Shown here one piece after another: positions 1 to 64,000 of a stretch of 64,000 bases of DNA. The stretch covers positions 1,363,235 through 1,427,234 of the forward strand of contig BLLK01000058.1 of assembly GCA_021927905.1 (NCBI GenBank), written 5' to 3'. Under the pieces are notes generated by a model. It was given only the letters and a program-made list of their open reading frames with translations, was not told the origin of the DNA and searched no databases. The position numbers and the translations under genes are program-made. Source of the DNA: Chaetoceros tenuissimus. Lineage: Eukaryota; Bacillariophyta; Thalassiosirophyceae; Chaetocerotales; Chaetocerotaceae. Position 1 is the stretch's first letter; every line of letters starts with the position of its first letter.

Positions 1-700
1 AGGTAGGATACTTGGATTCTGTGAAGGCAACATTGATATCGACGGTACAATACTAGGTAGACTTGAAGGCTTCTGTGAAGAAGTTGGACTACTCGACGGA
101 ACCATACTCGGATTACTGCTTGATGATGGTCTGCTAGAGCCCTGCAAGCTCGGCTCTTGCGATGTGCTTGGCAATGCTGATGGTAGACTTGAAGGCTCTG
201 CAGACTGTGATGGCAATGTAGACGGAATCATCGAAGGTACAGATGATTGTGAAGGCAGAGAGCTCGGCAAAGCTGAAGGTTTTGATGACTCCGAAGGTAG
301 GATACTTGGATTCTGTGAAGGCAACATTGATGTCGACGGTACAATACTAGGTAGACTTGAAGGCTTCTGTGAAGAAGTTGGACTACTCGACGGAACCATA
401 CTCGGATTACTGCTTGATGATGGTCTGCTAGAGCCCTGCAAGCTCGGCTCTTGCGATGTGCTTGGCAATGCTGATGGTAGACTTGAAGGCTCTGCAGACT
501 GTGATGGCAATGTAGACGGAATCATCGAAGGTACAGATGATTGTGAAGGCAGAGAGCTCGGCAAAGCTGAAGGTTTTGACGACTCCGAAGGTAGGATACT
601 TGGATTCTGTGAAGGCAACATTGATGTCGACGGTACAATACTAGGTAGACTCGAAGGCATCTGTGAAGAAGTTGGACTACTCGACGGAACCATACTTGGA
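1..700 (-). repeat. 294-nt coding repeat (98-aa PS-rich unit)
   Basis: The block beginning gtgcttggcaatgctgatgg occurs at 164 and again at 458, 294 nt apart and almost identical. Part of a further copy reaches the left edge. The minus-strand frame reads PS-rich text such as LPSQSSVPSMIPSTLPSQ. The period is 98 codons, so copy-number change keeps the frame. This repeat lies downstream of the six-Cys domain in the same exon, and the gene continues beyond base 1. Confidence 0.88.
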
Positions 701-3700
701 TACCTTGATTGATGTATGGAGCCTTCACAAGCACAACAAGCTTCAGAAATATCTTTATCTCTATATTTTTTTCCTGTTGCAATAGCGATCGAACAATAAT
801 TTGGCACTTGTTTCAGATTTTCTGCGACTTGGGCACAGTTTTGGTCGAATGGATCGAGCCAATCAGGCTCATCAATACACGTTGGGGCTTCACCTATACT
901 CGGAGAGGAGCTAAAACGAGCTGATGGATTTAACGACGTCTTGTCGCTGCCTAACGAAGGGAATTCACTTGGAACAAATGTAGGACTTAAACTCGATCGA
1001 GATGACGGATTTAACGACGGCTTGTCACTGCTATGAGACGGGAATTCACTTGGAAGAGATGAAGGTACCGTTGAAGGAGCTTCACTACTATCAGATGGAG
1101 TCTCGGATGCACCAGATGACGGACTTAACGACGGCTTGTCACTGCTATGAGACGGAGACTCTGAAGGTAGAGATGATGGTCCAGAGGAAGGATTATCACT
1201 ACTCATCGACGGAGACTCTGAAGGTAGAGATGAAGAACTCAAAGAAGGATTATCACTACTCATCGACGGAGACTCTGAAGGTAGAGGTGAAGGTCCAGAG
1301 GATGGATTGTCACTACTATGAGACGGAGACTCTGAAGGTAGAGGTGAAGGTCCAGAGGAAGGATTGTCACTGCTCATCGACGGAGACTCTGAAGGTAGAG
1401 ATGAAGAACTCAAAGAAGGATTATCACTAATCATCGACGGAGACTCTGAAGGTAGAGATAAAGGACTCAAAGAAGGATTATCACTACTCATCGACGGAAA
1501 CTCTGAAGGTAGAGATGAAGGTCCAGAGGATGGCTTGTCACTACTATGAGACGGAGACTCTGAAGGTAGAGGTGAAGGTCCAGAGGAAGGATTGTCACTG
1601 CTCATCGACGGAGACTCTGAAGGTAGAGATGAAGGAATCAAAGAAGGATTATCACTACTCATCGAAGGAGACTCTGAAGGTAGAGGTGAAGGTCCAGAGG
1701 ATGGCTTGTCACAACTCATCGACGGAAACTCTGAAGGTAGAGATGAAGGCTGTCAATAGAGAAAGGAAATGAATGAAACATGTTAGCATCTTCGTCAATA
1801 CAAAACGAGCAATCTTGATCTCTTCCTATCATGCTGCAAGAGTCAAATCCTACATGATCTTGATAATACGTACTATTGGAGTAGGCTGCTTCGTTGGTGC
1901 AGGCGTCGGCTGTCAATAGAGAAAGGAAATGAATGAAACATGTTAGCATTTTCCTCAAAAGTGGATGTCAATACAAAACGAGCAATCTTGATCTCTTCCT
2001 ATCATGCTGCAAGAGTCAAATCCTACATGATCTTGATAATACGTACTATTGGAGTCGGCTCGTTAGTTGGTGCAGGCGTCGGCTGTCAATAGAGAAAGGA
2101 AATGAATGAAACATGTTAGCATCTTCCTCAAAAGTGGATGTCAATACAAAACGAGCAATCTTGATCTCTTCCTATCATGCTGCAAGAGTCAAATCCTACA
2201 AGATCTTGATAATACGTACTATTGGAGTCGGCTCGTTAGTTGGTGCAGGCGTCGGCTGTCAATAGAGAAAGGAAATGAATGAAACATGTTAGCATCTTCC
2301 TCAAAAGTGGATGTCAATACAAAACGAGCAATCTTGATCTCTTCCTATCATGCTGCAAGAGTCAAATCCTACAAGATCTTGATAATACGTACTATTGGAG
2401 TCGGCTCGTTAGTTGGTGCAGGCGTCGGCTGTCAATAGAGAAAGGAAATGAATGAAACATGTTAGCATTTTCCTCAAAAGTGGATGTCAATACAAAACGA
2501 GCAATCTTGATCTCTTCCTATCATGCTGCAAGAGTCAAATCCTACATGATCTTGATAATACGTACTATTGGAGTCGGCTCGTTAGTTGGTGCAGGCGTCG
2601 GCTGTCAATAGAGAAAGGAAATGAATGAAACATGTTAGCATCTTCCTCAAAAGTCAATACAAAACGAGCAATCTTGATCTCTTCCTATCATGCTGCAAGA
2701 GTCAAATCCTACATGATCTTGATAATACGTACTATTGGAGTCGGCTCGTTAGTTGGTGCAGGCGTCGGCTGTCAATAGAGAAAGGAAATGAATGAAACAT
2801 GTTAGCATTTTCCTCAAAAGTGGATGTCAATACAAAACGAGCAATCTTGATCTCTTCCTATCATGCTGCAAGAGTCAAATCCTACATGATCTTGATAATA
2901 CGTACTATTGGAGTAGGCTGCTTCGTTGGTGCAGGCGTCGGCTGTCAATAGAGAAAGGAAATGAATGAAACATGTTAGCATTTTCCTCAAAAGTGGATGT
3001 CAATACAAAACGAGCAATCTTGATCTCTTCCTATCATGCTGCAAGAGTCAAATCCTACATGATCTTGATAATACGTACTATTGGAGTAGGCTGCTTCGTT
3101 GGTGCAGGCGTCGGCTGTCAATAGAGAAAGGAAATTTTCCTCAAAAGTGGATGTCAATACAAAACGAGCAATCTTTGATCTCTTCCTATCATGCTGCAAG
3201 AGTCAAATCCTACATGATCTTCCTTGATACGTACCACTATTGAGTCGGTTTCGTTAGCTGGTGCAGGCGTCAATAGAGAAAGGAAATGAATGAAACATGT
3301 TAGCATTTTCTTCAATACAAAACGAGCAATCTTGATCTCTTCCTATCATGCTGCAAGAGTCAAATCCTACAAGGTCATGATAATACGTACTATTGGAGTC
3401 GGCTCGTTAGTTGGTGCAGGCGTCGGCTGTCAATAGAGAAAGGAAATGAATGAAACATGTTAGCATTTTCCTCAAAAGTGGATGTCAATACAAAACGAGC
3501 AATCTTGATCTCTTCCTATCATGCTGCAAGAGTCAAATCCTACATGATCTTGATAATACGTACTATTGGAGTAGGCTGCTTCGTTGGTGCAGGCGTCGGC
3601 TGTCAATAGAGAAAGGAAATGAATGAAACATGTTAGCATCTTCGTCAATACAAAACGAGCAATCTTGATCTCTTCCTATCATGCTGCAAGAGTCAAATCC

Positions 3701-5752
3701 TACATGATCTTGATAATACGTACTATTGGAGTAGGCTGCTTCGTGGATTCAGGCGTCGGCTGTCAATAGAGAAAGGAAATGAATGAAACATGTTAGCATC
3801 TTCGTCAATACAAAACGAGCAATCTTGATCTCTTCCTATCATGCTGCAAGAGTCAAATCCTACAAGGTCATGATAATACGTACTATTGGAGTCGGCTCGT
3901 TAGTTGGTGCAGGCGTCGGCTGTCAATAGAGAAAGGAAATGAATGAAACATGTTAGCATTTTCCTCAAAAGTGGATGTCAATACAAAACGAGCAATCTTG
4001 ATCTCTTCCTATCATGCTGCAAGAGTCAAATCCTACATGATCTTGATAATACGTACTATTGGAGTAGGCTGCTTCGTTGGTGCAGGCGTCGGCTGTCAAT
4101 AAAGAAAGGAAATGAATGAAACATGTTAGCATCTTCCTCAATACAAAACGAGCAATCTTGATCTCTTCCTATCATGCTGCAAGAGTCAAATCTTACATGA
4201 TCTTGATAATACGTACTATTGGAGTAGGCTGCTTCGTTGGTGCAGGCGTCGGCTGTCAATAGAGAAAGGAAATGAATGAAACATGTTAGCATTTTCCTCA
4301 AAAGTGGATGTCAATACAAAACGAGCAATCTTGATCTCTTCCTATCATGCTGCAAGAGTCAAATCCTACATGATCTTGATAATACGTACTATTGGAGTAG
4401 GCTGCTTCGTTGGTGCAGGCGTCGGCTGTCAATAGAGAAAGGAAATGAATGAAACATGTTAGCATCTTCGTCAATACAAAACGAGCAATCTTGATCTCTT
4501 CCTATCATGCTGCAAGAGTCAAATCCTACATGATCTTGATAATACGTACTATTGGAGTCGGCTCGTTAGTTGGTGCAGGCGTCGGCTGTCAATAGAGAAA
4601 GGAAATGAATGAAACATGTTAGCATTTTCCTCAAAAGTGGATGTCAATACAAAACGAGCAATCTTGATCTCTTCCTATCATGCTGCAAGAGTCAAATCCT
4701 ACATGATCTTGATAATACGTACTATTGGAGTCGGCTCGTTAGTTGGTGCAGGCGTCGGCTGTCAATAGAGAAAGGAAATGAATGAAACATGTTAGCATCT
4801 TCGTCAATACAAAACGAGCAATCTTGATCTCTTCCTATCATGCTGCAAGAGTCAAATCCTACATGATCTTGATAAAACTTACAGCTTTGATTGGCTGCTT
4901 TGTAGTTGGTCCAGGCGTCGGTTGTGAGTTCAACTTTCTTGTTATTTCTTGTTTTTTGTGATGAATGTAATATTCTTTTATTTTTGTCTCATCAATACAA
5001 TATCTGTCTTTTGTTGTACCCTTCTCAATATTACAATATTTAGATGCTTTTCCTTGATTCATACATTTGTAACCCGTCGGACAGGATCCATCTGTAAAAC
5101 AAGTAATGGTGCAATATTTTGAAGTTTTCATGTTGCTGTTTCTTATGCAAAAGTTTGACTGCAACTGTGTTGCTCCAGAACATTCCGTTATACCTGCAAA
5201 TATCTTATTTCGACGAAAGCAGACTAGATCATCTTTGCAATCTCCATCAGTCATGCATTTTCCTTCACAAAGGCCTAACGCCAGTTTTCCTTCATTAATA
5301 CAGATATTAAGGTTGTGTTGATGAGATGAATGTTGATCACATTTAGTCCCAACAAGAGACTGCGAATCCTTTATTGATATGCACTTCAGATCATTTTCAC
5401 AATTACTATCATCAATGCAGCCTAATTCACACTCAGAGAAAGTTATATTGTTTTCTTCAATTTGCAATGCACTTTGGTCATTACCAAAATCAGAGCTTTC
5501 CCGAGGTATACAATAAGAGTTTTGTATTCTATGTATCTGTCCACTACAAGGTGAAATAGGTGAATGATTTGGCTGTTTGTGATAACACCTTAATCCGGTT
5601 GAACAATCGTCATCTCTATTACAATTTCCTTCACAAATTGATAACCGTTCCCGTGCATGAACGATGGCTATTTGTAGACTTATTATATAGCAAAAGAAGA
5701 TATAACGAAATGTGCACTTCTCGTTTCTTTGTTTGTTGGTCTGCATTTTCAT
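1..5752 (-). CDS. Large secreted Cys-rich / Pro-Thr-linker / PS-repeat protein, multi-exon, cut by left edge
   Basis: Exon 1 is 5752-4883 (870 nt, 290 codons, phase 0). It has an ATG start, a hydrophobic signal segment near residues 15-32, then four Cys-rich units of the form CxGxC-DxDC-GLxCF-CSG-YC, ending in a Pro/Thr linker. It stops at a perfect GTAAGT donor (4882-4877). Eighteen 36-nt micro-exons follow between 4758 and 1874. The last exon starts at 1749 after the same TTGACAG acceptor and stays open to base 1 (583 codons). It encodes PS repeats with a six-Cys domain at about 902-719, running from Cys-Ile-Asp-Glu-Pro-Asp-Trp to Cys-Cys-Ala-Cys, which resembles ShK-like domains. The spliced product is at least 1077 aa if the 17 intact micro-exons are used. 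A secreted or cell-surface role is inferred. I do not recognise a named orthologue. The open + strand frames here are antisense shadows with poor composition. Confidence 0.75.
1154..1749 (-). repeat. 57-nt coding minisatellite (19-aa PS repeat, about 11 copies)
   Basis: The motif ggagactctgaagg (or its variant with ggaaactctg) recurs at 1154, 1211, 1268, 1325, 1382, 1439, 1496, 1553, 1610, 1667 and 1724, an exact 57-nt spacing. On the minus strand this is a 19-residue unit such as PSSGPSPLPSESPSHSSDN. The period is a multiple of three and the minus frame has no stop. The copies alternate between at least two subtypes. It lies at the start of the last exon of the large secreted protein. Confidence 0.9.
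1750..4882 (-). repeat. Tandem array of 36-nt micro-exons with their introns (18 units, 160-173 bp each)
   Basis: Micro-exons in transcript order are 4723-4758, 4550-4585, 4390-4425, 4217-4252, 4057-4092, 3884-3919, 3724-3759, 3564-3599, 3391-3426, a broken copy near 3235-3270, 3079-3114, 2906-2941, 2733-2768, 2566-2601, 2393-2428, 2220-2255, 2047-2082 and 1874-1909. Each intact one encodes PTPAPTKQPTPI or PTPAPTNEPTPI; the copy at 3724 reads PTPESTKQPTPI. Every intact unit has the donor GTACGT, a CTAAC branch-point-like motif, a pyrimidine-rich tract and the acceptor TTGACAG. Introns are 124 nt, or 137 nt when a 13-nt insertion is present, with one of 131 nt. All joints are phase 0. An unspliced donor reads into a TAG eight codons later. 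Intron copies are as alike as exon copies, so the unit spread by recent tandem duplication or gene conversion. Confidence 0.85.
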
Positions 5753-6742
5753 TTGAGCTAAGTTGAATAAAGGTTAAATGTATGTATATCTCAACCTATG
5801 AGAGGAAGTAGAAAAATTACAATTGAAGAGGAGTGAGATATAAGACACACATATGAAATGTAATATTTTACGAGTAACAGTAGAGATGCAAGGTAAGTCA
5901 TATTCCTTTCTTATTTTCTAGTTTCAAAAAGCTTCTCTTAGAGAAAAAGCTGGTGCACTTACGTTGTGTGCTTTGCATATGAATCGCTCGTGTCAATCTG
6001 AGGAACAATTAACGACTTGATGGATAATATTTGCAGCCTCAATAAAATTTAGTCAGCTGAACTTCTTCTATTGTAAACCTTTGTTATTTGATACGATGAA
6101 TTGCAAAAGTACTGCCGAAATCTAGGTAGTAGAGGAGATGGATGAAAAGAAAGAAAGATGAAGATGGTCGGAAGTTCCAGTACAAGCTGGTTTCACAATT
6201 TTTGATGCTGCCGTAGAATCTACGCAAAACCATATGGTGACGTCAAATAGGCCTTTTAACATCTCTTCTCAAGACTCATTTTTCTGCTATTGTAGGACAT
6301 TTTCATTTTGCCTTCTCAAGATCAGATTGCAAAGTGCATGAAAGTAGAGCACAGTAGTGTATATACGTACGTATAAGGAAGGATGAGGTAGGATGGGAGG
6401 ACGGCGCATTTGGAATAAGAACACTAGCTACATAGCTGTAGCTAGGGATAGTGACTACGTACTATTTGCTGTGGTGCTGTGGCAAAAAAGTAAAGTTTTT
6501 TTCATAGGCAAAATAATCCAAATTAATTAAAAAGGATAAGGTAATAAAGAATGAAATCCTTTCAATTTTTATTTTACACTCTAATTTTGTTTCAATCTTG
6601 TCTAAATCGTCGCACATGTATTCTACGCTCATCTGACTAAAACTTTGTAGTCGGAGATGCAAATTGGAATATTGCAATGGGCAATGCACATGATATATTA
6701 CTACATTTATCTCTCGTTCATTTGCATATCTATCATATCTCC
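5753..6742. other. Intergenic, about 1 kb, no gene seen
   Basis: Only short open frames with no coding character. It holds the upstream region of the large secreted protein and the 3' flank of the histidine phosphatase. A 14-bp perfect palindrome, TATACGTACGTATA, lies at 6362-6375. No tRNA or repeat was recognised. Confidence 0.5.
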
Positions 6743-7615
6743 TTATTGATCATTGTCCACCTCTTTGCCTTGTGGACCTGAATAACCTCTAGGATTTTCA
6801 TCACATCGTGTATGAAAATTATTCCAAGGTCTAGTACATGTTCCAATATCTTTCATGTGAGATGTAAAACCATTCATTCCATCGTCTATACTATGATGAT
6901 CTATACTCCACTTATCGTCACTGGATGCTCGTGTGATTTTATAAATGGAACAAGGTGCTGCAGGATTAATTTCTTCCAACTCACAACCTGTTGCAGATTT
7001 GACAAGCCCAATACACAATGCTGCATGACTGACTAGAATCAATACCTGATTCTTTTCCTCTTCACAAGGATAAGCTTTTCCAATTTGATCCATTGCTTCA
7101 TCGCATCTATCAAAGAAAGTTTCTTTACTTTCAGGTAAAGTAGGTACAAAGAGCGTTTCATATGATGAATCTATACGAGGAAAGTAACATTCTCTTTCTT
7201 CCATGGATGGTAGAGACTCATGTAGTCCCTGACCCCATAAATCTAATTCAAAAATGGAATATTCAGGTTTAATTTTGATAGTGTCATCTTTTTCTCCTTG
7301 CGTGTTTTTCATTTGCCCTAGCAGTTCATTGGATGTTTGTATGGTTCGTAGAAAAGGACTGGAAAGTAATGTTATATTCTCTGCAGCCACATTTTCCTTT
7401 GTGAATAGTTTGTCAAAGTATCTTCCTACTTGTCGAGCTTGTTCATGGCCAAGTTGAGAAAGAGACGGATCACCTTTCCGTTTCGTGTTTGCAGATTGTT
7501 TCCATTCAGGATGTGTATAGTCCCATCTATCACCATGTCGTACTATGTAAATGCTTTGAACGCGACTGGACACAGAAGTCGAAGGAAGATCGCTGCTATT
7601 GGACTGAGGAGGCAT
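6743..7615 (-). CDS. Histidine phosphatase superfamily protein (phosphoglycerate mutase-like)
   Basis: A single-exon protein of 290 aa from an ATG. It carries the clade's hallmarks: RHG at residues 26-28 with the catalytic His27, the SSPFLRTIQT segment (85-94) with its conserved Arg, an FELDLW acidic segment near 122-127, and SHAA (196-199) with the second catalytic His. The WDYTHPEW stretch after RHG resembles eukaryotic UBASH3/ecdysteroid-phosphate-phosphatase-like members more than glycolytic mutases. It probably removes phosphate from a small molecule or protein, substrate unknown. No targeting peptide is evident; the first 20 residues are Ser/Pro-rich. It is divergent with the zinc-finger gene on the + strand. 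Confidence 0.88.
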   Translation of the reverse strand: MPPQSNSSDLPSTSVSSRVQSIYIVRHGDRWDYTHPEWKQSANTKRKGDPSLSQLGHEQARQVGRYFDKLFTKENVAAENITLLSSPFLRTIQTSNELLGQMKNTQGEKDDTIKIKPEYSIFELDLWGQGLHESLPSMEERECYFPRIDSSYETLFVPTLPESKETFFDRCDEAMDQIGKAYPCEEEKNQVLILVSHAALCIGLVKSATGCELEEINPAAPCSIYKITRASSDDKWSIDHHSIDDGMNGFTSHMKDIGTCTRPWNNFHTRCDENPRGYSGPQGKEVDNDQ

Positions 7616-7979
7616 ATTGGGAATAGATGTAGTGGTCAGAGAGAAGAATCAGTGGAGTGTTGAATAATGAAATGCAAATAAATGTGTCATCAGTTGAGAA
7701 ATGAGAAAGAGAAAGAATGAGGCACAGACAAGCGAGCGGTCAATACGTGGCCGAGAGCCAATCAAAATCTCTTGAATCTCAAAAGAAATAGAAAGAAAGA
7801 GGAAAAACAGAGAAAGGTATAATTATGAGTCAATCCCAGATATTCAGTCTTGTTGGACAATTTCGCTGGCAAATTTTCATTTTCATGAAACAACATATTT
7901 CAACTTGTTTGTCGATTGTGTATCTTTGTATCTTCAATATTACATACATCTATCGGAAACGATAGCTCTACTTATCAGC
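7616..7979. promoter_or_regulatory. Divergent promoter region, histidine phosphatase / zinc-finger gene
   Basis: A 364-bp AT-rich spacer between two ATGs facing away from each other. No convincing TATA box or other site could be assigned. The open frame upstream of 7980 starts only at a TTG (7905). Confidence 0.4.
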
Positions 7980-10376
7980 ATGCCATACTGTTCGCAATGC
8001 AATGTTAGCTGTCCAAGTGACTATCAGATGCAACAGCATTTGAAAGGGCGGAAGCATAGGGAAAGAATGAACGGTGGAAGTGGCGAAGTCAAAGGGATAT
8101 GTTTTGATTTCAAGAAACATGGATATTGCTCAAGGGGGGCTTCTTGTACCTACAAACATATTGAAAGTTCCAAAAGTTCGTATTCCTATGGATCAAGTAA
8201 TGGACAGTCATCGTTCAAAGTAGGAACGAGTCTCAATGCTGGAGGGATCTGTTTTGACTTTAAAAAGAAGGGATATTGTATGTTTGGATCGAGGTGTAAC
8301 TACAAACATGTTGGTGCCCCAAGTACCTATGATACTTCTTTTGGAAAGATACCAATAATAAATACACGAGGAGGCCGTGTTCCTGCTGGATATTGCTTTC
8401 TTTGGTGGACGAAAGGGACTTGTTCCAAAGGTGGTTCATGTACTTACAAACATCATATGCCTGAGGATCCTTTCGAAGACTCCTATCAAACAGAGTCTGC
8501 ATCGTTTCTCTCTCCAACTTCTACGAAATTCGGCTCATTTGCATCTGGAAATATCATTACTCCAAAGTCGAGACTGAAAAGACCTATTGAAACTGAAACA
8601 GGGGCTAGTACTACTACTATATCTGCAGAGTTTTTAGTTGTGAAAAATGGACCAGTCGAGAAACAGGTAAGGACTGAAGAAATGACGGAGCAGAAGCCAG
8701 AATCAAGTAAAGTTCAGATAAAGGAAGAAAAACAACCAATTGAAGAACAAAAAGATGAGGAGTTAAGCTCAAATAAAGATAAAACAGAGGACGAGGAAGC
8801 AAACTCAAGTGAGGAACAGAAAGAGGAAGAGCCAAGCAAAAGCGAAGAACAGAGAGCGGAAGTTCCAAAGTCAACTTCAGGACCAAAATTAGCACCAATA
8901 TTTTGCAGACCTGTCAAGAAGCAAAGTAACAATACTGTGCAGAAACAAAATACTAGTAAACCTTCCAAGAAGGGTGATACGAAATCTTCAAAATTAGCGC
9001 CAATATTCTGCAAACCTGCGAAACAAAGTGGTAAATCTACCAAGAAAACGGAAAGAAAACCTTCACGCTTTGCTGAAAAATACAGAAACTTATTTTATCG
9101 CAAGAAAGATGTCAACCTTTATATTAAAGATGGTCTAGTGGTTTGGGAATTTGCATACAATCGAAATGTCATCGAGGCTGTGAAATTGTACATCAAAGGT
9201 AGAGCATGGAACCCTAGTCTTGGTGTAAAAGGCTGTTGGACAAATCCTATTGAAAGCTTACCTGATGCTATTGAGCTATATGAACATCTCGGTAGAGTGC
9301 CGTCTGATGAATTGAAGAAACGTGCAGAAGAAGTCAAGAGTAAATTTGGAGGAGCTTCACCTTCTGACACAATCACACTAACAGTTGAAATTAATGTCGA
9401 CGAGCTCAAGGGTTCATCAGGAAAGACCACCGCCGACGATCAGACTTCGTTTGGATCAGTTTCCGTAAAGTTTTTGTATGATGCCTCTATTGTGGATGCT
9501 TTGAAGGAATTAGCTCCTTCACAAAGAAAATATGACCCAGATACTAAAATTTGGACAGTTGAGTTGCTGGCGTTGAACAGTTTGGTTGAAAGCCTAGGTC
9601 GGAAAGATTTCAATGCTACTGGAAAACTGGTAGATTTGTCGTCGTTAGTGAAGGAAGTGAATCATTTAATCTTTGACTATCATGATACTATTGCACACGA
9701 AATTCCCTTGCAATCAAAAACTGAAGAGCAACCGGTAGAAGTTGACAATGATAGTATTGTCTTGGATTGTTCAGATGACGAAAAAGATTCAGAATCTTCC
9801 AAAATTAAGGAAGAACCGAGTTTCATCTCTAATTCTCAAGATAGTACGAATCCACCGTTGAGCGAAGAAGAGCGAATTGTCAAATTACAGGAGAGAATGA
9901 TGAACATAACTGACTTGGTATCCAAAGCTAGTGGCAACAGTAATCCACTTGAACTTCTATCATCAGATTGCGGAACCTCTAAAAAGCGCAAAACATCTGC
10001 ATCTTACAGCAACAATTGGTTGGCTCGTCTGGATGGAATTTCCACCATGGCAAGAAAAGCTTTTCGGAAGCCAATTCAGGCTATGCCTTCTGATTGCGAC
10101 TGTGGTAGACCCGAGATTAAGAGTCAAGGTGTCCATACTTGTCGCTACTTTGGTACATTTGAGTGCTTTTGTGGCAATACATGGACGAGTGCATATTGCT
10201 GGAAAGGAGAAAAGCAAGCATGTAGAAGTTGTGAAGCTGAGAGTTTTCCAAGTAAAAAGAGGCCACTTGAGCGTGGCTTGGGCAGTGGCGGTTCAGGCAT
10301 GCATGACTCTTCACGATGTGGTCGATGCAAATCTTTGGGGTATTCATGCAACGGTGTTTACTTTACACACTTTTAA
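7980..10376 (+). CDS. Multi-zinc-finger protein: U1-type C2H2, three CCCH, two HARP-like segments, C-terminal 3CxxC finger
   Basis: The start is set at the ATG at 7980 (798 aa), because the longer frame begins at TTG and the first finger starts at residue 4. A U1/matrin-type finger (C4-x2-C7-x12-H20-x5-H26) is followed by three CCCH fingers within about residues 38-170 (for example CFDFKKHGYC-SRGASC-TYKH). An acidic Glu/Lys-rich linker with a duplicated KLAPIFC motif comes next. Two regions then resemble the HARP/SMARCAL1 repeat, the second containing KYDPDTKIWTVELLALNSLV. The C-terminus has a Cys-rich 3CxxC-like finger with CDC, CFC, CRSC and CGRC pairs. An RNA- or DNA-binding role is likely. 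The combination looks lineage-specific. It ends 15 nt from the convergent ankyrin/TPR gene. Confidence 0.85.
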   Translation: MPYCSQCNVSCPSDYQMQQHLKGRKHRERMNGGSGEVKGICFDFKKHGYCSRGASCTYKHIESSKSSYSYGSSNGQSSFKVGTSLNAGGICFDFKKKGYCMFGSRCNYKHVGAPSTYDTSFGKIPIINTRGGRVPAGYCFLWWTKGTCSKGGSCTYKHHMPEDPFEDSYQTESASFLSPTSTKFGSFASGNIITPKSRLKRPIETETGASTTTISAEFLVVKNGPVEKQVRTEEMTEQKPESSKVQIKEEKQPIEEQKDEELSSNKDKTEDEEANSSEEQKEEEPSKSEEQRAEVPKSTSGPKLAPIFCRPVKKQSNNTVQKQNTSKPSKKGDTKSSKLAPIFCKPAKQSGKSTKKTERKPSRFAEKYRNLFYRKKDVNLYIKDGLVVWEFAYNRNVIEAVKLYIKGRAWNPSLGVKGCWTNPIESLPDAIELYEHLGRVPSDELKKRAEEVKSKFGGASPSDTITLTVEINVDELKGSSGKTTADDQTSFGSVSVKFLYDASIVDALKELAPSQRKYDPDTKIWTVELLALNSLVESLGRKDFNATGKLVDLSSLVKEVNHLIFDYHDTIAHEIPLQSKTEEQPVEVDNDSIVLDCSDDEKDSESSKIKEEPSFISNSQDSTNPPLSEEERIVKLQERMMNITDLVSKASGNSNPLELLSSDCGTSKKRKTSASYSNNWLARLDGISTMARKAFRKPIQAMPSDCDCGRPEIKSQGVHTCRYFGTFECFCGNTWTSAYCWKGEKQACRSCEAESFPSKKRPLERGLGSGGSGMHDSSRCGRCKSLGYSCNGVYFTHF

Positions 10377-10390
10377 CCATTTTAAGTATT

Positions 10391-11908
10391 TTATTTTCCA
10401 GCTTGATTAGCCTTGTGCTCTTTTCGGCCCAATTTGATGCATTTCGTAACCAAAGTCTCTAGTTCTGGGTTACCCTCATCCAAGTTCAATCCTTCCCAAG
10501 CTGCTACAGCCGCATCTTCGAATCTTCCAAGTGCCAATCTAGCATGAGACAATCGAAAGCATCCCTTTACCCACTTAGGATCAAGATACCTACAAATAAC
10601 AGCATCATTAAGTGCTTCTCCATTCTTTCCTAGTTTGACATAGCAAGCAGATCTATTCGAGTAGTAAGTTTTATCCATTGGATTCAACTCAATTGCTTTT
10701 GAATACATGGATACTGCTTCCTCCCATTCACTTTTTGCATAATGTCCATTTCCTTTGGTCTTGAATTCAACAGCCTTGGCATTATCGTCATCTGAAATTG
10801 TTGGAGGATTTGCAACCAACATTGCTGCAGCAGTCTTTGCTTCCGCTTCTTCATCAATAGCAATAGCTTTTGGCTCATTCTCCTCTTTTGGACTATCTTT
10901 GTTCTTGTCATTCCATTCTTTCTGAAGAGTCAACATACGTTCCTTTGCCTTTTCTTCATCCGACTCTCCAGACATAATTTTGAAACATTCAAAGTGTCCA
11001 CGTTGTGCAGCTAGATCCAGTGGAGTCTCCCCCTTTTGATTCTTGGAAGATAAGCATTTCGCACTGATGGAATCAGCAACGTTTCCATCGGCTTCAATCA
11101 TGGCTTGTAGTGTCTTTTGCAGGTTCAAATCTGCAGCCATGTGATAACAAGTAACTCCACCGCTCATGAGTAGTCCACGATCAGCACCATTCTCTACAAG
11201 AATCTTTGCATGTGCATCATTTCCCGAAGCCACAGCTACAACAAGAGGAGGAATACTTCCTTCTTCACCTGAGTTATTCACATCACTACCTAAATCAATC
11301 AAAGTCTGAATAGTCTCACTATAATTCTTTGGAGGAGGATCAGAACTCGCCCAATGCAAAGGAGTACTTCCCTGCTTGGTACACGCCTTCAATGAAACTT
11401 TACCATGATTGTACAACAATTCAATCACCTCCTTGGAAGCACCAGCACCTGCTGCATAATGCAAAGCAGTCGCACCAGTTTTCGACCTTGCCAATGGAGT
11501 CTTTGGATCAATGTCAAGAACAACTTTTATCCGTTCCAAAGTGTGTTTGTGTATATTTTGACAAATGAGCATGAGAGGAGTCAACCCATCTACATCCTTG
11601 GTAGAAACAATCGATTGCAATTCTTCCATTGGAAAATTAGTCTTTTTGAGTAATAATGTGATAATGTCTACATCTTCATTCTTGTTTGGTAGAGATTGAG
11701 CTGCGAAATGGATCGGGGTACGTTTAGATCCATCTTTAAAGTTTTTGAGAATGGAAGTTTGCGAGAGATCTTCCTTGAGGCAGTATTGAATGATGCTTTT
11801 TTGTACTTTTTTCGATTCTCCATTGACACATGCCGTGATTAGATTTTTGAGAAAGTCGCGATCTTCAGCTACTGCTGGTGTGAGCTTTGTCTCTTTTGAT
11901 TCAGGCAT
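10391..11908 (-). CDS. Ankyrin-repeat / TPR protein
   Basis: A 505-aa single-exon protein with an ATG start. Residues about 50-330 hold ankyrin repeats, recognisable by repeated segments such as GATALHYAAGAGASKEVIEL, GSTPLHWAS, GETPLDLAAQRGHFECFKIM and DGLTPLMLIC. An acidic/Lys linker follows (about 330-375). Residues about 380-490 hold three TPR units (AVEFKTKGNGHYAKSEWEEA, YYSNRSACYVKLG, FRLSHARLALGRFEDAAVAA), the type found in Hsp70/Hsp90 co-chaperones. It is probably a cytosolic scaffold or co-chaperone. It has no signal peptide or catalytic domain. It is convergent with the zinc-finger gene and divergent from RIO1 kinase. Confidence 0.9.
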   Translation of the reverse strand: MPESKETKLTPAVAEDRDFLKNLITACVNGESKKVQKSIIQYCLKEDLSQTSILKNFKDGSKRTPIHFAAQSLPNKNEDVDIITLLLKKTNFPMEELQSIVSTKDVDGLTPLMLICQNIHKHTLERIKVVLDIDPKTPLARSKTGATALHYAAGAGASKEVIELLYNHGKVSLKACTKQGSTPLHWASSDPPPKNYSETIQTLIDLGSDVNNSGEEGSIPPLVVAVASGNDAHAKILVENGADRGLLMSGGVTCYHMAADLNLQKTLQAMIEADGNVADSISAKCLSSKNQKGETPLDLAAQRGHFECFKIMSGESDEEKAKERMLTLQKEWNDKNKDSPKEENEPKAIAIDEEAEAKTAAAMLVANPPTISDDDNAKAVEFKTKGNGHYAKSEWEEAVSMYSKAIELNPMDKTYYSNRSACYVKLGKNGEALNDAVICRYLDPKWVKGCFRLSHARLALGRFEDAAVAAWEGLNLDEGNPELETLVTKCIKLGRKEHKANQAGK

Positions 11909-12197
11909 GATGATAGAAAAGAGTTGCTGTATTAATATTATATGATATGAATATAGACAATAGATGCTAATAGCTTCAATAGAAATTGATTGGTCCGAGA
12001 CGTGTTTGTGTGGAGATTGATGAGGCTCTCACAGCCATTCAAATTGATGGCAGCAAATTTTGCGCGAATCGGAAAAATGGAAAAACACTAGAAAAAACAA
12101 TTTCTTCCTTCTATTTACATTGTAACTAGAACATTTGCTAGTCCAACTAGAAAGAAATAGCATACTTACCTTATAGCTTCTAATAATATTCAAAACT

Positions 12198-13973
12198 ATG
12201 GACGGCCAATTCGATGATGCAGACGAGGACTTGGCTTTTATTGCCATGATGCAAGCCAGACTCAATATGGAAGAGAATCAATACACTCAACCCGTCGAAC
12301 CTAAAAAAGCAACTTCCATTCCTGTACCGCAAGCTACTGAAGAAGAAAAATATGCACAGGAGGAAGAAGAGGAATATTACGAAGAGGAAGAAGATGACTA
12401 TGATGATATGGAAGATATGCTAGGAGGAGGCAACACTGGAGGAGGAGGAGGTAACAATAGTAACCTCAAAAGTGTCACCATGTCCGCCTCGAAATTAAAC
12501 ATGGACTCGCGTGCTACTTCTACAAAATCCATGTCGCACTCTGTTTCCAATGCAGTGAGTAAAATGAGTCACATGGAAACTACAAAACGTACACTGCATC
12601 AGGGAAGAGATGATCGTGCGACGAGTGAACAGTGTCTTGATCCTAGAACTCGTTTGATCCTTTTTCGTCTTTTGAGTACCGGTGTTTTTGAAAAGATTGA
12701 TGGGTGTTTGAGTACAGGAAAAGAAGCAAATGTGTACTATGCCAAAGCTGGTTCTGCCAATATTAGCAATGCCTTTTCCAAAGAAGGTGAAGATTGTGGC
12801 AATGTACCAGAGTACGCTGTGAAAATTTACAAAACCTCGATTTTGGTATTCAAGGATCGTGACAAGTATGTGTCTGGTGAACATAGATGGCGTAAAGGAT
12901 ATTGTAAATCCAATCCACGTAAAATGGTCAAAGTTTGGGCTGAAAAGGAAATGAGAAATTATCGTCGTTTGTATGCGGCTAATATTCCTTGTCCGAAACC
13001 TGTGCTTCTTAAATCGCATGTTTTATTGATGGAATTTCTAGGTGAGAATGGATGGCCATCGCCTAGATTGAAGGATGCAAACTTGTCAGAAAAAAGAATG
13101 CGACAAGCATATGTTCAAACTATTTTGATTTTGAGACACATGTATCAGCGATGTAGATTAGTACATGGAGATTTTAGTGAATATAACCTTTTGTGGCATG
13201 ACAATCAAGTCTATGTCATTGATGTATCCCAAAGTGTAGAGAGCGATCACCCTAGTGCACTTGATTTTTTGAGAAAAGATGTAGCAAATGTGAATGACTT
13301 CTTTCGAAAGTATGGTAATTTGAGTGTCATGACTACCAGGCAGCTATTTGAATTCATCACCTCGACGGTGATTGAAGATACAGAAGAATCCGAGTCCAAG
13401 GCCTTGGATGACATTATTGATAAAGTGGATAGACAAGCGGATAAGCTAGCCAAGGCAACATACGAGGAACAAAAGAAATGGCAACAAAAGAATGACGTAG
13501 ATGAAGCAGTTTTCATGTCTCAGTTTTTGCCTAGGAGCTTGAATCAAGTTGCAGAACTCGATATACAAATGATGGCAGATGGTGACGTAGAAGAGACGTA
13601 TGCCAATGCTGTTGCTGCACTGACTGGAAACCGAGATGTTGTTGAAGCAGTAGCAAATAAGAACAAAGCCAATCCACTTGATTTTGATGATGGGAGTGCA
13701 GGAGAAGATCTCGAGGACGAGGAAGAAATGGAAGATGAGAGTGAAGACGAAGAAGATAGTGAAGACGAGGGCAATTACGATGAGAATGGAAAATACATTA
13801 AAAAGGTCATGACTCCAGAAGAAGTAGAAGCAGCGAAAGAGGCAAAGCGACAAGTTCAAAAGGCTCACAAAAAGGCTGTCAAGGAGGCTAATAAGCAGAA
13901 GAGAAAGGAAAAGGTCAAGAAGAAGGACAAAAAGAGAGCCATCAATAAGACAAAAGGAAATAAAAAGAAGTAA
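12198..13973 (+). CDS. RIOK1: RIO1 atypical serine kinase (40S ribosome maturation)
   Basis: 591 aa with an ATG start. After an acidic N-terminus (Glu/Asp-rich at 50-75) the RIO domain is clear. The STGKEANVYYAKA P-loop lies near 172-184, the ATP-binding Lys in EYAVKIYKT is K209, the flexible loop carries DKYVSGEHRWRKGY, the catalytic Asp is D325 in LVHGDFSEYN, and the metal-binding Asp is D342 in VIDVSQSVE. RIO1 acts in late cytoplasmic maturation of the 40S subunit. The C-terminus is a long acidic stretch followed by a Lys-rich tail, as in other RIO1 proteins. It is complete by family comparison. Its 3' end faces the large adhesin-like gene. Confidence 0.96.
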   Translation: MDGQFDDADEDLAFIAMMQARLNMEENQYTQPVEPKKATSIPVPQATEEEKYAQEEEEEYYEEEEDDYDDMEDMLGGGNTGGGGGNNSNLKSVTMSASKLNMDSRATSTKSMSHSVSNAVSKMSHMETTKRTLHQGRDDRATSEQCLDPRTRLILFRLLSTGVFEKIDGCLSTGKEANVYYAKAGSANISNAFSKEGEDCGNVPEYAVKIYKTSILVFKDRDKYVSGEHRWRKGYCKSNPRKMVKVWAEKEMRNYRRLYAANIPCPKPVLLKSHVLLMEFLGENGWPSPRLKDANLSEKRMRQAYVQTILILRHMYQRCRLVHGDFSEYNLLWHDNQVYVIDVSQSVESDHPSALDFLRKDVANVNDFFRKYGNLSVMTTRQLFEFITSTVIEDTEESESKALDDIIDKVDRQADKLAKATYEEQKKWQQKNDVDEAVFMSQFLPRSLNQVAELDIQMMADGDVEETYANAVAALTGNRDVVEAVANKNKANPLDFDDGSAGEDLEDEEEMEDESEDEEDSEDEGNYDENGKYIKKVMTPEEVEAAKEAKRQVQKAHKKAVKEANKQKRKEKVKKKDKKRAINKTKGNKKK

Positions 13974-14177
13974 ATGACCTAATTAGACATGAATGTTTGA
14001 CTTTAGAGGTAAGAGTTGATGTGAATATGTAAATATGAATGTGTATCTTAATGGCGGAACGAACTAATGGAATTGATCTACGAATTCCCAAAAAATGAAA
14101 TGAATACAGATATGAACTTTGAACATGTATGTATCCTTGATAGATATGATAATTCATTTTGTGGAAGCTTTCCCCTA

Positions 14178-17100
14178 CTATTGAAGGAAGAAATATACAG
14201 TTCCGAAAACTAGTTCAAATAGATGCGACTTTGATATAGGGACGTTCGGATGAGCTTCATTTGAGTTCCTTTCACTAGACGAGGAAAAGGACGAAGGACT
14301 TTGTGCATCACAAGTACGATTCCAGTGCATTCCTCGAGTGAAACCGCAAGAAACTGGACAGCTATCACCTACTTCAGATGCAAGTGTGCAATCTTCATCT
14401 GATAGGCAATAATTCTTGATGCGAAGTTCCTTATTCTTCCAGTTTTCAACAAGCCATTTACAGTTGACTTCATTATCTATATTCATGAGGTGAAAGGAAT
14501 AGTTTGGACCGTCTTGATATGGTGGGTCACATTTTGCACAGGAATGAGGACATGCGGCTCCAATATGAGTTTGAGAACAGTAGCGCTTGCGACGGAACTC
14601 GACATTTTCAGGATTACTATGCTTGGTGATGTATGCACAGTGGACAAATGTATCAGGACTGTTCGTTAGTGGAAACATGAAGCTTTCAACATCCATACAT
14701 CCTGATTCAGGATCTCCATTGATATGGAGGCAAGAGTCTGTATTTGATCCATCACAAAAGCCACAGCTTTGTTGGCACTCCAACCCAATATCTGAGGGTG
14801 ACTTACATGTATCATCTGCAAAGCAGTAGTCATGTTGACGACTGTAGAGACGGTTCGAGTTTTGAGAGATCCATGTACAGTTATGTAGTACTGATGGGTC
14901 GTTTTGGGATGTAAATTCAAAGGATTCATTGTCCTCGCATATAGTTGGCTCGTTTACATCGGGATCATCATCCGGAATAATAGCACATTTGTTGCTTTCA
15001 TTGACCTCGTATCCTTCTGTGCACTCACACGATGTTGGACTTGTAGCAATGAATGACTCATGACACTTGCATTCTCCAGTATTTGAATCACAATCTCCAT
15101 GGCCGTTGCAATCAATGCCTTCGCAAAGATCAATACAACGATTGATATTTTGTTGTAGCAAAAGGCCAGGAGGGCATTCACATCCGTCTTTTGAAGGAGT
15201 CTGCTGAAATGTATCTTCACATCGGCATTCAGCTTTATTTTCAGAGTTGACAAAGCAGCTACCATGTCTGTTACACTTGTTGTTTTGACAAGGATCTGGA
15301 GGAGGAGGGACAATGCATTTATAGGAACCAACAGAACCTCGTAATACCTCTCCATTTGGACAATTGCATTGAAGAGATGTCGTGCATGTAGCTTTGTTAC
15401 CTGAAGCATCAGTGACTTCCAAGCCAACAGAATTATTTTCTTTTGCAATATCAAATTCAAGCCCATCATTTTGAAGCAACATATTTGCAACACCGCAGTT
15501 GACTGAAGACCCAGCATCGATCTCCATTACAGTTAAAGAATCGATAGTTCGACAAACGCCATTTGCGTATAAATCGAACCCACCCTTGCATGTAGCAGTC
15601 GGAAGAGTTTTATCTCGAATTTTAACAATAGTGGAGCATTCATCAGAGTTGCCAGCAACATCCTTTACAAATAGAGTTACATCGTGATCCCCTGGATTGA
15701 GCACAATGCTTTTCAGTAGCTTTGTACTAGAAAATGATTTGTATATTACTCCAGTATCATCGCTAGACTTGTTATCAACCTCATCTACTTTCAGGATCTT
15801 ATTGCAGTCACTGTCGACAGTAAAACTGAGATCCTCCATACAACGTGCTATTGGATCCGTGACCTCGCACATGTTAGGCTCTTTGCTGTAGGAACAGCAC
15901 TTATTTGTAAGCTCAAGACTTATTCCAGTTGAATCCTTAGATGTACAACTTTGGCAATGAACAGAGCTACATTCTCCCTGCGGTATTACTAGATTCTGCA
16001 CTGCAGTGTTGTCAATAGCTGCCATCTCACAGCCATAATCTTTAAGGCAGGTTTCTGATCCTATGGACAAAGTTTGTAGATTGGATGCTCTTGCAGCAAG
16101 CATATAACATGACCTGAGATTCTGACATGATCTTTCCCCAATTTCCAATGACCGAGTTGCAATACCTTCGGAGTAGGTAATAGCCTGGCAAGAATGTTTT
16201 TTCAAACAAGAATTACTTTTGATCATGAGAGTCTCTAAATGTATTGCACCGTAGGCAATATTCAGGCAAGAATACTGTGACAAACAAGAATTACTTTTGA
16301 TCGTGATGGTCTTCACGTTTGAATCATAGGCAATAACCTGGCAGGATCGCTCTGCCAGACAAGACTTTCCTTCGACCATGAGAGTCTCCAAATTCTTAGA
16401 GTTGAAGGCGATAGCAGTGCAGGCACTAGTTCCCTCGCATGAGCCGCTTGAAATAGTCAATTTCTTCAGTATAGTAGAGGACCATCCGATCGAAGAGCAG
16501 GCATACTTATCACTGCTACATGAATTTTGTTCAATAGAGATCTCTGCATTTTCTGGTGATCGATGACCTAAGTAACGGCATGCGTGAAGTCCATTGCATG
16601 AGTTCCTGCAGACTCGGTAAGTTGCTGAAGAACTCCAATGATCACAGGCACTAGTTCCTCGACAACAGAAATTGTCTTCACAATAGCCAGCAAGCGTAAT
16701 TCTTGAGTCAGTTATGTCTCTGTAGTTCCTGAAATCTCTACATGTTGGAACTATACAATCATCTCCTGATTCATTAAGCATTCTATCATATGGGCATTTG
16801 CAAGTTCCGTCGATTTCTGGTATATTTCCATTACAAACACAGTCTCCGGTGGAAGTGTCACATCTTCCAAGGTTCTCTGCACTGCAGCTTTTGCTCAAAC
16901 ACAAAATCTCTGGTTTCTCACAATTGTGGGACCCATCATCGACCTTATCACTTGGGCATTGGCAAATACCATCAAGTTTTTCACTACCTCCCACACATAT
17001 ACAATCCCCATTAGATTCATCGCATTGGCCTAGATTATTTAAGTTACACGACTCACACAAGGATGTTGGATCTTCACATGTATAGGAACCAACAGAACCT

Positions 17101-19415
17101 TTGAGTATCTCACCTTCGGGGCAGGTGCATTTCAATTTTGTTGTACAAGTAGCTTCGTTGCCTGACGTATCAATCACTTTGAGAACAACGGAATTTTCAT
17201 TGGCAATATCAAATTCAAGCCCATCATTTTGAAGCAAAATAGATGCGACACCACAGTTATCTGAAGACCCATCATCGATCTCTATTGGAGTTAAAGAATG
17301 GATAGTTCGACAAACACCATTTGCGTATAAATTGAAGTCACTTTTGCAGTTTGCTTTAAGAAAAATTTTGTCTTGCACTGACAAGTTCGAGGTGCATGTT
17401 GCGGAATTGCCTGCATTGTCGGTGACATATAGATTCACGATATGTGTTCCAGAGGAGAGAGTTTTTGATTTAATCGTCTCTGATGAAGAGAATGACAAAC
17501 CAACTATTTCGGTGACAGCATCTGTAGATTCATCATTGATATCATCAACAGTCACTTCTACTTCGCACTTGTCGTAGTCCACAGCAGAATAAGTAGGATT
17601 AACTTTGCACCTAGCAGTAGGTTTTGAGCAGTAATCGTCTGTGAGGTTGAGATTTAATACAGATGTTCCGTCATATTCACAACTCTGGCAATAATCCTCG
17701 TTGCATTCTCCATGCGGTATCACTAGATTCTGTACTGCTGTATTATACTCAGCTGCTAAATAACAACCTTGATATGCACGACAGGTTTCTACTCCGATCG
17801 ACAGTGTTTTCAGAGTGTTAGATCTTCCTGCAAGTACATAGCATGACCTGAGATCCTGACATGACTTTTCCCCAACTTCTATTGACTGAACTATTTGCGA
17901 TACGAAGGCAATGGCATGACAAGAGTTCTCCGATAAACAGCTATCACCTCCAATCATGAGCGTCTTTAAACTCCGTGAATCGCGAGCGATCACATTGCAA
18001 GCCTCTTCGCCACTACATGAATTGCTCAAGATTCTCAGTAATTCCAATTCAGTGGATGGGCTTGCAATAAGTGTACAAGAATTTCGTGCCGAACATGCGC
18101 GTTCTCCGAGTGAGAGAGTCTTCAACATACTTGACTTCCATGCAATATTTGTACAAGAACTTTGGCTATGGCATGCCCCTGTTGAAAATGTCAGATTTTC
18201 CAACGCCGTGGAAGAATATGCAAGCCCAGTACACGCATAATCTCCATTACATGATTGCTGAGATATGGTAATAAGTGCTGATTCTGACTTGTGGGCTAGA
18301 TTTTTGCACGTATCAATTCCATTACATGAGTTCTTACATACAAGATATTTTGACGAGGTACTCCAACCTTTGCAGCTGTCTTGGTTTCCTCGACAACAAT
18401 TATTTTCAATTTTACCGCACCATTGGTCAAGTGTTGTAGTTTTATCGTAAGTATCCACATAGTTCTGAAAAGTTCTACATGTGGGTACGATACATCCATC
18501 ATCAGATGAGTTCGGAACTGTACCCAAAGGACATAAACAACCATCTCTCGAATCATTAATTTCTTTATAGGATGGACATTGACAAACTCCATCGATTTCA
18601 GGAATAGAACCTTTACATGAACAGCCATCTCCCGACTCATTGATTACTTTATCGGATGGACATTGGCAAACTCCATCAACTTCGGGAATGGAACCTTGAC
18701 AGTTACAGTTACCAGTAGTGATATCACACGCATCTGTAGCATCAGCCCAACCAGCTGCATCACATGCTTTCAAACCACAAACCACTTGGGCGCTGCAGAA
18801 TTCTAAATCAATGTCTACATTTTCGACACATAAATTCATAGCTCCATATTGACTCACAGATTTTATAGTAATATGATTTACATCTCCCTTCCGAAACAAA
18901 GTTGGATCAATATTACTTTGGAATTCATAATTTGAGCACATTGCATCTGGTGTATTACATCCACACCATCCCCAGTATCCCTCAAAAGATTTTGTACCAA
19001 TTTCCCTGTCATTAAAATACATGCTTAGAGTTCTTGGAATCGAGCTTGTGCAAAGGTTTGCACAAACATGCGTCGTTAAACCACAAACATATCTGTTCGA
19101 ATCATCTAAGAAGGTTCGAATGCCGTTATTCCAAGTTTGTGCCCAAGACCAGCATGAACATGTGTTGGTACCATCACCATAATCAATAGAAACATCTGCA
19201 ATGAACAACTTTCGTAAGGCTAGCTCTGAATCATTGCTCAGATTCTGAATAGCAACCCGATTGAAAGATGAATATTCATTTGAAAGTAACTCTTCATTTC
19301 GTGTCTTGTTGAAAACTTGTCTTTCCAACACAACATCACTTATTTGTGCGGCTGCGAACAGGGTGAAAGGTGCTAGGAAAAGAGCTTGGGCAAAGATTAT
19401 AAAGTTTTGCTTCAT
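14178..19415 (-). CDS. Giant secreted adhesin-like protein with internal duplication, HYR-, EGF- and ShK-like modules
   Basis: 1745 aa in one exon. The N-terminus MKQNFIIFAQALFLAPF is a signal peptide. Residues about 50-220 form a Cys/Trp-rich module, followed by repeated short CxC segments (IDGVCQCPS type). A block of roughly 580 aa then occurs twice, starting near residues 308 and 888. Each copy opens with PTCRxFxNY, carries many SCNG/SC...C repeats (likely a solenoid), and contains an HYR-like segment (LYVTDNAGNSATC; LFVKDVAGNSDEC). Near 1440-1530 lie two EGF-like units (CNRHGSCFVN; CNGHGDCDS). Three Cys-rich modules near 1570-1720 resemble ShK-like domains (CQQSCGFC, CPHSCAKC, CPVSCGF). 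The tail is hydrophobic (LFELVFGTVYFFL), possibly for membrane or GPI attachment. A cell-surface or adhesion role is inferred. Confidence 0.85.
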   Translation of the reverse strand: MKQNFIIFAQALFLAPFTLFAAAQISDVVLERQVFNKTRNEELLSNEYSSFNRVAIQNLSNDSELALRKLFIADVSIDYGDGTNTCSCWSWAQTWNNGIRTFLDDSNRYVCGLTTHVCANLCTSSIPRTLSMYFNDREIGTKSFEGYWGWCGCNTPDAMCSNYEFQSNIDPTLFRKGDVNHITIKSVSQYGAMNLCVENVDIDLEFCSAQVVCGLKACDAAGWADATDACDITTGNCNCQGSIPEVDGVCQCPSDKVINESGDGCSCKGSIPEIDGVCQCPSYKEINDSRDGCLCPLGTVPNSSDDGCIVPTCRTFQNYVDTYDKTTTLDQWCGKIENNCCRGNQDSCKGWSTSSKYLVCKNSCNGIDTCKNLAHKSESALITISQQSCNGDYACTGLAYSSTALENLTFSTGACHSQSSCTNIAWKSSMLKTLSLGERACSARNSCTLIASPSTELELLRILSNSCSGEEACNVIARDSRSLKTLMIGGDSCLSENSCHAIAFVSQIVQSIEVGEKSCQDLRSCYVLAGRSNTLKTLSIGVETCRAYQGCYLAAEYNTAVQNLVIPHGECNEDYCQSCEYDGTSVLNLNLTDDYCSKPTARCKVNPTYSAVDYDKCEVEVTVDDINDESTDAVTEIVGLSFSSSETIKSKTLSSGTHIVNLYVTDNAGNSATCTSNLSVQDKIFLKANCKSDFNLYANGVCRTIHSLTPIEIDDGSSDNCGVASILLQNDGLEFDIANENSVVLKVIDTSGNEATCTTKLKCTCPEGEILKGSVGSYTCEDPTSLCESCNLNNLGQCDESNGDCICVGGSEKLDGICQCPSDKVDDGSHNCEKPEILCLSKSCSAENLGRCDTSTGDCVCNGNIPEIDGTCKCPYDRMLNESGDDCIVPTCRDFRNYRDITDSRITLAGYCEDNFCCRGTSACDHWSSSATYRVCRNSCNGLHACRYLGHRSPENAEISIEQNSCSSDKYACSSIGWSSTILKKLTISSGSCEGTSACTAIAFNSKNLETLMVEGKSCLAERSCQVIAYDSNVKTITIKSNSCLSQYSCLNIAYGAIHLETLMIKSNSCLKKHSCQAITYSEGIATRSLEIGERSCQNLRSCYMLAARASNLQTLSIGSETCLKDYGCEMAAIDNTAVQNLVIPQGECSSVHCQSCTSKDSTGISLELTNKCCSYSKEPNMCEVTDPIARCMEDLSFTVDSDCNKILKVDEVDNKSSDDTGVIYKSFSSTKLLKSIVLNPGDHDVTLFVKDVAGNSDECSTIVKIRDKTLPTATCKGGFDLYANGVCRTIDSLTVMEIDAGSSVNCGVANMLLQNDGLEFDIAKENNSVGLEVTDASGNKATCTTSLQCNCPNGEVLRGSVGSYKCIVPPPPDPCQNNKCNRHGSCFVNSENKAECRCEDTFQQTPSKDGCECPPGLLLQQNINRCIDLCEGIDCNGHGDCDSNTGECKCHESFIATSPTSCECTEGYEVNESNKCAIIPDDDPDVNEPTICEDNESFEFTSQNDPSVLHNCTWISQNSNRLYSRQHDYCFADDTCKSPSDIGLECQQSCGFCDGSNTDSCLHINGDPESGCMDVESFMFPLTNSPDTFVHCAYITKHSNPENVEFRRKRYCSQTHIGAACPHSCAKCDPPYQDGPNYSFHLMNIDNEVNCKWLVENWKNKELRIKNYCLSDEDCTLASEVGDSCPVSCGFTRGMHWNRTCDAQSPSSFSSSSERNSNEAHPNVPISKSHLFELVFGTVYFFLQ

Positions 19416-20535
19416 GAAAATATTGCTTTGTTTTGTAATAACTATAAGTATGATAGATAATGTGATTTAATAAACCTTGCTTATGTGCAAAGGAAAAATG
19501 TGTTCTACTACTCACTATGTTCTTTGATATGTTTTAAAAATTTAAGAATAAGATTGATTATTTTATGAGGATGTCGCTTACTAAGCACAAAAGCACATAC
19601 TTGTATTTGCAAATTATTATAGACAAAAGGCTTCTCAACTTCAAAAATGGAACGAGGTTCTTTTTCAATCGTATGCTGGTACACATTGGAAATTCTTCAA
19701 TTTCGAGGTTTTGTACATACTTTTTCATGTTCTTCTGCCGAAAAGCAATTGCAAGGATATTACACTGTCCCTACTCGAAATGAAGTGTAAATTTTGAACT
19801 AATATCGAAGCACACACCTGAGAAACAGTTCATCTTTTGGTGTTCTCATAAACAAAACACTTCCCAAAATGTGAGAGAAATCATGTCACTCGACACCAGT
19901 CTTCTCTTTTCCAAAAGTTCAAGTTGACAGTTGTCAAAATGACGTACTTTTTCTTCAAGTCTCTTTGTCGGGTTGGTGGTAGATGCATGACTTTTTGGAA
20001 GAGAAGTACCACTCTTTACTGCCAAATACACATTACATCCCCTGCATACTCTATCAAGAAATCACAAAGCTTTTAGAAATCATCCATAGTTGCCGAAATG
20101 AAAGAAGAAAAATCAACTGCATTAAACATGTACGTATTGCTGTGGTGTGAAACTTTTGAAAATTATTTTAGGACTAAGTAATATCGAAATAGCCTGTAGA
20201 AGATAAAAAGTAGTGTCATATAAATGAAGTACAACACAAAATTAGTTTCTTTCTCAATACACATGTTCGCCGAACGTTTGCAACTGTCCAACTCATTGAG
20301 GTAGTGAGTACCACTACAATCTGCTTGATGCTGTGTGCTGTGCTGAATCTTCTTCCACAGAAAGGAGGAAAGTCCCAAGGGTGAAAGAATCACCTATATA
20401 GATTGGCAAGCACCCATCAGAGCTCGCCCAGATAGTTGATACTCATAAGTTTGCTATCCAGCCTTCAGCCTTCGTCCTATTACAAGCTCGTTGGTCTTTC
20501 TCACTACAACGACTAGTTTCAAAACCAAACTAAAA
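19416..20535. promoter_or_regulatory. Divergent intergenic region, adhesin-like gene / glutamate receptor A
   Basis: 1.1 kb without a supported gene. A 72-codon frame at 19565-19783 has no recognisable features. A TATA-like ctatatagatt lies at 20393-20403, about 135 nt before the receptor ATG; this is a weak call. No repeats were seen. Confidence 0.4.
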
Positions 20536-22553
20536 ATGAAAGCAGCATCTATCTTTGCATCTCTAGTTGCTAGTGCAATCTATACTTTGTTCCTTGCAGC
20601 ATCACAATATGAGGTAGCAGCAGATGATCAGTTCCTATGGGTACCGAATCCAGATCTCAAAGTTCAACTGTTTGACTATAGCTCCACAAAAAGGCAAAAC
20701 TTTTGTGCTTTACAGGATCAGATTGATGCTGGTCAACTTGAACTTCGTGATGCACTCAATGGTCTCAATCTAAATGTAGCACTATTGCTAGATGACAAAT
20801 ATGTCACCTATGACGAAGATGGAAATGTTGATTCAAGAGATCCAGGTCTTGTAGTTGAGATTTTAGATGAAGCATCTAAACGGGCGGGTTTCACATGGCA
20901 GAATTCTTTTGCGAGTGTTTCAAAGGATGAGTTCAGAGCATGGACTGGAGAAGAAACTTGGACCGACTTTTTAATGTGGACCATTTCAACCTATGATGTT
21001 TCTATCAATTGGTGGTCGAGTACTCCAGGTAAGTTTCGTCTACTGAGAATATGATATTGAATGTAGAAAATAGTATCATCATATATTGACATCTTTTTTC
21101 GGTTCCAACAGAGAGATTGACCAAAGGTGCAGTGTACCCAAGAGGATGGTACGAGGGAAGTTTTATCATTGTTTCCAAACTTGAAGCATTTTTCAAGTCA
21201 GAGTTTAGTGCATTTAGTTGGATGAGACCATTTACCGGAAACGTTTGGCTTGGGATTGTCTTGACTCTATTCATCACTGGGATTGTTGCATTGTTCGTGG
21301 AAGGGAGATCATTTAAAGACTTATCGAAGATGGCACCCTTCAAAGGAAATTACGTTTCTTTGACAGTCAGTTACGTTTATCAAATGTTTCTTGTCGTCAC
21401 TGGACACCTTGATGTGATGACCCGTACTCATTCTGGACAAATAGTGTCGTTTTCCATTTGCTTATTTTGTTTATTCATTGTATCGACCTATACGGCGAAC
21501 TTAGCGAGTTTTCTTGTTATTCAAAAAGCCGCTTCTTCGGAGCAAGTTAACTCTGTAGGAGATATTGTCAAGTTTGGAAAATCCATTTGTGTGTATGGTG
21601 ACACTGCTGCCAATATCGCGATTCGGGATCAATACCCAACAGCTTCGATTGTCAAACGTACCGATGAGAGAGATGTCATGATTGGATTGAATGAGGCGGA
21701 ATGCGATTACGGTGTGATGAGTCTTGCAGCGTACGAACTATTTCGAGGACAGATAGATGTAAACGGTGACTGTGATTTGATGCGCATTGGAAGAAACTTT
21801 CGTGATCTAGAAGATGGATTCGCAACCCTCTCAGATGCAGGTACTTTGTGTACCAGTCTAGTGAGAGATGTACTAAATATTCATTTGCAAGATATGCACA
21901 ATGAAGAGTTTATTGATAATGCTTGGAACAGGTACTATAGTGATAAGCACAACGTTGATGATGCGGCTTGCTACGATGACTCTGCCACAGGGAACAAATC
22001 CACTGCCACGAAAACCACCTTGGACTTTCTGAACCTTGGTGGTATCTTTCTTTTACATGGAGCACTACTCATAGTTGCAATTCTTGTTTACTTCTGGGAA
22101 TCTTTGATGCGCAAACGTGGAAAGAAGGAAGATCATTCTTTTGATAATGGAGGCAGACTAACAGCTCGCCGGCACCCAGAGCGCTTGAATAGTATGCAAA
22201 TGCTACAGAATGAGAAGCTTACAAAAGACATGGACCAACTTTCGCAAAAAGTAGACGACATGGCAAGGTCACTCGATCGAATTACAAGAATACTGGAAAA
22301 GTCTAATGGATTTAACAACGACAATGATAATGATTTGTCAGTAGCAGAATCATTCATGGACAATCCTAATTTCAATGAAAGTTTGAGGAATCCTGCATCC
22401 ATTCATAGTTACAGAAGGTCGAGACATGTCAAAAGCGAAAGGCCAAGGTCTAGGTCAAGTTCAAAGCATAGAACCCCTCAAGAAGTCACTACACCGGACA
22501 AAACTGACATGTCATGTGGAGTGATTGACCTTTCAATCATTACGAAAGTTTAG
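20536..22553 (+). CDS. Ionotropic glutamate receptor-like channel A
   Basis: CDS join(20536..21028, 21112..22553), 644 aa. The start is the ATG at 20536; the upstream frame opens only at TTG. The 83-nt intron has a GTAAGT donor and a CAACAG acceptor and joins in phase 1. A signal peptide (1-28) precedes the first half of a ligand-binding domain. The channel core follows: M1 near 210-228, the pore-loop region ending THSGQ, M3 with YTANLASFL (291-299, the SYTANLAAF signature), the second ligand-binding half with SDAGTLC, and M4 near 470-496. The cytosolic tail contains a predicted coiled coil (QKVDDMARSLDRI) and an Arg/Ser-rich end. There is no N-terminal ATD, as in short diatom members. It probably gates cations; the ligand is unknown. 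It is homologous to receptor B at 45983. Confidence 0.9.
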
Positions 22554-22710
22554 ATGTAGTGAAAAGTTCATTTTTAGTTTTGAAGTGTGTACATAAATAG
22601 TTTTTTCCAATTAATTTAGTTTTGAACCCTTTTTAATATACGAATGTGCTAAATCAACGAGATGTATATTCCATCGAAGATCAGATGTACAACAATATCA
22701 TGTCCAAGAT

Positions 22711-24492
22711 TTAACCTGGAAAAGGTTCATGCTCATCTTCAATAGATAAATCTGAGTCCCAAGCCCCATCAATCAAAGACGTAGCAATTGCAGATTTTCC
22801 TGCTTGTTGAATAGGGAAGAAGTCTACCTTCTTCTTACTTTTTCTAACCACCTCTCTTTTTACTTCCATCGACTGACCCATTCCAAACTCATCTTCTTCA
22901 GAACTTTCTTTCGAGATTTCCTCCACAGTTGAATCAGTATACAATCCACTTGCAGCAAAATTCCCAACCTCATCACTAAATTGGCATCTCAACGACTGAA
23001 AGACCCCCATTTCGGTCGATGCCACTAAATGCTCTAGGCGAATATCATCCATGGAATCAAACGGCGAACTCATCCTTACAAACAACAAGAAAGGAACCTT
23101 CAAACTCAGCAAAGTGAAGAAGGTACCAAAGAAAGCTAATGGCTGGAAACAATTGTACGGTGCCGTGCTATCGGAATACATCAATAGCGGATATCCAAAC
23201 GTAACGAGTAGAATCAATAGTGCAATAAGCAATCTCATAGCTAATACATATTCATTCGGATTGTCCCGGATAAACAAATCTCCCCATTTTGCCATTGTTC
23301 CCCGAATATCGCATATTTTTCCATGAATGACTAATGATTTACTTTCCAGTACTTTGTCGGATTTCGTAGACATCTCAATTAATGTATCTACTTCTGACAT
23401 TAATGTACTGCATAGAGATTCGCGCATCTTCTTTCCTCTTGCAGCATAAGCTTCTGCTTCTTCTTTCGTCAAAAGTTCGAGATACACCAAATGTGCGATG
23501 CAATTACTACCATTGAACTCTTCCCTCATATGTTCCTTATATAGAATGATGTGAAGAGAATTCATCAATCTATAAATCTTGTACAAATGTTTCTTCTCTT
23601 GCAAAGTAACATTTTTACCTGGAATGGAACCAATCAAGATTCCAATATCTCCGAATCTTCCCTGGAGCGAATGACAGGTCACCATGAAATCTCTCCATCT
23701 CTGAACTAAAAAGGCAATATATGCCAAAAGCAAAAAGATGGGCAAGAATTTATACGAAGTAATGGCAGCATTGTAAGGACCTCTTTGACCCATAATCCAT
23801 CCCTTGAAATGCAAAGCATGATCTTCGCTCGCTTCAAAGTCAATACCATCCTCACAAGCTTCTTGCAAATAATATTCATATTTGTGCAACATTGCAATAA
23901 AGGAAGATGCAATGGTAGCACACATTGCAAGTACAGCACATTTATGTACCGCGATGGAAGTATACAAATCATGCCGCATGGTAAACACAATGGTTCTCAT
24001 AAATTCAGTCAAACTGACATAATTGACCGGTTCATATTCCGGTGGATACTCACTTGGAAACTCAATGTCCAAGTCACGGTTTCCCTTTATGAAATTTTCT
24101 TCGGTTCTCAGAGTCCGATCCAATGGCTCTACTGCCAATTGAGTAATGTTACGAGCAGTAATATTTTTCTCTACAATGGATTGATTCATCATGTCAATAG
24201 ACTTGTAACTTTTCAACATGTTTTTAAGCCTGTTTACATCCGTGGAAACAGCCGATTTGACAACTTCAGAGGAAGCGGTCTTGGTGGCTTGATTGAGTTT
24301 ACGGCGAAGTTGAATGAAGAAGAAGGCAAGTATGATGATGAGCACTAAGATGTAGATCCAGCATGCTGCAGTAGAAGTTTTGCCGTCTCTACAGGCTGAA
24401 GAAGCGAAGCAGACTTGGAATCCTGGTTTACAGGAATTCATGATGGAATTTGCAGTAGAATCACTATTGAATGGGTTTGAATATTCATTCAT
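22711..24492 (-). CDS. Multi-pass membrane protein of unknown function
   Basis: 593 aa with an ATG start. One strong TM segment follows a Cys-containing N-terminus (about residues 45-65: WIYILVLIIILAFFFIQL). A basic/amphipathic region comes next, then TM segments near 185-205, 245-270, 425-445 and 455-480. The middle contains LVQRWRDFMVTCHSLQGRFG and YKIYRLMNSLHIILYKEH, an arrangement that loosely recalls bestrophin/RFP-TM anion channels, but I cannot see a decisive signature. The C-terminus is an acidic and Lys-rich cytosolic tail. It is convergent with glutamate receptor A (158 bp apart). The function is not assigned. Confidence 0.75.
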   Translation of the reverse strand: MNEYSNPFNSDSTANSIMNSCKPGFQVCFASSACRDGKTSTAACWIYILVLIIILAFFFIQLRRKLNQATKTASSEVVKSAVSTDVNRLKNMLKSYKSIDMMNQSIVEKNITARNITQLAVEPLDRTLRTEENFIKGNRDLDIEFPSEYPPEYEPVNYVSLTEFMRTIVFTMRHDLYTSIAVHKCAVLAMCATIASSFIAMLHKYEYYLQEACEDGIDFEASEDHALHFKGWIMGQRGPYNAAITSYKFLPIFLLLAYIAFLVQRWRDFMVTCHSLQGRFGDIGILIGSIPGKNVTLQEKKHLYKIYRLMNSLHIILYKEHMREEFNGSNCIAHLVYLELLTKEEAEAYAARGKKMRESLCSTLMSEVDTLIEMSTKSDKVLESKSLVIHGKICDIRGTMAKWGDLFIRDNPNEYVLAMRLLIALLILLVTFGYPLLMYSDSTAPYNCFQPLAFFGTFFTLLSLKVPFLLFVRMSSPFDSMDDIRLEHLVASTEMGVFQSLRCQFSDEVGNFAASGLYTDSTVEEISKESSEEDEFGMGQSMEVKREVVRKSKKKVDFFPIQQAGKSAIATSLIDGAWDSDLSIEDEHEPFPG

Positions 24493-25650
24493 AGCTTTGC
24501 ATCAGACGTGATAATGAGATACTTAAACAATAAATCCGATAGCATCCCTTGGGACTTGTGGACTATGAATTATAATAGAGTGAGACAAGGAAAGGTCTGC
24601 ACGTTGACGGGACACCACTCTTCTTTTTTGAAATTCTGCTGACGTAGTAGTATTAATAACGCGTAATCATCTGCGTACGCGCAAATCTTGTCTCCAGCAG
24701 ATGTAATGACTTAATTTTAGCCTGATTTGTCATAGGTAGACTGTGTCTTTCCCTATTCAAAAAATAGTTTAATAGTTTATTATAAAAATCAACTTCAACT
24801 GCCAATTCTTTTATTGTCACATTATTTTTTGGAAATACATGAACGACAACCATCTATTATTTCACGGATGGAAGGCAAGTAAACCCTACTCCTAGCTAAG
24901 TAGCACACCAATTCAAATTGCATGATTCTTTTCTTTATTCACAATCATCAAAAAGATGATATTATCCTTGTACCAATCAAAATATTGGTTCCTTACTTAC
25001 TATAGGATAGAAAATACTGCTTGTTCAATAACTTGTGTCCAAGATACAGATCCCTACCTAGCATAGTTACTTGGAATAAACAATGTGAAATACGAGACAA
25101 AACAATCTAAAAGAAACAATTGGAGCTCTTAATGGTTTCTTGATTTGAATATTGGATTCATCAGTATAAAATTTATATTGTACAATTTGAATGTGTCAAG
25201 ATCAGATTTTTTACTTTTTGTACATGAAAATAATGGAGCGAGTATTAGTAAGTAATTTACAAAAAAATATTTGAATTGGAATGCTGCTGTATTCAACGTT
25301 TTGTCCCTCGCACATATGATTTTTTTTCAGAATTGATTGAAGGTATGATACTTTTGCACAACTATGAGGAGTCTCTACGAGAAACATCATGTGCATCTGT
25401 AGCTATTTCTTCACATACCGTTGCATATATTTAGAATTGTGAGAACTTCACACATCTAAAAGGCCTAAAATCTAACGTTTTCTAACCCCCCCCCATTTCG
25501 CCAAATAACACAACGATAAAAAAACAACAAAGGATTGCGTTCAAATAAATCAACATTGATCAATGCTAGTGATTGGCAACTAATGCCTACCAACTCCAAA
25601 GCCATTCATAGCTTTCTAATAGACACTCCATAATCTATAAGGCAAACCGG
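24493..25650. other. Intergenic, 1.16 kb, AT-rich
   Basis: A divergent spacer between the membrane protein and CENP-C. Short frames (for example 24653-24853 minus and 25211-25396 minus) show no coding character. A C9 homopolymer lies near 25487. Nothing else was recognised. Confidence 0.5.
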
Positions 25651-27848
25651 ATGCCAAGATTTTCTTATCCAAAAGATAAAACACAAAATAAAGAAATGAG
25701 TACATCAAGGCCTACCCCTTCCAGGAAATCATCATCTGATGGCAAACGACGGTCAGCACCGACGCCCTCTTCTTCGAAAAAAGATACAACTGCAAAGACT
25801 CCAGCATCCATTTTAAAAACGAGTCGTAGAGGAATTAAAGTGACCCGAACTCAAAAGGCCAGTGATGGGTATGCTGATGACAGTCCTTATTGGGCAGCTG
25901 CCAAACTTGCCAGTACACAACCAGAAAATGATGATGATGACAGTAGTAGTAGCGAAGAGTCTATGAATAGTACACAGAAACGACAAATGCAAAAAAAGGC
26001 AAAGAAGGATCAAAAGAAAATACAGAAAAAGAAGGAAACATTGGAACAACGACGAAAATTAAAACAGAAATATATGGACGGACAAGCCAAAGTCAAACCG
26101 AATTTTAAGGGAGCCAAGTCGGACGATGAAGATGAATCATCAAGAGCTAGTGGTGATGAAAAGTTGAATGGCGATTCTAGTCAAAATGGCGAGTGGCTCA
26201 AGGAGACACTTGATGAAAAGCGGAAATCAAAAAATATTTTTAGTCCGTCAGATTTGAGTAGAGCTTCTACCATTCCGCCAACTCCAGCAAGTACAAAAAC
26301 TACCAAGTCAGCAAAGTCCCTTGGAGATTTAAATATATCTGTAGATATGGATGTAAATGATGATGCTGATGATGACGCTAATGAATTTCATGTTTCCTAT
26401 GATAACGAGGATGATGACGTTGGCAACAATAGTGAGAATGATGTTGATCAACCTCTAGCTTCTTCTCTGTCGCCGATTCATGAAGAAGAGCATGTAGCTA
26501 TGGAAAGGAAAAATCATAACTTGGAAGATAAAATTGACGAAATTATAGAAACGACATATCCAAAAACTCCTGCCAAGAGTATACAAGCAAATGATAATGA
26601 CAATGATAGCGATGGGGGATATGACGAAGGACCTGGCTTTGAACTTAATGACGACATGCCTTCTCCTCCTGCACCTTCACCACCACCATCAGATAACGAA
26701 GACGACAAATCTGCAGAAAAGTCGCCTGCTTTGAGATCAAGTCCTCGTTCATCGAGTAAGAAAAGAAGTAGAACAGAATCAGTGGAAGATTCAGATTCAG
26801 AAGATTCCAAAGAAGCTCAAAAGGCACGAAAGGAAAAGAAGAAAAAGTCGAAACGTGGAAGACCAAAAAAGAAAAAGGTTAACTTTTCGCAAGGATATCA
26901 AACTGGACCAAGAGAATATAGAACTATTCCAGCAGAAGAATTTGAAGGAGAAGATGGTCCTGCAGGAGTTAGAAGATCCAAGAGACGCAAATTTGAACCA
27001 TTACAATTTTGGAAGAATGAAAAGATTGTATATGAAGCAAATCGTGATGATGGTAGTGATGCCGAAATTTTTGGTGATATGCCAATGGTTACTGGTATTC
27101 AAAAGGCAGAACCAACACCATACAAGAAACGAAATATAACTAGACGAGTTGAAAGTGATGACGAAAGTGCTGCAACAGGTAAAAAGTCAAAAAAGAAGTC
27201 TTCTGCTGTACAAGAGCAGACTCCATTCGATTGTTCCAAGTTACGCGAGAAGGTTAAGATTATTGATGGTGATAAAGCACTTGTTTGGAATGAAGATACT
27301 TCAAGCGCGGAAGAAATCCGTAAGTATGCTTATAATATTGTCCTGCTTTGATCCATTCTATCAAAGTTCTCACCATCATTATTTGTCATACAATTTCCGA
27401 TTCCATTTATACTATAGGAATGATCGTCAGAAGGGCTGGAATGCAATTGATGTCATTGCCACTCCAAAAAGGATTTCGGACAAAAGAAGAGGGAAAAGTA
27501 ACCGTCAAGGCAGCGCAGGCATTCAATGTCCCACCTCAAAGTGCAGAATTTCCAGGATTTATTTGTGGTTGTATGGAACTTCCACCAAAGGGAATCAAAG
27601 ACCAAGAAGGGGTCGGTCCATGTGCACAAGTATTTAATGTTGGGGATTGTCAACCAAATTCAGTAGAGGTATCAATTGCAGATCCAGATTCAGATAACGG
27701 GAATTATCAACGCGAGACTGCAAGGAGGTATCTTCTTTCCAAGGGAGACTTTTTTTATGTACCTGCTGGAAATATTTACAGAATACAAAATCATTCCGAG
27801 ACAACCTCCTCTTCGTTGAATTGGATTATTATAAGAGCAGAAATGTAG
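25651..27848 (+). CDS. CENP-C / Mif2-like centromere protein
   Basis: CDS join(25651..27319, 27418..27848), 699 aa. The 98-nt intron (GTAAGT...TATAG) is spliced in phase 1 and restores the frame into the C-terminal domain. The N-terminal part is long, charged and low-complexity (Ser/Asp/Lys). The CENP-C motif is visible as GVRRSKRRKFEPLQFWKNEK, matching the RRS-R...P..YW pattern that binds the CENP-A nucleosome. The C-terminus is the Mif2/CENP-C cupin dimerisation domain, with FICGCMELPPKGIKDQEG and FFYVPAGNIYRIQNHS. It should sit at the inner kinetochore. Assignment rests on motif plus cupin order, which is specific to this family. Confidence 0.92.
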
Positions 27849-28273
27849 AAGATAAACTATAGATGGGATATTTGTTTTAGAATTTAAAAGCATTTGAAGT
27901 CCGCAAAAGCATAGAATCGCCAGATAGACAAAGTTCAAATTAGAATTGAAATTTCCAAGAATCTACCTCCAGCACGAAAAAATAGGTTCGACGTATTTAG
28001 CTCATTTTGTCGCTGAAAAGAGACCCCCTCTGTGCCACTCATTTTCAGCGATTTTTGTGCAAACATAGAAAAAAAACAACGACACCACCTAGTGAATTAC
28101 ATGCCTATTGGAATTGGCTCTAATGAAAAAAATAAAAGGGTTGTTAGAGAACAAATACCACACATCATTTCAGCACACATTCAACGATTAGGTTCCAGCA
28201 TTTGTTCCCTAGCAAACCCTTTTCTTCTTCTACCAACAGACCGTGGAATATACCCCTTTTCTCAGTATTCGTC
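27849..28273. other. Intergenic, 425 bp
   Basis: Spacer between two same-strand genes. An upstream frame continues into the next gene only from a TTG at 28202. No other feature was seen. Confidence 0.4.
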
Positions 28274-29110
28274 ATGGGCAAATCCAAGCCTAATGCATCT
28301 CTCATCAAACTCAAAACATTATTACAAAGTGCAATAGAGAAATATAATGAACAGAGTATCAAAGAGCCGTTCTGGTTTGTATATCACAAGCCAAGTGCTC
28401 ATGATATGGTAATAGAAGCTACACGTGACCTTCCAACTATTGCAAATGTGCTAGGAATGAATAATGAAGAACTCAGCGAACTTGTGGACAAAGCAGGTAG
28501 AAATGTTTTCACTACAATCGAAAATAGTTTAAACATTGCCACGAATAGTTACTATAGGTCAAAGTTCTTCATGTTGGGTAATAAAGAAAATATACTTGAC
28601 ATCCATACTCCAGATGAACAATTTGACGAAGATTTTGAGATTCCAAATTGGGTACGACGGATTCCTAAGCTTGTAGGTGGTGCAATGGCTGATTCTTCAA
28701 GTGTTGAAAATGATTCTAATAGTACAAGTAAAACTGTCAGAGGAAAGGATAAGCGGATAAAATATTCATGTGGGACATGTGGTGAATTCGTGTTACCATC
28801 GAGGTATGAACCAATTCTATCATCGGTGAAGGAAGAGTTAGATAATACAGTAGAAAGATTGAAGCATGAAGTAGCCTCCCTGCAAAGGAAAGTATCGGAA
28901 TTAGAAAGAAATATGGAAGACCAGCATAAAGAATTCCAAAATTCTTCGAAAGAATTGGAGCAGCAAATCAAACAGCAAACGGATGACAAGATCAACCATA
29001 AGAGAGATGAGGAGGCACAGAGACTTATACAAATTGGGAAGAATATAATATCTACTCTCAATAAACTCCAATCTCACTACCTAGTAGCCAATCTTATGTC
29101 ACCTCTATAA
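28274..29110 (+). CDS. Hypothetical coiled-coil protein
   Basis: 278 aa from the ATG at 28274 (MGKSKPNASL). The longer frame starts at TTG and adds 24 residues of poor composition. Residues 1-130 look globular (EPFWFVYHKPSAHDMVIEAT). A CGTCGEF pair near 172-178 could be half of a zinc site. Residues about 190-260 form a long coiled coil (heptads in VKEELDNTVERLKHEVASLQ). I do not recognise the family. It lies directly downstream of CENP-C on the same strand, but nothing links the functions. Confidence 0.7.
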   Translation: MGKSKPNASLIKLKTLLQSAIEKYNEQSIKEPFWFVYHKPSAHDMVIEATRDLPTIANVLGMNNEELSELVDKAGRNVFTTIENSLNIATNSYYRSKFFMLGNKENILDIHTPDEQFDEDFEIPNWVRRIPKLVGGAMADSSSVENDSNSTSKTVRGKDKRIKYSCGTCGEFVLPSRYEPILSSVKEELDNTVERLKHEVASLQRKVSELERNMEDQHKEFQNSSKELEQQIKQQTDDKINHKRDEEAQRLIQIGKNIISTLNKLQSHYLVANLMSPL

Positions 29111-30099
29111 TAGAAGGCATGAAAATTACCCATTCAATATAGGCACGCAGCCTGACAACTGAAACAAAGGTTGAATTAAAGAAAAGAGACGACGATCGTC
29201 GATGGTGTGTGGATGTGTGGATGTGTGGATGTGTGGATGTGTGAAGCGTTGAGAAAAATGAGAGGTGATGGAGCACCTCTTTTTGTGGGACTCACTTAAG
29301 CCCTTCTCCTAAAAATTTACGGTTACTGGTAACCGTGCTGGAGGTAGAATCAAAAAGAACAAAACAGATGTTCCAAAATTCTGTTGTGTGACGTTGCAGG
29401 TGAACAAGTTTCAAAAGGCCTGATTTTGACACCTAAAATTTCAACAAACCATGAACGAGAACTTTTTTGGCGCCTCAAGGACTTTTCCACATATTTAGAC
29501 TGTTATGTTATCTTCATGAACCAAGGTTTTTATGTTCTTGAAACATATGTTCCGGACGTTAAAAATATGAATTATTTAGCAGACGTTAACGGAATGGACT
29601 TTTCAGAAGGCAGATGAAGGTGAACAACACATCAACAACAGATAGAGATTCGATTCCTTGGTATATTACGTCTATCGAACTCTAAGATTAAAGTCAACCA
29701 TCACATCAAAAGAATATACATACCCTATACCTAAGAATCTATCCAATTCACTGCAAAATCTCTAGCTGTGGAAATTTCAGTGTTGGTAGAATAGAATTTA
29801 AAATATCGAATTCTCGGGAGCGTGGAGGGCGCATTTTCACTAGAAACAACTTTGGCACTAGCCTGCATACTGCTAACACAGAAAGAGCTTTGACCTGCTG
29901 ATTAGCCTACTTGCACAATATATATTTATTTATATTATATAGAGCACCTCACTGTCTCCTCTCTTGACAAAAATTGAAAATTCAGACTTGGACATCAAAT
30001 CAAGTCTAGAATTCTAATTATCTATAGGCCTTTACACATCAGAATAGATTTGAATTCCAAGTTGCTACGCTAGACAAGAGCCATCTAACAATTGCAAAC
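29111..30099. other. Intergenic, 990 bp, with a GGATGTGT microsatellite and a hairpin
   Basis: About five tandem copies of an 8-nt unit (ggatgtgt) run from about 29203 to 29242. An 8-bp inverted repeat, acggttac-tg-gtaaccgt, occurs at about 29319-29336. A 77-codon frame at 29384-29617 starts at TTG and has no recognisable features. No gene is supported. Confidence 0.5.
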
Positions 30100-32084
30100 A
30101 TGTCACTATATCCACAAAGACCTGGAGAGCCTAACTGCAGAGACTTCCTTCGTACTGGAAGATGCAAATATGGAGAGTCCTGCAAGTATCATCACCCTGA
30201 AGGTGGATCCCAGACAAATGACCCCAACGAGCCTCCATTTCCCATTCGTCCTGATGAACCTCTTTGTCAGTACTATTTGAAAAATGGAACATGTAAATTC
30301 GGGCAAGCATGCAAGTTTCATCACCCTCCTCATCTCATGGGCAAGCCAAGGACTATCTATGCTTCAAGCAGTATCAATGTCAATCATAGTGAAATGGTTG
30401 CAATATCTAGTGAAGTCGGTCTTGTACTGCCCCAACGACCTGCTGAACCTGACTGTCTCTATTTCTTAAAACATGGAAGATGCAAATATGGTTCTACTTG
30501 CAAATATCATCATCCTATGAATACTACTAGCCCTGTCAATGTCAACAATGATTCAGTTCGATATGCCATGTACGCAGTCCCGAATACTACTGGCAATATT
30601 GGTGGAGAACGAGTCAGGTCAATTTCCACTGGTTCCTACTCTGAAATTAGAGATCAGCCTACCAACACTATGCATATGAATATGCCACTTTATCCACCTG
30701 TAAACCACGAAGGAAGAATTGTTGACTCTGTGCCAACTTCTAGGGGTAGTAGAAATGATACCTTAAATACTATTTCCAACTATCGCATGGGCAATATGAA
30801 TGGAAATGCTACCGCGGAATGGCAAAGATATTACAAACATGAAGGCACTGCTTCTCAAATAGGTTCTCCAAGTGTTACGTCAAGTACTATTGCATCTAGC
30901 TATGAAACTGCTGTTTCCAACATGGATAAGATACCACAGGCTGTCATGGCTCAACAACACGTAAGTCATTTTTTGTATCTCTTTGTTGCATCATATTTTT
31001 AAAGTTGATGAAAATATCTAACAATGCATCTTTGCTTTACATCATAAAACAGCAATCTTTGCTAGGAAGATCTCTCAATGACCATAGCCATCACTCCCAC
31101 GAGGATGCTGCTTTGACATTTGAAGATGCGATGATGCCACCAGTCCACGACGGATCCAGAATATCTGGAATTCCACATTATCGTAAACCTCAAATGCAAA
31201 GAAGAGTAGATGCATCGTATGAGCAGAATGGTGTCACTGGTAGACCTCCTTCCAATGACGGTCGAAAAATAAAATCAGAATACAATGGAAATAGCTATGC
31301 CCAGCAGACCCAAGGTAATGGACGCGGACCTAGTGGACCTATTCCACAAAGACCTACCAAAGATCGAGCAGTAGACGATGGTCTTTCTCAGATGACATCT
31401 GCTCTACTAACCATGTTGGACACTCCTGAAACACGCAAAACAGATACAGCTTCTACATCAAATGCATCCACTGTTTCCGCTGGAAATTTAGATGATTTAA
31501 ATTCTCAAGGATCCATAAACAATGTCACTCCACCTTTTCTATCCACAAGTCTACCAGAATATATGAATGCTGCACGACAAGAAAGAAGGATATCAAGTGG
31601 ACAAAACAGTCAAGATGTATTTATGAGAATGATGAATAATAATTCTATTGGACAAAATCACCCAATACGTCCAGAAGATCAATCTGCAAACTTTTCTAGA
31701 AACCATACAGCCAGCTACAATCGCACCCCATATCCAATGCACCCGTCCATGCCTCCACGACACAATGGTGTCAGCTATGGCCAAAATCATGTAGATGATT
31801 CAATCTTACTTTCTTCTCGTCCTGATAATAATATGCATCATCGTCATTACAGTATGGGTTCTGGTTCTGATTTACATTTCATGAATCATCATGATGGATC
31901 ATTGTCTGTACCTTTTCATCCTTCACAACAACAGTATCAAGAAAGAGAACAAGAAACATTGCATTCCATCAACCACAAAAGTGAGGCCATCAACAACAGC
32001 CTGAACCATCAAACGGGCGAGGGAGACTGGAACCCCAACTCCGATACGGTTGGAGGATTGTCAACTCAATTTTTCCTTTCCTAA
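30100..32084 (+). CDS. Triple CCCH zinc-finger RNA-binding protein
   Basis: CDS join(30100..30960, 31053..32084), 630 aa. The 92-nt intron (GTAAGT...AAACAG) is phase 0. Three closely similar C-x8-C-x5-C-x3-H fingers lie near residues 10-30, 55-75 and 120-145 (CRDFLRTGRCKYGESCKYHH, CQYYLKNGTCKFGQACKFHH, CLYFLKHGRCKYGSTCKYHH). Each is preceded by a PxRPxEPxC approach, as in plant ZFN-type proteins. The rest is Asn/Ser/His-rich and disordered. It probably binds RNA and acts in mRNA processing or stability. Single-stranded DNA binding cannot be excluded. Confidence 0.88.
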
Positions 32085-32388
32085 CAAAAAGGGAAAGGGA
32101 CAAGAGAGAAGGGAGGGAATAGGGATGGGACACAAGCCAATCTGTAATTATTTGGATAGAGAAGAAAACGGTACCATCACAAGTTAAAGTGTACTATTTT
32201 CCTACATAAGATGAAACCAAAAGGTCCATAATGGATCCGCACATAGAAACTAGTATAGAGCAGAATGGGTCTAATTTCTGCTGATACTACCCTTTGCTAT
32301 GAAAAAATATTTGTAACACCACATACGCCATTGCTCCAAACCATACATTGTACATTACCAGAGCGATAGTATAAATTTATAGTTCTTT
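32085..32388. other. Convergent 3' spacer, 304 bp
   Basis: Between the convergent CCCH gene and ribosome recycling factor gene. It probably holds both 3' UTRs. Nothing else was seen. Confidence 0.4.
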
Positions 32389-33093
32389 TTAAACCGTCAT
32401 GACTTCCTTTTCTTTCTTTGCTACAACTTCATCAATAGATTTGACATATTGATCTGTCAACTTTTGCACATTGTCTTGAGTTCCCTTGGATTCATCTTCA
32501 GAGATATCACCCGCCTTTTCCATTTTTTTCGCAGCGTCAACTCCATCTCTGCGGATATTACGAATAGCAACTTTTCCATCTTCACCCATGGCCTTGCATT
32601 GCTTTAATAGTTCCTTTCTACGTTCTTCGGTGACGGCTGGGATGTTGATTCGGATCATGTCTCCATCGTTATTAGGTGTGAGTCCAAGTCCTGATTCAAT
32701 GATTGCTTTTTCAATGTCAACGAGAGTAGATTTATCATAAGGGGATACAGCCAATTGTTGAGAGTTTGGTACAGATACGTTTGCCACTTGGTTCAATGGA
32801 GTAGGTGCTCCATAGTAGTCTACTTGTACGAGGTCAAGGATAGAAGTAGTGGCACGTCCAGTACGGATTGTAGTAAGGTTTTGCTTAACATTAGAAACGG
32901 ACTTTTCCATTCTTTCTTCACAGTCAAGTTCGATTTCATCAGTGGATTCAAATGCCATGAATAGAGGAGTAGAAAGTCTTGGTGTCATGATAGCTGCTGG
33001 TGCAGAAGAGATTGCACGAGATGCAGTTGGTGCAAATGCCTCCGATAAGGAAGCAGATGCAATGACTAGGATAGCTGCAGAGATTATCTTCAT
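32389..33093 (-). CDS. frr: Ribosome recycling factor, plastid-targeted
   Basis: 234 aa with an ATG start. The N-terminus MKIISAAILVIASASLSEA is a signal peptide followed by AFAPTASR, the ASA-FAP motif that sends nuclear-encoded proteins into the complex plastid of diatoms. The mature part is a full RRF: RTGRATTSILDLVQVDYYG, then TPLNQVANVSVPNSQQLAV, INIPAVTEERRKELLKQCK and a C-terminal helical arm. RRF splits the post-termination ribosome together with EF-G, here on plastid 70S ribosomes. The catalytic Arg in the GRA segment is present. Lengths of presequence and domain are normal. Confidence 0.95.
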   Translation of the reverse strand: MKIISAAILVIASASLSEAFAPTASRAISSAPAAIMTPRLSTPLFMAFESTDEIELDCEERMEKSVSNVKQNLTTIRTGRATTSILDLVQVDYYGAPTPLNQVANVSVPNSQQLAVSPYDKSTLVDIEKAIIESGLGLTPNNDGDMIRINIPAVTEERRKELLKQCKAMGEDGKVAIRNIRRDGVDAAKKMEKAGDISEDESKGTQDNVQKLTDQYVKSIDEVVAKKEKEVMTV

Positions 33094-33530
33094 TTTTCTT
33101 GATATATATATATGAATAAGAAGTGAAAACTTTGCAATTCAAGACAACAGAGTTGCAAAGAAGTCTATTATTTCTTTGATTAGGTTAGTTAGTAAGTTGA
33201 TGTGTGGACAGTGACTGGATGGCGTATCTTTCTCTGACGTTCTTTCTCATTGGCTAGTTCTTCCCTCCTCTCTTCTTTTTCATTTCTTTCTAAAATCTTT
33301 CATACTAACATATACTTACATAAAAGAGGACAAAGAAGAAAGACGACATTGGAAAAAACATTGACTGGCTGTTACCTTTTTAGAGATTTTCACAGTTGTT
33401 TCATGTTCTATTTGATTTGATTCTTTAGTATCAAGGTCTCACCTTTTCATTAGAAGCATAGTTCACTGCTATCTACCTGACGAGGGCATAGCTAGCAATT
33501 GAAACACAGAAAAAGAAAGCTTAAACAAAA
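33094..33530. promoter_or_regulatory. Divergent promoter region, RRF / HCF101-like gene
   Basis: 437 bp between two ATGs. A (TA)n run (tatatatata) sits just upstream of the RRF start near 33100. Pyrimidine-rich tracts lie at 33260-33300. No defined element could be called. Confidence 0.35.
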
Positions 33531-35601
33531 ATGTTGCTTCGATCAACGTCAACACTAAGACAAAGATTTATGCATCGATGCATTTCGAGAAATTATTCTT
33601 CCTTCTCTTCATCATACAAGTCTCTTTCTACCTTGACATCGAACCTTGTAACTTTGCAAAAGTCTGTTCCTCCTTCCATCAATAGTATAAAGTCAAGAAC
33701 ACTCTCTACATCGACACTATCCAATTATTTCCAAAATGCATCTCCTCGACAACAAGTCAACCTCGAACAAAAAATACTCGAGGGAATTTCAAACCCTGAA
33801 CAAGGAGTCATTTGTCCAATCCTCAATCAAAACATTCATACATTGGGCTGGATACAATCTATAGAATTTCCATCCTTTTTAGACAGTGACAATGGAGTTG
33901 TGGTGAATTTACACCTACCTACTTCCTTATATCCACATATACAAGATATTCAAAATAAAGTTCATAATGTTGTTTTGGAAACGTTACAAAATGAAATAGA
34001 TGGAGAGTTATCATTAGAGGATATAACTGTTCAAACGACTTTTGTAAAGTGTAAACCATTTGTAAGGACTGTGTCGGAACAAGATGATTTGATTCAAAAG
34101 TTGGGACCTGGTTTAGCGAATGTGAGACATTTTATTGCAGTGTATAGTTGTAAAGGTGGAGTAGGCAAGTCGACTGTTGCTGTGAATTTGGCTTATGAAC
34201 TTGCTAGAATGGGTGGTAAAGTTGGTTTGTTGGATGTGGATGTGTATGGACCTAGTCTTCCTGTTTTGGTCAAGCCTGAGAATTGTGCAGTGAGGCAGTC
34301 GAGTATAGGACCTGGGGTTGTCAAGCCGATTGAATATCAAGGTGTCAAGATGTTGTCATTGGGTTTTGTTTCTCCCACGGTAAGTCAATATATTCTGGAG
34401 AGAGTCAAAGTGATAGAGGTGAATGTTTACATATGTAGTGCTGTTCTCACATCATTTTCTCAGAGTGGAGTTCCTGGAAGTGGACCAAGCGGTGGGGCTG
34501 CAGTCATGAGAGGACCCATGGCAGGAAGAGTGGTGACACAGTTGTAAGTATATCTCATTACCACTGTTTTACAATGTTGATATTCCAAGTGTATCAAGTA
34601 CCTCATCATCATGACTATTTCCATAGACTCAAGGGAACGGAATGGGGTGAATTAGACGTACTGGTTTTGGATATGCCTCCAGGGACAGGTGATGTTCAAT
34701 TGACGATTTGCCAAGACTTGGAATTAAGCGGAGCAGTATCAGTGACTACACCATCAAAACTTGCAGCAACTGATGCTGCAAAGGGTATTGAAATGTTTAC
34801 GTCGTTAGGAGTTCCAACTCTTGCCATTGTGGAAAACATGTCTTATTTTGATGTAAGTAAAATCAAGTTTAGCTTGTTATCTTGAAATAATTCTTGTAAT
34901 TCTTACATTTTTCTTTATGCTAGTGCGAGGGTGGTAGTCGACATTATCCATTTGGTTCAAGCATCAAAGAAGCAACTGATATGTTGAAAGAAGCTGACTC
35001 CACTTTGACGGATTCCAAAATATTTCAATTTCCAATATCAGGCAAAACGAATGATGCCAATGAAGAAGGAACACCTCTTTGTTTGTCACGACCAGTTGAT
35101 GCAGAGGTTGAATTAAATCAGTTCGAGAATCTTGCATCAGAAATTGCAAAAGATTTATTATTACTACAGCATGGAAAATCAAGCGAGATATCAGATGAAT
35201 CGGCTGTAAGGATTGGTGGTCAAGTATTCGATGTAGCTTCGCTTCAGCTCTCTGTTGACAATGAAGGCAAAGATTTTGTAGCGAGATTCTTTTGCGATTC
35301 TGGTGCTACTGAAGTTAGAATACCAGGTGACAAGTTGAGAACCTGGCATCCTAAGCTGGGTGAACCCATGGAGATTGATAGTGATGAAGATGATGCATCG
35401 GATAGTATGGTAACTCACACTTCGAGTGGAGGTTGTGGTAGTCATAATCACAGTCATTCTCACTCCATGCCACAGCTTTTCCCTTGTACTATAGAAAAGA
35501 AGGGACGCTATGGATACTCTGTTACATGGGCTGATCAAGCAACGATTATATATTCCATGTATAGTCTTGCTCGAGCAGCGGGTGGTGTTCCGCATCAATG
35601 A
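33531..35601 (+). CDS. HCF101-like Fe-S cluster scaffold P-loop NTPase, mitochondrial-looking N-terminus
   Basis: CDS join(33531..34379, 34464..34543, 34627..34852, 34924..35601), 610 aa. All three introns (84, 83 and 71 nt) have GTAAGT donors and AG acceptors. Domain order is MIP18/DUF59 (about 78-180), a Mrp/NBP35 ParA-type ATPase with the Walker A segment YSCKGGVGKST (205-215) and LDVDVYGPSLPV, VMRGPM, VLDMPPGTGDVQLT, and a C-terminal DUF971 domain (VRIGGQVFDV...LRTWHPKLG), which together define HCF101. A His-rich insert (SHNHSHSHS) sits inside DUF971. The presequence is Arg/Ser-rich (RQRFMHRCISRNYSSFSSS) without a signal peptide or AF motif, which suggests mitochondria rather than plastid; this is inference. 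Confidence 0.9.
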
Positions 35602-35720
35602 TTTTGTCATGCATCCATGGACTAAAAATATCATCATGTGTGGCAAGGTAAAATGAAAACTAGATGTTAAGTCTAAAAGAGGAAATGGTTTCCATTATGA
35701 AAAGATTTTACATATGCTGT

Positions 35721-36000
35721 CTATGACTGGAATACAGCACTCTCGTCGAAAGATGCTACCGATACTCCATCCATTGATTGATCATCGCGTCCTGACAAAT
35801 CATATTGACTTGTTGTCTTCTTAGATTCTGAAGCCAGTGACTTCAATTGAGGATTATCATCAAAGTTTTCCGTCTCTTTCACGGAAGACTCCATTGTAGA
35901 TCAACTTTCTATACAGTGCACAAACTAGAGATATATGCATCAACTTGGATGATACTGTTTAAACTGCGATGTATATCGTCCGCTTTATTATGAATACGCT
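35721..36000 (-). pseudogene. Glutamate-receptor C-terminal tail remnant
   Basis: A 57-aa frame from an ATG at 35894 to a TAG at 35721 contains SVKETENFDDNPQ and SQYDLSGRDDQSMD. Receptor B ends with SVKGSEGFHNDPQ and YTYDLSGRDGKNMD. Just upstream on the same strand (about 35915-36000) another frame reads NKADDIHRSLNSII, matching QKVDDMARSLDRI in receptor A, and is then stopped. No channel or ligand-binding part is present nearby. It is therefore the broken 3' end of a third receptor copy. The short frame could be transcribed, but nothing shows that it is a functional gene. Confidence 0.75.
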
Positions 36001-36021
36001 GTTCACCAAACAACACGATTT

Positions 36022-36295
36022 ATGCCAAAGGATAGCATCGAGAGTGTCCTATTCGTTGGTGGAGGGGACTCGATGCTTCTTCATGAAACTCTCAAGTACG
36101 ATTCTCTATACTTGGGTCAGAACTTGATCAAAAGGTCTTCCGTGGTTGCTTTAAACACTTTGGAACTCAATCTCATCTTTCTAATAGTCGTGTTGAATGG
36201 TGGTTTGGAGAAACTGACAAGTCGTTATTGATGCTTCCAAAGGAGTACTTTGTTGGGTCAGTATTTCGAGGGCGTATTTGGATATGATTCAGTCT
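36022..36295 (+). pseudogene. Spermidine-synthase-fold methyltransferase remnant, frameshifted
   Basis: The first frame (from 36022) reads SIESVLFVGGGDSMLLHETL, the SAM-binding glycine motif of spermidine synthase-like proteins. Near 36108 the homology moves to another frame: GSELDQKVFRGCFKHFGTQ and then VEWWFGETDKSLLMLPKEYF, before breaking down near 36250. No single frame contains both. Upstream and downstream domains are missing. It is unrelated in sequence detail to the intact spermidine synthase at 40318 and resembles a separate, longer diatom family. It forms one debris field with the receptor remnant next to it. Confidence 0.75.
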
Positions 36296-36660
36296 TTTGA
36301 TTCGGCGAAGGAAGTTGTAGAGATTACTTGTCCTGCCATCGCAAAAATAACGAGTTATTTGAAACAACAGGTGGAACTCTCACTACATGCGAGAAGCACT
36401 TATACGATTCTTTCAAAAAGACTGCAGCAGAGGGACTTGTGATTCGATCGTCATTGATCAAACTACGGCAACTATTTTCCATTAGACGTAGGAACTTTCT
36501 ATACGAGACTCTTGCAATAGATTCCTTGATTATTTCTATGCAGTTTGATAAGGACGATGAAAGTTGGAAGAAGCACCATCTATTATTATTCCTTGACAAG
36601 GTCTTTGTCGACGCACCAATCAGCCTTTTCTCTTTATGAACTTTCTCTATTCCGACTCAG
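36296..36660 (+). other. Possible further gene debris
   Basis: A 103-codon frame (36328-36639, ATG start) and an overlapping frame reading DSAKEVVEITCPAIAKITSY have some coding look, but no family was recognised and the frames interrupt each other. It adjoins the pseudogene cluster and may be part of the same decayed insert or gene. Confidence 0.3.
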
Positions 36661-36745
36661 TATTACAAGAAAAATAAACAAAAGGAACTTATGTACTATA
36701 TGTATTCACTAGGGCTATGAGTTTATTCTACTTTATTTTACATTT

Positions 36746-37546
36746 TTAAACTACTTCACCCATCATATCCAATACATATCGCTTCATCAAAGCACTTTGA
36801 CTAATATCAGCATAAGGATTAGCAGCCAAATACTGCAATGGAGTGACATCTATTTCATTCTTGTTATAAAAAGCTTTGAGTCCTTGTCTTTTGATAATTC
36901 CATGAATGATCTCAGTGATTGGATTGTAAGACGAACATGCTCGATGAAGAGCAAATTCATCTGTATCACCATTGATATTCTTGATCCATTGGTTGACTTC
37001 GTTGAAATCTTCGTAGTTACCATAGTGATTTGTTTCAAAGTGAGATGCTTCCACCAATGCCGTACGAGCAATGACATTTTCATCAAGTTGAGTGTGTTGA
37101 GGAACACTCAAGATGATCAACTTTGTACACCACCCAAATGCCTCTTCATCAATCTCTGTACAGGATGACGGAATAAAGATTGAAGTCAAAGATTCACAGA
37201 AAAGAAATGCCTGTACTCCAATGAATTCCAGATTTCTTGAAAGTCTGATGAATTCAAGACTCTTACAGAAAGAGAAAGCAATATTTTCAATTCTCTTGAC
37301 GGTGTCAGCCATAATGACCATCTCAATATTCTCACAACCACAGAAAGTATCTTGAGGAATTACTTCTACTCCTACCAGTACAACGATGACTTCCCAAGAA
37401 TCTCTCTCTTCACGATTGTAGATAAGAAACTCTCCAGTATGTTCATCCCGAACTTTCTCTCCGTTCCAAAATAGAGTTTTCTTTCCATTGTGCATCCGGA
37501 CTCCCGGTCCCAGCGCTACAATCTCTGCCCAGCGTGTGAGCTTCAT
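36746..37546 (-). CDS. BspA-like leucine-rich repeat protein
   Basis: 266 aa with an ATG start. The N-terminus has the short RMHNGKKTLFWNGE module. LRR_5/BspA-type repeats follow: VIPQDTFCGCENIEMVIMAD, TVKRIENIAFSFCKSLEFIR, NLEFIGVQAFLFCESLTSIF and CTEIDEEAFGWCTKLIILSV. The conserved C-terminal part contains INGDTDEFALHRACSSYNP and a YVLDMMGE end. This layout recurs in large lineage-expanded LRR families that I associate with Chaetoceros. There is no signal peptide, so it is probably cytosolic, with a protein-interaction role. A decayed relative lies at 61465-61973. Confidence 0.88.
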   Translation of the reverse strand: MKLTRWAEIVALGPGVRMHNGKKTLFWNGEKVRDEHTGEFLIYNREERDSWEVIVVLVGVEVIPQDTFCGCENIEMVIMADTVKRIENIAFSFCKSLEFIRLSRNLEFIGVQAFLFCESLTSIFIPSSCTEIDEEAFGWCTKLIILSVPQHTQLDENVIARTALVEASHFETNHYGNYEDFNEVNQWIKNINGDTDEFALHRACSSYNPITEIIHGIIKRQGLKAFYNKNEIDVTPLQYLAANPYADISQSALMKRYVLDMMGEVV

Positions 37547-37907
37547 CTCTTGGTGTTGCTTGGTGTATTACACAGAGAATAGTATGGATTGAGAAATGAA
37601 AGCATCTTTGAATAATTTTGACGTCGCTCTCTTTGCTCTTCTTTGATGTTTGTCTAGCTAGCTAGACTAGCTACCGAGACATGGAAAATTCTTCCCTTTC
37701 ACGACTTGCGAGTCTTATTTTTGAGTCGTTCTTTGCAACCTCTCTCACATTATTTATTTTGAACATAAAATAACGCGCACCAATGAGGAAAGGATGTTGG
37801 TATGTTACGTACTCGTAGCTCCATGTAAACACATTATATCTTTTAGCTTCATTGGAACATTCACTTTGATCGACATTAATAAAAAATACGATCTGTAAGC
37901 TACGACG
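37547..37907. promoter_or_regulatory. Divergent spacer, 361 bp
   Basis: Between the LRR gene (-) and the 4-TM protein gene (+). It contains tagctagctagactagcta near 37655, a short self-complementary run. No gene was seen. Confidence 0.35.
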
Positions 37908-40124
37908 ATGAGAATTACAAGAGCCATTAGCAATAGGCTACCACCACTCAGCTGTGCCTTTTTAGTCAGCTCAAGTGTAGTCTTGACCTATTTCTCATCG
38001 ACTACATGTGAATTCCTCAAAATATCATACACAAACCCAATCTTACCCAATGAAGATGGATTCATAGTCACCAAAGATGAAATTGACACAGAATTTGAAG
38101 AAGATAAATCATCAGTAGGGATATTTTGTCAAGGCTATCATACCAAGAAAGGAGATTTAATGTGGAACCTATCGTGGTCATTTCAAATTGCTACATTTGC
38201 TTTGATGTCCATCAGTCTGTTACTTTCCTGGGGACTTTCATCGTTTGTCAAGCCTACGTTTGGCAAATGGAAAACACTCTCTGTTGTATCGTTATTGACG
38301 GCTGGATTGCAGATACCGTGTTTCTTAATGTACCTTTCGGATGTATGTCGAAGCAATGGGGCAAAGTGTTCAGCGGGGAAAGGTTTCTTCATGTGCTTGT
38401 GGAGTATCATTATGATGATTTGTGTCACTGTACTTACTCAATTCTTTGATTATCCTTCTTGGAGATATGATATGGATTTTTGGAAGGTTGATAAAGATGG
38501 GAATAGGGAGATGCCTTTGTTTGATTACGAAGATGCTTTTGATATTGAAGAACCAGATTTTGACCGAAATGATTGTCAATTTGAAGCCATTCATCAGCGG
38601 TTAAATTATGGTAGAGAAAAACAAGATGTAGAAGATGATTATGGCGATGATGACATTAATGATTCGCTTCCTGTGCAAGAACTTGGTGCAAGTCGATGGA
38701 GACGATGGGGTAAAAAGGATCAAGGTCATGGTAAATTTCATATGCTTCAAGAGGCACCAAATAAAGATATTGCCAGTCAGTGCCTGAGTGGTATGAGTTG
38801 TGAATTGCCATTGACTACTCGAAATTACGGACTGTCGTCGCTCCTCAAGGAAGTAGAAAAAGATGAACATCATGATGAAATTGAAGATGGAGATGAAACT
38901 GACGAGCAAGAGGATTGTACTGAATCGAGAATTGTAGTTCATCAAGATTCAAATGAAACTTCGGAAGATCATACCCGTAGTGTTCAAATCACAGTTGTTG
39001 ATTTAGGCAAGGATGATGAAAAACCTCTTCCGCCTTCTAGTCCAGGAAGTCCAAGACGGCGTAAAATGAAAAAGGGTAAAGATGTAGCAACGTACGTGAC
39101 TTTGGAAGATGACGACTATGATTCCAATGATGAAAGTCATTTCATCTTCACAGCAAAAAACAATGACAACACAAAAGAATCCACTGCTGTTACTCCTATC
39201 CACAAAATTGAAACTAAAGTTGAAGATTCTAATAAAGACATTGAAACGAATAGGATCGAAAATGATGTTGACATGCAAAGTGCAATCTCTAGCGATATCG
39301 GAAATCAAGTTCAAATATTCGATATGACTACGGGAAATGAAGAATTGCTCATTTCCAAACTTGCATTTGATTGCGCTCATTCCGAGTCAACCAATACACA
39401 AAATGACGAGATCAAGTTTGTTCCAGTAGTCAGTGATGATGAGAAAGACGATGACGAAGAAGCTAGTTTTGAAACGTCAAAAGAAGAAGAAGTTGAAGGA
39501 GTGAATGCATTTGCTATTCTTGACGATCTTGAAACTGATGCAGTATCTCTTGGTTTCAGCAAGACTCGAAGCCGAAGAGGATCTTCTGTGTACTCTCGAA
39601 GTGAAGAACCTAACCAATACAACAAGGACATAACAGAGGAAAACTCGAATGTTCTTCCTAGTGATGAGCACTTGGCAAATCTTCTTGCAAAATTCACTGA
39701 CCAACCGGCACAGCAAAAGTCTTCTCAAATGAGTGACAAGGAGAGCGATTGCAGTGGCCAATGGCACGATGTTCTTGATGGCCTCAACTCCGATAATGAC
39801 GAAAAGGATTTGTCGAAACAGCATCTACTCTCCCGATCAAGTAGTACTGATTTCGAAGATGCACAGGAGCATTTGGAAATGATGAAAGCTCTACAAAATA
39901 CGAAAAAGACCACCCCTCCTCCCAAGAAGGAATTTCAGAAAAGATACTCATCGCTCGATATGAAATCGCGTCAGAAGGTACTTACAAAACCACCTCGAAG
40001 TGTGAGAAAGACTCATATTATCAGTCACGTGGTTGTAAGTGACGCTGAAGATGATACAAGTTCTATAGGTGCAGGAAGTACAGTATCTAGACAGTACCTT
40101 TACCCTGACGAAGTTGAAGTGTAG
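37908..40124 (+). CDS. Four-TM protein with long acidic cytosolic tail
   Basis: 738 aa with an ATG start. Hydrophobic segments lie near residues 14-32, 88-112, 125-146 and 158-178. Between the first two is an extracellular-type loop with Cys (ICEFLK...GIFCQGYH), and a second loop has CRSNGAKCSAGKG. This claudin/tetraspan-like topology is common in diatom proteins of unknown role. From residue 185 on the protein is acidic, Ser-rich and disordered, ending with a basic patch (RQKVLTKPPRSVRKTHI). It is probably a surface or endomembrane protein with a regulatory tail. The family is not recognised. Confidence 0.8.
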   Translation: MRITRAISNRLPPLSCAFLVSSSVVLTYFSSTTCEFLKISYTNPILPNEDGFIVTKDEIDTEFEEDKSSVGIFCQGYHTKKGDLMWNLSWSFQIATFALMSISLLLSWGLSSFVKPTFGKWKTLSVVSLLTAGLQIPCFLMYLSDVCRSNGAKCSAGKGFFMCLWSIIMMICVTVLTQFFDYPSWRYDMDFWKVDKDGNREMPLFDYEDAFDIEEPDFDRNDCQFEAIHQRLNYGREKQDVEDDYGDDDINDSLPVQELGASRWRRWGKKDQGHGKFHMLQEAPNKDIASQCLSGMSCELPLTTRNYGLSSLLKEVEKDEHHDEIEDGDETDEQEDCTESRIVVHQDSNETSEDHTRSVQITVVDLGKDDEKPLPPSSPGSPRRRKMKKGKDVATYVTLEDDDYDSNDESHFIFTAKNNDNTKESTAVTPIHKIETKVEDSNKDIETNRIENDVDMQSAISSDIGNQVQIFDMTTGNEELLISKLAFDCAHSESTNTQNDEIKFVPVVSDDEKDDDEEASFETSKEEEVEGVNAFAILDDLETDAVSLGFSKTRSRRGSSVYSRSEEPNQYNKDITEENSNVLPSDEHLANLLAKFTDQPAQQKSSQMSDKESDCSGQWHDVLDGLNSDNDEKDLSKQHLLSRSSSTDFEDAQEHLEMMKALQNTKKTTPPPKKEFQKRYSSLDMKSRQKVLTKPPRSVRKTHIISHVVVSDAEDDTSSIGAGSTVSRQYLYPDEVEV

Positions 40125-40317
40125 AGAGTACTTTTTCCAACTTCCAAATGGATTGTGAATTCGACACTACCACGGACTGAAGCCCCTCAGCAACGACAAA
40201 AATCTTCTTTTATTTAATCAGAGGAGATATGAAAAATGAAACAATGTGCATCTCATGTATAAAAAGATATTAAAATTAAAATTCCCATAGACTAGATAAA
40301 ACACTCATCGAGTGTGT

Positions 40318-41368
40318 TTACTTCTCTCCATAGATTGACTTTTTTGCGAATGCTGGAAGAACAAATGCTGCCTCGTGAATCTCAGAAGAATAGTATTTCA
40401 AAGATTCAACTTGTTCTGCAGTTGGCTCTCTGGTTGGCTTTGTTGTACTTCCTCTATTCTTACCAGCAATGATGAATCCAATTTGTCCTGAAGGATAAGT
40501 AGGAATGGTAGTATAAGCATATTCAACAGTAGTGTAAGTAGCTTTGATGGAATCCATCAATGGCTTAATAATATCCAAGTGAAGCCATACATTCTCTCCT
40601 TGAGTACAAACGATTCCCCCATCACGCAAACTCTTGTGCATAGCATTGTAAAATGGAGTCTCGAACAAAACAGAAGCAGGTCCTATTGGATCGGAACTAT
40701 CGGTAATAATAACATCAAAACTAGCTTGGTTCTCATCCATAAACTTTGCTCCATCCATAATATTGACAGTAACACGTGGATCATCATATCCCACAGCCAA
40801 ACCAGGAAGATACTTTTTGGAATACTTGATGACATCTGCATCAAGTTCACAAATAAAAATCTCCTTGACACCAGGATGCTTTGCAATTTCTCTCAAGATG
40901 CCTCCATCACCACCACCAATCACCAAAACCTTTTCAGGATTTGGATGTGCAAATAGTGGAATATGAGCCATCATTTCCTGATAGGCGAATTCATCTCTCT
41001 CAGTGACTTGAATGACTCCATCTAATACAAGTACATTTCCATGGTTTGCTGATTTGAATACGAGTACGTCTTGGTAGAGTGATCTTCCGTGATATAGAAC
41101 TTCTTCTACTTTTAATGACATGGCTTGTCCTGGCCAAAGTTCTCCCCTTTCATGAAACCATCCATCGATGATGAGGTCCATTCCACTATCAGATTGAATA
41201 TTGGTGAGAATGTAGAAGGAAAAATTTAGGAATGTATATTATTTATAGGTTCGTCATGATTTATTCTTGAGTCATAAGAGTCAACCTTTGCTTATGCAAG
41301 TTCACGAGATTATAGCAAGACCAACTTCACTAGACTTACTTCAATCCTAGAGGTTGTTCGTCAGACAT
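40318..41368 (-). CDS. Spermidine synthase, two exons
   Basis: The catalytic exon (41185-40318) has the complete fold: GWFHERGELWPGQAMSLKVE, YQDVLVFKSANHGNVLVLDG, the SAM-fold motif VLVIGGGDGGILRE, DPRVTVNIMDGAKF, VIITDSSDPIGPA and the PTYPSGQIGF end. It transfers aminopropyl from decarboxylated SAM to putrescine. An ATG exists at 41181, but a preceding exon fits. A GTAAGT donor after 41340 and a GATAG acceptor before 41185 remove a 154-nt intron in frame, giving MSDEQPLGLNGMDLIIDGW if the start is 41368 (298 aa). The open frame continues upstream to an ATG at 41554, which would add a hydrophobic N-terminus (360 aa). The 41368 start suits a cytosolic enzyme better. Confidence 0.92.
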
Positions 41369-41887
41369 GATGTTATCAATATGATTGCAAATTTGCGGCG
41401 TATCAGTACAAGTATTTTGTGCAACGTCTTTATCTACTGCGGAAGCAAGTGCAGTTTGAAATGTAGAACCGAAAAAGTTAAAGAAGAATAATGAGAAAGA
41501 TAAGACTACAAGGTCTACGACAGGATGCATACCCTCTCTTTTATGAAAGATCATGAAGTCCTTTTTATTTGAATGGTAGTAGATGCGGTAATGCTATTGA
41601 TAGGTCCGCATAATCTTATCGCAAAGACGTATGTTGGTGTTCGCATCGGAAAATCAAAAAATTGGTATCTTTCCTTTTTTTGAATGGCTGAAAAGGGTTC
41701 ACTCTATCTGGCTCTTTTGTGGCCATTTAAGGATAATTACTTTGTACTTACTGAACTAAAAGATGAGAAACGACAAATGAAAATAGAAAAATTGAACGAG
41801 CGATTTGAATGCATTCATTATCTACTCTAGTGCATTCATCTGTGCTATCATCCACTTACTTACTTACCCACACGCACACAATTGAAA
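41369..41887. promoter_or_regulatory. Divergent region, spermidine synthase / small protein; alternative N-terminal extension
   Basis: From 41554 to 41369 the frame of spermidine synthase exon 1 stays open and encodes a hydrophobic stretch (VVDLVVLSFSLFFFNFFGS). It could be a membrane or targeting extension, or 5' UTR. The remaining 333 bp hold no recognised element. Confidence 0.4.
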
Positions 41888-42226
41888 ATGAGCAATACAT
41901 CTAGGTATTCATCCAATAGGGAGAGGCGAGAGGCAGAGGAAAGATCATCGACAAATGACAGCAATGCCCACTATGCACAAATAGTTCAAGAAACAAATCA
42001 TAAAATGTATTCTCAAGTCAATCAAAAGCAACTATTGAATGATAAATTGGATGCAATGAGAGGTTTGATTCAGAATTTACAAGATACTGACTGGATGTAT
42101 CAAGACAATTCTGCTTCTATTGATGGATTGTATACTTTGAATACCACAGATAAAGGTGCTCCACAGAAAATGGGAAATGGGTCTGTTGGTGAAGCACGGC
42201 ATTTCTCATTGGGAAGAAGGCTTTAA
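41888..42226 (+). CDS. Hypothetical small protein
   Basis: 112 aa from the ATG at 41888 (MSNTSRYSSNRERREAEE). The frame two codons longer begins at TTG. The protein is hydrophilic with a central helix (KQLLNDKLDAMRGLIQNLQD) followed by a WMYQDN motif, and has no signal peptide or TM segment. The helix could form a short coiled coil. The family is not recognised. A distinct upstream region and a stop well before the next gene favour a real gene. Confidence 0.6.
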   Translation: MSNTSRYSSNRERREAEERSSTNDSNAHYAQIVQETNHKMYSQVNQKQLLNDKLDAMRGLIQNLQDTDWMYQDNSASIDGLYTLNTTDKGAPQKMGNGSVGEARHFSLGRRL

Positions 42227-42431
42227 ATGAGTAAAGATATTGGGCATTGCATTGAATAAAAAATTTATCATTGGGTAAAAATGAGATATTTCTCTAGAAA
42301 AAGAGCTGCTTGTGTGTTCTATGCAGTGCAAAAGGCACACGTACATCTATTCTGAGATGATGGTTCTATAATGTACACTAATTTACATGACATAATGATA
42401 TCATATCAATCTATCCAATAATTCAAGATCT

Positions 42432-43132
42432 CTAAGGTGAAAGTAATACGGAGAACTCATCGAATTCAATCTCACCACTATCATCGGTATCAATTTTATG
42501 AATCAAATCTTCGATATCAATAGTCAACCCGAAATCATACTTGATAATTTCTATAAAATACAAAGTGAGATCATGAGACAATCCTCTCTTGTATGCTCAA
42601 TTCAAACTTGTAAACAAAACTTACTAATCAGAGTATCCTTTTCCACAAAACCAGATTTATCTTCATTACCTCCACAGGCTACAAAGGCATCGATTAATTC
42701 TTCTTCATCGTCGAAATTTTCAGCTTGTTCCTTTTGACGTTCGACAACTTTGAGAAATTCTCCAAAGTCAATGGATCCACTCATGTTTTCGTCTACTTCA
42801 CTAATCATCTGTATTGCGAAAAAATAAAGGTTAGGAATCATTTAAATTTTAAATGAAGAGAAATATGTAAATGGAATTAAACACCACATACCTTGAACAA
42901 TTCATCTTCTGTAGGAGCCTGGCCTAATGCTTCCAGTGCGCATCTCAATTCCCAACTATCAATAGTACCACTGGAAAATTCAAGGGAAAATAGTGAGCTT
43001 TTGAATCACTTGATTTTAAATAAGTAATCAATGCTAACGAAGAAACATCTTTTTTCTACCTTACCTTCGGTCTTTATCAAATGCAAGAAATGCTTCGCGA
43101 CACCCATCAATTTCTTCTTGACTTAGAACCAT
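42432..43132 (-). CDS. Four-EF-hand calcium-binding protein, calmodulin-sized
   Basis: CDS complement(join(42432..42550, 42625..42808, 42892..42970, 43065..43132)), 149 aa. The first exon starts MVLSQEEIDGCREAFLAFDK. Three introns (74, 83 and 94 nt) have GTAAGT, GTATGT and GTAAGG donors. EF1 (DKDRSGTIDSWE), EF2 (DENMSGSIDFGE) and EF4 (DTDDSGEIEFDE) are canonical 12-residue loops. The EF3 loop (NEDKSGFVEKDT) has Asn at position 1 and Thr at position 12 and may bind calcium poorly. It is calmodulin/centrin-like but too divergent to be calmodulin itself. It is likely a cytosolic calcium sensor. Only the third exon forms a long open frame, so simple ORF scans miss most of the gene. Confidence 0.9.
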
Positions 43133-43372
43133 GTTTTGATTTTTTGAATGTTTTTTTCTTAATTCCACAAAAATACAGCGCGGTTCGCAAAAGGAGAAGT
43201 GACTTGGTGTCAAAAATAGAATTGTGAGTGCTGAAAAGCCGTTTCAACGTCTTGGGAATCAAAGATTCATTCGCTTCATTTTTGTAGCAGCAAAGCAAAA
43301 TGAAGTACTGTAATCAAGTTATGATGTAGCCGCAACAATATTGTTTTGATATAATAAAAATTAAAGATTACA

Positions 43373-44647
43373 ATGATACCCATAGTTCCAGGGATTATAC
43401 TCTATCTGGTCCTCACAATTTGGCTCACGTATTCTTGTGTTCTTAATAGTGAGCAAACCATCTTTTCCAAGTTGATGGACAAGTTACCTTCAGCATGTTT
43501 CTCTCTAACTACTCGCCTTTGCGGAGAAAAGACTGCAAAGAAATTATCTAAAATCACAGACAAGACTCTTGCCATTATATATTTTGTAGTTGTGCTTGGT
43601 AGTTGGTCCATCATCTTGACATACGGTTACGACTTTATTTCAAAATCCTCTCATGTAGACTCACGACACAAGATATCCGGTTACTTTGTATTTTTACTCT
43701 GTATGTGGAGTAGACAAAAGGCGGGCACATCATCACCTGGATACATTACCGAACGAAACATGGCAAAGTATGATAATTATCCCTATGATAATTTATTATA
43801 TGCAAACAAGAAATGTCCAACCATGGGCTTTCGTAAACTTGCTCGAAGCAAATATGACAAGTTTACCAATCGTCATGTAGCTCGATATGATCATTTCTGT
43901 GGATGGATTGATAATACTGTCGGTGAAGAGAATTACAGATTCTTTTTGCTATTTTTATTGATTCATATCTTTATGTGTCTTTATGGAACCATTGTATGTT
44001 ACCAACTCTTTAAGGGAGAGTGTGAAGATCGGGATCTTTTCAATGCCATCTTCTTCAACGCAGAAACTGGAGAAGAAGTGGAAGCTGACTTATTGGTAAT
44101 TGCACACTTTATGTTTATGAAGCATTTTCAGTTGTTTTCGGTAATTGTGTTGATGTTTGCAATGGTGGTTGTGCTCGGGTTGTTCTTTTTGTTTCACATG
44201 TACATGGCAGCAAATGGAATGACAACCAATGAATACTACAAGTGGAAAAATGTCAAAAAGTGGCATAGAAAACAGAGGCATAAATACGAAGAAGCTGTGA
44301 TTCAAGGTAAAATCAAGACCGGTGGTAGTGATGAAGGAATAATGGCTATGGGAGAAATGCCTGAAGTAGATGTTGGCTGTGTCGGAACGTCGACATTGCC
44401 AAAGTCAAGTGACGATGGCGAAGCTTCTCAAAACAAAGGCAAGAGTAATGAGATACGTGACCCTGGTGACATGCCAAAAAATATTTACAATTTAGGATTT
44501 GTAGAAAACATGAAGGAGGTTCTATTCCCTCGTTGTTTGCGTCCTGATGCAAAGGCTAGAGCATTGGCAGCGCACTATGAGTTCATGAAACAACAAAAGG
44601 GAAACCTAGGTCAATCTACGAAAGCAGAAACTAGCAAGACAAAGTAA
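43373..44647 (+). CDS. DHHC-family protein S-acyltransferase with DHFC active site
   Basis: 424 aa with an ATG start. TM segments lie near 5-25, 66-84, 102-112, 189-209 and 249-277. The catalytic region reads RHVARYDHFCGWIDNTVGEE, with Cys176 as the expected acyl-accepting residue and Phe in place of the second His of DHHC. Most zinc-binding Cys/His of the preceding domain are replaced (KCPTMGFRKLARSKYDKFTN). Similar degenerate domains occur in Swf1-like and other eukaryotic members. It would palmitoylate membrane proteins at the ER or Golgi. The C-terminal cytosolic tail is charged. Confidence 0.88.
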   Translation: MIPIVPGIILYLVLTIWLTYSCVLNSEQTIFSKLMDKLPSACFSLTTRLCGEKTAKKLSKITDKTLAIIYFVVVLGSWSIILTYGYDFISKSSHVDSRHKISGYFVFLLCMWSRQKAGTSSPGYITERNMAKYDNYPYDNLLYANKKCPTMGFRKLARSKYDKFTNRHVARYDHFCGWIDNTVGEENYRFFLLFLLIHIFMCLYGTIVCYQLFKGECEDRDLFNAIFFNAETGEEVEADLLVIAHFMFMKHFQLFSVIVLMFAMVVVLGLFFLFHMYMAANGMTTNEYYKWKNVKKWHRKQRHKYEEAVIQGKIKTGGSDEGIMAMGEMPEVDVGCVGTSTLPKSSDDGEASQNKGKSNEIRDPGDMPKNIYNLGFVENMKEVLFPRCLRPDAKARALAAHYEFMKQQKGNLGQSTKAETSKTK

Positions 44648-44665
44648 TATTTTATGTAAACCCTT

Positions 44666-45643
44666 TTATTCGTTTGTACTTATAGCTTCCGCTGTGATTT
44701 GTTGGACTGCATTTGGAAGCATTGAAAGAGTGGATACTCTTGCTGCCACATACTTTTGTGCATCTTGGTTCATTTTTTCTCTCTTTTCTAATTCTTCCTT
44801 GGTCGCAGTCGACCAAGCTGGTTGTGCGGCACCAGGTTCTCTCTTCGAAGCAGTCTGGTTGTATTTATCTTCTTCTAAATCTACCCATATACTTTTTGCT
44901 CCGCATCTAGCACTTGCGCCTACATCATTTGCAAGATCATCTCCTACATGGATCCAGCAGAAATCTTCATGGCCAATGCTCAAAACGCCATGCATAACTT
45001 GATAACGATCAAGAGCAACCTTGTAAATTCCCTCATGAGGTTTGCGTAATGGAAAGACATCATCATCTTCGCCACTCACACAGTAGTCAAAATAATCTTC
45101 AATGCATTTCATTTTCAAAGGATTTCCTTTTCCATTTGTAATCGCAGCAAGTACCGCGTCAGGATAATTCTCTTTTAGTCCATTGAGCATTTCAATAGTA
45201 TCATGATATAAATGCCTCTCAGCTGCCATGTGTCTATGATCTTCCCATAGATCGTATGCACCATACACTTCTTCGTCTGTGATATCATCATGATTCAGAT
45301 ATTTCTCCATCTCTCTGCGAATTGTTCTTTGTCTCAATTCAGTATATGTGATGACTTTGCCTTCATCTGCTAATCCTCTTCGAATAGATTTGGTCGTTTT
45401 GAGAAAGTCCTCTTGTGTTGTCTCGCATCCAAGAGTTGCTAGGTGATTTATGAGTGCGACATTGGCATCGTTCACCACTGGTCCCACTGGAAATAGTGTG
45501 TCATCAAGATCAAAAGTAAACAGATTTGCATTGAGAGCCTTTGAGTGAGATTTGTATGCTTTTGCCGTGCTTGGACTGAGGAAAGCGTAGGTGCAACTTT
45601 GAGCAAGAAGACCAAGAACAGTCGCAGCCAAAGATGCTTTCAT
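44666..45643 (-). CDS. HAD-superfamily hydrolase, plastid-targeted
   Basis: 325 aa with an ATG start. The N-terminus is a signal peptide (MKASLAATVLGLLAQSC) followed by TYAFLSPSTAKAY, a plausible plastid AF-type cleavage motif. HAD motif I is FDLDDTLFPVG (nucleophile and acid/base Asp). Motif II is ITNGKGNPLK (Thr). Motif III is likely the Lys in RKPHEGIYK, and motif IV is HVGDDLANDV. The helical cap between motifs I and II is of moderate length (C1-type). It is likely a small-molecule phosphatase in the plastid, substrate unknown. Its 3' end is 19 nt from the DHHC gene's stop. Confidence 0.88.
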   Translation of the reverse strand: MKASLAATVLGLLAQSCTYAFLSPSTAKAYKSHSKALNANLFTFDLDDTLFPVGPVVNDANVALINHLATLGCETTQEDFLKTTKSIRRGLADEGKVITYTELRQRTIRREMEKYLNHDDITDEEVYGAYDLWEDHRHMAAERHLYHDTIEMLNGLKENYPDAVLAAITNGKGNPLKMKCIEDYFDYCVSGEDDDVFPLRKPHEGIYKVALDRYQVMHGVLSIGHEDFCWIHVGDDLANDVGASARCGAKSIWVDLEEDKYNQTASKREPGAAQPAWSTATKEELEKREKMNQDAQKYVAARVSTLSMLPNAVQQITAEAISTNE

Positions 45644-45982
45644 TGTGAATATGTAATAGTACTGTTATGTATTGGACTCAGAGTCTGTCAAGTGCAATTA
45701 TGGTATGGTGATAAAGCAAGAAGGTTTAGGTGCTTTGTTGTTGTGGCTGTGACCAACAAACCAACAAAGAGGAAAAAGAAAAAAAAGGAAGTACCTATGA
45801 CGTTCACTTTTTGAGGGTTCTTATTCTGGCGCGCAATTTTCTAGGTTTCCCTCCGAGCGAAGATAAAACAAAGAAAAGTACGCTTCTCATAAAAAACCTT
45901 GCCTTTCCCGAACCCTCTTCTCTTTATAATTGTAAAAGTAACATAAATATAAACAAATCAGGAAAGCATCTCCAAAGCATAT
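45644..45982. promoter_or_regulatory. Divergent promoter region, HAD hydrolase / glutamate receptor B
   Basis: 339 bp. It includes an A-rich run at about 45772-45790 and tggcgcgcaattt near 45828, which loosely resembles an E2F-type site. No firm element could be called. Confidence 0.35.
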
Positions 45983-47728
45983 ATGATAGCAAAAATAATG
46001 AAGGTGGGAGTTGCAGCGTTTCTACTTCGTGTGGGACTTTTCCATACATGCAAAGCAGATGATGCTGCTAATCTACTTCCAAACCCTGACCTATACGTAC
46101 CTCAATTCAATTACACAGTATCCATGAGGCAAAACTTTTGCGAGCTACAAACTAAGTTCCATGCTGGAGAAATTGAACTGTTGACAGCGTTTGAAGGACA
46201 ACAGCTCAATGTGGCGATTGGAGAAGATCCTCTTCACATTAACTATGGAGACGAAATCCGATCGTCTATCAATACTGAGAATCCAGGTATTGTGATCAAA
46301 ATATTTGATGAGATTGCCAAGCGGGGGAAGTTTACTTGGAAAGAATCTTTTGTGTTCGAAAAGTCACCTCCTAGTGGGAAGACTTGGACAGAGTTACTTG
46401 ACTGGTCAGTCGCAACATATGATGTATCTGTGAATTACTGGTTCGACACAGCAGAAAGAAATAGCATGGGTATATCTTTTCCCTATGGATGGTATGATGC
46501 CAGTTTGATCATAGTAACGGCACAAGATGATGATTAGTTTCTGACTACGTCGGTTTTTCACCCCTTCGGTTGGACATCGCCTTTCACTGGGGTAGTTTGG
46601 TTTGCAATAGCTGTTACACTTGTAGTTACGGCTATGATTTGTCTTTTCGTAGAAGGCAGTGCTTCCCATAGAGGAATCAATGCTCCTTTCAAAAGCAGTA
46701 TGATATCTGTATCCTTCAGTTATATCCATCAGGTTTTCTTAAATGCAACTGGTCATCTTGATATTAGTCCGCACACGCATGCTGGACAGATGGTTTCCTT
46801 CTCCATGTCATTCTTTGCAATGCTACTATTTGCATCCTATACAGCAAATTTGGCGAGCTTTCTTGTAATAGAAAAGACAAATATGGCCGTACAAGTAAAT
46901 ACTGTAAATGATATTGTCCAACTTGGAAAGTCGATGTGCATCTGGGGCACGACAGCGGGAGAAGAAATAATTAGAAAAACTTTTCCTGGAGCTACGCTAG
47001 TGGACCATTTCAGAAACGATGAAGAGGTTCTACTTGGAGTGAAAGAAGGGCAATGTGACTATGCTATTGTAAGTTTAGCATCTTATAATTTGTTCAGAGG
47101 AATGGAAGCAGTGAATGATGACTGTAATCTTGTTCGTATCGGACGAACTTTTCGGAGCATAAGAGCTGGATTCGCGACACAGTCTGATGCGGGAACTTTT
47201 TGTACTAGTTTAGTGCGTGATATGCTTCATGCTCATTTGAGAAATTTACAAGCAGAAGGATTCATCGACGATGCATGGGATGAACATTACAGTCAATCAT
47301 ATGATATCAACGACGAAAAATGCTTCGCTGCCAGCGTTAGTACTACGAAAGAAAGTTCAAATACACTGAACATCACAAATCTAGGAGGAATGTTTCTATT
47401 TCATGGAATACTACTCGTGGTATCGTTTGGAATATATTTCCTAGAAAGATCGCTTAGGAAGAAAGGTGGAAACACTGGTAGAGATCAGATAGTTCCTTCA
47501 AAACTCCAGCACAAATCTACTCCTGATTGTGAATATCTGACGCAGCGAGTGGATGCAATATCTGAAAAGCAGGATAAGATGGCAAAGCAAATTGTAGCTT
47601 TGACAAAAATGTTTGAAGCTTCCGTAAAAGGATCGGAAGGTTTTCATAATGACCCCCAATTTTCAAAGTCTGTGCCTCAAGACTATACGTATGATTTATC
47701 TGGACGAGATGGTAAGAATATGGATTGA
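45983..47728 (+). pseudogene. Ionotropic glutamate receptor-like B, interrupted by in-frame TAG
   Basis: The frame opening at ATG 45983 reads a signal peptide, NPDLYVPQFNYTVSMRQNFC and the first ligand-binding half. It meets TAG at 46535-46537 and then continues in the same frame through M1 (WFAIAVTLVVTAMICLFVEG), the pore region, M3 (YTANLASFLVIEKT), the second ligand-binding half (SDAGTFC), M4 and a tail ending LSGRDGKNMD. A single stop separates two well-conserved halves (581 sense codons in total). The intron found in receptor A is absent. Possible readings are a recent nonsense mutation, stop readthrough, or removal of a 24-nt GT...TAG segment (46514-46537) that contains the stop. The intact downstream frame argues for recent inactivation or for a functional bypass. 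Confidence 0.8.
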
Positions 47729-47918
47729 AAGAAAGATATGAGATAAATATTACAGTTTTCAAATGTTATTATGTACTTTTACACTATAGTCGCGTTATAT
47801 AAGAATCGTGACAGTGTTTTCAACAATTGCATAGAATGAGTTCGCATCTTACAAAGATTGCAACTTTCCATGGATATAGCAATTGCAATTTTATTGTTTT
47901 TGAAAAGACTTTAAACTC

Positions 47919-49898
47919 TCATACTCTCTCTGGTTGGAAGAGTGATGGTCTTTGCATACCAGTATACATAAGCATTGGTGTATCAGACCCCTTATTTTGA
48001 CAGTCTCTACAAACGCAACTGGATGTGCACTGTATCCCATTACTAAAGCAATCGCAATACTTCTTGAGACACTTATTATTCTTGCAAGCACAACCCTCGC
48101 CAGTCTTCTTCACTTTCTTCTCAAAAGCTTTTGGGTTCCGGGACAGCTTCTCAGCTCTTGCCTTGGAAACTTCTCCAAAGGCACCACTCTCCTCCTTGGT
48201 ATTCAAGCACTTGACACACATACACTTATCTCCACACAACTGCCCAGATTGAAAGCAATCACAGTATAATTTTAGGCAATTACTCTTGACACATCTGCAA
48301 TTGACACCTGAGTCATCATTCCTTTTCTTCTCCGATACTGTACGATTTTTGTTAAAGGCGTGAGGGTTACGAGCAAGGATGCGGTTAATAGCCAAAGTCC
48401 GTTTCCCAGATGGACCACTCTCCTCAGTTGTATTGTGACAAGAAGTACATTTGCACTCTTTGGAACAGAAATTCCCAGCTTGAAAACATTCACAGTACAA
48501 TTTGACACATTTGGACTTTGGACAGCTACACATCATGTTCTTCCCTTTCGACTGTTTCTTGGATACAGATTTGGATCCTTTTTGTTCATGGATGACTGCA
48601 GTGTTTGTTGTCATTGGATTCAGAGGGGTCAAGGAAGGAGGTAAAGCGAATGGAAAGGCAGCAGTTGGTAAAGGTGGAGGAGGCATCATTGGTCCAGTAA
48701 CATAGGATTGAAGAATGGTAGGATTTGTAGTTGCAGGAGAAGAAGACGCGTTCGATGTTTGAGTAGAAGTTGGAATACTCTCATTTGCGAAGGAAAAAGA
48801 TCCAGGTGGAGACTGTCCTGTCCTCGGTGGAGAATCTTGCTTGGGAGAATCTTGCTTGGAGAGAGCATCATGATTCGTGACAATCTCAATCGCTGCACAA
48901 ACCAAATGAAGATTGTTCTCACTTGTATCTTTGGAAGTAGGAGAAATATCCGTAGTAGTTTTCAATTTCTTATTGGAGGAAGCATCGGAATCTGCAGTCA
49001 CTGGAGAAATCAAAGCAGTTGCATCGGAACAAGTAGATGGACTGAGTGACAATGAGTCCAATGATTGACGTTTCAAAGATGCAGCCGCAGTAGTGGAAAT
49101 TGTATCTCCTTTTGGAATGGAAATATTCGCAGTAGAAGTATTGGATACTTCTTTTTCATCATCTTGTTTCTCTTGATTGGTAATGTCTTTGAGTGCATTC
49201 GGTGATACATTTCCATGAGCATTGCCATTATTTTGGAGAGTAGCAGCATCAATAGAGCTTCCTTGAAGCAAAGAGGATTGGTCTACAAATGGCTCAAAGG
49301 AACGACCTGAAGAAGAAGCATTAGTCGTGGTAGTATCAGAATTTGTTCCTGTATTAGATTGACTCTGTTGTTGCTTTGCATTCCCCTGCAAAGAAGACGA
49401 AGACGATGTAGCAGAGAAATCAACATGTTGTGTCTGCTGCTGAGCTTGGGTAGACCAAGGAAAGGAATGCGAGGAAGGCATCATATGACTTGGAGTCATG
49501 TGAATATGAGGCCTAAGATAACCATTCATATATTCAGCATGAGAAGAAGTAGCCCGGTTGTTGCTCGCATGAGAAAGCCTTTGCAAATGATTCAAATGAT
49601 GGATTCCCGTTGACATGAATGTCTGCTGCTGCTGCTGCTCCATGTGTGTTCCTGAGCCATTACTTGTATGCAGAGTATCGTAGTACCATCCATGTGGAGC
49701 ATAGATATAGCCTTGAGCAGCCATCTGACGAGAGGTTGCATCCACATTCATCGTTTGAGGTCTTGACATATCTTGTGACGCTCGAGGAGCTGCAGTAACA
49801 GATGCTGCTGATACGGAACGAGACACATCCTGAGAATGAGGAGGAGCTACTGGTGATGTTCTATTCGGGTTGAAATACGACATGTTGCTGCTGGACAT
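47919..49898 (-). CDS. Tesmin/TSO1/LIN54-type CXC-domain protein with three CXC repeats
   Basis: 659 aa from the ATG at 49898 (MSSSNMSYF). The frame extends 29 codons further only to a TTG. The N-terminal 440 residues are Ser/Thr/Gln/Asn-rich and disordered. Three CXC units follow: CSCPKSKCVKLYCECFQAG, CRCVKSNCLKLYCDCFQSG and CACKNNKCLKKYCDCFSNG. Each continues into a CxC..C part, and the first two are followed by a conserved linker containing RNPHAF or RNPKAF. Tyr in KLYC/KKYC is the residue that reads the CHR element in LIN54. It is probably a nuclear, DNA-binding cell-cycle regulator. Most homologues have two CXC units; the third here is clear. Confidence 0.92.
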   Translation of the reverse strand: MSSSNMSYFNPNRTSPVAPPHSQDVSRSVSAASVTAAPRASQDMSRPQTMNVDATSRQMAAQGYIYAPHGWYYDTLHTSNGSGTHMEQQQQQTFMSTGIHHLNHLQRLSHASNNRATSSHAEYMNGYLRPHIHMTPSHMMPSSHSFPWSTQAQQQTQHVDFSATSSSSSLQGNAKQQQSQSNTGTNSDTTTTNASSSGRSFEPFVDQSSLLQGSSIDAATLQNNGNAHGNVSPNALKDITNQEKQDDEKEVSNTSTANISIPKGDTISTTAAASLKRQSLDSLSLSPSTCSDATALISPVTADSDASSNKKLKTTTDISPTSKDTSENNLHLVCAAIEIVTNHDALSKQDSPKQDSPPRTGQSPPGSFSFANESIPTSTQTSNASSSPATTNPTILQSYVTGPMMPPPPLPTAAFPFALPPSLTPLNPMTTNTAVIHEQKGSKSVSKKQSKGKNMMCSCPKSKCVKLYCECFQAGNFCSKECKCTSCHNTTEESGPSGKRTLAINRILARNPHAFNKNRTVSEKKRNDDSGVNCRCVKSNCLKLYCDCFQSGQLCGDKCMCVKCLNTKEESGAFGEVSKARAEKLSRNPKAFEKKVKKTGEGCACKNNKCLKKYCDCFSNGIQCTSSCVCRDCQNKGSDTPMLMYTGMQRPSLFQPERV

Positions 49899-50478
49899 CT
49901 GACTAGTTGTGATACGTTGGCTGCCAAAAGCTGTTTCAAAAGAGGGTGCGTCTCCGTGATTGAGGTATGTTGATTTTTTATGCAAGCAGCAGCTCGCTCC
50001 TCTAGATTTTGGATTTGAATTTTGTCATCGTTTTTTCAAATAGCAAAGATCAAAGCCATTCCGCCTTCATTCCCATTTCCATTGCCTTTTTCAATACAAG
50101 AGTTCTTTGTGTTATAGGTATAGTGTTTGCCTGTAGCCTTTGTTATTTGGAGTTGAATTGAAATTGGAGTTGAAAGGCAAAAGGCAAAGGTTTCACTTGT
50201 TCTTTTGTAAGTGGGACTAATTATATGTGAATTAGATGTGTCGAAGACATTTTAGAACAAAAGGAGAGGGAAGAAAAGAGAGACAGCCACGGGCAGAGCC
50301 AATGAAACCATTCTGAGAAGAAGAAAACAAAAAGAAAAAAATACTTGCCCACGTTTCATGTTATTACAAAGAAGCAATACAAGGTGCATACCAGGTAGAA
50401 AGAATTGGCAGTCGCAGAAGCATCTAGTCATTGCAAAATCTATTGCTTCTCCTTCTCTCTTAATATCATCATAGCATC
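49899..50478. promoter_or_regulatory. Divergent region, CXC protein / NOG2
   Basis: 580 bp. It contains short direct repeats of a ggcaaaaggcaaagg type at about 50175-50190. No gene or defined element was seen. Confidence 0.35.
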
Positions 50479-52429
50479 ATGCCCAAGACTGGATGGAAGT
50501 ACACCAAACAGGCCCCGAACAAGGGGTCGACCAACATGTTGAAAAAGTCAAATGCATCCTCCAAGCCAAATAGAAGAGCGCCTAAAAAGGGAGATTCCAA
50601 CATGAGATCCAGTGATACCATCAATAGACTTAAAATGTATAACAATGGTAAAGCTATTAGGAATAAAGAAGGAACCATTGTAGGAGGACAATTTATGATG
50701 GGGGACAGAGCTGGAGATCGCGAAATTACTGCTTGTAAGTACTTCTAGACAGTTTTTGGCTTTACCCTCTTTCCTGACGTATATATTCACACTATATTTT
50801 ACAACAATTATAGCTACTGGAAGAATTCAACCAGATAGAAGATGGTTCGGTAACACAAGAGTCGTTGGTCAGACCGAACTTGATAAGTTCCGTGAAGAGA
50901 TGACATCTAAAGTAGCTGATCCATACTCGGTAGTACTCAAACGTAAAAAACTACCAATGGGACTATTGCAAGATGCAGCTATTATGCATCAAGAAGGAAA
51001 TGTCAAGAGTGGACTACTCACCAATGAACCATTTGAGCATACTTTTGGAAAAGGAAGTAGAAGAAAGAGAGTCAAACTTGATCAGCTTCTTGTAGGACGT
51101 ACATCTGTTTACGATGAACAGATTGATCATGATGGAAAGACCAAGAAGGATACTTTGAACTATGAACCTAGTATTGAAGGCAAAGCTCAAGTTGTCGAAC
51201 AAAAGCCTGAATCAGATGAGGCTGGGTATGCTGCGATTTTTGCAGCAGCGCAAAAGTCGAAAGATACATATGATACTGTGAATAATCGTGAAGGTATCGT
51301 TCCTTGGGGAAGAGATTCCAATCTTACCAAGACAGAAGGTGAAGGTGTGGATTGGCGTCATGAAAAGAAGGCGGATTTGTTCCTCAAAGGTCAATCCAAG
51401 AGAATTTGGGGAGAATTCTACAAAGTTGTGGATTGTTCCGATGTCATCCTGCATGTCATTGATGCAAGAAATGTTCCAGGTACTCGTTGTACCATGATTG
51501 AAAAACACATTGCAAAGAATGCTCCGCATAAGCACCTTGTCTTTGTTTTGAATAAAATTGACTTGGTTCCGAATTGGGTTGCAAAGAGATGGATTGGAGA
51601 GCTTTCAGCTGTTCGACCAACCATTGCATTCCATGCATCCATGACTCATGCTTTTGGAAAGGGTGCACTCATCAGTCTTTTGAGACAATTTGGAAAACTA
51701 CATTCAGATAAAAAGCAAATTAGTGTGGGTGTCATTGGTTATCCAAACGTTGGAAAGAGTAGTGTCATCAATACTTTGATTTCTAAAAAGAGTTGTAAAG
51801 TGGCTCCTATCCCTGGAGAAACCAAGATTTGGCAATACATCACCCTATTCAAGAACATTTATTTGATTGATTGTCCAGGAGTTGTTGTTGATACAGCAGG
51901 AGACACTGAAGAAGATTCTGTCCTGAAGGGAGTTGTTCGTGCAGAGCGATTAGAGAACCCTGAGGACTTTGTTCCGCCAATATTGGAAGTAGTGCGAAGA
52001 GAGCATGTTGCAGCACAATATGGATTAGCTAAGGATGGGGATGATACTTGGGAGGATCATATCGACCTTTTGGAGAAGATTGCGAAGAAGTCGGGAAGAT
52101 TGAGGAAGGGTGGTGACCCTTGTCTCAGAAGTGCTGCTATCTACATGATTAATGACTTTCAACGTGGTCGTTTACCGCACTTTGTTGCCCCTCCAGAACT
52201 GAAAGAAGAGAAAGCAGAAGCTCCATCTACATCATCCGCTACACTTCCTGGAATCAAGGGTGTCAAGCAAAACCTCGAGGAAATCGAAGAAAAGGAATTT
52301 AACAAAAAAGATGAACAAAAAGCTGATGAAGATGTTGTCAGTGAAAGCGAATCCGAAGAGGAGGAGGAACCAGAGCAGCCTACCAAGAAAAAATCGAAAA
52401 CAGTTATTGCTAGTGGTGACTGGGATTAA
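50479..52429 (+). CDS. NOG2: Nucleolar GTP-binding protein 2 (NOG2/Nug2), 60S assembly
   Basis: CDS join(50479..50734, 50814..52429), 623 aa. The 79-nt intron (GTAAGT...TTATAG) is spliced in phase 1. The N-terminal NGP1NT region (NMRSSDTINRLKMYNNGKA; RIQPDRRWFGNTRVV) is diagnostic. The GTPase is circularly permuted, with G4 NKIDLVP before G1 GYPNVGKSSV, then G2 PGETK and G3 DCPG. The RIWGEFYKVVDCSDVILHVI segment is typical of YlqF/Nog2 GTPases. It acts in late nuclear maturation and export competence of the 60S subunit. The acidic C-terminal tail is normal for the family. Confidence 0.96.
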
Positions 52430-52693
52430 AGCAACTTTTGTAATTTATAATAAGGCAAAATATCCAAATGTTCTTCTTCTAGAAAAAATAGAGAAAATAG
52501 TAAACTTAGTCTCGGAGTCGCAGATTTAGGACCGATCAACGGTTGAAGGTCAGACCATCAGACATCAGATTGTGTGTTGGATCTTTTTTTACTTCAACAC
52601 TTCATTTTGTACTGGAACAGTTTGCATTATTTGTTTCATATATTACCTTTGATTATAGCTTCAATTGAACAAGTTTCGCATGTTTAAGATACC

Positions 52694-53607
52694 ATGAACT
52701 ATAAATTCTTTTCGTCGTTGAAAATAGCATCTATTCTTTTACTAGCTTCAGCTTCTACTGTTAGTAGTGTCTTCATTCCCAAATCATCCACGAATCTTTT
52801 CACAGCAGATCAAATAGGATCTTTGAGGAAGGGGAAGCAACAGTATATTGATTTTGATCTCTCTTCCAACTTAGGGAGAGGAAGAGAATTATCAGATGGA
52901 ACTCAAAGCGTCCTCGAGTCGTCACGTGGGGGGTCCATTGCCAATAGTAAGACAACATTGATTGCTCCTACTATTTATACAGTGTACACTGCCATGTTGA
53001 TATGCATTATTTACCAGCTTCGGGATGCACTTGTGCTAAAAACACTTGGTTCAAAAGCTCTCGCTTTAGTTACAGGGGCTCTTATTTGGGATAATGGAGT
53101 TATTGCTATTGGAAGTTTTTTCTTTCGGGACGCATCATCCAATCCTACAAAATATAACATTTTGAAATTGCTCTCATATCCGAGATTTACACTTCATGCT
53201 GTTGGTGAAAGGCTGCAGGTATTGGCTTTCTACAATCAAAACTTGTCCAGATGGCAATAGCTCTGGTTGCAGTCATTGTTGTGAGTAGAATTATTTTGTT
53301 TTCACGTATTCTCTTTGGGCATTTACTTTTACATAGCACTGAATACCGCATCTCAATTTAATAGGCATTTCTTGACCGAATGAAATTTCTAGAGAGTAGT
53401 GGCATTGTCTTGTCTACTTATGAAGATTCTCCAACAAACGCTCTTGAGCGTGATTTGATCAAATTCACGTATAAGGAGCCCAAGTTTGCCTACATTATCC
53501 CAGTAATCATTTTGTCTATTTTTTCTCGTTCTTTTGCGAAATTTCAAACTATGTTGACACCAATGCATATATATAAATCTATATCACATAATAAGTTTCA
53601 TCTATAG
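52694..53607 (+). CDS. Secreted/membrane protein of unknown function with a frame break or 32-nt micro-intron
   Basis: Model join(52694..53218, 53251..53280, 53365..53607), 265 aa. The N-terminus has a signal peptide (SSLKIASILLLASASTVSS) and later TM segments (near 98-115 and 122-140, and a C-terminal IIPVIILSIFSRSF). The second intron (53281-53364, GTGAGT...AATAG, 84 nt) is ordinary. Between RFTLHAVGERLQ and MAIALVAVIVAFLDRMKF the frame must change. A 32-nt GT...AG segment (53219-53250) restores it exactly in phase 0, but it is far shorter than any other intron here, so a 1-nt indel in a decaying gene is the alternative. The family is not recognised. Confidence 0.6.
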
Positions 53608-53974
53608 TATCATTTTAGGTGGATAAATCATTCATTTTAAAAGTTAAAAGCGGTGAATCCACATTCATTTTAAAAGTTAAAAGCGGTGAAAATATGACCA
53701 TATGACTTTCTACGACAATCACATATTTACATAAGCATGTAATACAACTTTCAGTCATGCTGTCTAATTTTATATTACTCATATTTAGCTCAATGACACC
53801 TGTGTATCTTTTTTACCACATCATCAGCCCACACGACGGCAAACATGAAACAACATGGAATGATAGCAAAAAGAAGATAAAAAGCATGAGAGATGAGAGG
53901 CATGCCGTGTTTGTATGATTATCCTATTGCTCAAAAAGTTGATATAGGTATGCCCGTACATAGCATATGAGCTG
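53608..53974. repeat. Intergenic with a 29-bp direct duplication
   Basis: A 29-bp sequence ending aaaagcggtgaa occurs at 53629-53657 and again at 53662-53690, with a 33-bp period and no mismatch. The rest of the 367 bp shows nothing coding. Confidence 0.7.
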
Positions 53975-54919
53975 ATGGTCGCAATTCATAGTCTTTGGAT
54001 GAGGCTCTTCATCGTCTTTACCATGGTTGCTAATGGAGTATCTTTTACGAATGTATCTCCAAACTCTTTCTCAAAACAGCAATTTCAAAAATCTCTTCAA
54101 AACATTGGCACTTGTATAGTTATCTCATTGGCATCCCTTTTCATACCGACACTACCAAACGACGCATATGCTATACCCCCAGCTATGACATCGTCAACAC
54201 AAACAATAAGCATCAATTCATGTGGATCCATTCAAGAATGGAATTTACCCAACGGAGAAGTAAAATTACATCAAGTGGAAAATATAGCTTCATTTTCTTT
54301 GCAAGATTTCGAATTGCTAGGATCTGGAGGAGGAGGTGCAGTATTTGCAACTACGGCGAGAGTCAATGAAAGTAATCAAAAGATCGCACTGAAAGTAAGT
54401 TGGGTCCGAAGTGCCAATTCTGTCAGTAATGAATGTAAAATCCTCAACATATTACAAGATCAAAATACAAGACATGTCGAACAATGCCTTGCAAATGAGC
54501 CGTACCCTTTGGATGAAAGACGAGTAATGATTTTGATGCAACCAGTGGTTGAAAACGCTGTTGCAAGGCTAGATGAAGTCAATGAAACAGTTCGAATAAA
54601 ATCTGTCCAAGGTATCATTGAGGCAATGGTGGATATATTGGCTGCAAATGTAGTTACATCGGACGTTCAGCCATTGATCAATCGCGAATCTGGTCAAGTA
54701 TTATTTATAGATATGACAGAAGCAAGTATAATTTCCAATCCACCATCTTTTCTTGATTTAGCCATGGTTTCTTCCTTTTGCTCGGAGATGACTACATTGA
54801 TACCCGAAGATTTATTGGATGTTGCATCCAAATTCTTGCGTAACGAACTTTCCAAGAAGGAAATGGTCCCAGAAGTTCGTGACATAGTAGAAAGTCTAAA
54901 CGTATATACTTTTAGCTAA
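53975..54919 (+). CDS. Protein-kinase-like protein, predicted plastid (thylakoid lumen)
   Basis: 314 aa with an ATG start. A signal peptide (residues about 8-23) ends at VSFTNVS, an SF-type plastid cleavage site. A second hydrophobic stretch, CIVISLASLFIPTLPNDAYA, ends in AYA with no twin Arg, matching a Sec-type thylakoid transfer signal. The kinase fold then starts: FELLGSGGGGAVF (Gly loop) and IALKVSW (VAIK-like Lys). The catalytic loop HRD and the DFG motif are not canonical; TSDVQPLIN and LFIDM stand in their places. It is either a divergent kinase or a pseudokinase. A lumenal protein kinase would be unusual, so localisation is tentative. Confidence 0.72.
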   Translation: MVAIHSLWMRLFIVFTMVANGVSFTNVSPNSFSKQQFQKSLQNIGTCIVISLASLFIPTLPNDAYAIPPAMTSSTQTISINSCGSIQEWNLPNGEVKLHQVENIASFSLQDFELLGSGGGGAVFATTARVNESNQKIALKVSWVRSANSVSNECKILNILQDQNTRHVEQCLANEPYPLDERRVMILMQPVVENAVARLDEVNETVRIKSVQGIIEAMVDILAANVVTSDVQPLINRESGQVLFIDMTEASIISNPPSFLDLAMVSSFCSEMTTLIPEDLLDVASKFLRNELSKKEMVPEVRDIVESLNVYTFS

Positions 54920-55072
54920 GAATTGAAAACTATAAATATTCTTTTGTTTTTTTAATGTTTCTTTAGAAAATATATGCAGATACTTTATACAATCCCCTTG
55001 TACAAGTGTAGTTAAGAGAGAAGTCATGAAACAGATGTAATCGTGCCAATGGAGAATGGCGAAAAAGGGAAA

Positions 55073-56242
55073 TTACTGTTGACATCCCTGGTTCGCGTTA
55101 CATTCCACTTGACCTTGGTTTTGGTTCATCATGTACCCCATTTGACCTTGGTTGAACCCCATTTGAGCTTGATTCATCATGTTGTATCCCATTTGACCTT
55201 GGTTCATCATGTTGTATCCCATAGGGTTCATATTCCCACCTTGCATCTGAGGGTTGTTCATGTTGGCCATCATTTGCTGCTGAGGAAAGAACTGCTGTGG
55301 GTTTTGTCCATTACTCATGACATTCATGGTGTATCCGAATCCTTGGTTAGCTTGAGGCGATCCCATAGGCATTTGCATGTTATTCATCCCATTCATGCCG
55401 TTACTGTAGCACTGATTAGGCATCATCATGTTATTCATTCCATTCATGCCGTTACTGTAGCACTGATTTGGCATCATCATAGCTCCGTTGTTCATTGCCA
55501 TTTGGTTATTGAATCCTTGCTGCTGTGGAGAAACCATGTTGGAAGGCATCATCATCCCCTGTTGATAGCTTCCAGTAAAGTTTCCTGCCTGATTTGGCAT
55601 AGATCCATTGGAAGTATCTGGCATGAGTCCATTAGGGAGACAAGGAGGAAGAGTGACTTTCTCTTCAGTCTCTTGCTTGACAGCATCAGGCTTGGCATCA
55701 ACAGATGCAGGGGAAGCACTTCTCGATCCAGTGGTCTTCTTTTTCCTGTTGTAGTTCTTCTGTGGCTTCGGACGCATCTTCAAGCAGAGCTCAGGAGAGC
55801 GACGAAGAAAGAGCGGGTGGAAGTAGAGAGCAGTCTTGTTGCCCTTGTTGTGGAAGATAAAGTTCCATCTGTTTAATCTTCTAGTGAAACTCTCGTACTT
55901 GGAGAGGCCAAAGTGTCTCATGAGAACCTCTCTGACACATCTCTTTTTATCAGAGATCATGAAGCCATCGCCGGAAGGAATCCACTCAATCACTCCTCTG
56001 TACTGATTATTATTGAGGATTGCCATGAGCTGTGACGCAAAAGAAGAAAGAGTCAGTACACAGTTATATATCATCCATTAGTCTCTTTGTGGAAAAAGAG
56101 GAAGGCGGTAGAAATCGGTCGTGCCTCATCAGCAGACCAAGAATGAGAGAGTTCCTGTACTTACTCTGGACGGAAAGGAGGACCTTCTGTTCTCCCTGTT
56201 GGCAAAGATCTCAAGCGGGTTGAAAGGGATTGTATCTGCCAT
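55073..56242 (-). CDS. Heat shock factor-type transcription factor
   Basis: CDS complement(join(55073..56029, 56165..56242)), 344 aa. Exon 1 is 78 nt (MADTIPFNPLEIFANRENRR to SSFPSR), with a GTAAGT donor; a 135-nt intron ends TCACAG. The joint FPSR/LMAILNN restores the start of the HSF fold. The DNA-binding domain continues VIEWIPSGDGFMISD and then the recognition helix LSKYESFTRRLNRWNF and YFHPLFLRRSPELC. The diatom-type divergence (RRLNRW for RQLN.YGF) is typical of expanded diatom HSF families. The C-terminal half is Asn/Met/Gln-rich, with a duplicated NQCYSNGMNGMNN unit and repeats like MGYNMMNQ. It is nuclear; its target genes are unknown. Confidence 0.92.
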
Positions 56243-57809
56243 CTTGGTTTATATGTTAATGAGTTCGAGGAAGGGACTATTGGTATGCAGACAGTGTATT
56301 TATCGATAGAAGAGTTATGTTTCAGAGGACTGCTCAGACCTACTTGTGCTGACAAGAACAAAAATAAAAAATTAGAAAACCAAGAGAAAACGGTAAAGTC
56401 ATTTGCAGTCCGGTATGCCTGATTTCTTTAAAAATGAGGATTTTAACCTAATCTAGCATGAAGAAATACGAATTTATAAGCAGTCGTGTCAGATGTCCAA
56501 GAGATTTGTAAACAGACATTTCTCATCCAGGACCACCAGATGCCAGATGGCGGGCTTCCATTCAAATTTGGGAAGTTCTGCTACTACTGTTTATCAATTT
56601 ATCAATACGTCGACTTAACGGCAGTTTGGAAATAGATAGGAGTGGGAGTTGACGACGTTGACGTCAAATGCCCACTATGTAAAATATTGTAAACGCATGT
56701 GAATCATGTTTCACCATTCATAGAAGTAGTGTGATAACTAGCAAGTGTTGTTTGAATTTTTATAGGTTGGAAAGCGTTTCAAATCTCGTATGGTACGACT
56801 AACTTGTCGTCGTTTAGACTTTTCAGTCCTCTTGATCTTCCGCATCGAATAAGCTTATTTTAGTTTGATTTGCTTGAATACATCATGTGATTTTACGTAG
56901 AAAAAGTGGAATAGTACAGTCCAGTATGAGAGGATAGAAAAGAGAGTAAGAATAAAGATAAATTCAAAATGAATATTCATGCTTTTGTTGAAAAGTGTAT
57001 GAAATGTGGGAATGAATGAATGGGAATGAACAATAGGAAAAGAACCTTTTAGTACGCAAAGAATATCTCATGACATAAATGAAAGTGCTCAAGAATTCTC
57101 GTCGCTTCGTGTCTAGCTAGCACGTAGGTAATACTTAGAAGATTGTCTCTTGATGTCCCTTAAGTACAAACCTCTCTAGAACTACTAAACTTTTTGAAAA
57201 AGTGATAAAATTCCATCATGTCGCTCGTTCGGATCTGCTATGCTTTTGTGTTCCATAAGTAAGTCTGTTTGTAGTAACCTCCTCAACCCTTGAACATATT
57301 AGAAAAAAGTGATAAAAATTCATTTCGATGAGCTACGTATGCCTTGAAGTCTGTTGTAGTACCCTCGAGACATCAAACTTTTTGAAAGAAGTGATGAAAT
57401 TCTTTGTTTTGTGAAGAAGAAGAATATGAAGGTATCTGGTACGTTTTTACGTACTCGTAGATGCTTCCAAAAAGCAAAACTATGATCAAAATAGGAACAG
57501 GTGGTGAGCAAACCTTATGGTATATGAATAATTTTATGAGTGTACAGTATTTGAAGATAAGTTACTTTCCAATTTTTATTTCAATGAAGAGGAGTCCAAG
57601 GTAGAGAAGCGTCATTGTTCTTTGCGAAGTCGTATATTATCATAAATTAGTAGTTGACATCCATGATCAACCAATTTTTAGTCCCATCTCTTTTCAACGC
57701 ATTGTCTTCAAGAAGAGGAATAGATCATGTTACTTATGTGCAATTGAAATGAAGTTTGATATTGAAACCATTTCCAACACCAATTTTACATAATTTTTCT
57801 TATATAAAT
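56243..57809. other. Intergenic, 1.57 kb, divergent promoters and imperfect repeats
   Basis: It separates HSF (-) from the U-box gene (+). At about 57170-57215, 57275-57330 and 57345-57405 an imperfect motif recurs, with a core like actttttgaaaaagtgataa preceded in two copies by agtctgtttgtagta. No coding frame, tRNA or element ends were recognised. Confidence 0.45.
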
Positions 57810-60800
57810 ATGGATATGTCACAGCATTCTCATAACGAAGACGACACAATACTCGCAATCGAGCTACTTGAGGCAGGTGTAACTGCAGAAAGAATTCGTG
57901 AACTTTTCCAAGGAAGAATCCATCCTCATGAACTAGATAACATTCTACAAAAGCCAAGTAGTAAAAACCAAAAACTTCAAGAAAAGAATTCTGAAGTAGA
58001 TCCCCAAATCAAAGCATTGGTGGAAGAGATGAGGGCTCCAGAAAAATATCTTGATCCACTTTATGATCGAGTTATGGAAGATCCAATTCAATTGAGTTCC
58101 GGGGTAATCTTTGATAGATCCTCAGTGGTTGATGCCAAGAATCATTTGAAGTATCGTAGATGTCCAGTTACAGGTGATTCTCTAGATGATTCATTTCATG
58201 AAATGCTCAAATTGAGACAAGAAGTTCAAGCGTTCAAAGCGATTAGAGAACGAAATGTGACCGAAATTGCAAGAAAGATGATTTCTTCAGGAGATTTTGA
58301 TTCATTTCGTGATGTATTGAAAGGAGTAGAAGACTACTTGGAAGGTGCAGAAAATGATTACCTAGAAATTGCGAGAGAAATGGTACTAATGTGGTCTGGC
58401 GAGAAAAAGCCATCAGGACAAATGTTGGTTGTAGAAAAATTGAACTCCAGTGATTACTCTGTTGGAAAGAATGAGCTCATGGTTTCTGGTGGACTAGAAG
58501 AAGCTGCTTGTCGTATCATAGTATCGGCCCATTATTATCAACAGCACTCTTCGTCAAGATTTGATAGTCGTTCAGGGATTTTCTTGTGTCTCTATAACGA
58601 GAAGGATATTCTTGTAGAGAGATGCAAATTGTTTGAGAACTCATCTGGAAATGAACAGAACTTCCAAATTCTAGGAAAATATGATGATGTTGTAACCAAG
58701 TCAAAGTCTGGTTATAGATATAAGATCGAATTGAATATCATGGACTATGGAGGAAATGTAGAAGCTCATGTACTCATGTGTAAGATTTTCCCATCGAATT
58801 TGAAGCTGCCATATCATCGTATGCAAGATAGCAATGGAGAAAAGGGAACTTACATTGGACCAGAAAATGATATTGGTGAGGCTCATGGAGATGGTGCTCT
58901 TGATTACGATAATGGAAGTAGATTTGTCGGTTCATTCCGCAATGAGTCCATTTGTGATGGAGGTGAGTTTGGTTTACTTGAAGATGACACTGTATGTTTT
59001 ATTTCGACTTTTCAACTCAACTCACTTTATCCATTTAGTTCTCTATCGTGGAGCTCATGTAATTGCGACCATAGAAAGAGGGGCATGGAGTAGAGAAGTA
59101 AATCAAAGTTTGGTGCAGAAGTACCCTGTTGGTTTACTTGTATATGATAGTTCATGGAGGCTACAAAAAAAGTCCAGCAGAAGAAGTAGAAATAATTACT
59201 CATCGAGAAATCACCGATACTACGATGTAGACATGGATTACAAAAGAGGTAAAGGTTCCAATTATGTAAATGTGTCAGATGATGAGGATATACACATCAG
59301 TGCACTTCGCATGCATGGAGCTGATTCAGTTCGTGACGAAGGTTTGTCTCCAAGTCGATCTTGTGATAGTTACAGGAGCAAAATTGATTTAAATTTGCCA
59401 GTGAATCTCCTCCCTGCTTTCCAAGGTTCAGGTAGGAGAGTGCGTGGAAACAATGATCGAGATCTATTTGACGATGAAACCCAATACAAAAATGGGAGAA
59501 GTAGAAGGAATCACATGCAACAAATGAGCCACTACGATGACGATAATTCATATGCAAATAGTCACATGAGTCATTCTCGTGGTCGAAGAAACAATGGCAA
59601 AAAATATATGCACTTTGAAAATGAGGAGGAGGATGACAGAAGTAAAGTTGATCTTGACTTGCCAGTGGATCTTCTTCCCGCATTTCAATCTGGAAATAGA
59701 AAGTCTCAGAGTAAGAAGAAGAATTCTCTTGGTTTTCTGAATGAGTACGATAGCGATGGAAATGATAATCACGATGAATACTCGCATAGCCGCAGTAGCT
59801 ATGGAGGGCAGAGAAGTCATAAAAAGAACGACCCTGAATCAGATTTGTATGATTTGTTCACGAATGGTCCAAGAGAGGAAAGATATACCAGGAACCAAAA
59901 GTATGACGACGATGATGATAACTACAGTAGACATTCCAGTCTCAGTCGATATTCCAATCGCAGTCGTAAGGACCGTGAACATGTGAACTTTCACAGACAT
60001 GGAAAGCATAAAGACAGTCGTGGTTCTTTAGTAGATATCATGGAAGAAGAAACATCTATTTTCAAAGATTCGAGTCCAGTACTTGGACGTTTCAATTTGA
60101 GTGAAGATCAAGATCAGGGCCGTTTTGATTACGATGATTTAGATCGTAGATCACGTCTACATAATTTCAACTTGGAAGCAAGAGATGGAAACAGCAGCAC
60201 TAGATCTACTGCAAGTACAATGAGTATCAAGACAAACACAAAACCAATGTACCTCTTTCTTGATGAATATCAAAAAGCTTCGAATGCTGGTCGAAACTTC
60301 AAATTATTGGTACGAGGAGGAAGGTTAATGGAAGGTGTAGTCAGCATCATGATATCCTCAACAAAGTTTCACGATCCACGCGGGACAATGCGACTGTACT
60401 TAACTTTGTACGATCAAACAAAGAGAGTGTTGCAACGAAAGGAAATCATGCGTAGTTCAAGAACCTCTTCTTCGTCTGGATCCTATGTGCTCATTGAGAA
60501 TGGGGACTCCATTGTTGCTGGAGCAAATGTAGGCTGTTATTACCAACTTGAATACAAGAATATTGGTAGTTCAAGTACAAATTTCGAGATTGAAGGACTT
60601 GTATGTAAAATATTCCCTTCCGGACGTCAAACGCCAGAGTACGAAATGAAGGATCCTGAAGGAAGCAAAGGAACATACATGGGAAAACTAGGTATAGATG
60701 GAAAGCCACATGGCAAAGGAACATTCCATTATGAATCTGGTCATACTTTTATTGGAGAATTTGCAAAGGGTTCTTTCAAGGAAGGTGTTTACTACTTTGT

Positions 60801-61008
60801 GGAAGATCCAGTCGGGTCCATGAGAAATGGAAAGTGGGATGATCAACTCGACACCTCTTTAGCTCGCAAGTATCCAAATGAATTGCAGGTTTTTAGGAAA
60901 AAGATGAGTGCCGGTCAATCAGACTCTAACTTGATCCATACCCGTCGCAGCAACAAATTTCATCAGCCACAAGAGCAGTGGAGCATACGATCCATGTTTT
61001 GCTTTTAA
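57810..61008 (+). CDS. U-box / MORN-repeat protein with duplicated C-terminal module
   Basis: CDS join(57810..58962, 59039..61008), 1040 aa. The start is the ATG at 57810; the longer frame begins at TTG. The 76-nt intron (GTGAGT...TTTAG) joins ICDG to VLYRGAHVIATIERG and fuses two frames that look like separate genes. Residues 80-145 form a U-box (DPLYDRVMEDPIQLSSGVIF, CPVTGDSL), a probable E3 ubiquitin ligase domain. A module with CKIFPSNLKLPYHRMQDSNG and MORN-like GTYIGPENDIGEAHGDGAL follows, and recurs at the C-terminus (CKIFPSGRQTPEYEMKDPEG; GTYMGKLGIDGKPHGKGTF). Between them lies a charged low-complexity region with repeated SKIDLNLPVNLLPAFQ / SKVDLDLPVDLLPAFQ motifs, possible docking sites. 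The substrate is unknown. Confidence 0.88.
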
Positions 61009-61464
61009 AATTTAAAAATGTGTCAAAAAGATCATACGTACATATAATGATCTTGGTGTTTAATTTTCAGTAAAGAAAGTAATTAAATGTTAAAATAATA
61101 TATAGCCGTATCGATCTATGCATTGTTGGTTTACTTTTTACTAGTCAATATCTGGATCTCCAAAGAAATATGCGTAGAGAACGAGAGAAGTGTAGCATTT
61201 ACCAATGACTTATCCTACAGTAGCTAGTATAATATAATAATATACAATATGTTAGAAGTTCAACTTCTGTGAAAACAACAATGAATTACAATCGCTTCTA
61301 TAACATCAGTGATGAAATCTCCTTCAAGTATCGAACTGAAGCGAGATCAATAAAGTTTTCTTCTCTTTGAAAGTCCAATCCTTTCTCGTCTATCTTTTCA
61401 TTGCCAAAATCTAGTACAATATTCTTGTTCCATGTTTTGGATGATTCAATCATATGTCCATTCC
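61009..61464. other. Intergenic, 3' flank of U-box gene and decayed sequence
   Basis: AT-rich. A 60-codon minus frame at 61298-61480 shows no match to the LRR family whose remnant adjoins it. No other feature. Confidence 0.4.
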
Positions 61465-61973
61465 TTAAAATAAAAGACAATTGGCTCCATTGACTAATCT
61501 TGAAGCATCAGAGCATATGGCATAGTTAAAAGGCAAGGACTCGGAGTCATTGCTTCTTTTGCACAAAAGTCCAATGAATGCCTCTACATTAGTAAATGTG
61601 AAGGAATAAAGCCATGTTTCAAAGCACAGCATTTGAAAGCATTCAATCCAATAAATTCCAAATGCATGGACCACTTCACATCATCTAAAAGAATGCATTT
61701 GCTAAAAGCCCATCCTTCAATTCTAGTCACAGTATTGGGCAAAATAACCCTCTTGATATTTTTACAACCATGAAAAGTTTGTCTCGGAATGATGGAGACT
61801 CCATCTAATACAATAACTTGCTGCCATAATTCTCGTTCTTTCCAATATTGTTGAGCAAAGTGTGATCGACGTTCGATTGGAAATCTCTCACTTTGTAACT
61901 CGTGATTGAATAGTTCAGATCCATCGTAAAAGAGAGTCCATAGTCCATCCACTAGCTCAGTTCTCATGTACAT
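61465..61973 (-). pseudogene. BspA-like LRR protein remnant, frameshifted
   Basis: The frame from the ATG at 61973 reads RTELVDGLWTLFYDGSELFN, then VIVLDGVSIIPRQTFHGCKN and TVTRIEGWAFSKCILLDDVK, the same architecture as the LRR protein at 36746. After HLEFIGLNAFKCCALKHGFI it stops at 61584. A neighbouring minus frame continues (FTFTNVEAFIGLLCKRSNDS) to about 61465. The expected remaining repeats and the conserved C-terminal part (ALHRACSSYNP type) are absent. A frameshift plus 3' truncation makes it a pseudogene, unless it encodes a short 129-aa protein. Confidence 0.75.
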
Positions 61974-62311
61974 TCTGGATAAGTCTATCTAGCTATTCAC
62001 TGTGTATGATTGAAAGGTGATTGAAGAACACATGTGTAAAGTAAAGGTAGTACATGGACATTTAACGTTATGTTTTGAATGGTGAATAGACAGAGGACAA
62101 AAGAAAAGGTAAATTTTCAAACCCAACCTGGAACCAATAGATACCCGTCCTTTACCTGACAGTCATGGAGGCATCTCCACAGAGAAAGGCAACGGAGAAA
62201 AACAGAGAAGACAAAGACCATGACACATAATTATTACATTGAACTACTGGAAGTTGCAACAAAAGTAGAACTACAAAAGGCTACCACCAAATAGAAGCTT
62301 CCAGTTCCAAA
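61974..62311. promoter_or_regulatory. Divergent spacer, 338 bp
   Basis: Between the LRR remnant (-) and the tail-anchored protein gene (+). No element was recognised. Confidence 0.35.
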
Positions 62312-63484
62312 ATGATCAACTTGAAGGCAATGAAGGAACACGTGGCAAAGGCTGCAGATGCCGCCAAGAATTTCAAGGTGAGTTTTCTACACGATTGTTG
62401 GATCAGCAGCAGTTGAAGTTGGAACAATTATGAATCATCATCAAGAAATTATGAAACTTTTATAGACTCACTTGATTGACATCACTTTACTTTTACAACA
62501 TAGGGTCTTGATCAAATGGCTGCGAATGATGAGTATGTACATACAGAAGGATTGAATGTAAAGAAAAGACCGCATCCTACAGAACGACAAAGAAAAACAC
62601 AGTCACAAGAAAGCAAGCAAAAGAATGGAAAGAATGATTCGGACAAGAAACAAAATCATTATTTATTGGATTCTGTGGCGGAATTAATGGCTGAAAAATC
62701 ATCACGGCAAGCAATGGAACAAGAAAAGTTACAAGTTCAAGAAACGAGAAAGCAATTCTTGGACAAGGAAGCCAATCGTAAACAGGAGCAACGACATTCA
62801 TTACATACTATGAACCATGATGATGATGATGATAATAGTGTATTTTCAAATGAAGGAGATGATCCGATACTCAACATGATGAATGGAAAAGATGCGACAA
62901 CAAATACCAATACAACTACATTCTCATCGATGCAAATAGGGACACCGTCCAAAACAAAAAAAGATCCTAATCGTTTCATGGCTGATTTAGACGCACGCAT
63001 CTCCAAACCTCCTACTAGAAATCATGAATTGTCAATACCAAATACTAATACAGATGTGTCCAATCCATTGGCACAAGTTAGTACTGCCTTTCAGTCATTT
63101 TCAACATCACCGAATAAAATGGATTGGTTGAAACAGGTTGCACCCAAAAATATACATGATACAATGTTACCATTTAAAATACCCGGTATAGGTCCTGATA
63201 ATTTGAATGAAAAAGAATGTGAACCATTGCATAGGCGACATCCAGAAGAGGATGATGAAAATGATGAAGAAAAAGTGATTGTGACAAATTCTACAAATAT
63301 AATGGGAGATCAAGAAAGTGCCGAATTGATGAGGATAAGGTCTAGAATGAATCAAGATATTTTCTCTGTTGGAATGGATCTTTTGGAGAAGAATCGCTAT
63401 TATGTTTGGGTAGTCGTTACATTCTTTGTCATGATTCTAGGTTATCTCATGACTAAAAACAAGACTGATGATGGAATAAGATAA
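62312..63484 (+). CDS. Tail-anchored membrane protein of unknown function
   Basis: CDS join(62312..62377, 62504..63484), 348 aa. Exon 1 (66 nt) reads MINLKAMKEHVAKAADAAKN then FK, a short amphipathic helix. The 126-nt intron (GTGAGT...ACATAG) is phase 0. The body is hydrophilic with a coiled-coil helix near 65-115 (LMAEKSSRQAMEQEKLQVQE) and an acidic linker. A single TM segment, YYVWVVVTFFVMILGYLMT, lies about 12 residues from the C-terminus, preceded by a helix with RIRSRMNQDIFSVGMDLLEK. The layout recalls SNARE or other tail-anchored proteins, but no SNARE heptad core could be confirmed. It is probably inserted in the ER or mitochondrial outer membrane. Confidence 0.75.
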
Positions 63485-63620
63485 TGTAACGTTATTTGTT
63501 CTTTAAAATGTTCAAACTACAACTCATGATTATTCATGTGATGCTCTACCCTGTATATAAAAGACTCGGTTTCCAGTCTCTTTTTGTAAAAATTTGACAA
63601 CAGTAGAATGTGATTGCAAT
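63485..63620. other. Convergent 3' spacer
   Basis: 136 bp between two convergent genes. Nothing recognised. Confidence 0.3.
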
Positions 63621-64000
63621 TCAATTGCAATCATCACCACTGTCCGTATCTGTAATGTTTGAATTTGTCAATTCATTTCCTTTGCGTAGCTCTTTCCATA
63701 TAAATTCATAAAATTTCTTTTGAGTTCCACGAATCTGAGCAAGTCTCTCTGCATCATGTGTTTCATACAAGTCATCCAATCGATCCTTTTCTTGAGGAGT
63801 AACATTTTCACAACGTTGTAAATGACGATACATTGTGAAAAGCGTCTTGTTTGGGTCTGCCAATGTTTTCAATGACGATGGAAAGTATCTTCCACATCTC
63901 CCTCCTCTCTTTTTACCATTGCGTCCATCACAATGGGCACAAGAGATACCGTTAAACCCAATTTCTAGGTTCATACGTTTCCATCCCCTGTCAGCCTCGC
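63621..64000 (-). CDS. Zinc-binding protein of a diatom family, cut by right edge (N-terminus missing)
   Basis: The frame is open from base 64000 to the stop at 63621, so the ATG at 63974 is probably internal. The visible part reads DRGWKRMNLEIGFNGISCAH, then CDGRNGKKRGGRCGRYFPSS and LKTLADPNKTLFTMYRHLQR, followed by a helical region ending RGTQKKFYEFIWKELR. CAHC...C with a downstream H...C gives a plausible single zinc site in a compact domain. Similar CxHC...GGRYFPSSLKT domains are common in diatom proteins, sometimes alongside DNA-binding regions. A nucleic-acid role is a guess. At least the N-terminal part is missing. Confidence 0.75.
   Translation of the reverse strand, partial: EADRGWKRMNLEIGFNGISCAHCDGRNGKKRGGRCGRYFPSSLKTLADPNKTLFTMYRHLQRCENVTPQEKDRLDDLYETHDAERLAQIRGTQKKFYEFIWKELRKGNELTNSNITDTDSGDDCN

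Follow-up and report, generated by a model that had tools for sequence, protein, structure and literature searches.

Homogenised exon-intron arrays and serial micro-exons are already known from spidroins, Tetrahymena LRR genes and schistosomes. The Tetrahymena LRR genes, which number in the thousands, each contain 1–51 exons of exactly 90 bp, uniform in length and phase, with phase 2 introns; every such exon is repeated in tandem together with its intron (as a unit of about 347 bp in T. thermophila), an amplification ascribed to unequal crossing over, and the genes are linked to a retrotransposon (PMC6564038). In Argiope, the MaSp2 and flagelliform spidroin genes alternate repeat exons with homogenised repetitive introns, some genes alternating two intron types, and the MaSp2.2 intron lies inside a glycine codon in most paralogues (PMC9779670). 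Schistosome micro-exon genes encode secreted proteins with an N-terminal signal peptide through short exons that are mostly multiples of three, most of them 15 bp, separated by introns of 100 to almost 5000 bp, and tandemly repeated exons encoding 81-base repeats were reported earlier (Davis 1988, cited in PMC10526429). Dscam contains tandem exon arrays within one gene, the exons being mutually exclusive (PMC1397879).

The array described here lies in a window of 64,000 nucleotides (the whole stretch of DNA analysed) from the diatom Chaetoceros tenuissimus and is of the same general kind, consisting of head-to-tail exon-plus-intron units that are near-identical within the gene. As in the Tetrahymena LRR genes, the unit was amplified inside one gene of a protist, but in the diatom the introns are phase 0 and the exons are 36–60-nt Pro/Thr linkers rather than 90-bp LRR exons with phase 2 introns. 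Like the spidroins, the diatom genes place near-identical introns between the repeat exons of a probably extracellular protein, and one of them holds several intron types; unlike spider silk, with repeat units longer than 12 residues and a mostly intra-codon MaSp2.2 intron, they use phase 0 micro-exons. Serial short exons in multiples of three (here 36 nt, in 17 of 18 units) recall the schistosome genes, in which, however, most exons are 15 bp and introns reach almost 5000 bp, compared with 120–137 nt here. Exons within one schistosome micro-exon gene mostly differ from each other. The tandem arrangement within one gene is shared with Dscam, although all intact diatom exons could be joined. 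The diatom case is thus a smaller, phase 0 variant that recurs in linkers, and the literature searched, seen in extracts, holds no report of such exon-intron arrays in diatoms. The view that multi-exon repeats elsewhere have diverged introns, with which this locus had been contrasted, is not general, given the homogenised spidroin introns (PMC9779670) and the tandem exon-plus-intron units of Tetrahymena (PMC6564038).

The preliminary description had placed a tandem exon-plus-intron array at 1750–4882, which Tandem Repeats Finder (TRF) and minus-strand splice-motif counts both confirm, and its anatomy is established (Table 1). There are 18 head-to-tail units of 156–173 bp (173-bp period, 18.5 copies, 90% matches over 1794–4882), with one GTAAGT donor at 4882, 18 GTACGT donors, and 18 intact and one damaged TTGACAG acceptors. 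As first described, the GTAAGT donor, that of the first intron, closes the Cys-rich exon 1, and an acceptor of the array type opens the PS-repeat exon; all remaining introns begin with GTACGT. An acceptor, a 36-nt exon and a donor in each unit, with every joint phase 0 and stop-free, had also been claimed, and this stands for 17 of the 18 units and fails for the one at 3229–3276. The branch-like CTAAC motif, said to occur in every unit, is present in 16 of the 17 introns that precede an intact micro-exon and absent from the 120-nt intron that follows the damaged unit (3115–3234); the other introns measure 124, 131 or 137 nt. The intact micro-exons encode PTPAPTNEPTPI (n=9), PTPAPTKQPTPI (n=7) or PTPESTKQPTPI (n=1), and mean pairwise identity over 17 units is 0.931 for exons and 0.928 for introns. 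A 176-bp query spanning one unit gave at least 19 matches in the 41-Mb genome, with 19 of 19 inside the array.

Table 1. Features of the array and its flanking exons (window positions)
Feature	Position	Strand	Description
Exon 1	4883..5752	minus	Open frame; hydrophobic N-terminus, Cys-rich region with WAP match, tail PTPGPTTKQPIKA
Intron 1	4759..4882	minus	124 nt; donor GTAAGT, CTAAC, acceptor TTGACAG
Micro-exon array	1874..4758	minus	Near-identical 120–137-nt introns between exons; splice-motif parse and repeat period
Intact 36-nt exons 1–6	4723-4758, 4550-4585, 4390-4425, 4217-4252, 4057-4092, 3884-3919	minus	
Intact 36-nt exons 7–12	3724-3759, 3564-3599, 3391-3426, 3079-3114, 2906-2941, 2733-2768	minus	
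Intact 36-nt exons 13–17	2566-2601, 2393-2428, 2220-2255, 2047-2082, 1874-1909	minus	
Damaged unit	3229..3276	minus	Acceptor CAG missing, exon altered, next intron without CTAAC
Last intron	1750..1873	minus	124 nt; donor GTACGT, acceptor TTGACAG as elsewhere in the array
PS-repeat exon	1..1749	minus	Open frame from 1749; 57-bp and 294-bp units (TRF); extends beyond the window

The damaged unit has also lost the start of its exon. Upstream of its donor, the stretch examined contains three AG positions: one would leave 75 nt open and has no pyrimidine tract evident by eye, and the other two would yield a 23-nt exon with a stop and an exon of 2 nt. The unit is probably skipped, leaving a single 276-nt intron (3115–3390). 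Since it must be skipped or else spoil the message, the 18 micro-exons and about 19 splices originally proposed are corrected to an expected 17 and 18.

The N-terminus encoded by exon 1 looks like a signal peptide when the translation is read by eye. Against Pfam, exon 1 matches WAP (PF00095) at 22.6 bits, above the curated cut-off of 20.8, over just 19 of the 41 profile positions; no other family exceeds its cut-off, and there is no LRR match. The gene probably encodes a secreted protein that is rich in Cys and bears a Pro/Thr stalk whose length is apparently set by exon copy number. Downstream of the array, the PS exon is frameshifted in the assembly (stop at contig position 1361824), and the copy of the gene seen here may therefore be damaged or wrongly assembled.

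The micro-exon derives from the end of exon 1. The 39-nt tail PTPGPTTKQPIKA aligns to both exon types, and none of 2000 shuffles was as good for either, so that homology is established between the micro-exon and these final 39 nt; the repeat unit is thus the end of exon 1 plus intron 1. In the model that we favor, with a probability of about 0.83, the ancestral gene would have had a single phase 0 intron between the Cys-rich and PS-repeat exons. Tandem duplication of the last ~36 nt of exon 1 together with intron 1 would have put the intron acceptor directly ahead of the exon-end copy, so that a single event would have yielded a symmetric 36-nt exon already provided with an acceptor and a donor, and unequal exchange would then have multiplied and homogenised the unit to 18 copies. 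Because the introns are short and CTAAC precedes 16 of 17 intact micro-exons, each could be removed by intron definition, every unit adding 12 residues and the 17 intact exons 204; the damaged unit would be tolerable provided that it is skipped. Comparable amplification would have affected other Pro/Thr/Ser linker exons of the genome, separately at least in this gene and a paralogue. From the sequence, we infer that the exons are included by splicing, that the duplication took place as described, and that the protein is secreted and the linker serves as a stalk.

A version of this model, not exclusive with it, is that any donor may join any downstream acceptor, which would give a ladder of products whose stalks differ by 12 residues from one rung to the next. 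The intact donors and acceptors are near-identical and their boundaries all phase 0, so that gain, loss or skipping of intact units would preserve the frame, and the two copies of the terminal exon in one of the other array genes (C27) could yield two 3′ ends. For short introns, however, the nearest splice sites usually pair preferentially, and we regard variable inclusion as possible with the odds against it.

Alternatively, the array could be a non-coding minisatellite inside a single intron of 3.1 kb that runs from the donor at 4882 to the acceptor at 1750, in which case the 36-nt segments would be exon-like relics and mostly skipped. In favour of this, the outer donor differs from all the others and is matched by an intact outer acceptor, one unit has already broken down, and exon columns are no less variable than intron columns (7/36 versus 12/139), there being just three distinct exons (S 6, N 8) and no sign of purifying selection in this array. 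Against this, frame and both splice sites are kept in 17 of 18 exons, and 34 of the 139 intron columns contain alignment gaps whereas none of the 36 exon columns does, although gap columns come in blocks and are non-independent. The same architecture in other genes, with many distinct introns and pooled exon changes biased to synonymous, also argues against a single intron, which we consider improbable.

The recurrence of such arrays in other genes is established, with long arrays in three further genes. The first (C18) encodes a paralogue of exon 1 (51% over 116 aa), in which a Cys-rich exon is followed by 18 exons of 48 or 60 nt and then a PS/PT exon; its array has a 453-bp higher-order repeat holding several intron types, and the same kind of head before a different array indicates that amplification recurred. 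In the second (C33), a CBM_14 exon precedes 26 exons, all 60 nt long except for a single 108-nt one, and the third (C27:2054300-2057700) has 16 intact 36-nt exons. Nine shorter series of 2–5 units each were also parsed. The search for exon 1 paralogues found 15 other loci (L053–L067), of which L053, L054, L055 and L060 were translated and read. In IMG/VR, the exon-donor pattern of the CBM_14 gene had no matches, and its CBM_14 exon had three pattern matches, none confirmed.

A frame-blind parse of 14 stretches gave 99 units; exon length was a multiple of 3 in 97 and of 12 in 90, no exon contained a stop, and intron length was a multiple of 3 in 19. These frame statistics are partly ascertained, since four loci (L083–L086) had been selected by searching for Pro/Thr codons together with a donor, and since the acceptor rule required a Pro-like start and dropped the broken unit of the present array. 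A stop in the exon's frame occurs in 31 of 38 distinct introns, those of the present array included, and is absent from seven, two of which are multiples of 3 and could be read through (L079, 102 nt; L086, 93 nt). Genome-wide, the exon-end-plus-donor pattern had 106 matches, part of them with their places listed, compared with 2 when the pattern was reversed and 3 when the donor was permuted, and the acceptor-plus-exon pattern had 85 versus 0 for the control. When the linker exons of the other genes are pooled, they are shown to be under coding constraint, with differences biased to synonymous (omega ~0.35–0.50, 48–108-nt exons; pairs non-independent). Among 12 arrays or series with at least two units, exons were more alike than introns in seven and less alike in five (L079, L082, L084, L086 and L085 forward; global alignment of unequal exons). 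The proposal that a complete splicing module was amplified as a minisatellite is well supported, the other genes weighing more than the array alone.

An inflation of copy number by assembly artefact is very unlikely: the published assembly derives from Nanopore and Illumina reads (PMC8613185), and the PS exon is frameshifted, but the units differ by intron length, exon type and private changes, and the unit differs among the four long arrays. Least credible, and already disfavoured, are introner-type mobile elements inserted repeatedly in a Pro/Thr repeat, because, for all that the introns are near-identical within one gene, introners disperse one intron sequence over many unrelated sites, whereas the copies here are head-to-tail with the exon included, unit matches are confined to this array, and the tail of exon 1 with intron 1 is an evident source.

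Extending the duplicated-module model, we tentatively suggest, at somewhat less than even odds, a genome-wide class of expandable phase 0 Pro/Thr/Ser linker micro-exons amplified with their introns repeatedly, both independently in paralogues and across genes whose heads are unrelated, which would tune the stalk length of secreted proteins by exon copy number, possibly with combinatorial in-frame skipping that gives length ladders from one gene. Within one small genome, single linker introns, series of 2–5 units and arrays of 16–26 exons form a natural gradation in which the origin, spread and decay of tandem exon arrays can be studied. The array is also a test case for how a spliceosome copes with some 18 near-identical introns separated by exons of 36 nt. 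Should strains differ in copy number, the length of the protein would behave as a minisatellite trait expressed by way of splicing.

De novo detection of ordinary introns in the window and other genomic stretches, attempted twice, yielded 11 and 9 candidates that were weak and unusable. The strength of the donors was therefore assessed by comparison with a U1-like RNA (5′ ATACTTACCT; Rfam score 30.6 bits, below the cut-off of 69.5), to which 7 of the 8 intronic positions in the array donor can pair. The predicted joined micro-exon junction has no exact genomic copy that would mark a spliced retrocopy, and one match with two mismatches (C54). Another frame of the intron reads as a Cys-containing peptide (DACTNEAAYSNSTYYQDHVGFDSCSMIGRDQDCSFCID...); its 30 genome matches all lie in the array, several with stops, and we attribute it to chance. 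Finally, the PS repeat of this gene grows inside one exon, by 57-bp and 294-bp units, which allows a direct comparison of two modes of repeat growth within one gene.

The preliminary description proposed that a complete splicing module, a micro-exon with its own intron, had been amplified in tandem on the window's contig (C44). This mechanism is likely right and is broader than was visible from the window, since the same architecture recurs in three other long arrays of the Chaetoceros tenuissimus genome, on contigs C18, C33 and C27, and in nine shorter series of 2–5 units each that we parsed on C27, C32, C34, C46, C47 and C54. Over the 41,027,912 bases and 68 contigs covered by our pattern searches, the exon-end-plus-donor pattern was found 106 times; reversing it left 2 matches and permuting its donor left 3. 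The acceptor-plus-exon pattern was found 85 times versus 0. The C33 array was found through DNA similarity and the long C27 array through the pattern search.

Features of the C44 gene and of the other long arrays (positions in the window unless a contig is named)
Feature	Position	Strand	Description
Exon 1	4883-5752	minus	Cys-rich protein, hydrophobic start
Intron 1	donor GTAAGT at 4882	minus	124 nt
C44 array	1750-4882	minus	18 units after intron 1; donors GTACGT
Damaged unit	3229-3276	minus	acceptor CAG and part of exon lost
Last intron	ends at 1750, directly before PS-repeat exon	minus	124 nt
C18 array			18 exons, 48 or 60 nt long; PTSSPTSSPSASPTSA and related forms; several intron types
C33 array			26 exons after CBM_14 exon: 25 of 60 nt, one of 108
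C27 array	C27:2054300-2057700		short exon 1, then 16 intact 36-nt exons, one 48-nt, one 35-nt frameshifted

In the C44 gene, whose first exon has a WAP match just over the Pfam cut-off (22.6 bits versus 20.8), all 18 units had been described as 36-nt exons with phase-0, stop-free joints. This description holds once one unit is corrected: 17 micro-exons are exactly 36 nt, in phase 0 and stop-free, and the unit at 3229-3276 is without its acceptor. Intron length is 124, 131 or 137 nt, except for a 120-nt intron following the damaged unit; CTAAC is present in 16 of the 17 that precede an intact micro-exon and missing from the one following the damaged unit. Further tandem periods of 333 and 493 bp reported by TRF are as expected because the 160- and 173-bp units partly alternate. 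The window as a whole has 39.1% GC.

The source of the C44 unit appears to be visible in the gene itself. Alignment of the 39 nt closing exon 1, PTPGPTTKQPIKA, to each micro-exon type beats 2000 of 2000 shuffles, and several other array introns share the 124-nt length of intron 1. The simplest origin would be a single tandem duplication of the end of exon 1 together with intron 1, the duplicated unit then being multiplied by unequal exchange. NE and KQ, the two principal types of exon, are distinguished by four linked differences and are variously combined with the two main intron lengths, as expected if units have exchanged with one another.

Are the micro-exons coding? We parsed 14 stretches, the long C27 array left out, imposing no frame or stop conditions and keeping only rows with AG and a Pro-like codon 60–145 nt past the donor, a rule that excluded the broken C44 unit and exons starting with other codons. 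Exon length was a multiple of 3 in 97/99 cases (a multiple of 12 in 90/99) and intron length in 19/99, and none of the 99 exons contained a stop. The two exceptions are a 64-nt exon of C18, which arises from a GTGAGT within a longer open exon, and a 52-nt exon in the excised stretch L081, which looks frameshifted. Among 38 distinct introns (<80% alike to any other kept), 31 contain a stop when read in the frame of the exon; of the seven stop-free ones, two are multiples of 3, so that read-through is possible there. When exon differences are pooled, synonymous changes are over-represented: 48-nt exons gave 503 synonymous and 422 nonsynonymous differences over 88 non-independent pairs, a synonymous share of 0.54 versus 0.30 expected (omega ~0.35), and omega was 0.41–0.50 for other exon lengths, 60 nt up. 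The C44 exons alone comprise three variants, on which the synonymous test is powerless.

Some observations weigh against the coding reading of the C44 copy. Its exon columns are more variable (7/36) than its intron columns (12/139). Taken one by one, the arrays give a mixed result: exon similarity exceeds intron similarity in 7/12 and falls below it in 5/12. An exact copy of a joined micro-exon junction was looked for in the genome and not found. The PS exon loses its frame within what appears, by eye, to be a degenerate 294-bp unit and meets a stop at contig position 1361824, so that past the array this gene copy may have suffered damage or misassembly. The PS exon has also grown inside one exon, by 57- and 294-bp tandem units (window 1-701 and ~7840-10000 of the excised stretch L020; 57-bp units at 1151-1749).

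A C18 paralogue of exon 1 (51% over 116 aa) is followed, as at C44, by a phase-0 GTAAGT intron, and a long PS/PT exon comes after its array, which contains a 453-bp higher-order unit (2.1 copies, 99% matches). In five comparisons, no clear similarity was found between C44 introns and those of the C18, C33 and C27 arrays (identity 0.46–0.54); three slightly exceeded the best of 60 shuffles, by 0.01–0.03, an excess that shared splice signals could explain. From these alignments, the C44 and C18 arrays therefore appear to have been amplified separately. Between the C33 and C18 arrays the introns are related (identity up to 0.84), so that these two arrays have a cassette in common; the C33 head exon is a chitin-binding CBM_14 exon (39.9 bits versus a cut-off of 22.1), and in the C33 array the introns past the first have GTGAGT donors. 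The C27 protein would be mostly micro-exon coded. That array has one additional exon without its donor, and its terminal exon, with PTNSPTNSSA and a stop, exists in two copies with following sequence (2339-2520 and 3062-3240 of excised stretch L087), which could provide alternative 3' ends. Elsewhere on this contig, G000:C27:840250-841900 (L085) holds two adjoining short linker-exon series of related sequence on opposite strands. Upstream of the C18 paralogue, an apparent long inverted repeat, judged by eye (~2440-2590 and 3080-3240 of excised stretch L053), is possibly a small transposon.

Homogenised exon-intron arrays are already known. Homogenised repeated introns are published for spidroins (PMC9779670), tandem exon-intron units for LRR genes of a protist, Tetrahymena (PMC6564038), and secreted proteins built of micro-exons for schistosomes (PMC10526429). 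The Pro/Thr micro-exon arrays differ from these systems in their combination of 36–60-nt phase-0 Pro/Thr exons, more than one amplification in one small diatom genome, short beside long arrays and a visible source of the C44 unit. No report of diatom arrays of repeated micro-exons with introns was found in the parts of the literature covered by our search.

A putative U1-like RNA, assigned from its 5' end, ATACTTACCT, and a weak match (30.6 bits, under the cut-off of 69.5), has a complement agreeing with C44 donors at 7/8 intronic positions, both in the array and at exon 1, with one C18 form at 8/8, with C33 at 7/8 and with C27 at 6/8. In six representative introns, CTAAC lies 27–38 nt before the intron end. 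Beside the array gene, open frames at 6743-7648 (minus) and 7776-10376 (plus) resemble, by eye, a histidine phosphatase and a CCCH zinc-finger protein, and an 84-bp unit is present in two copies at 18530-18701.
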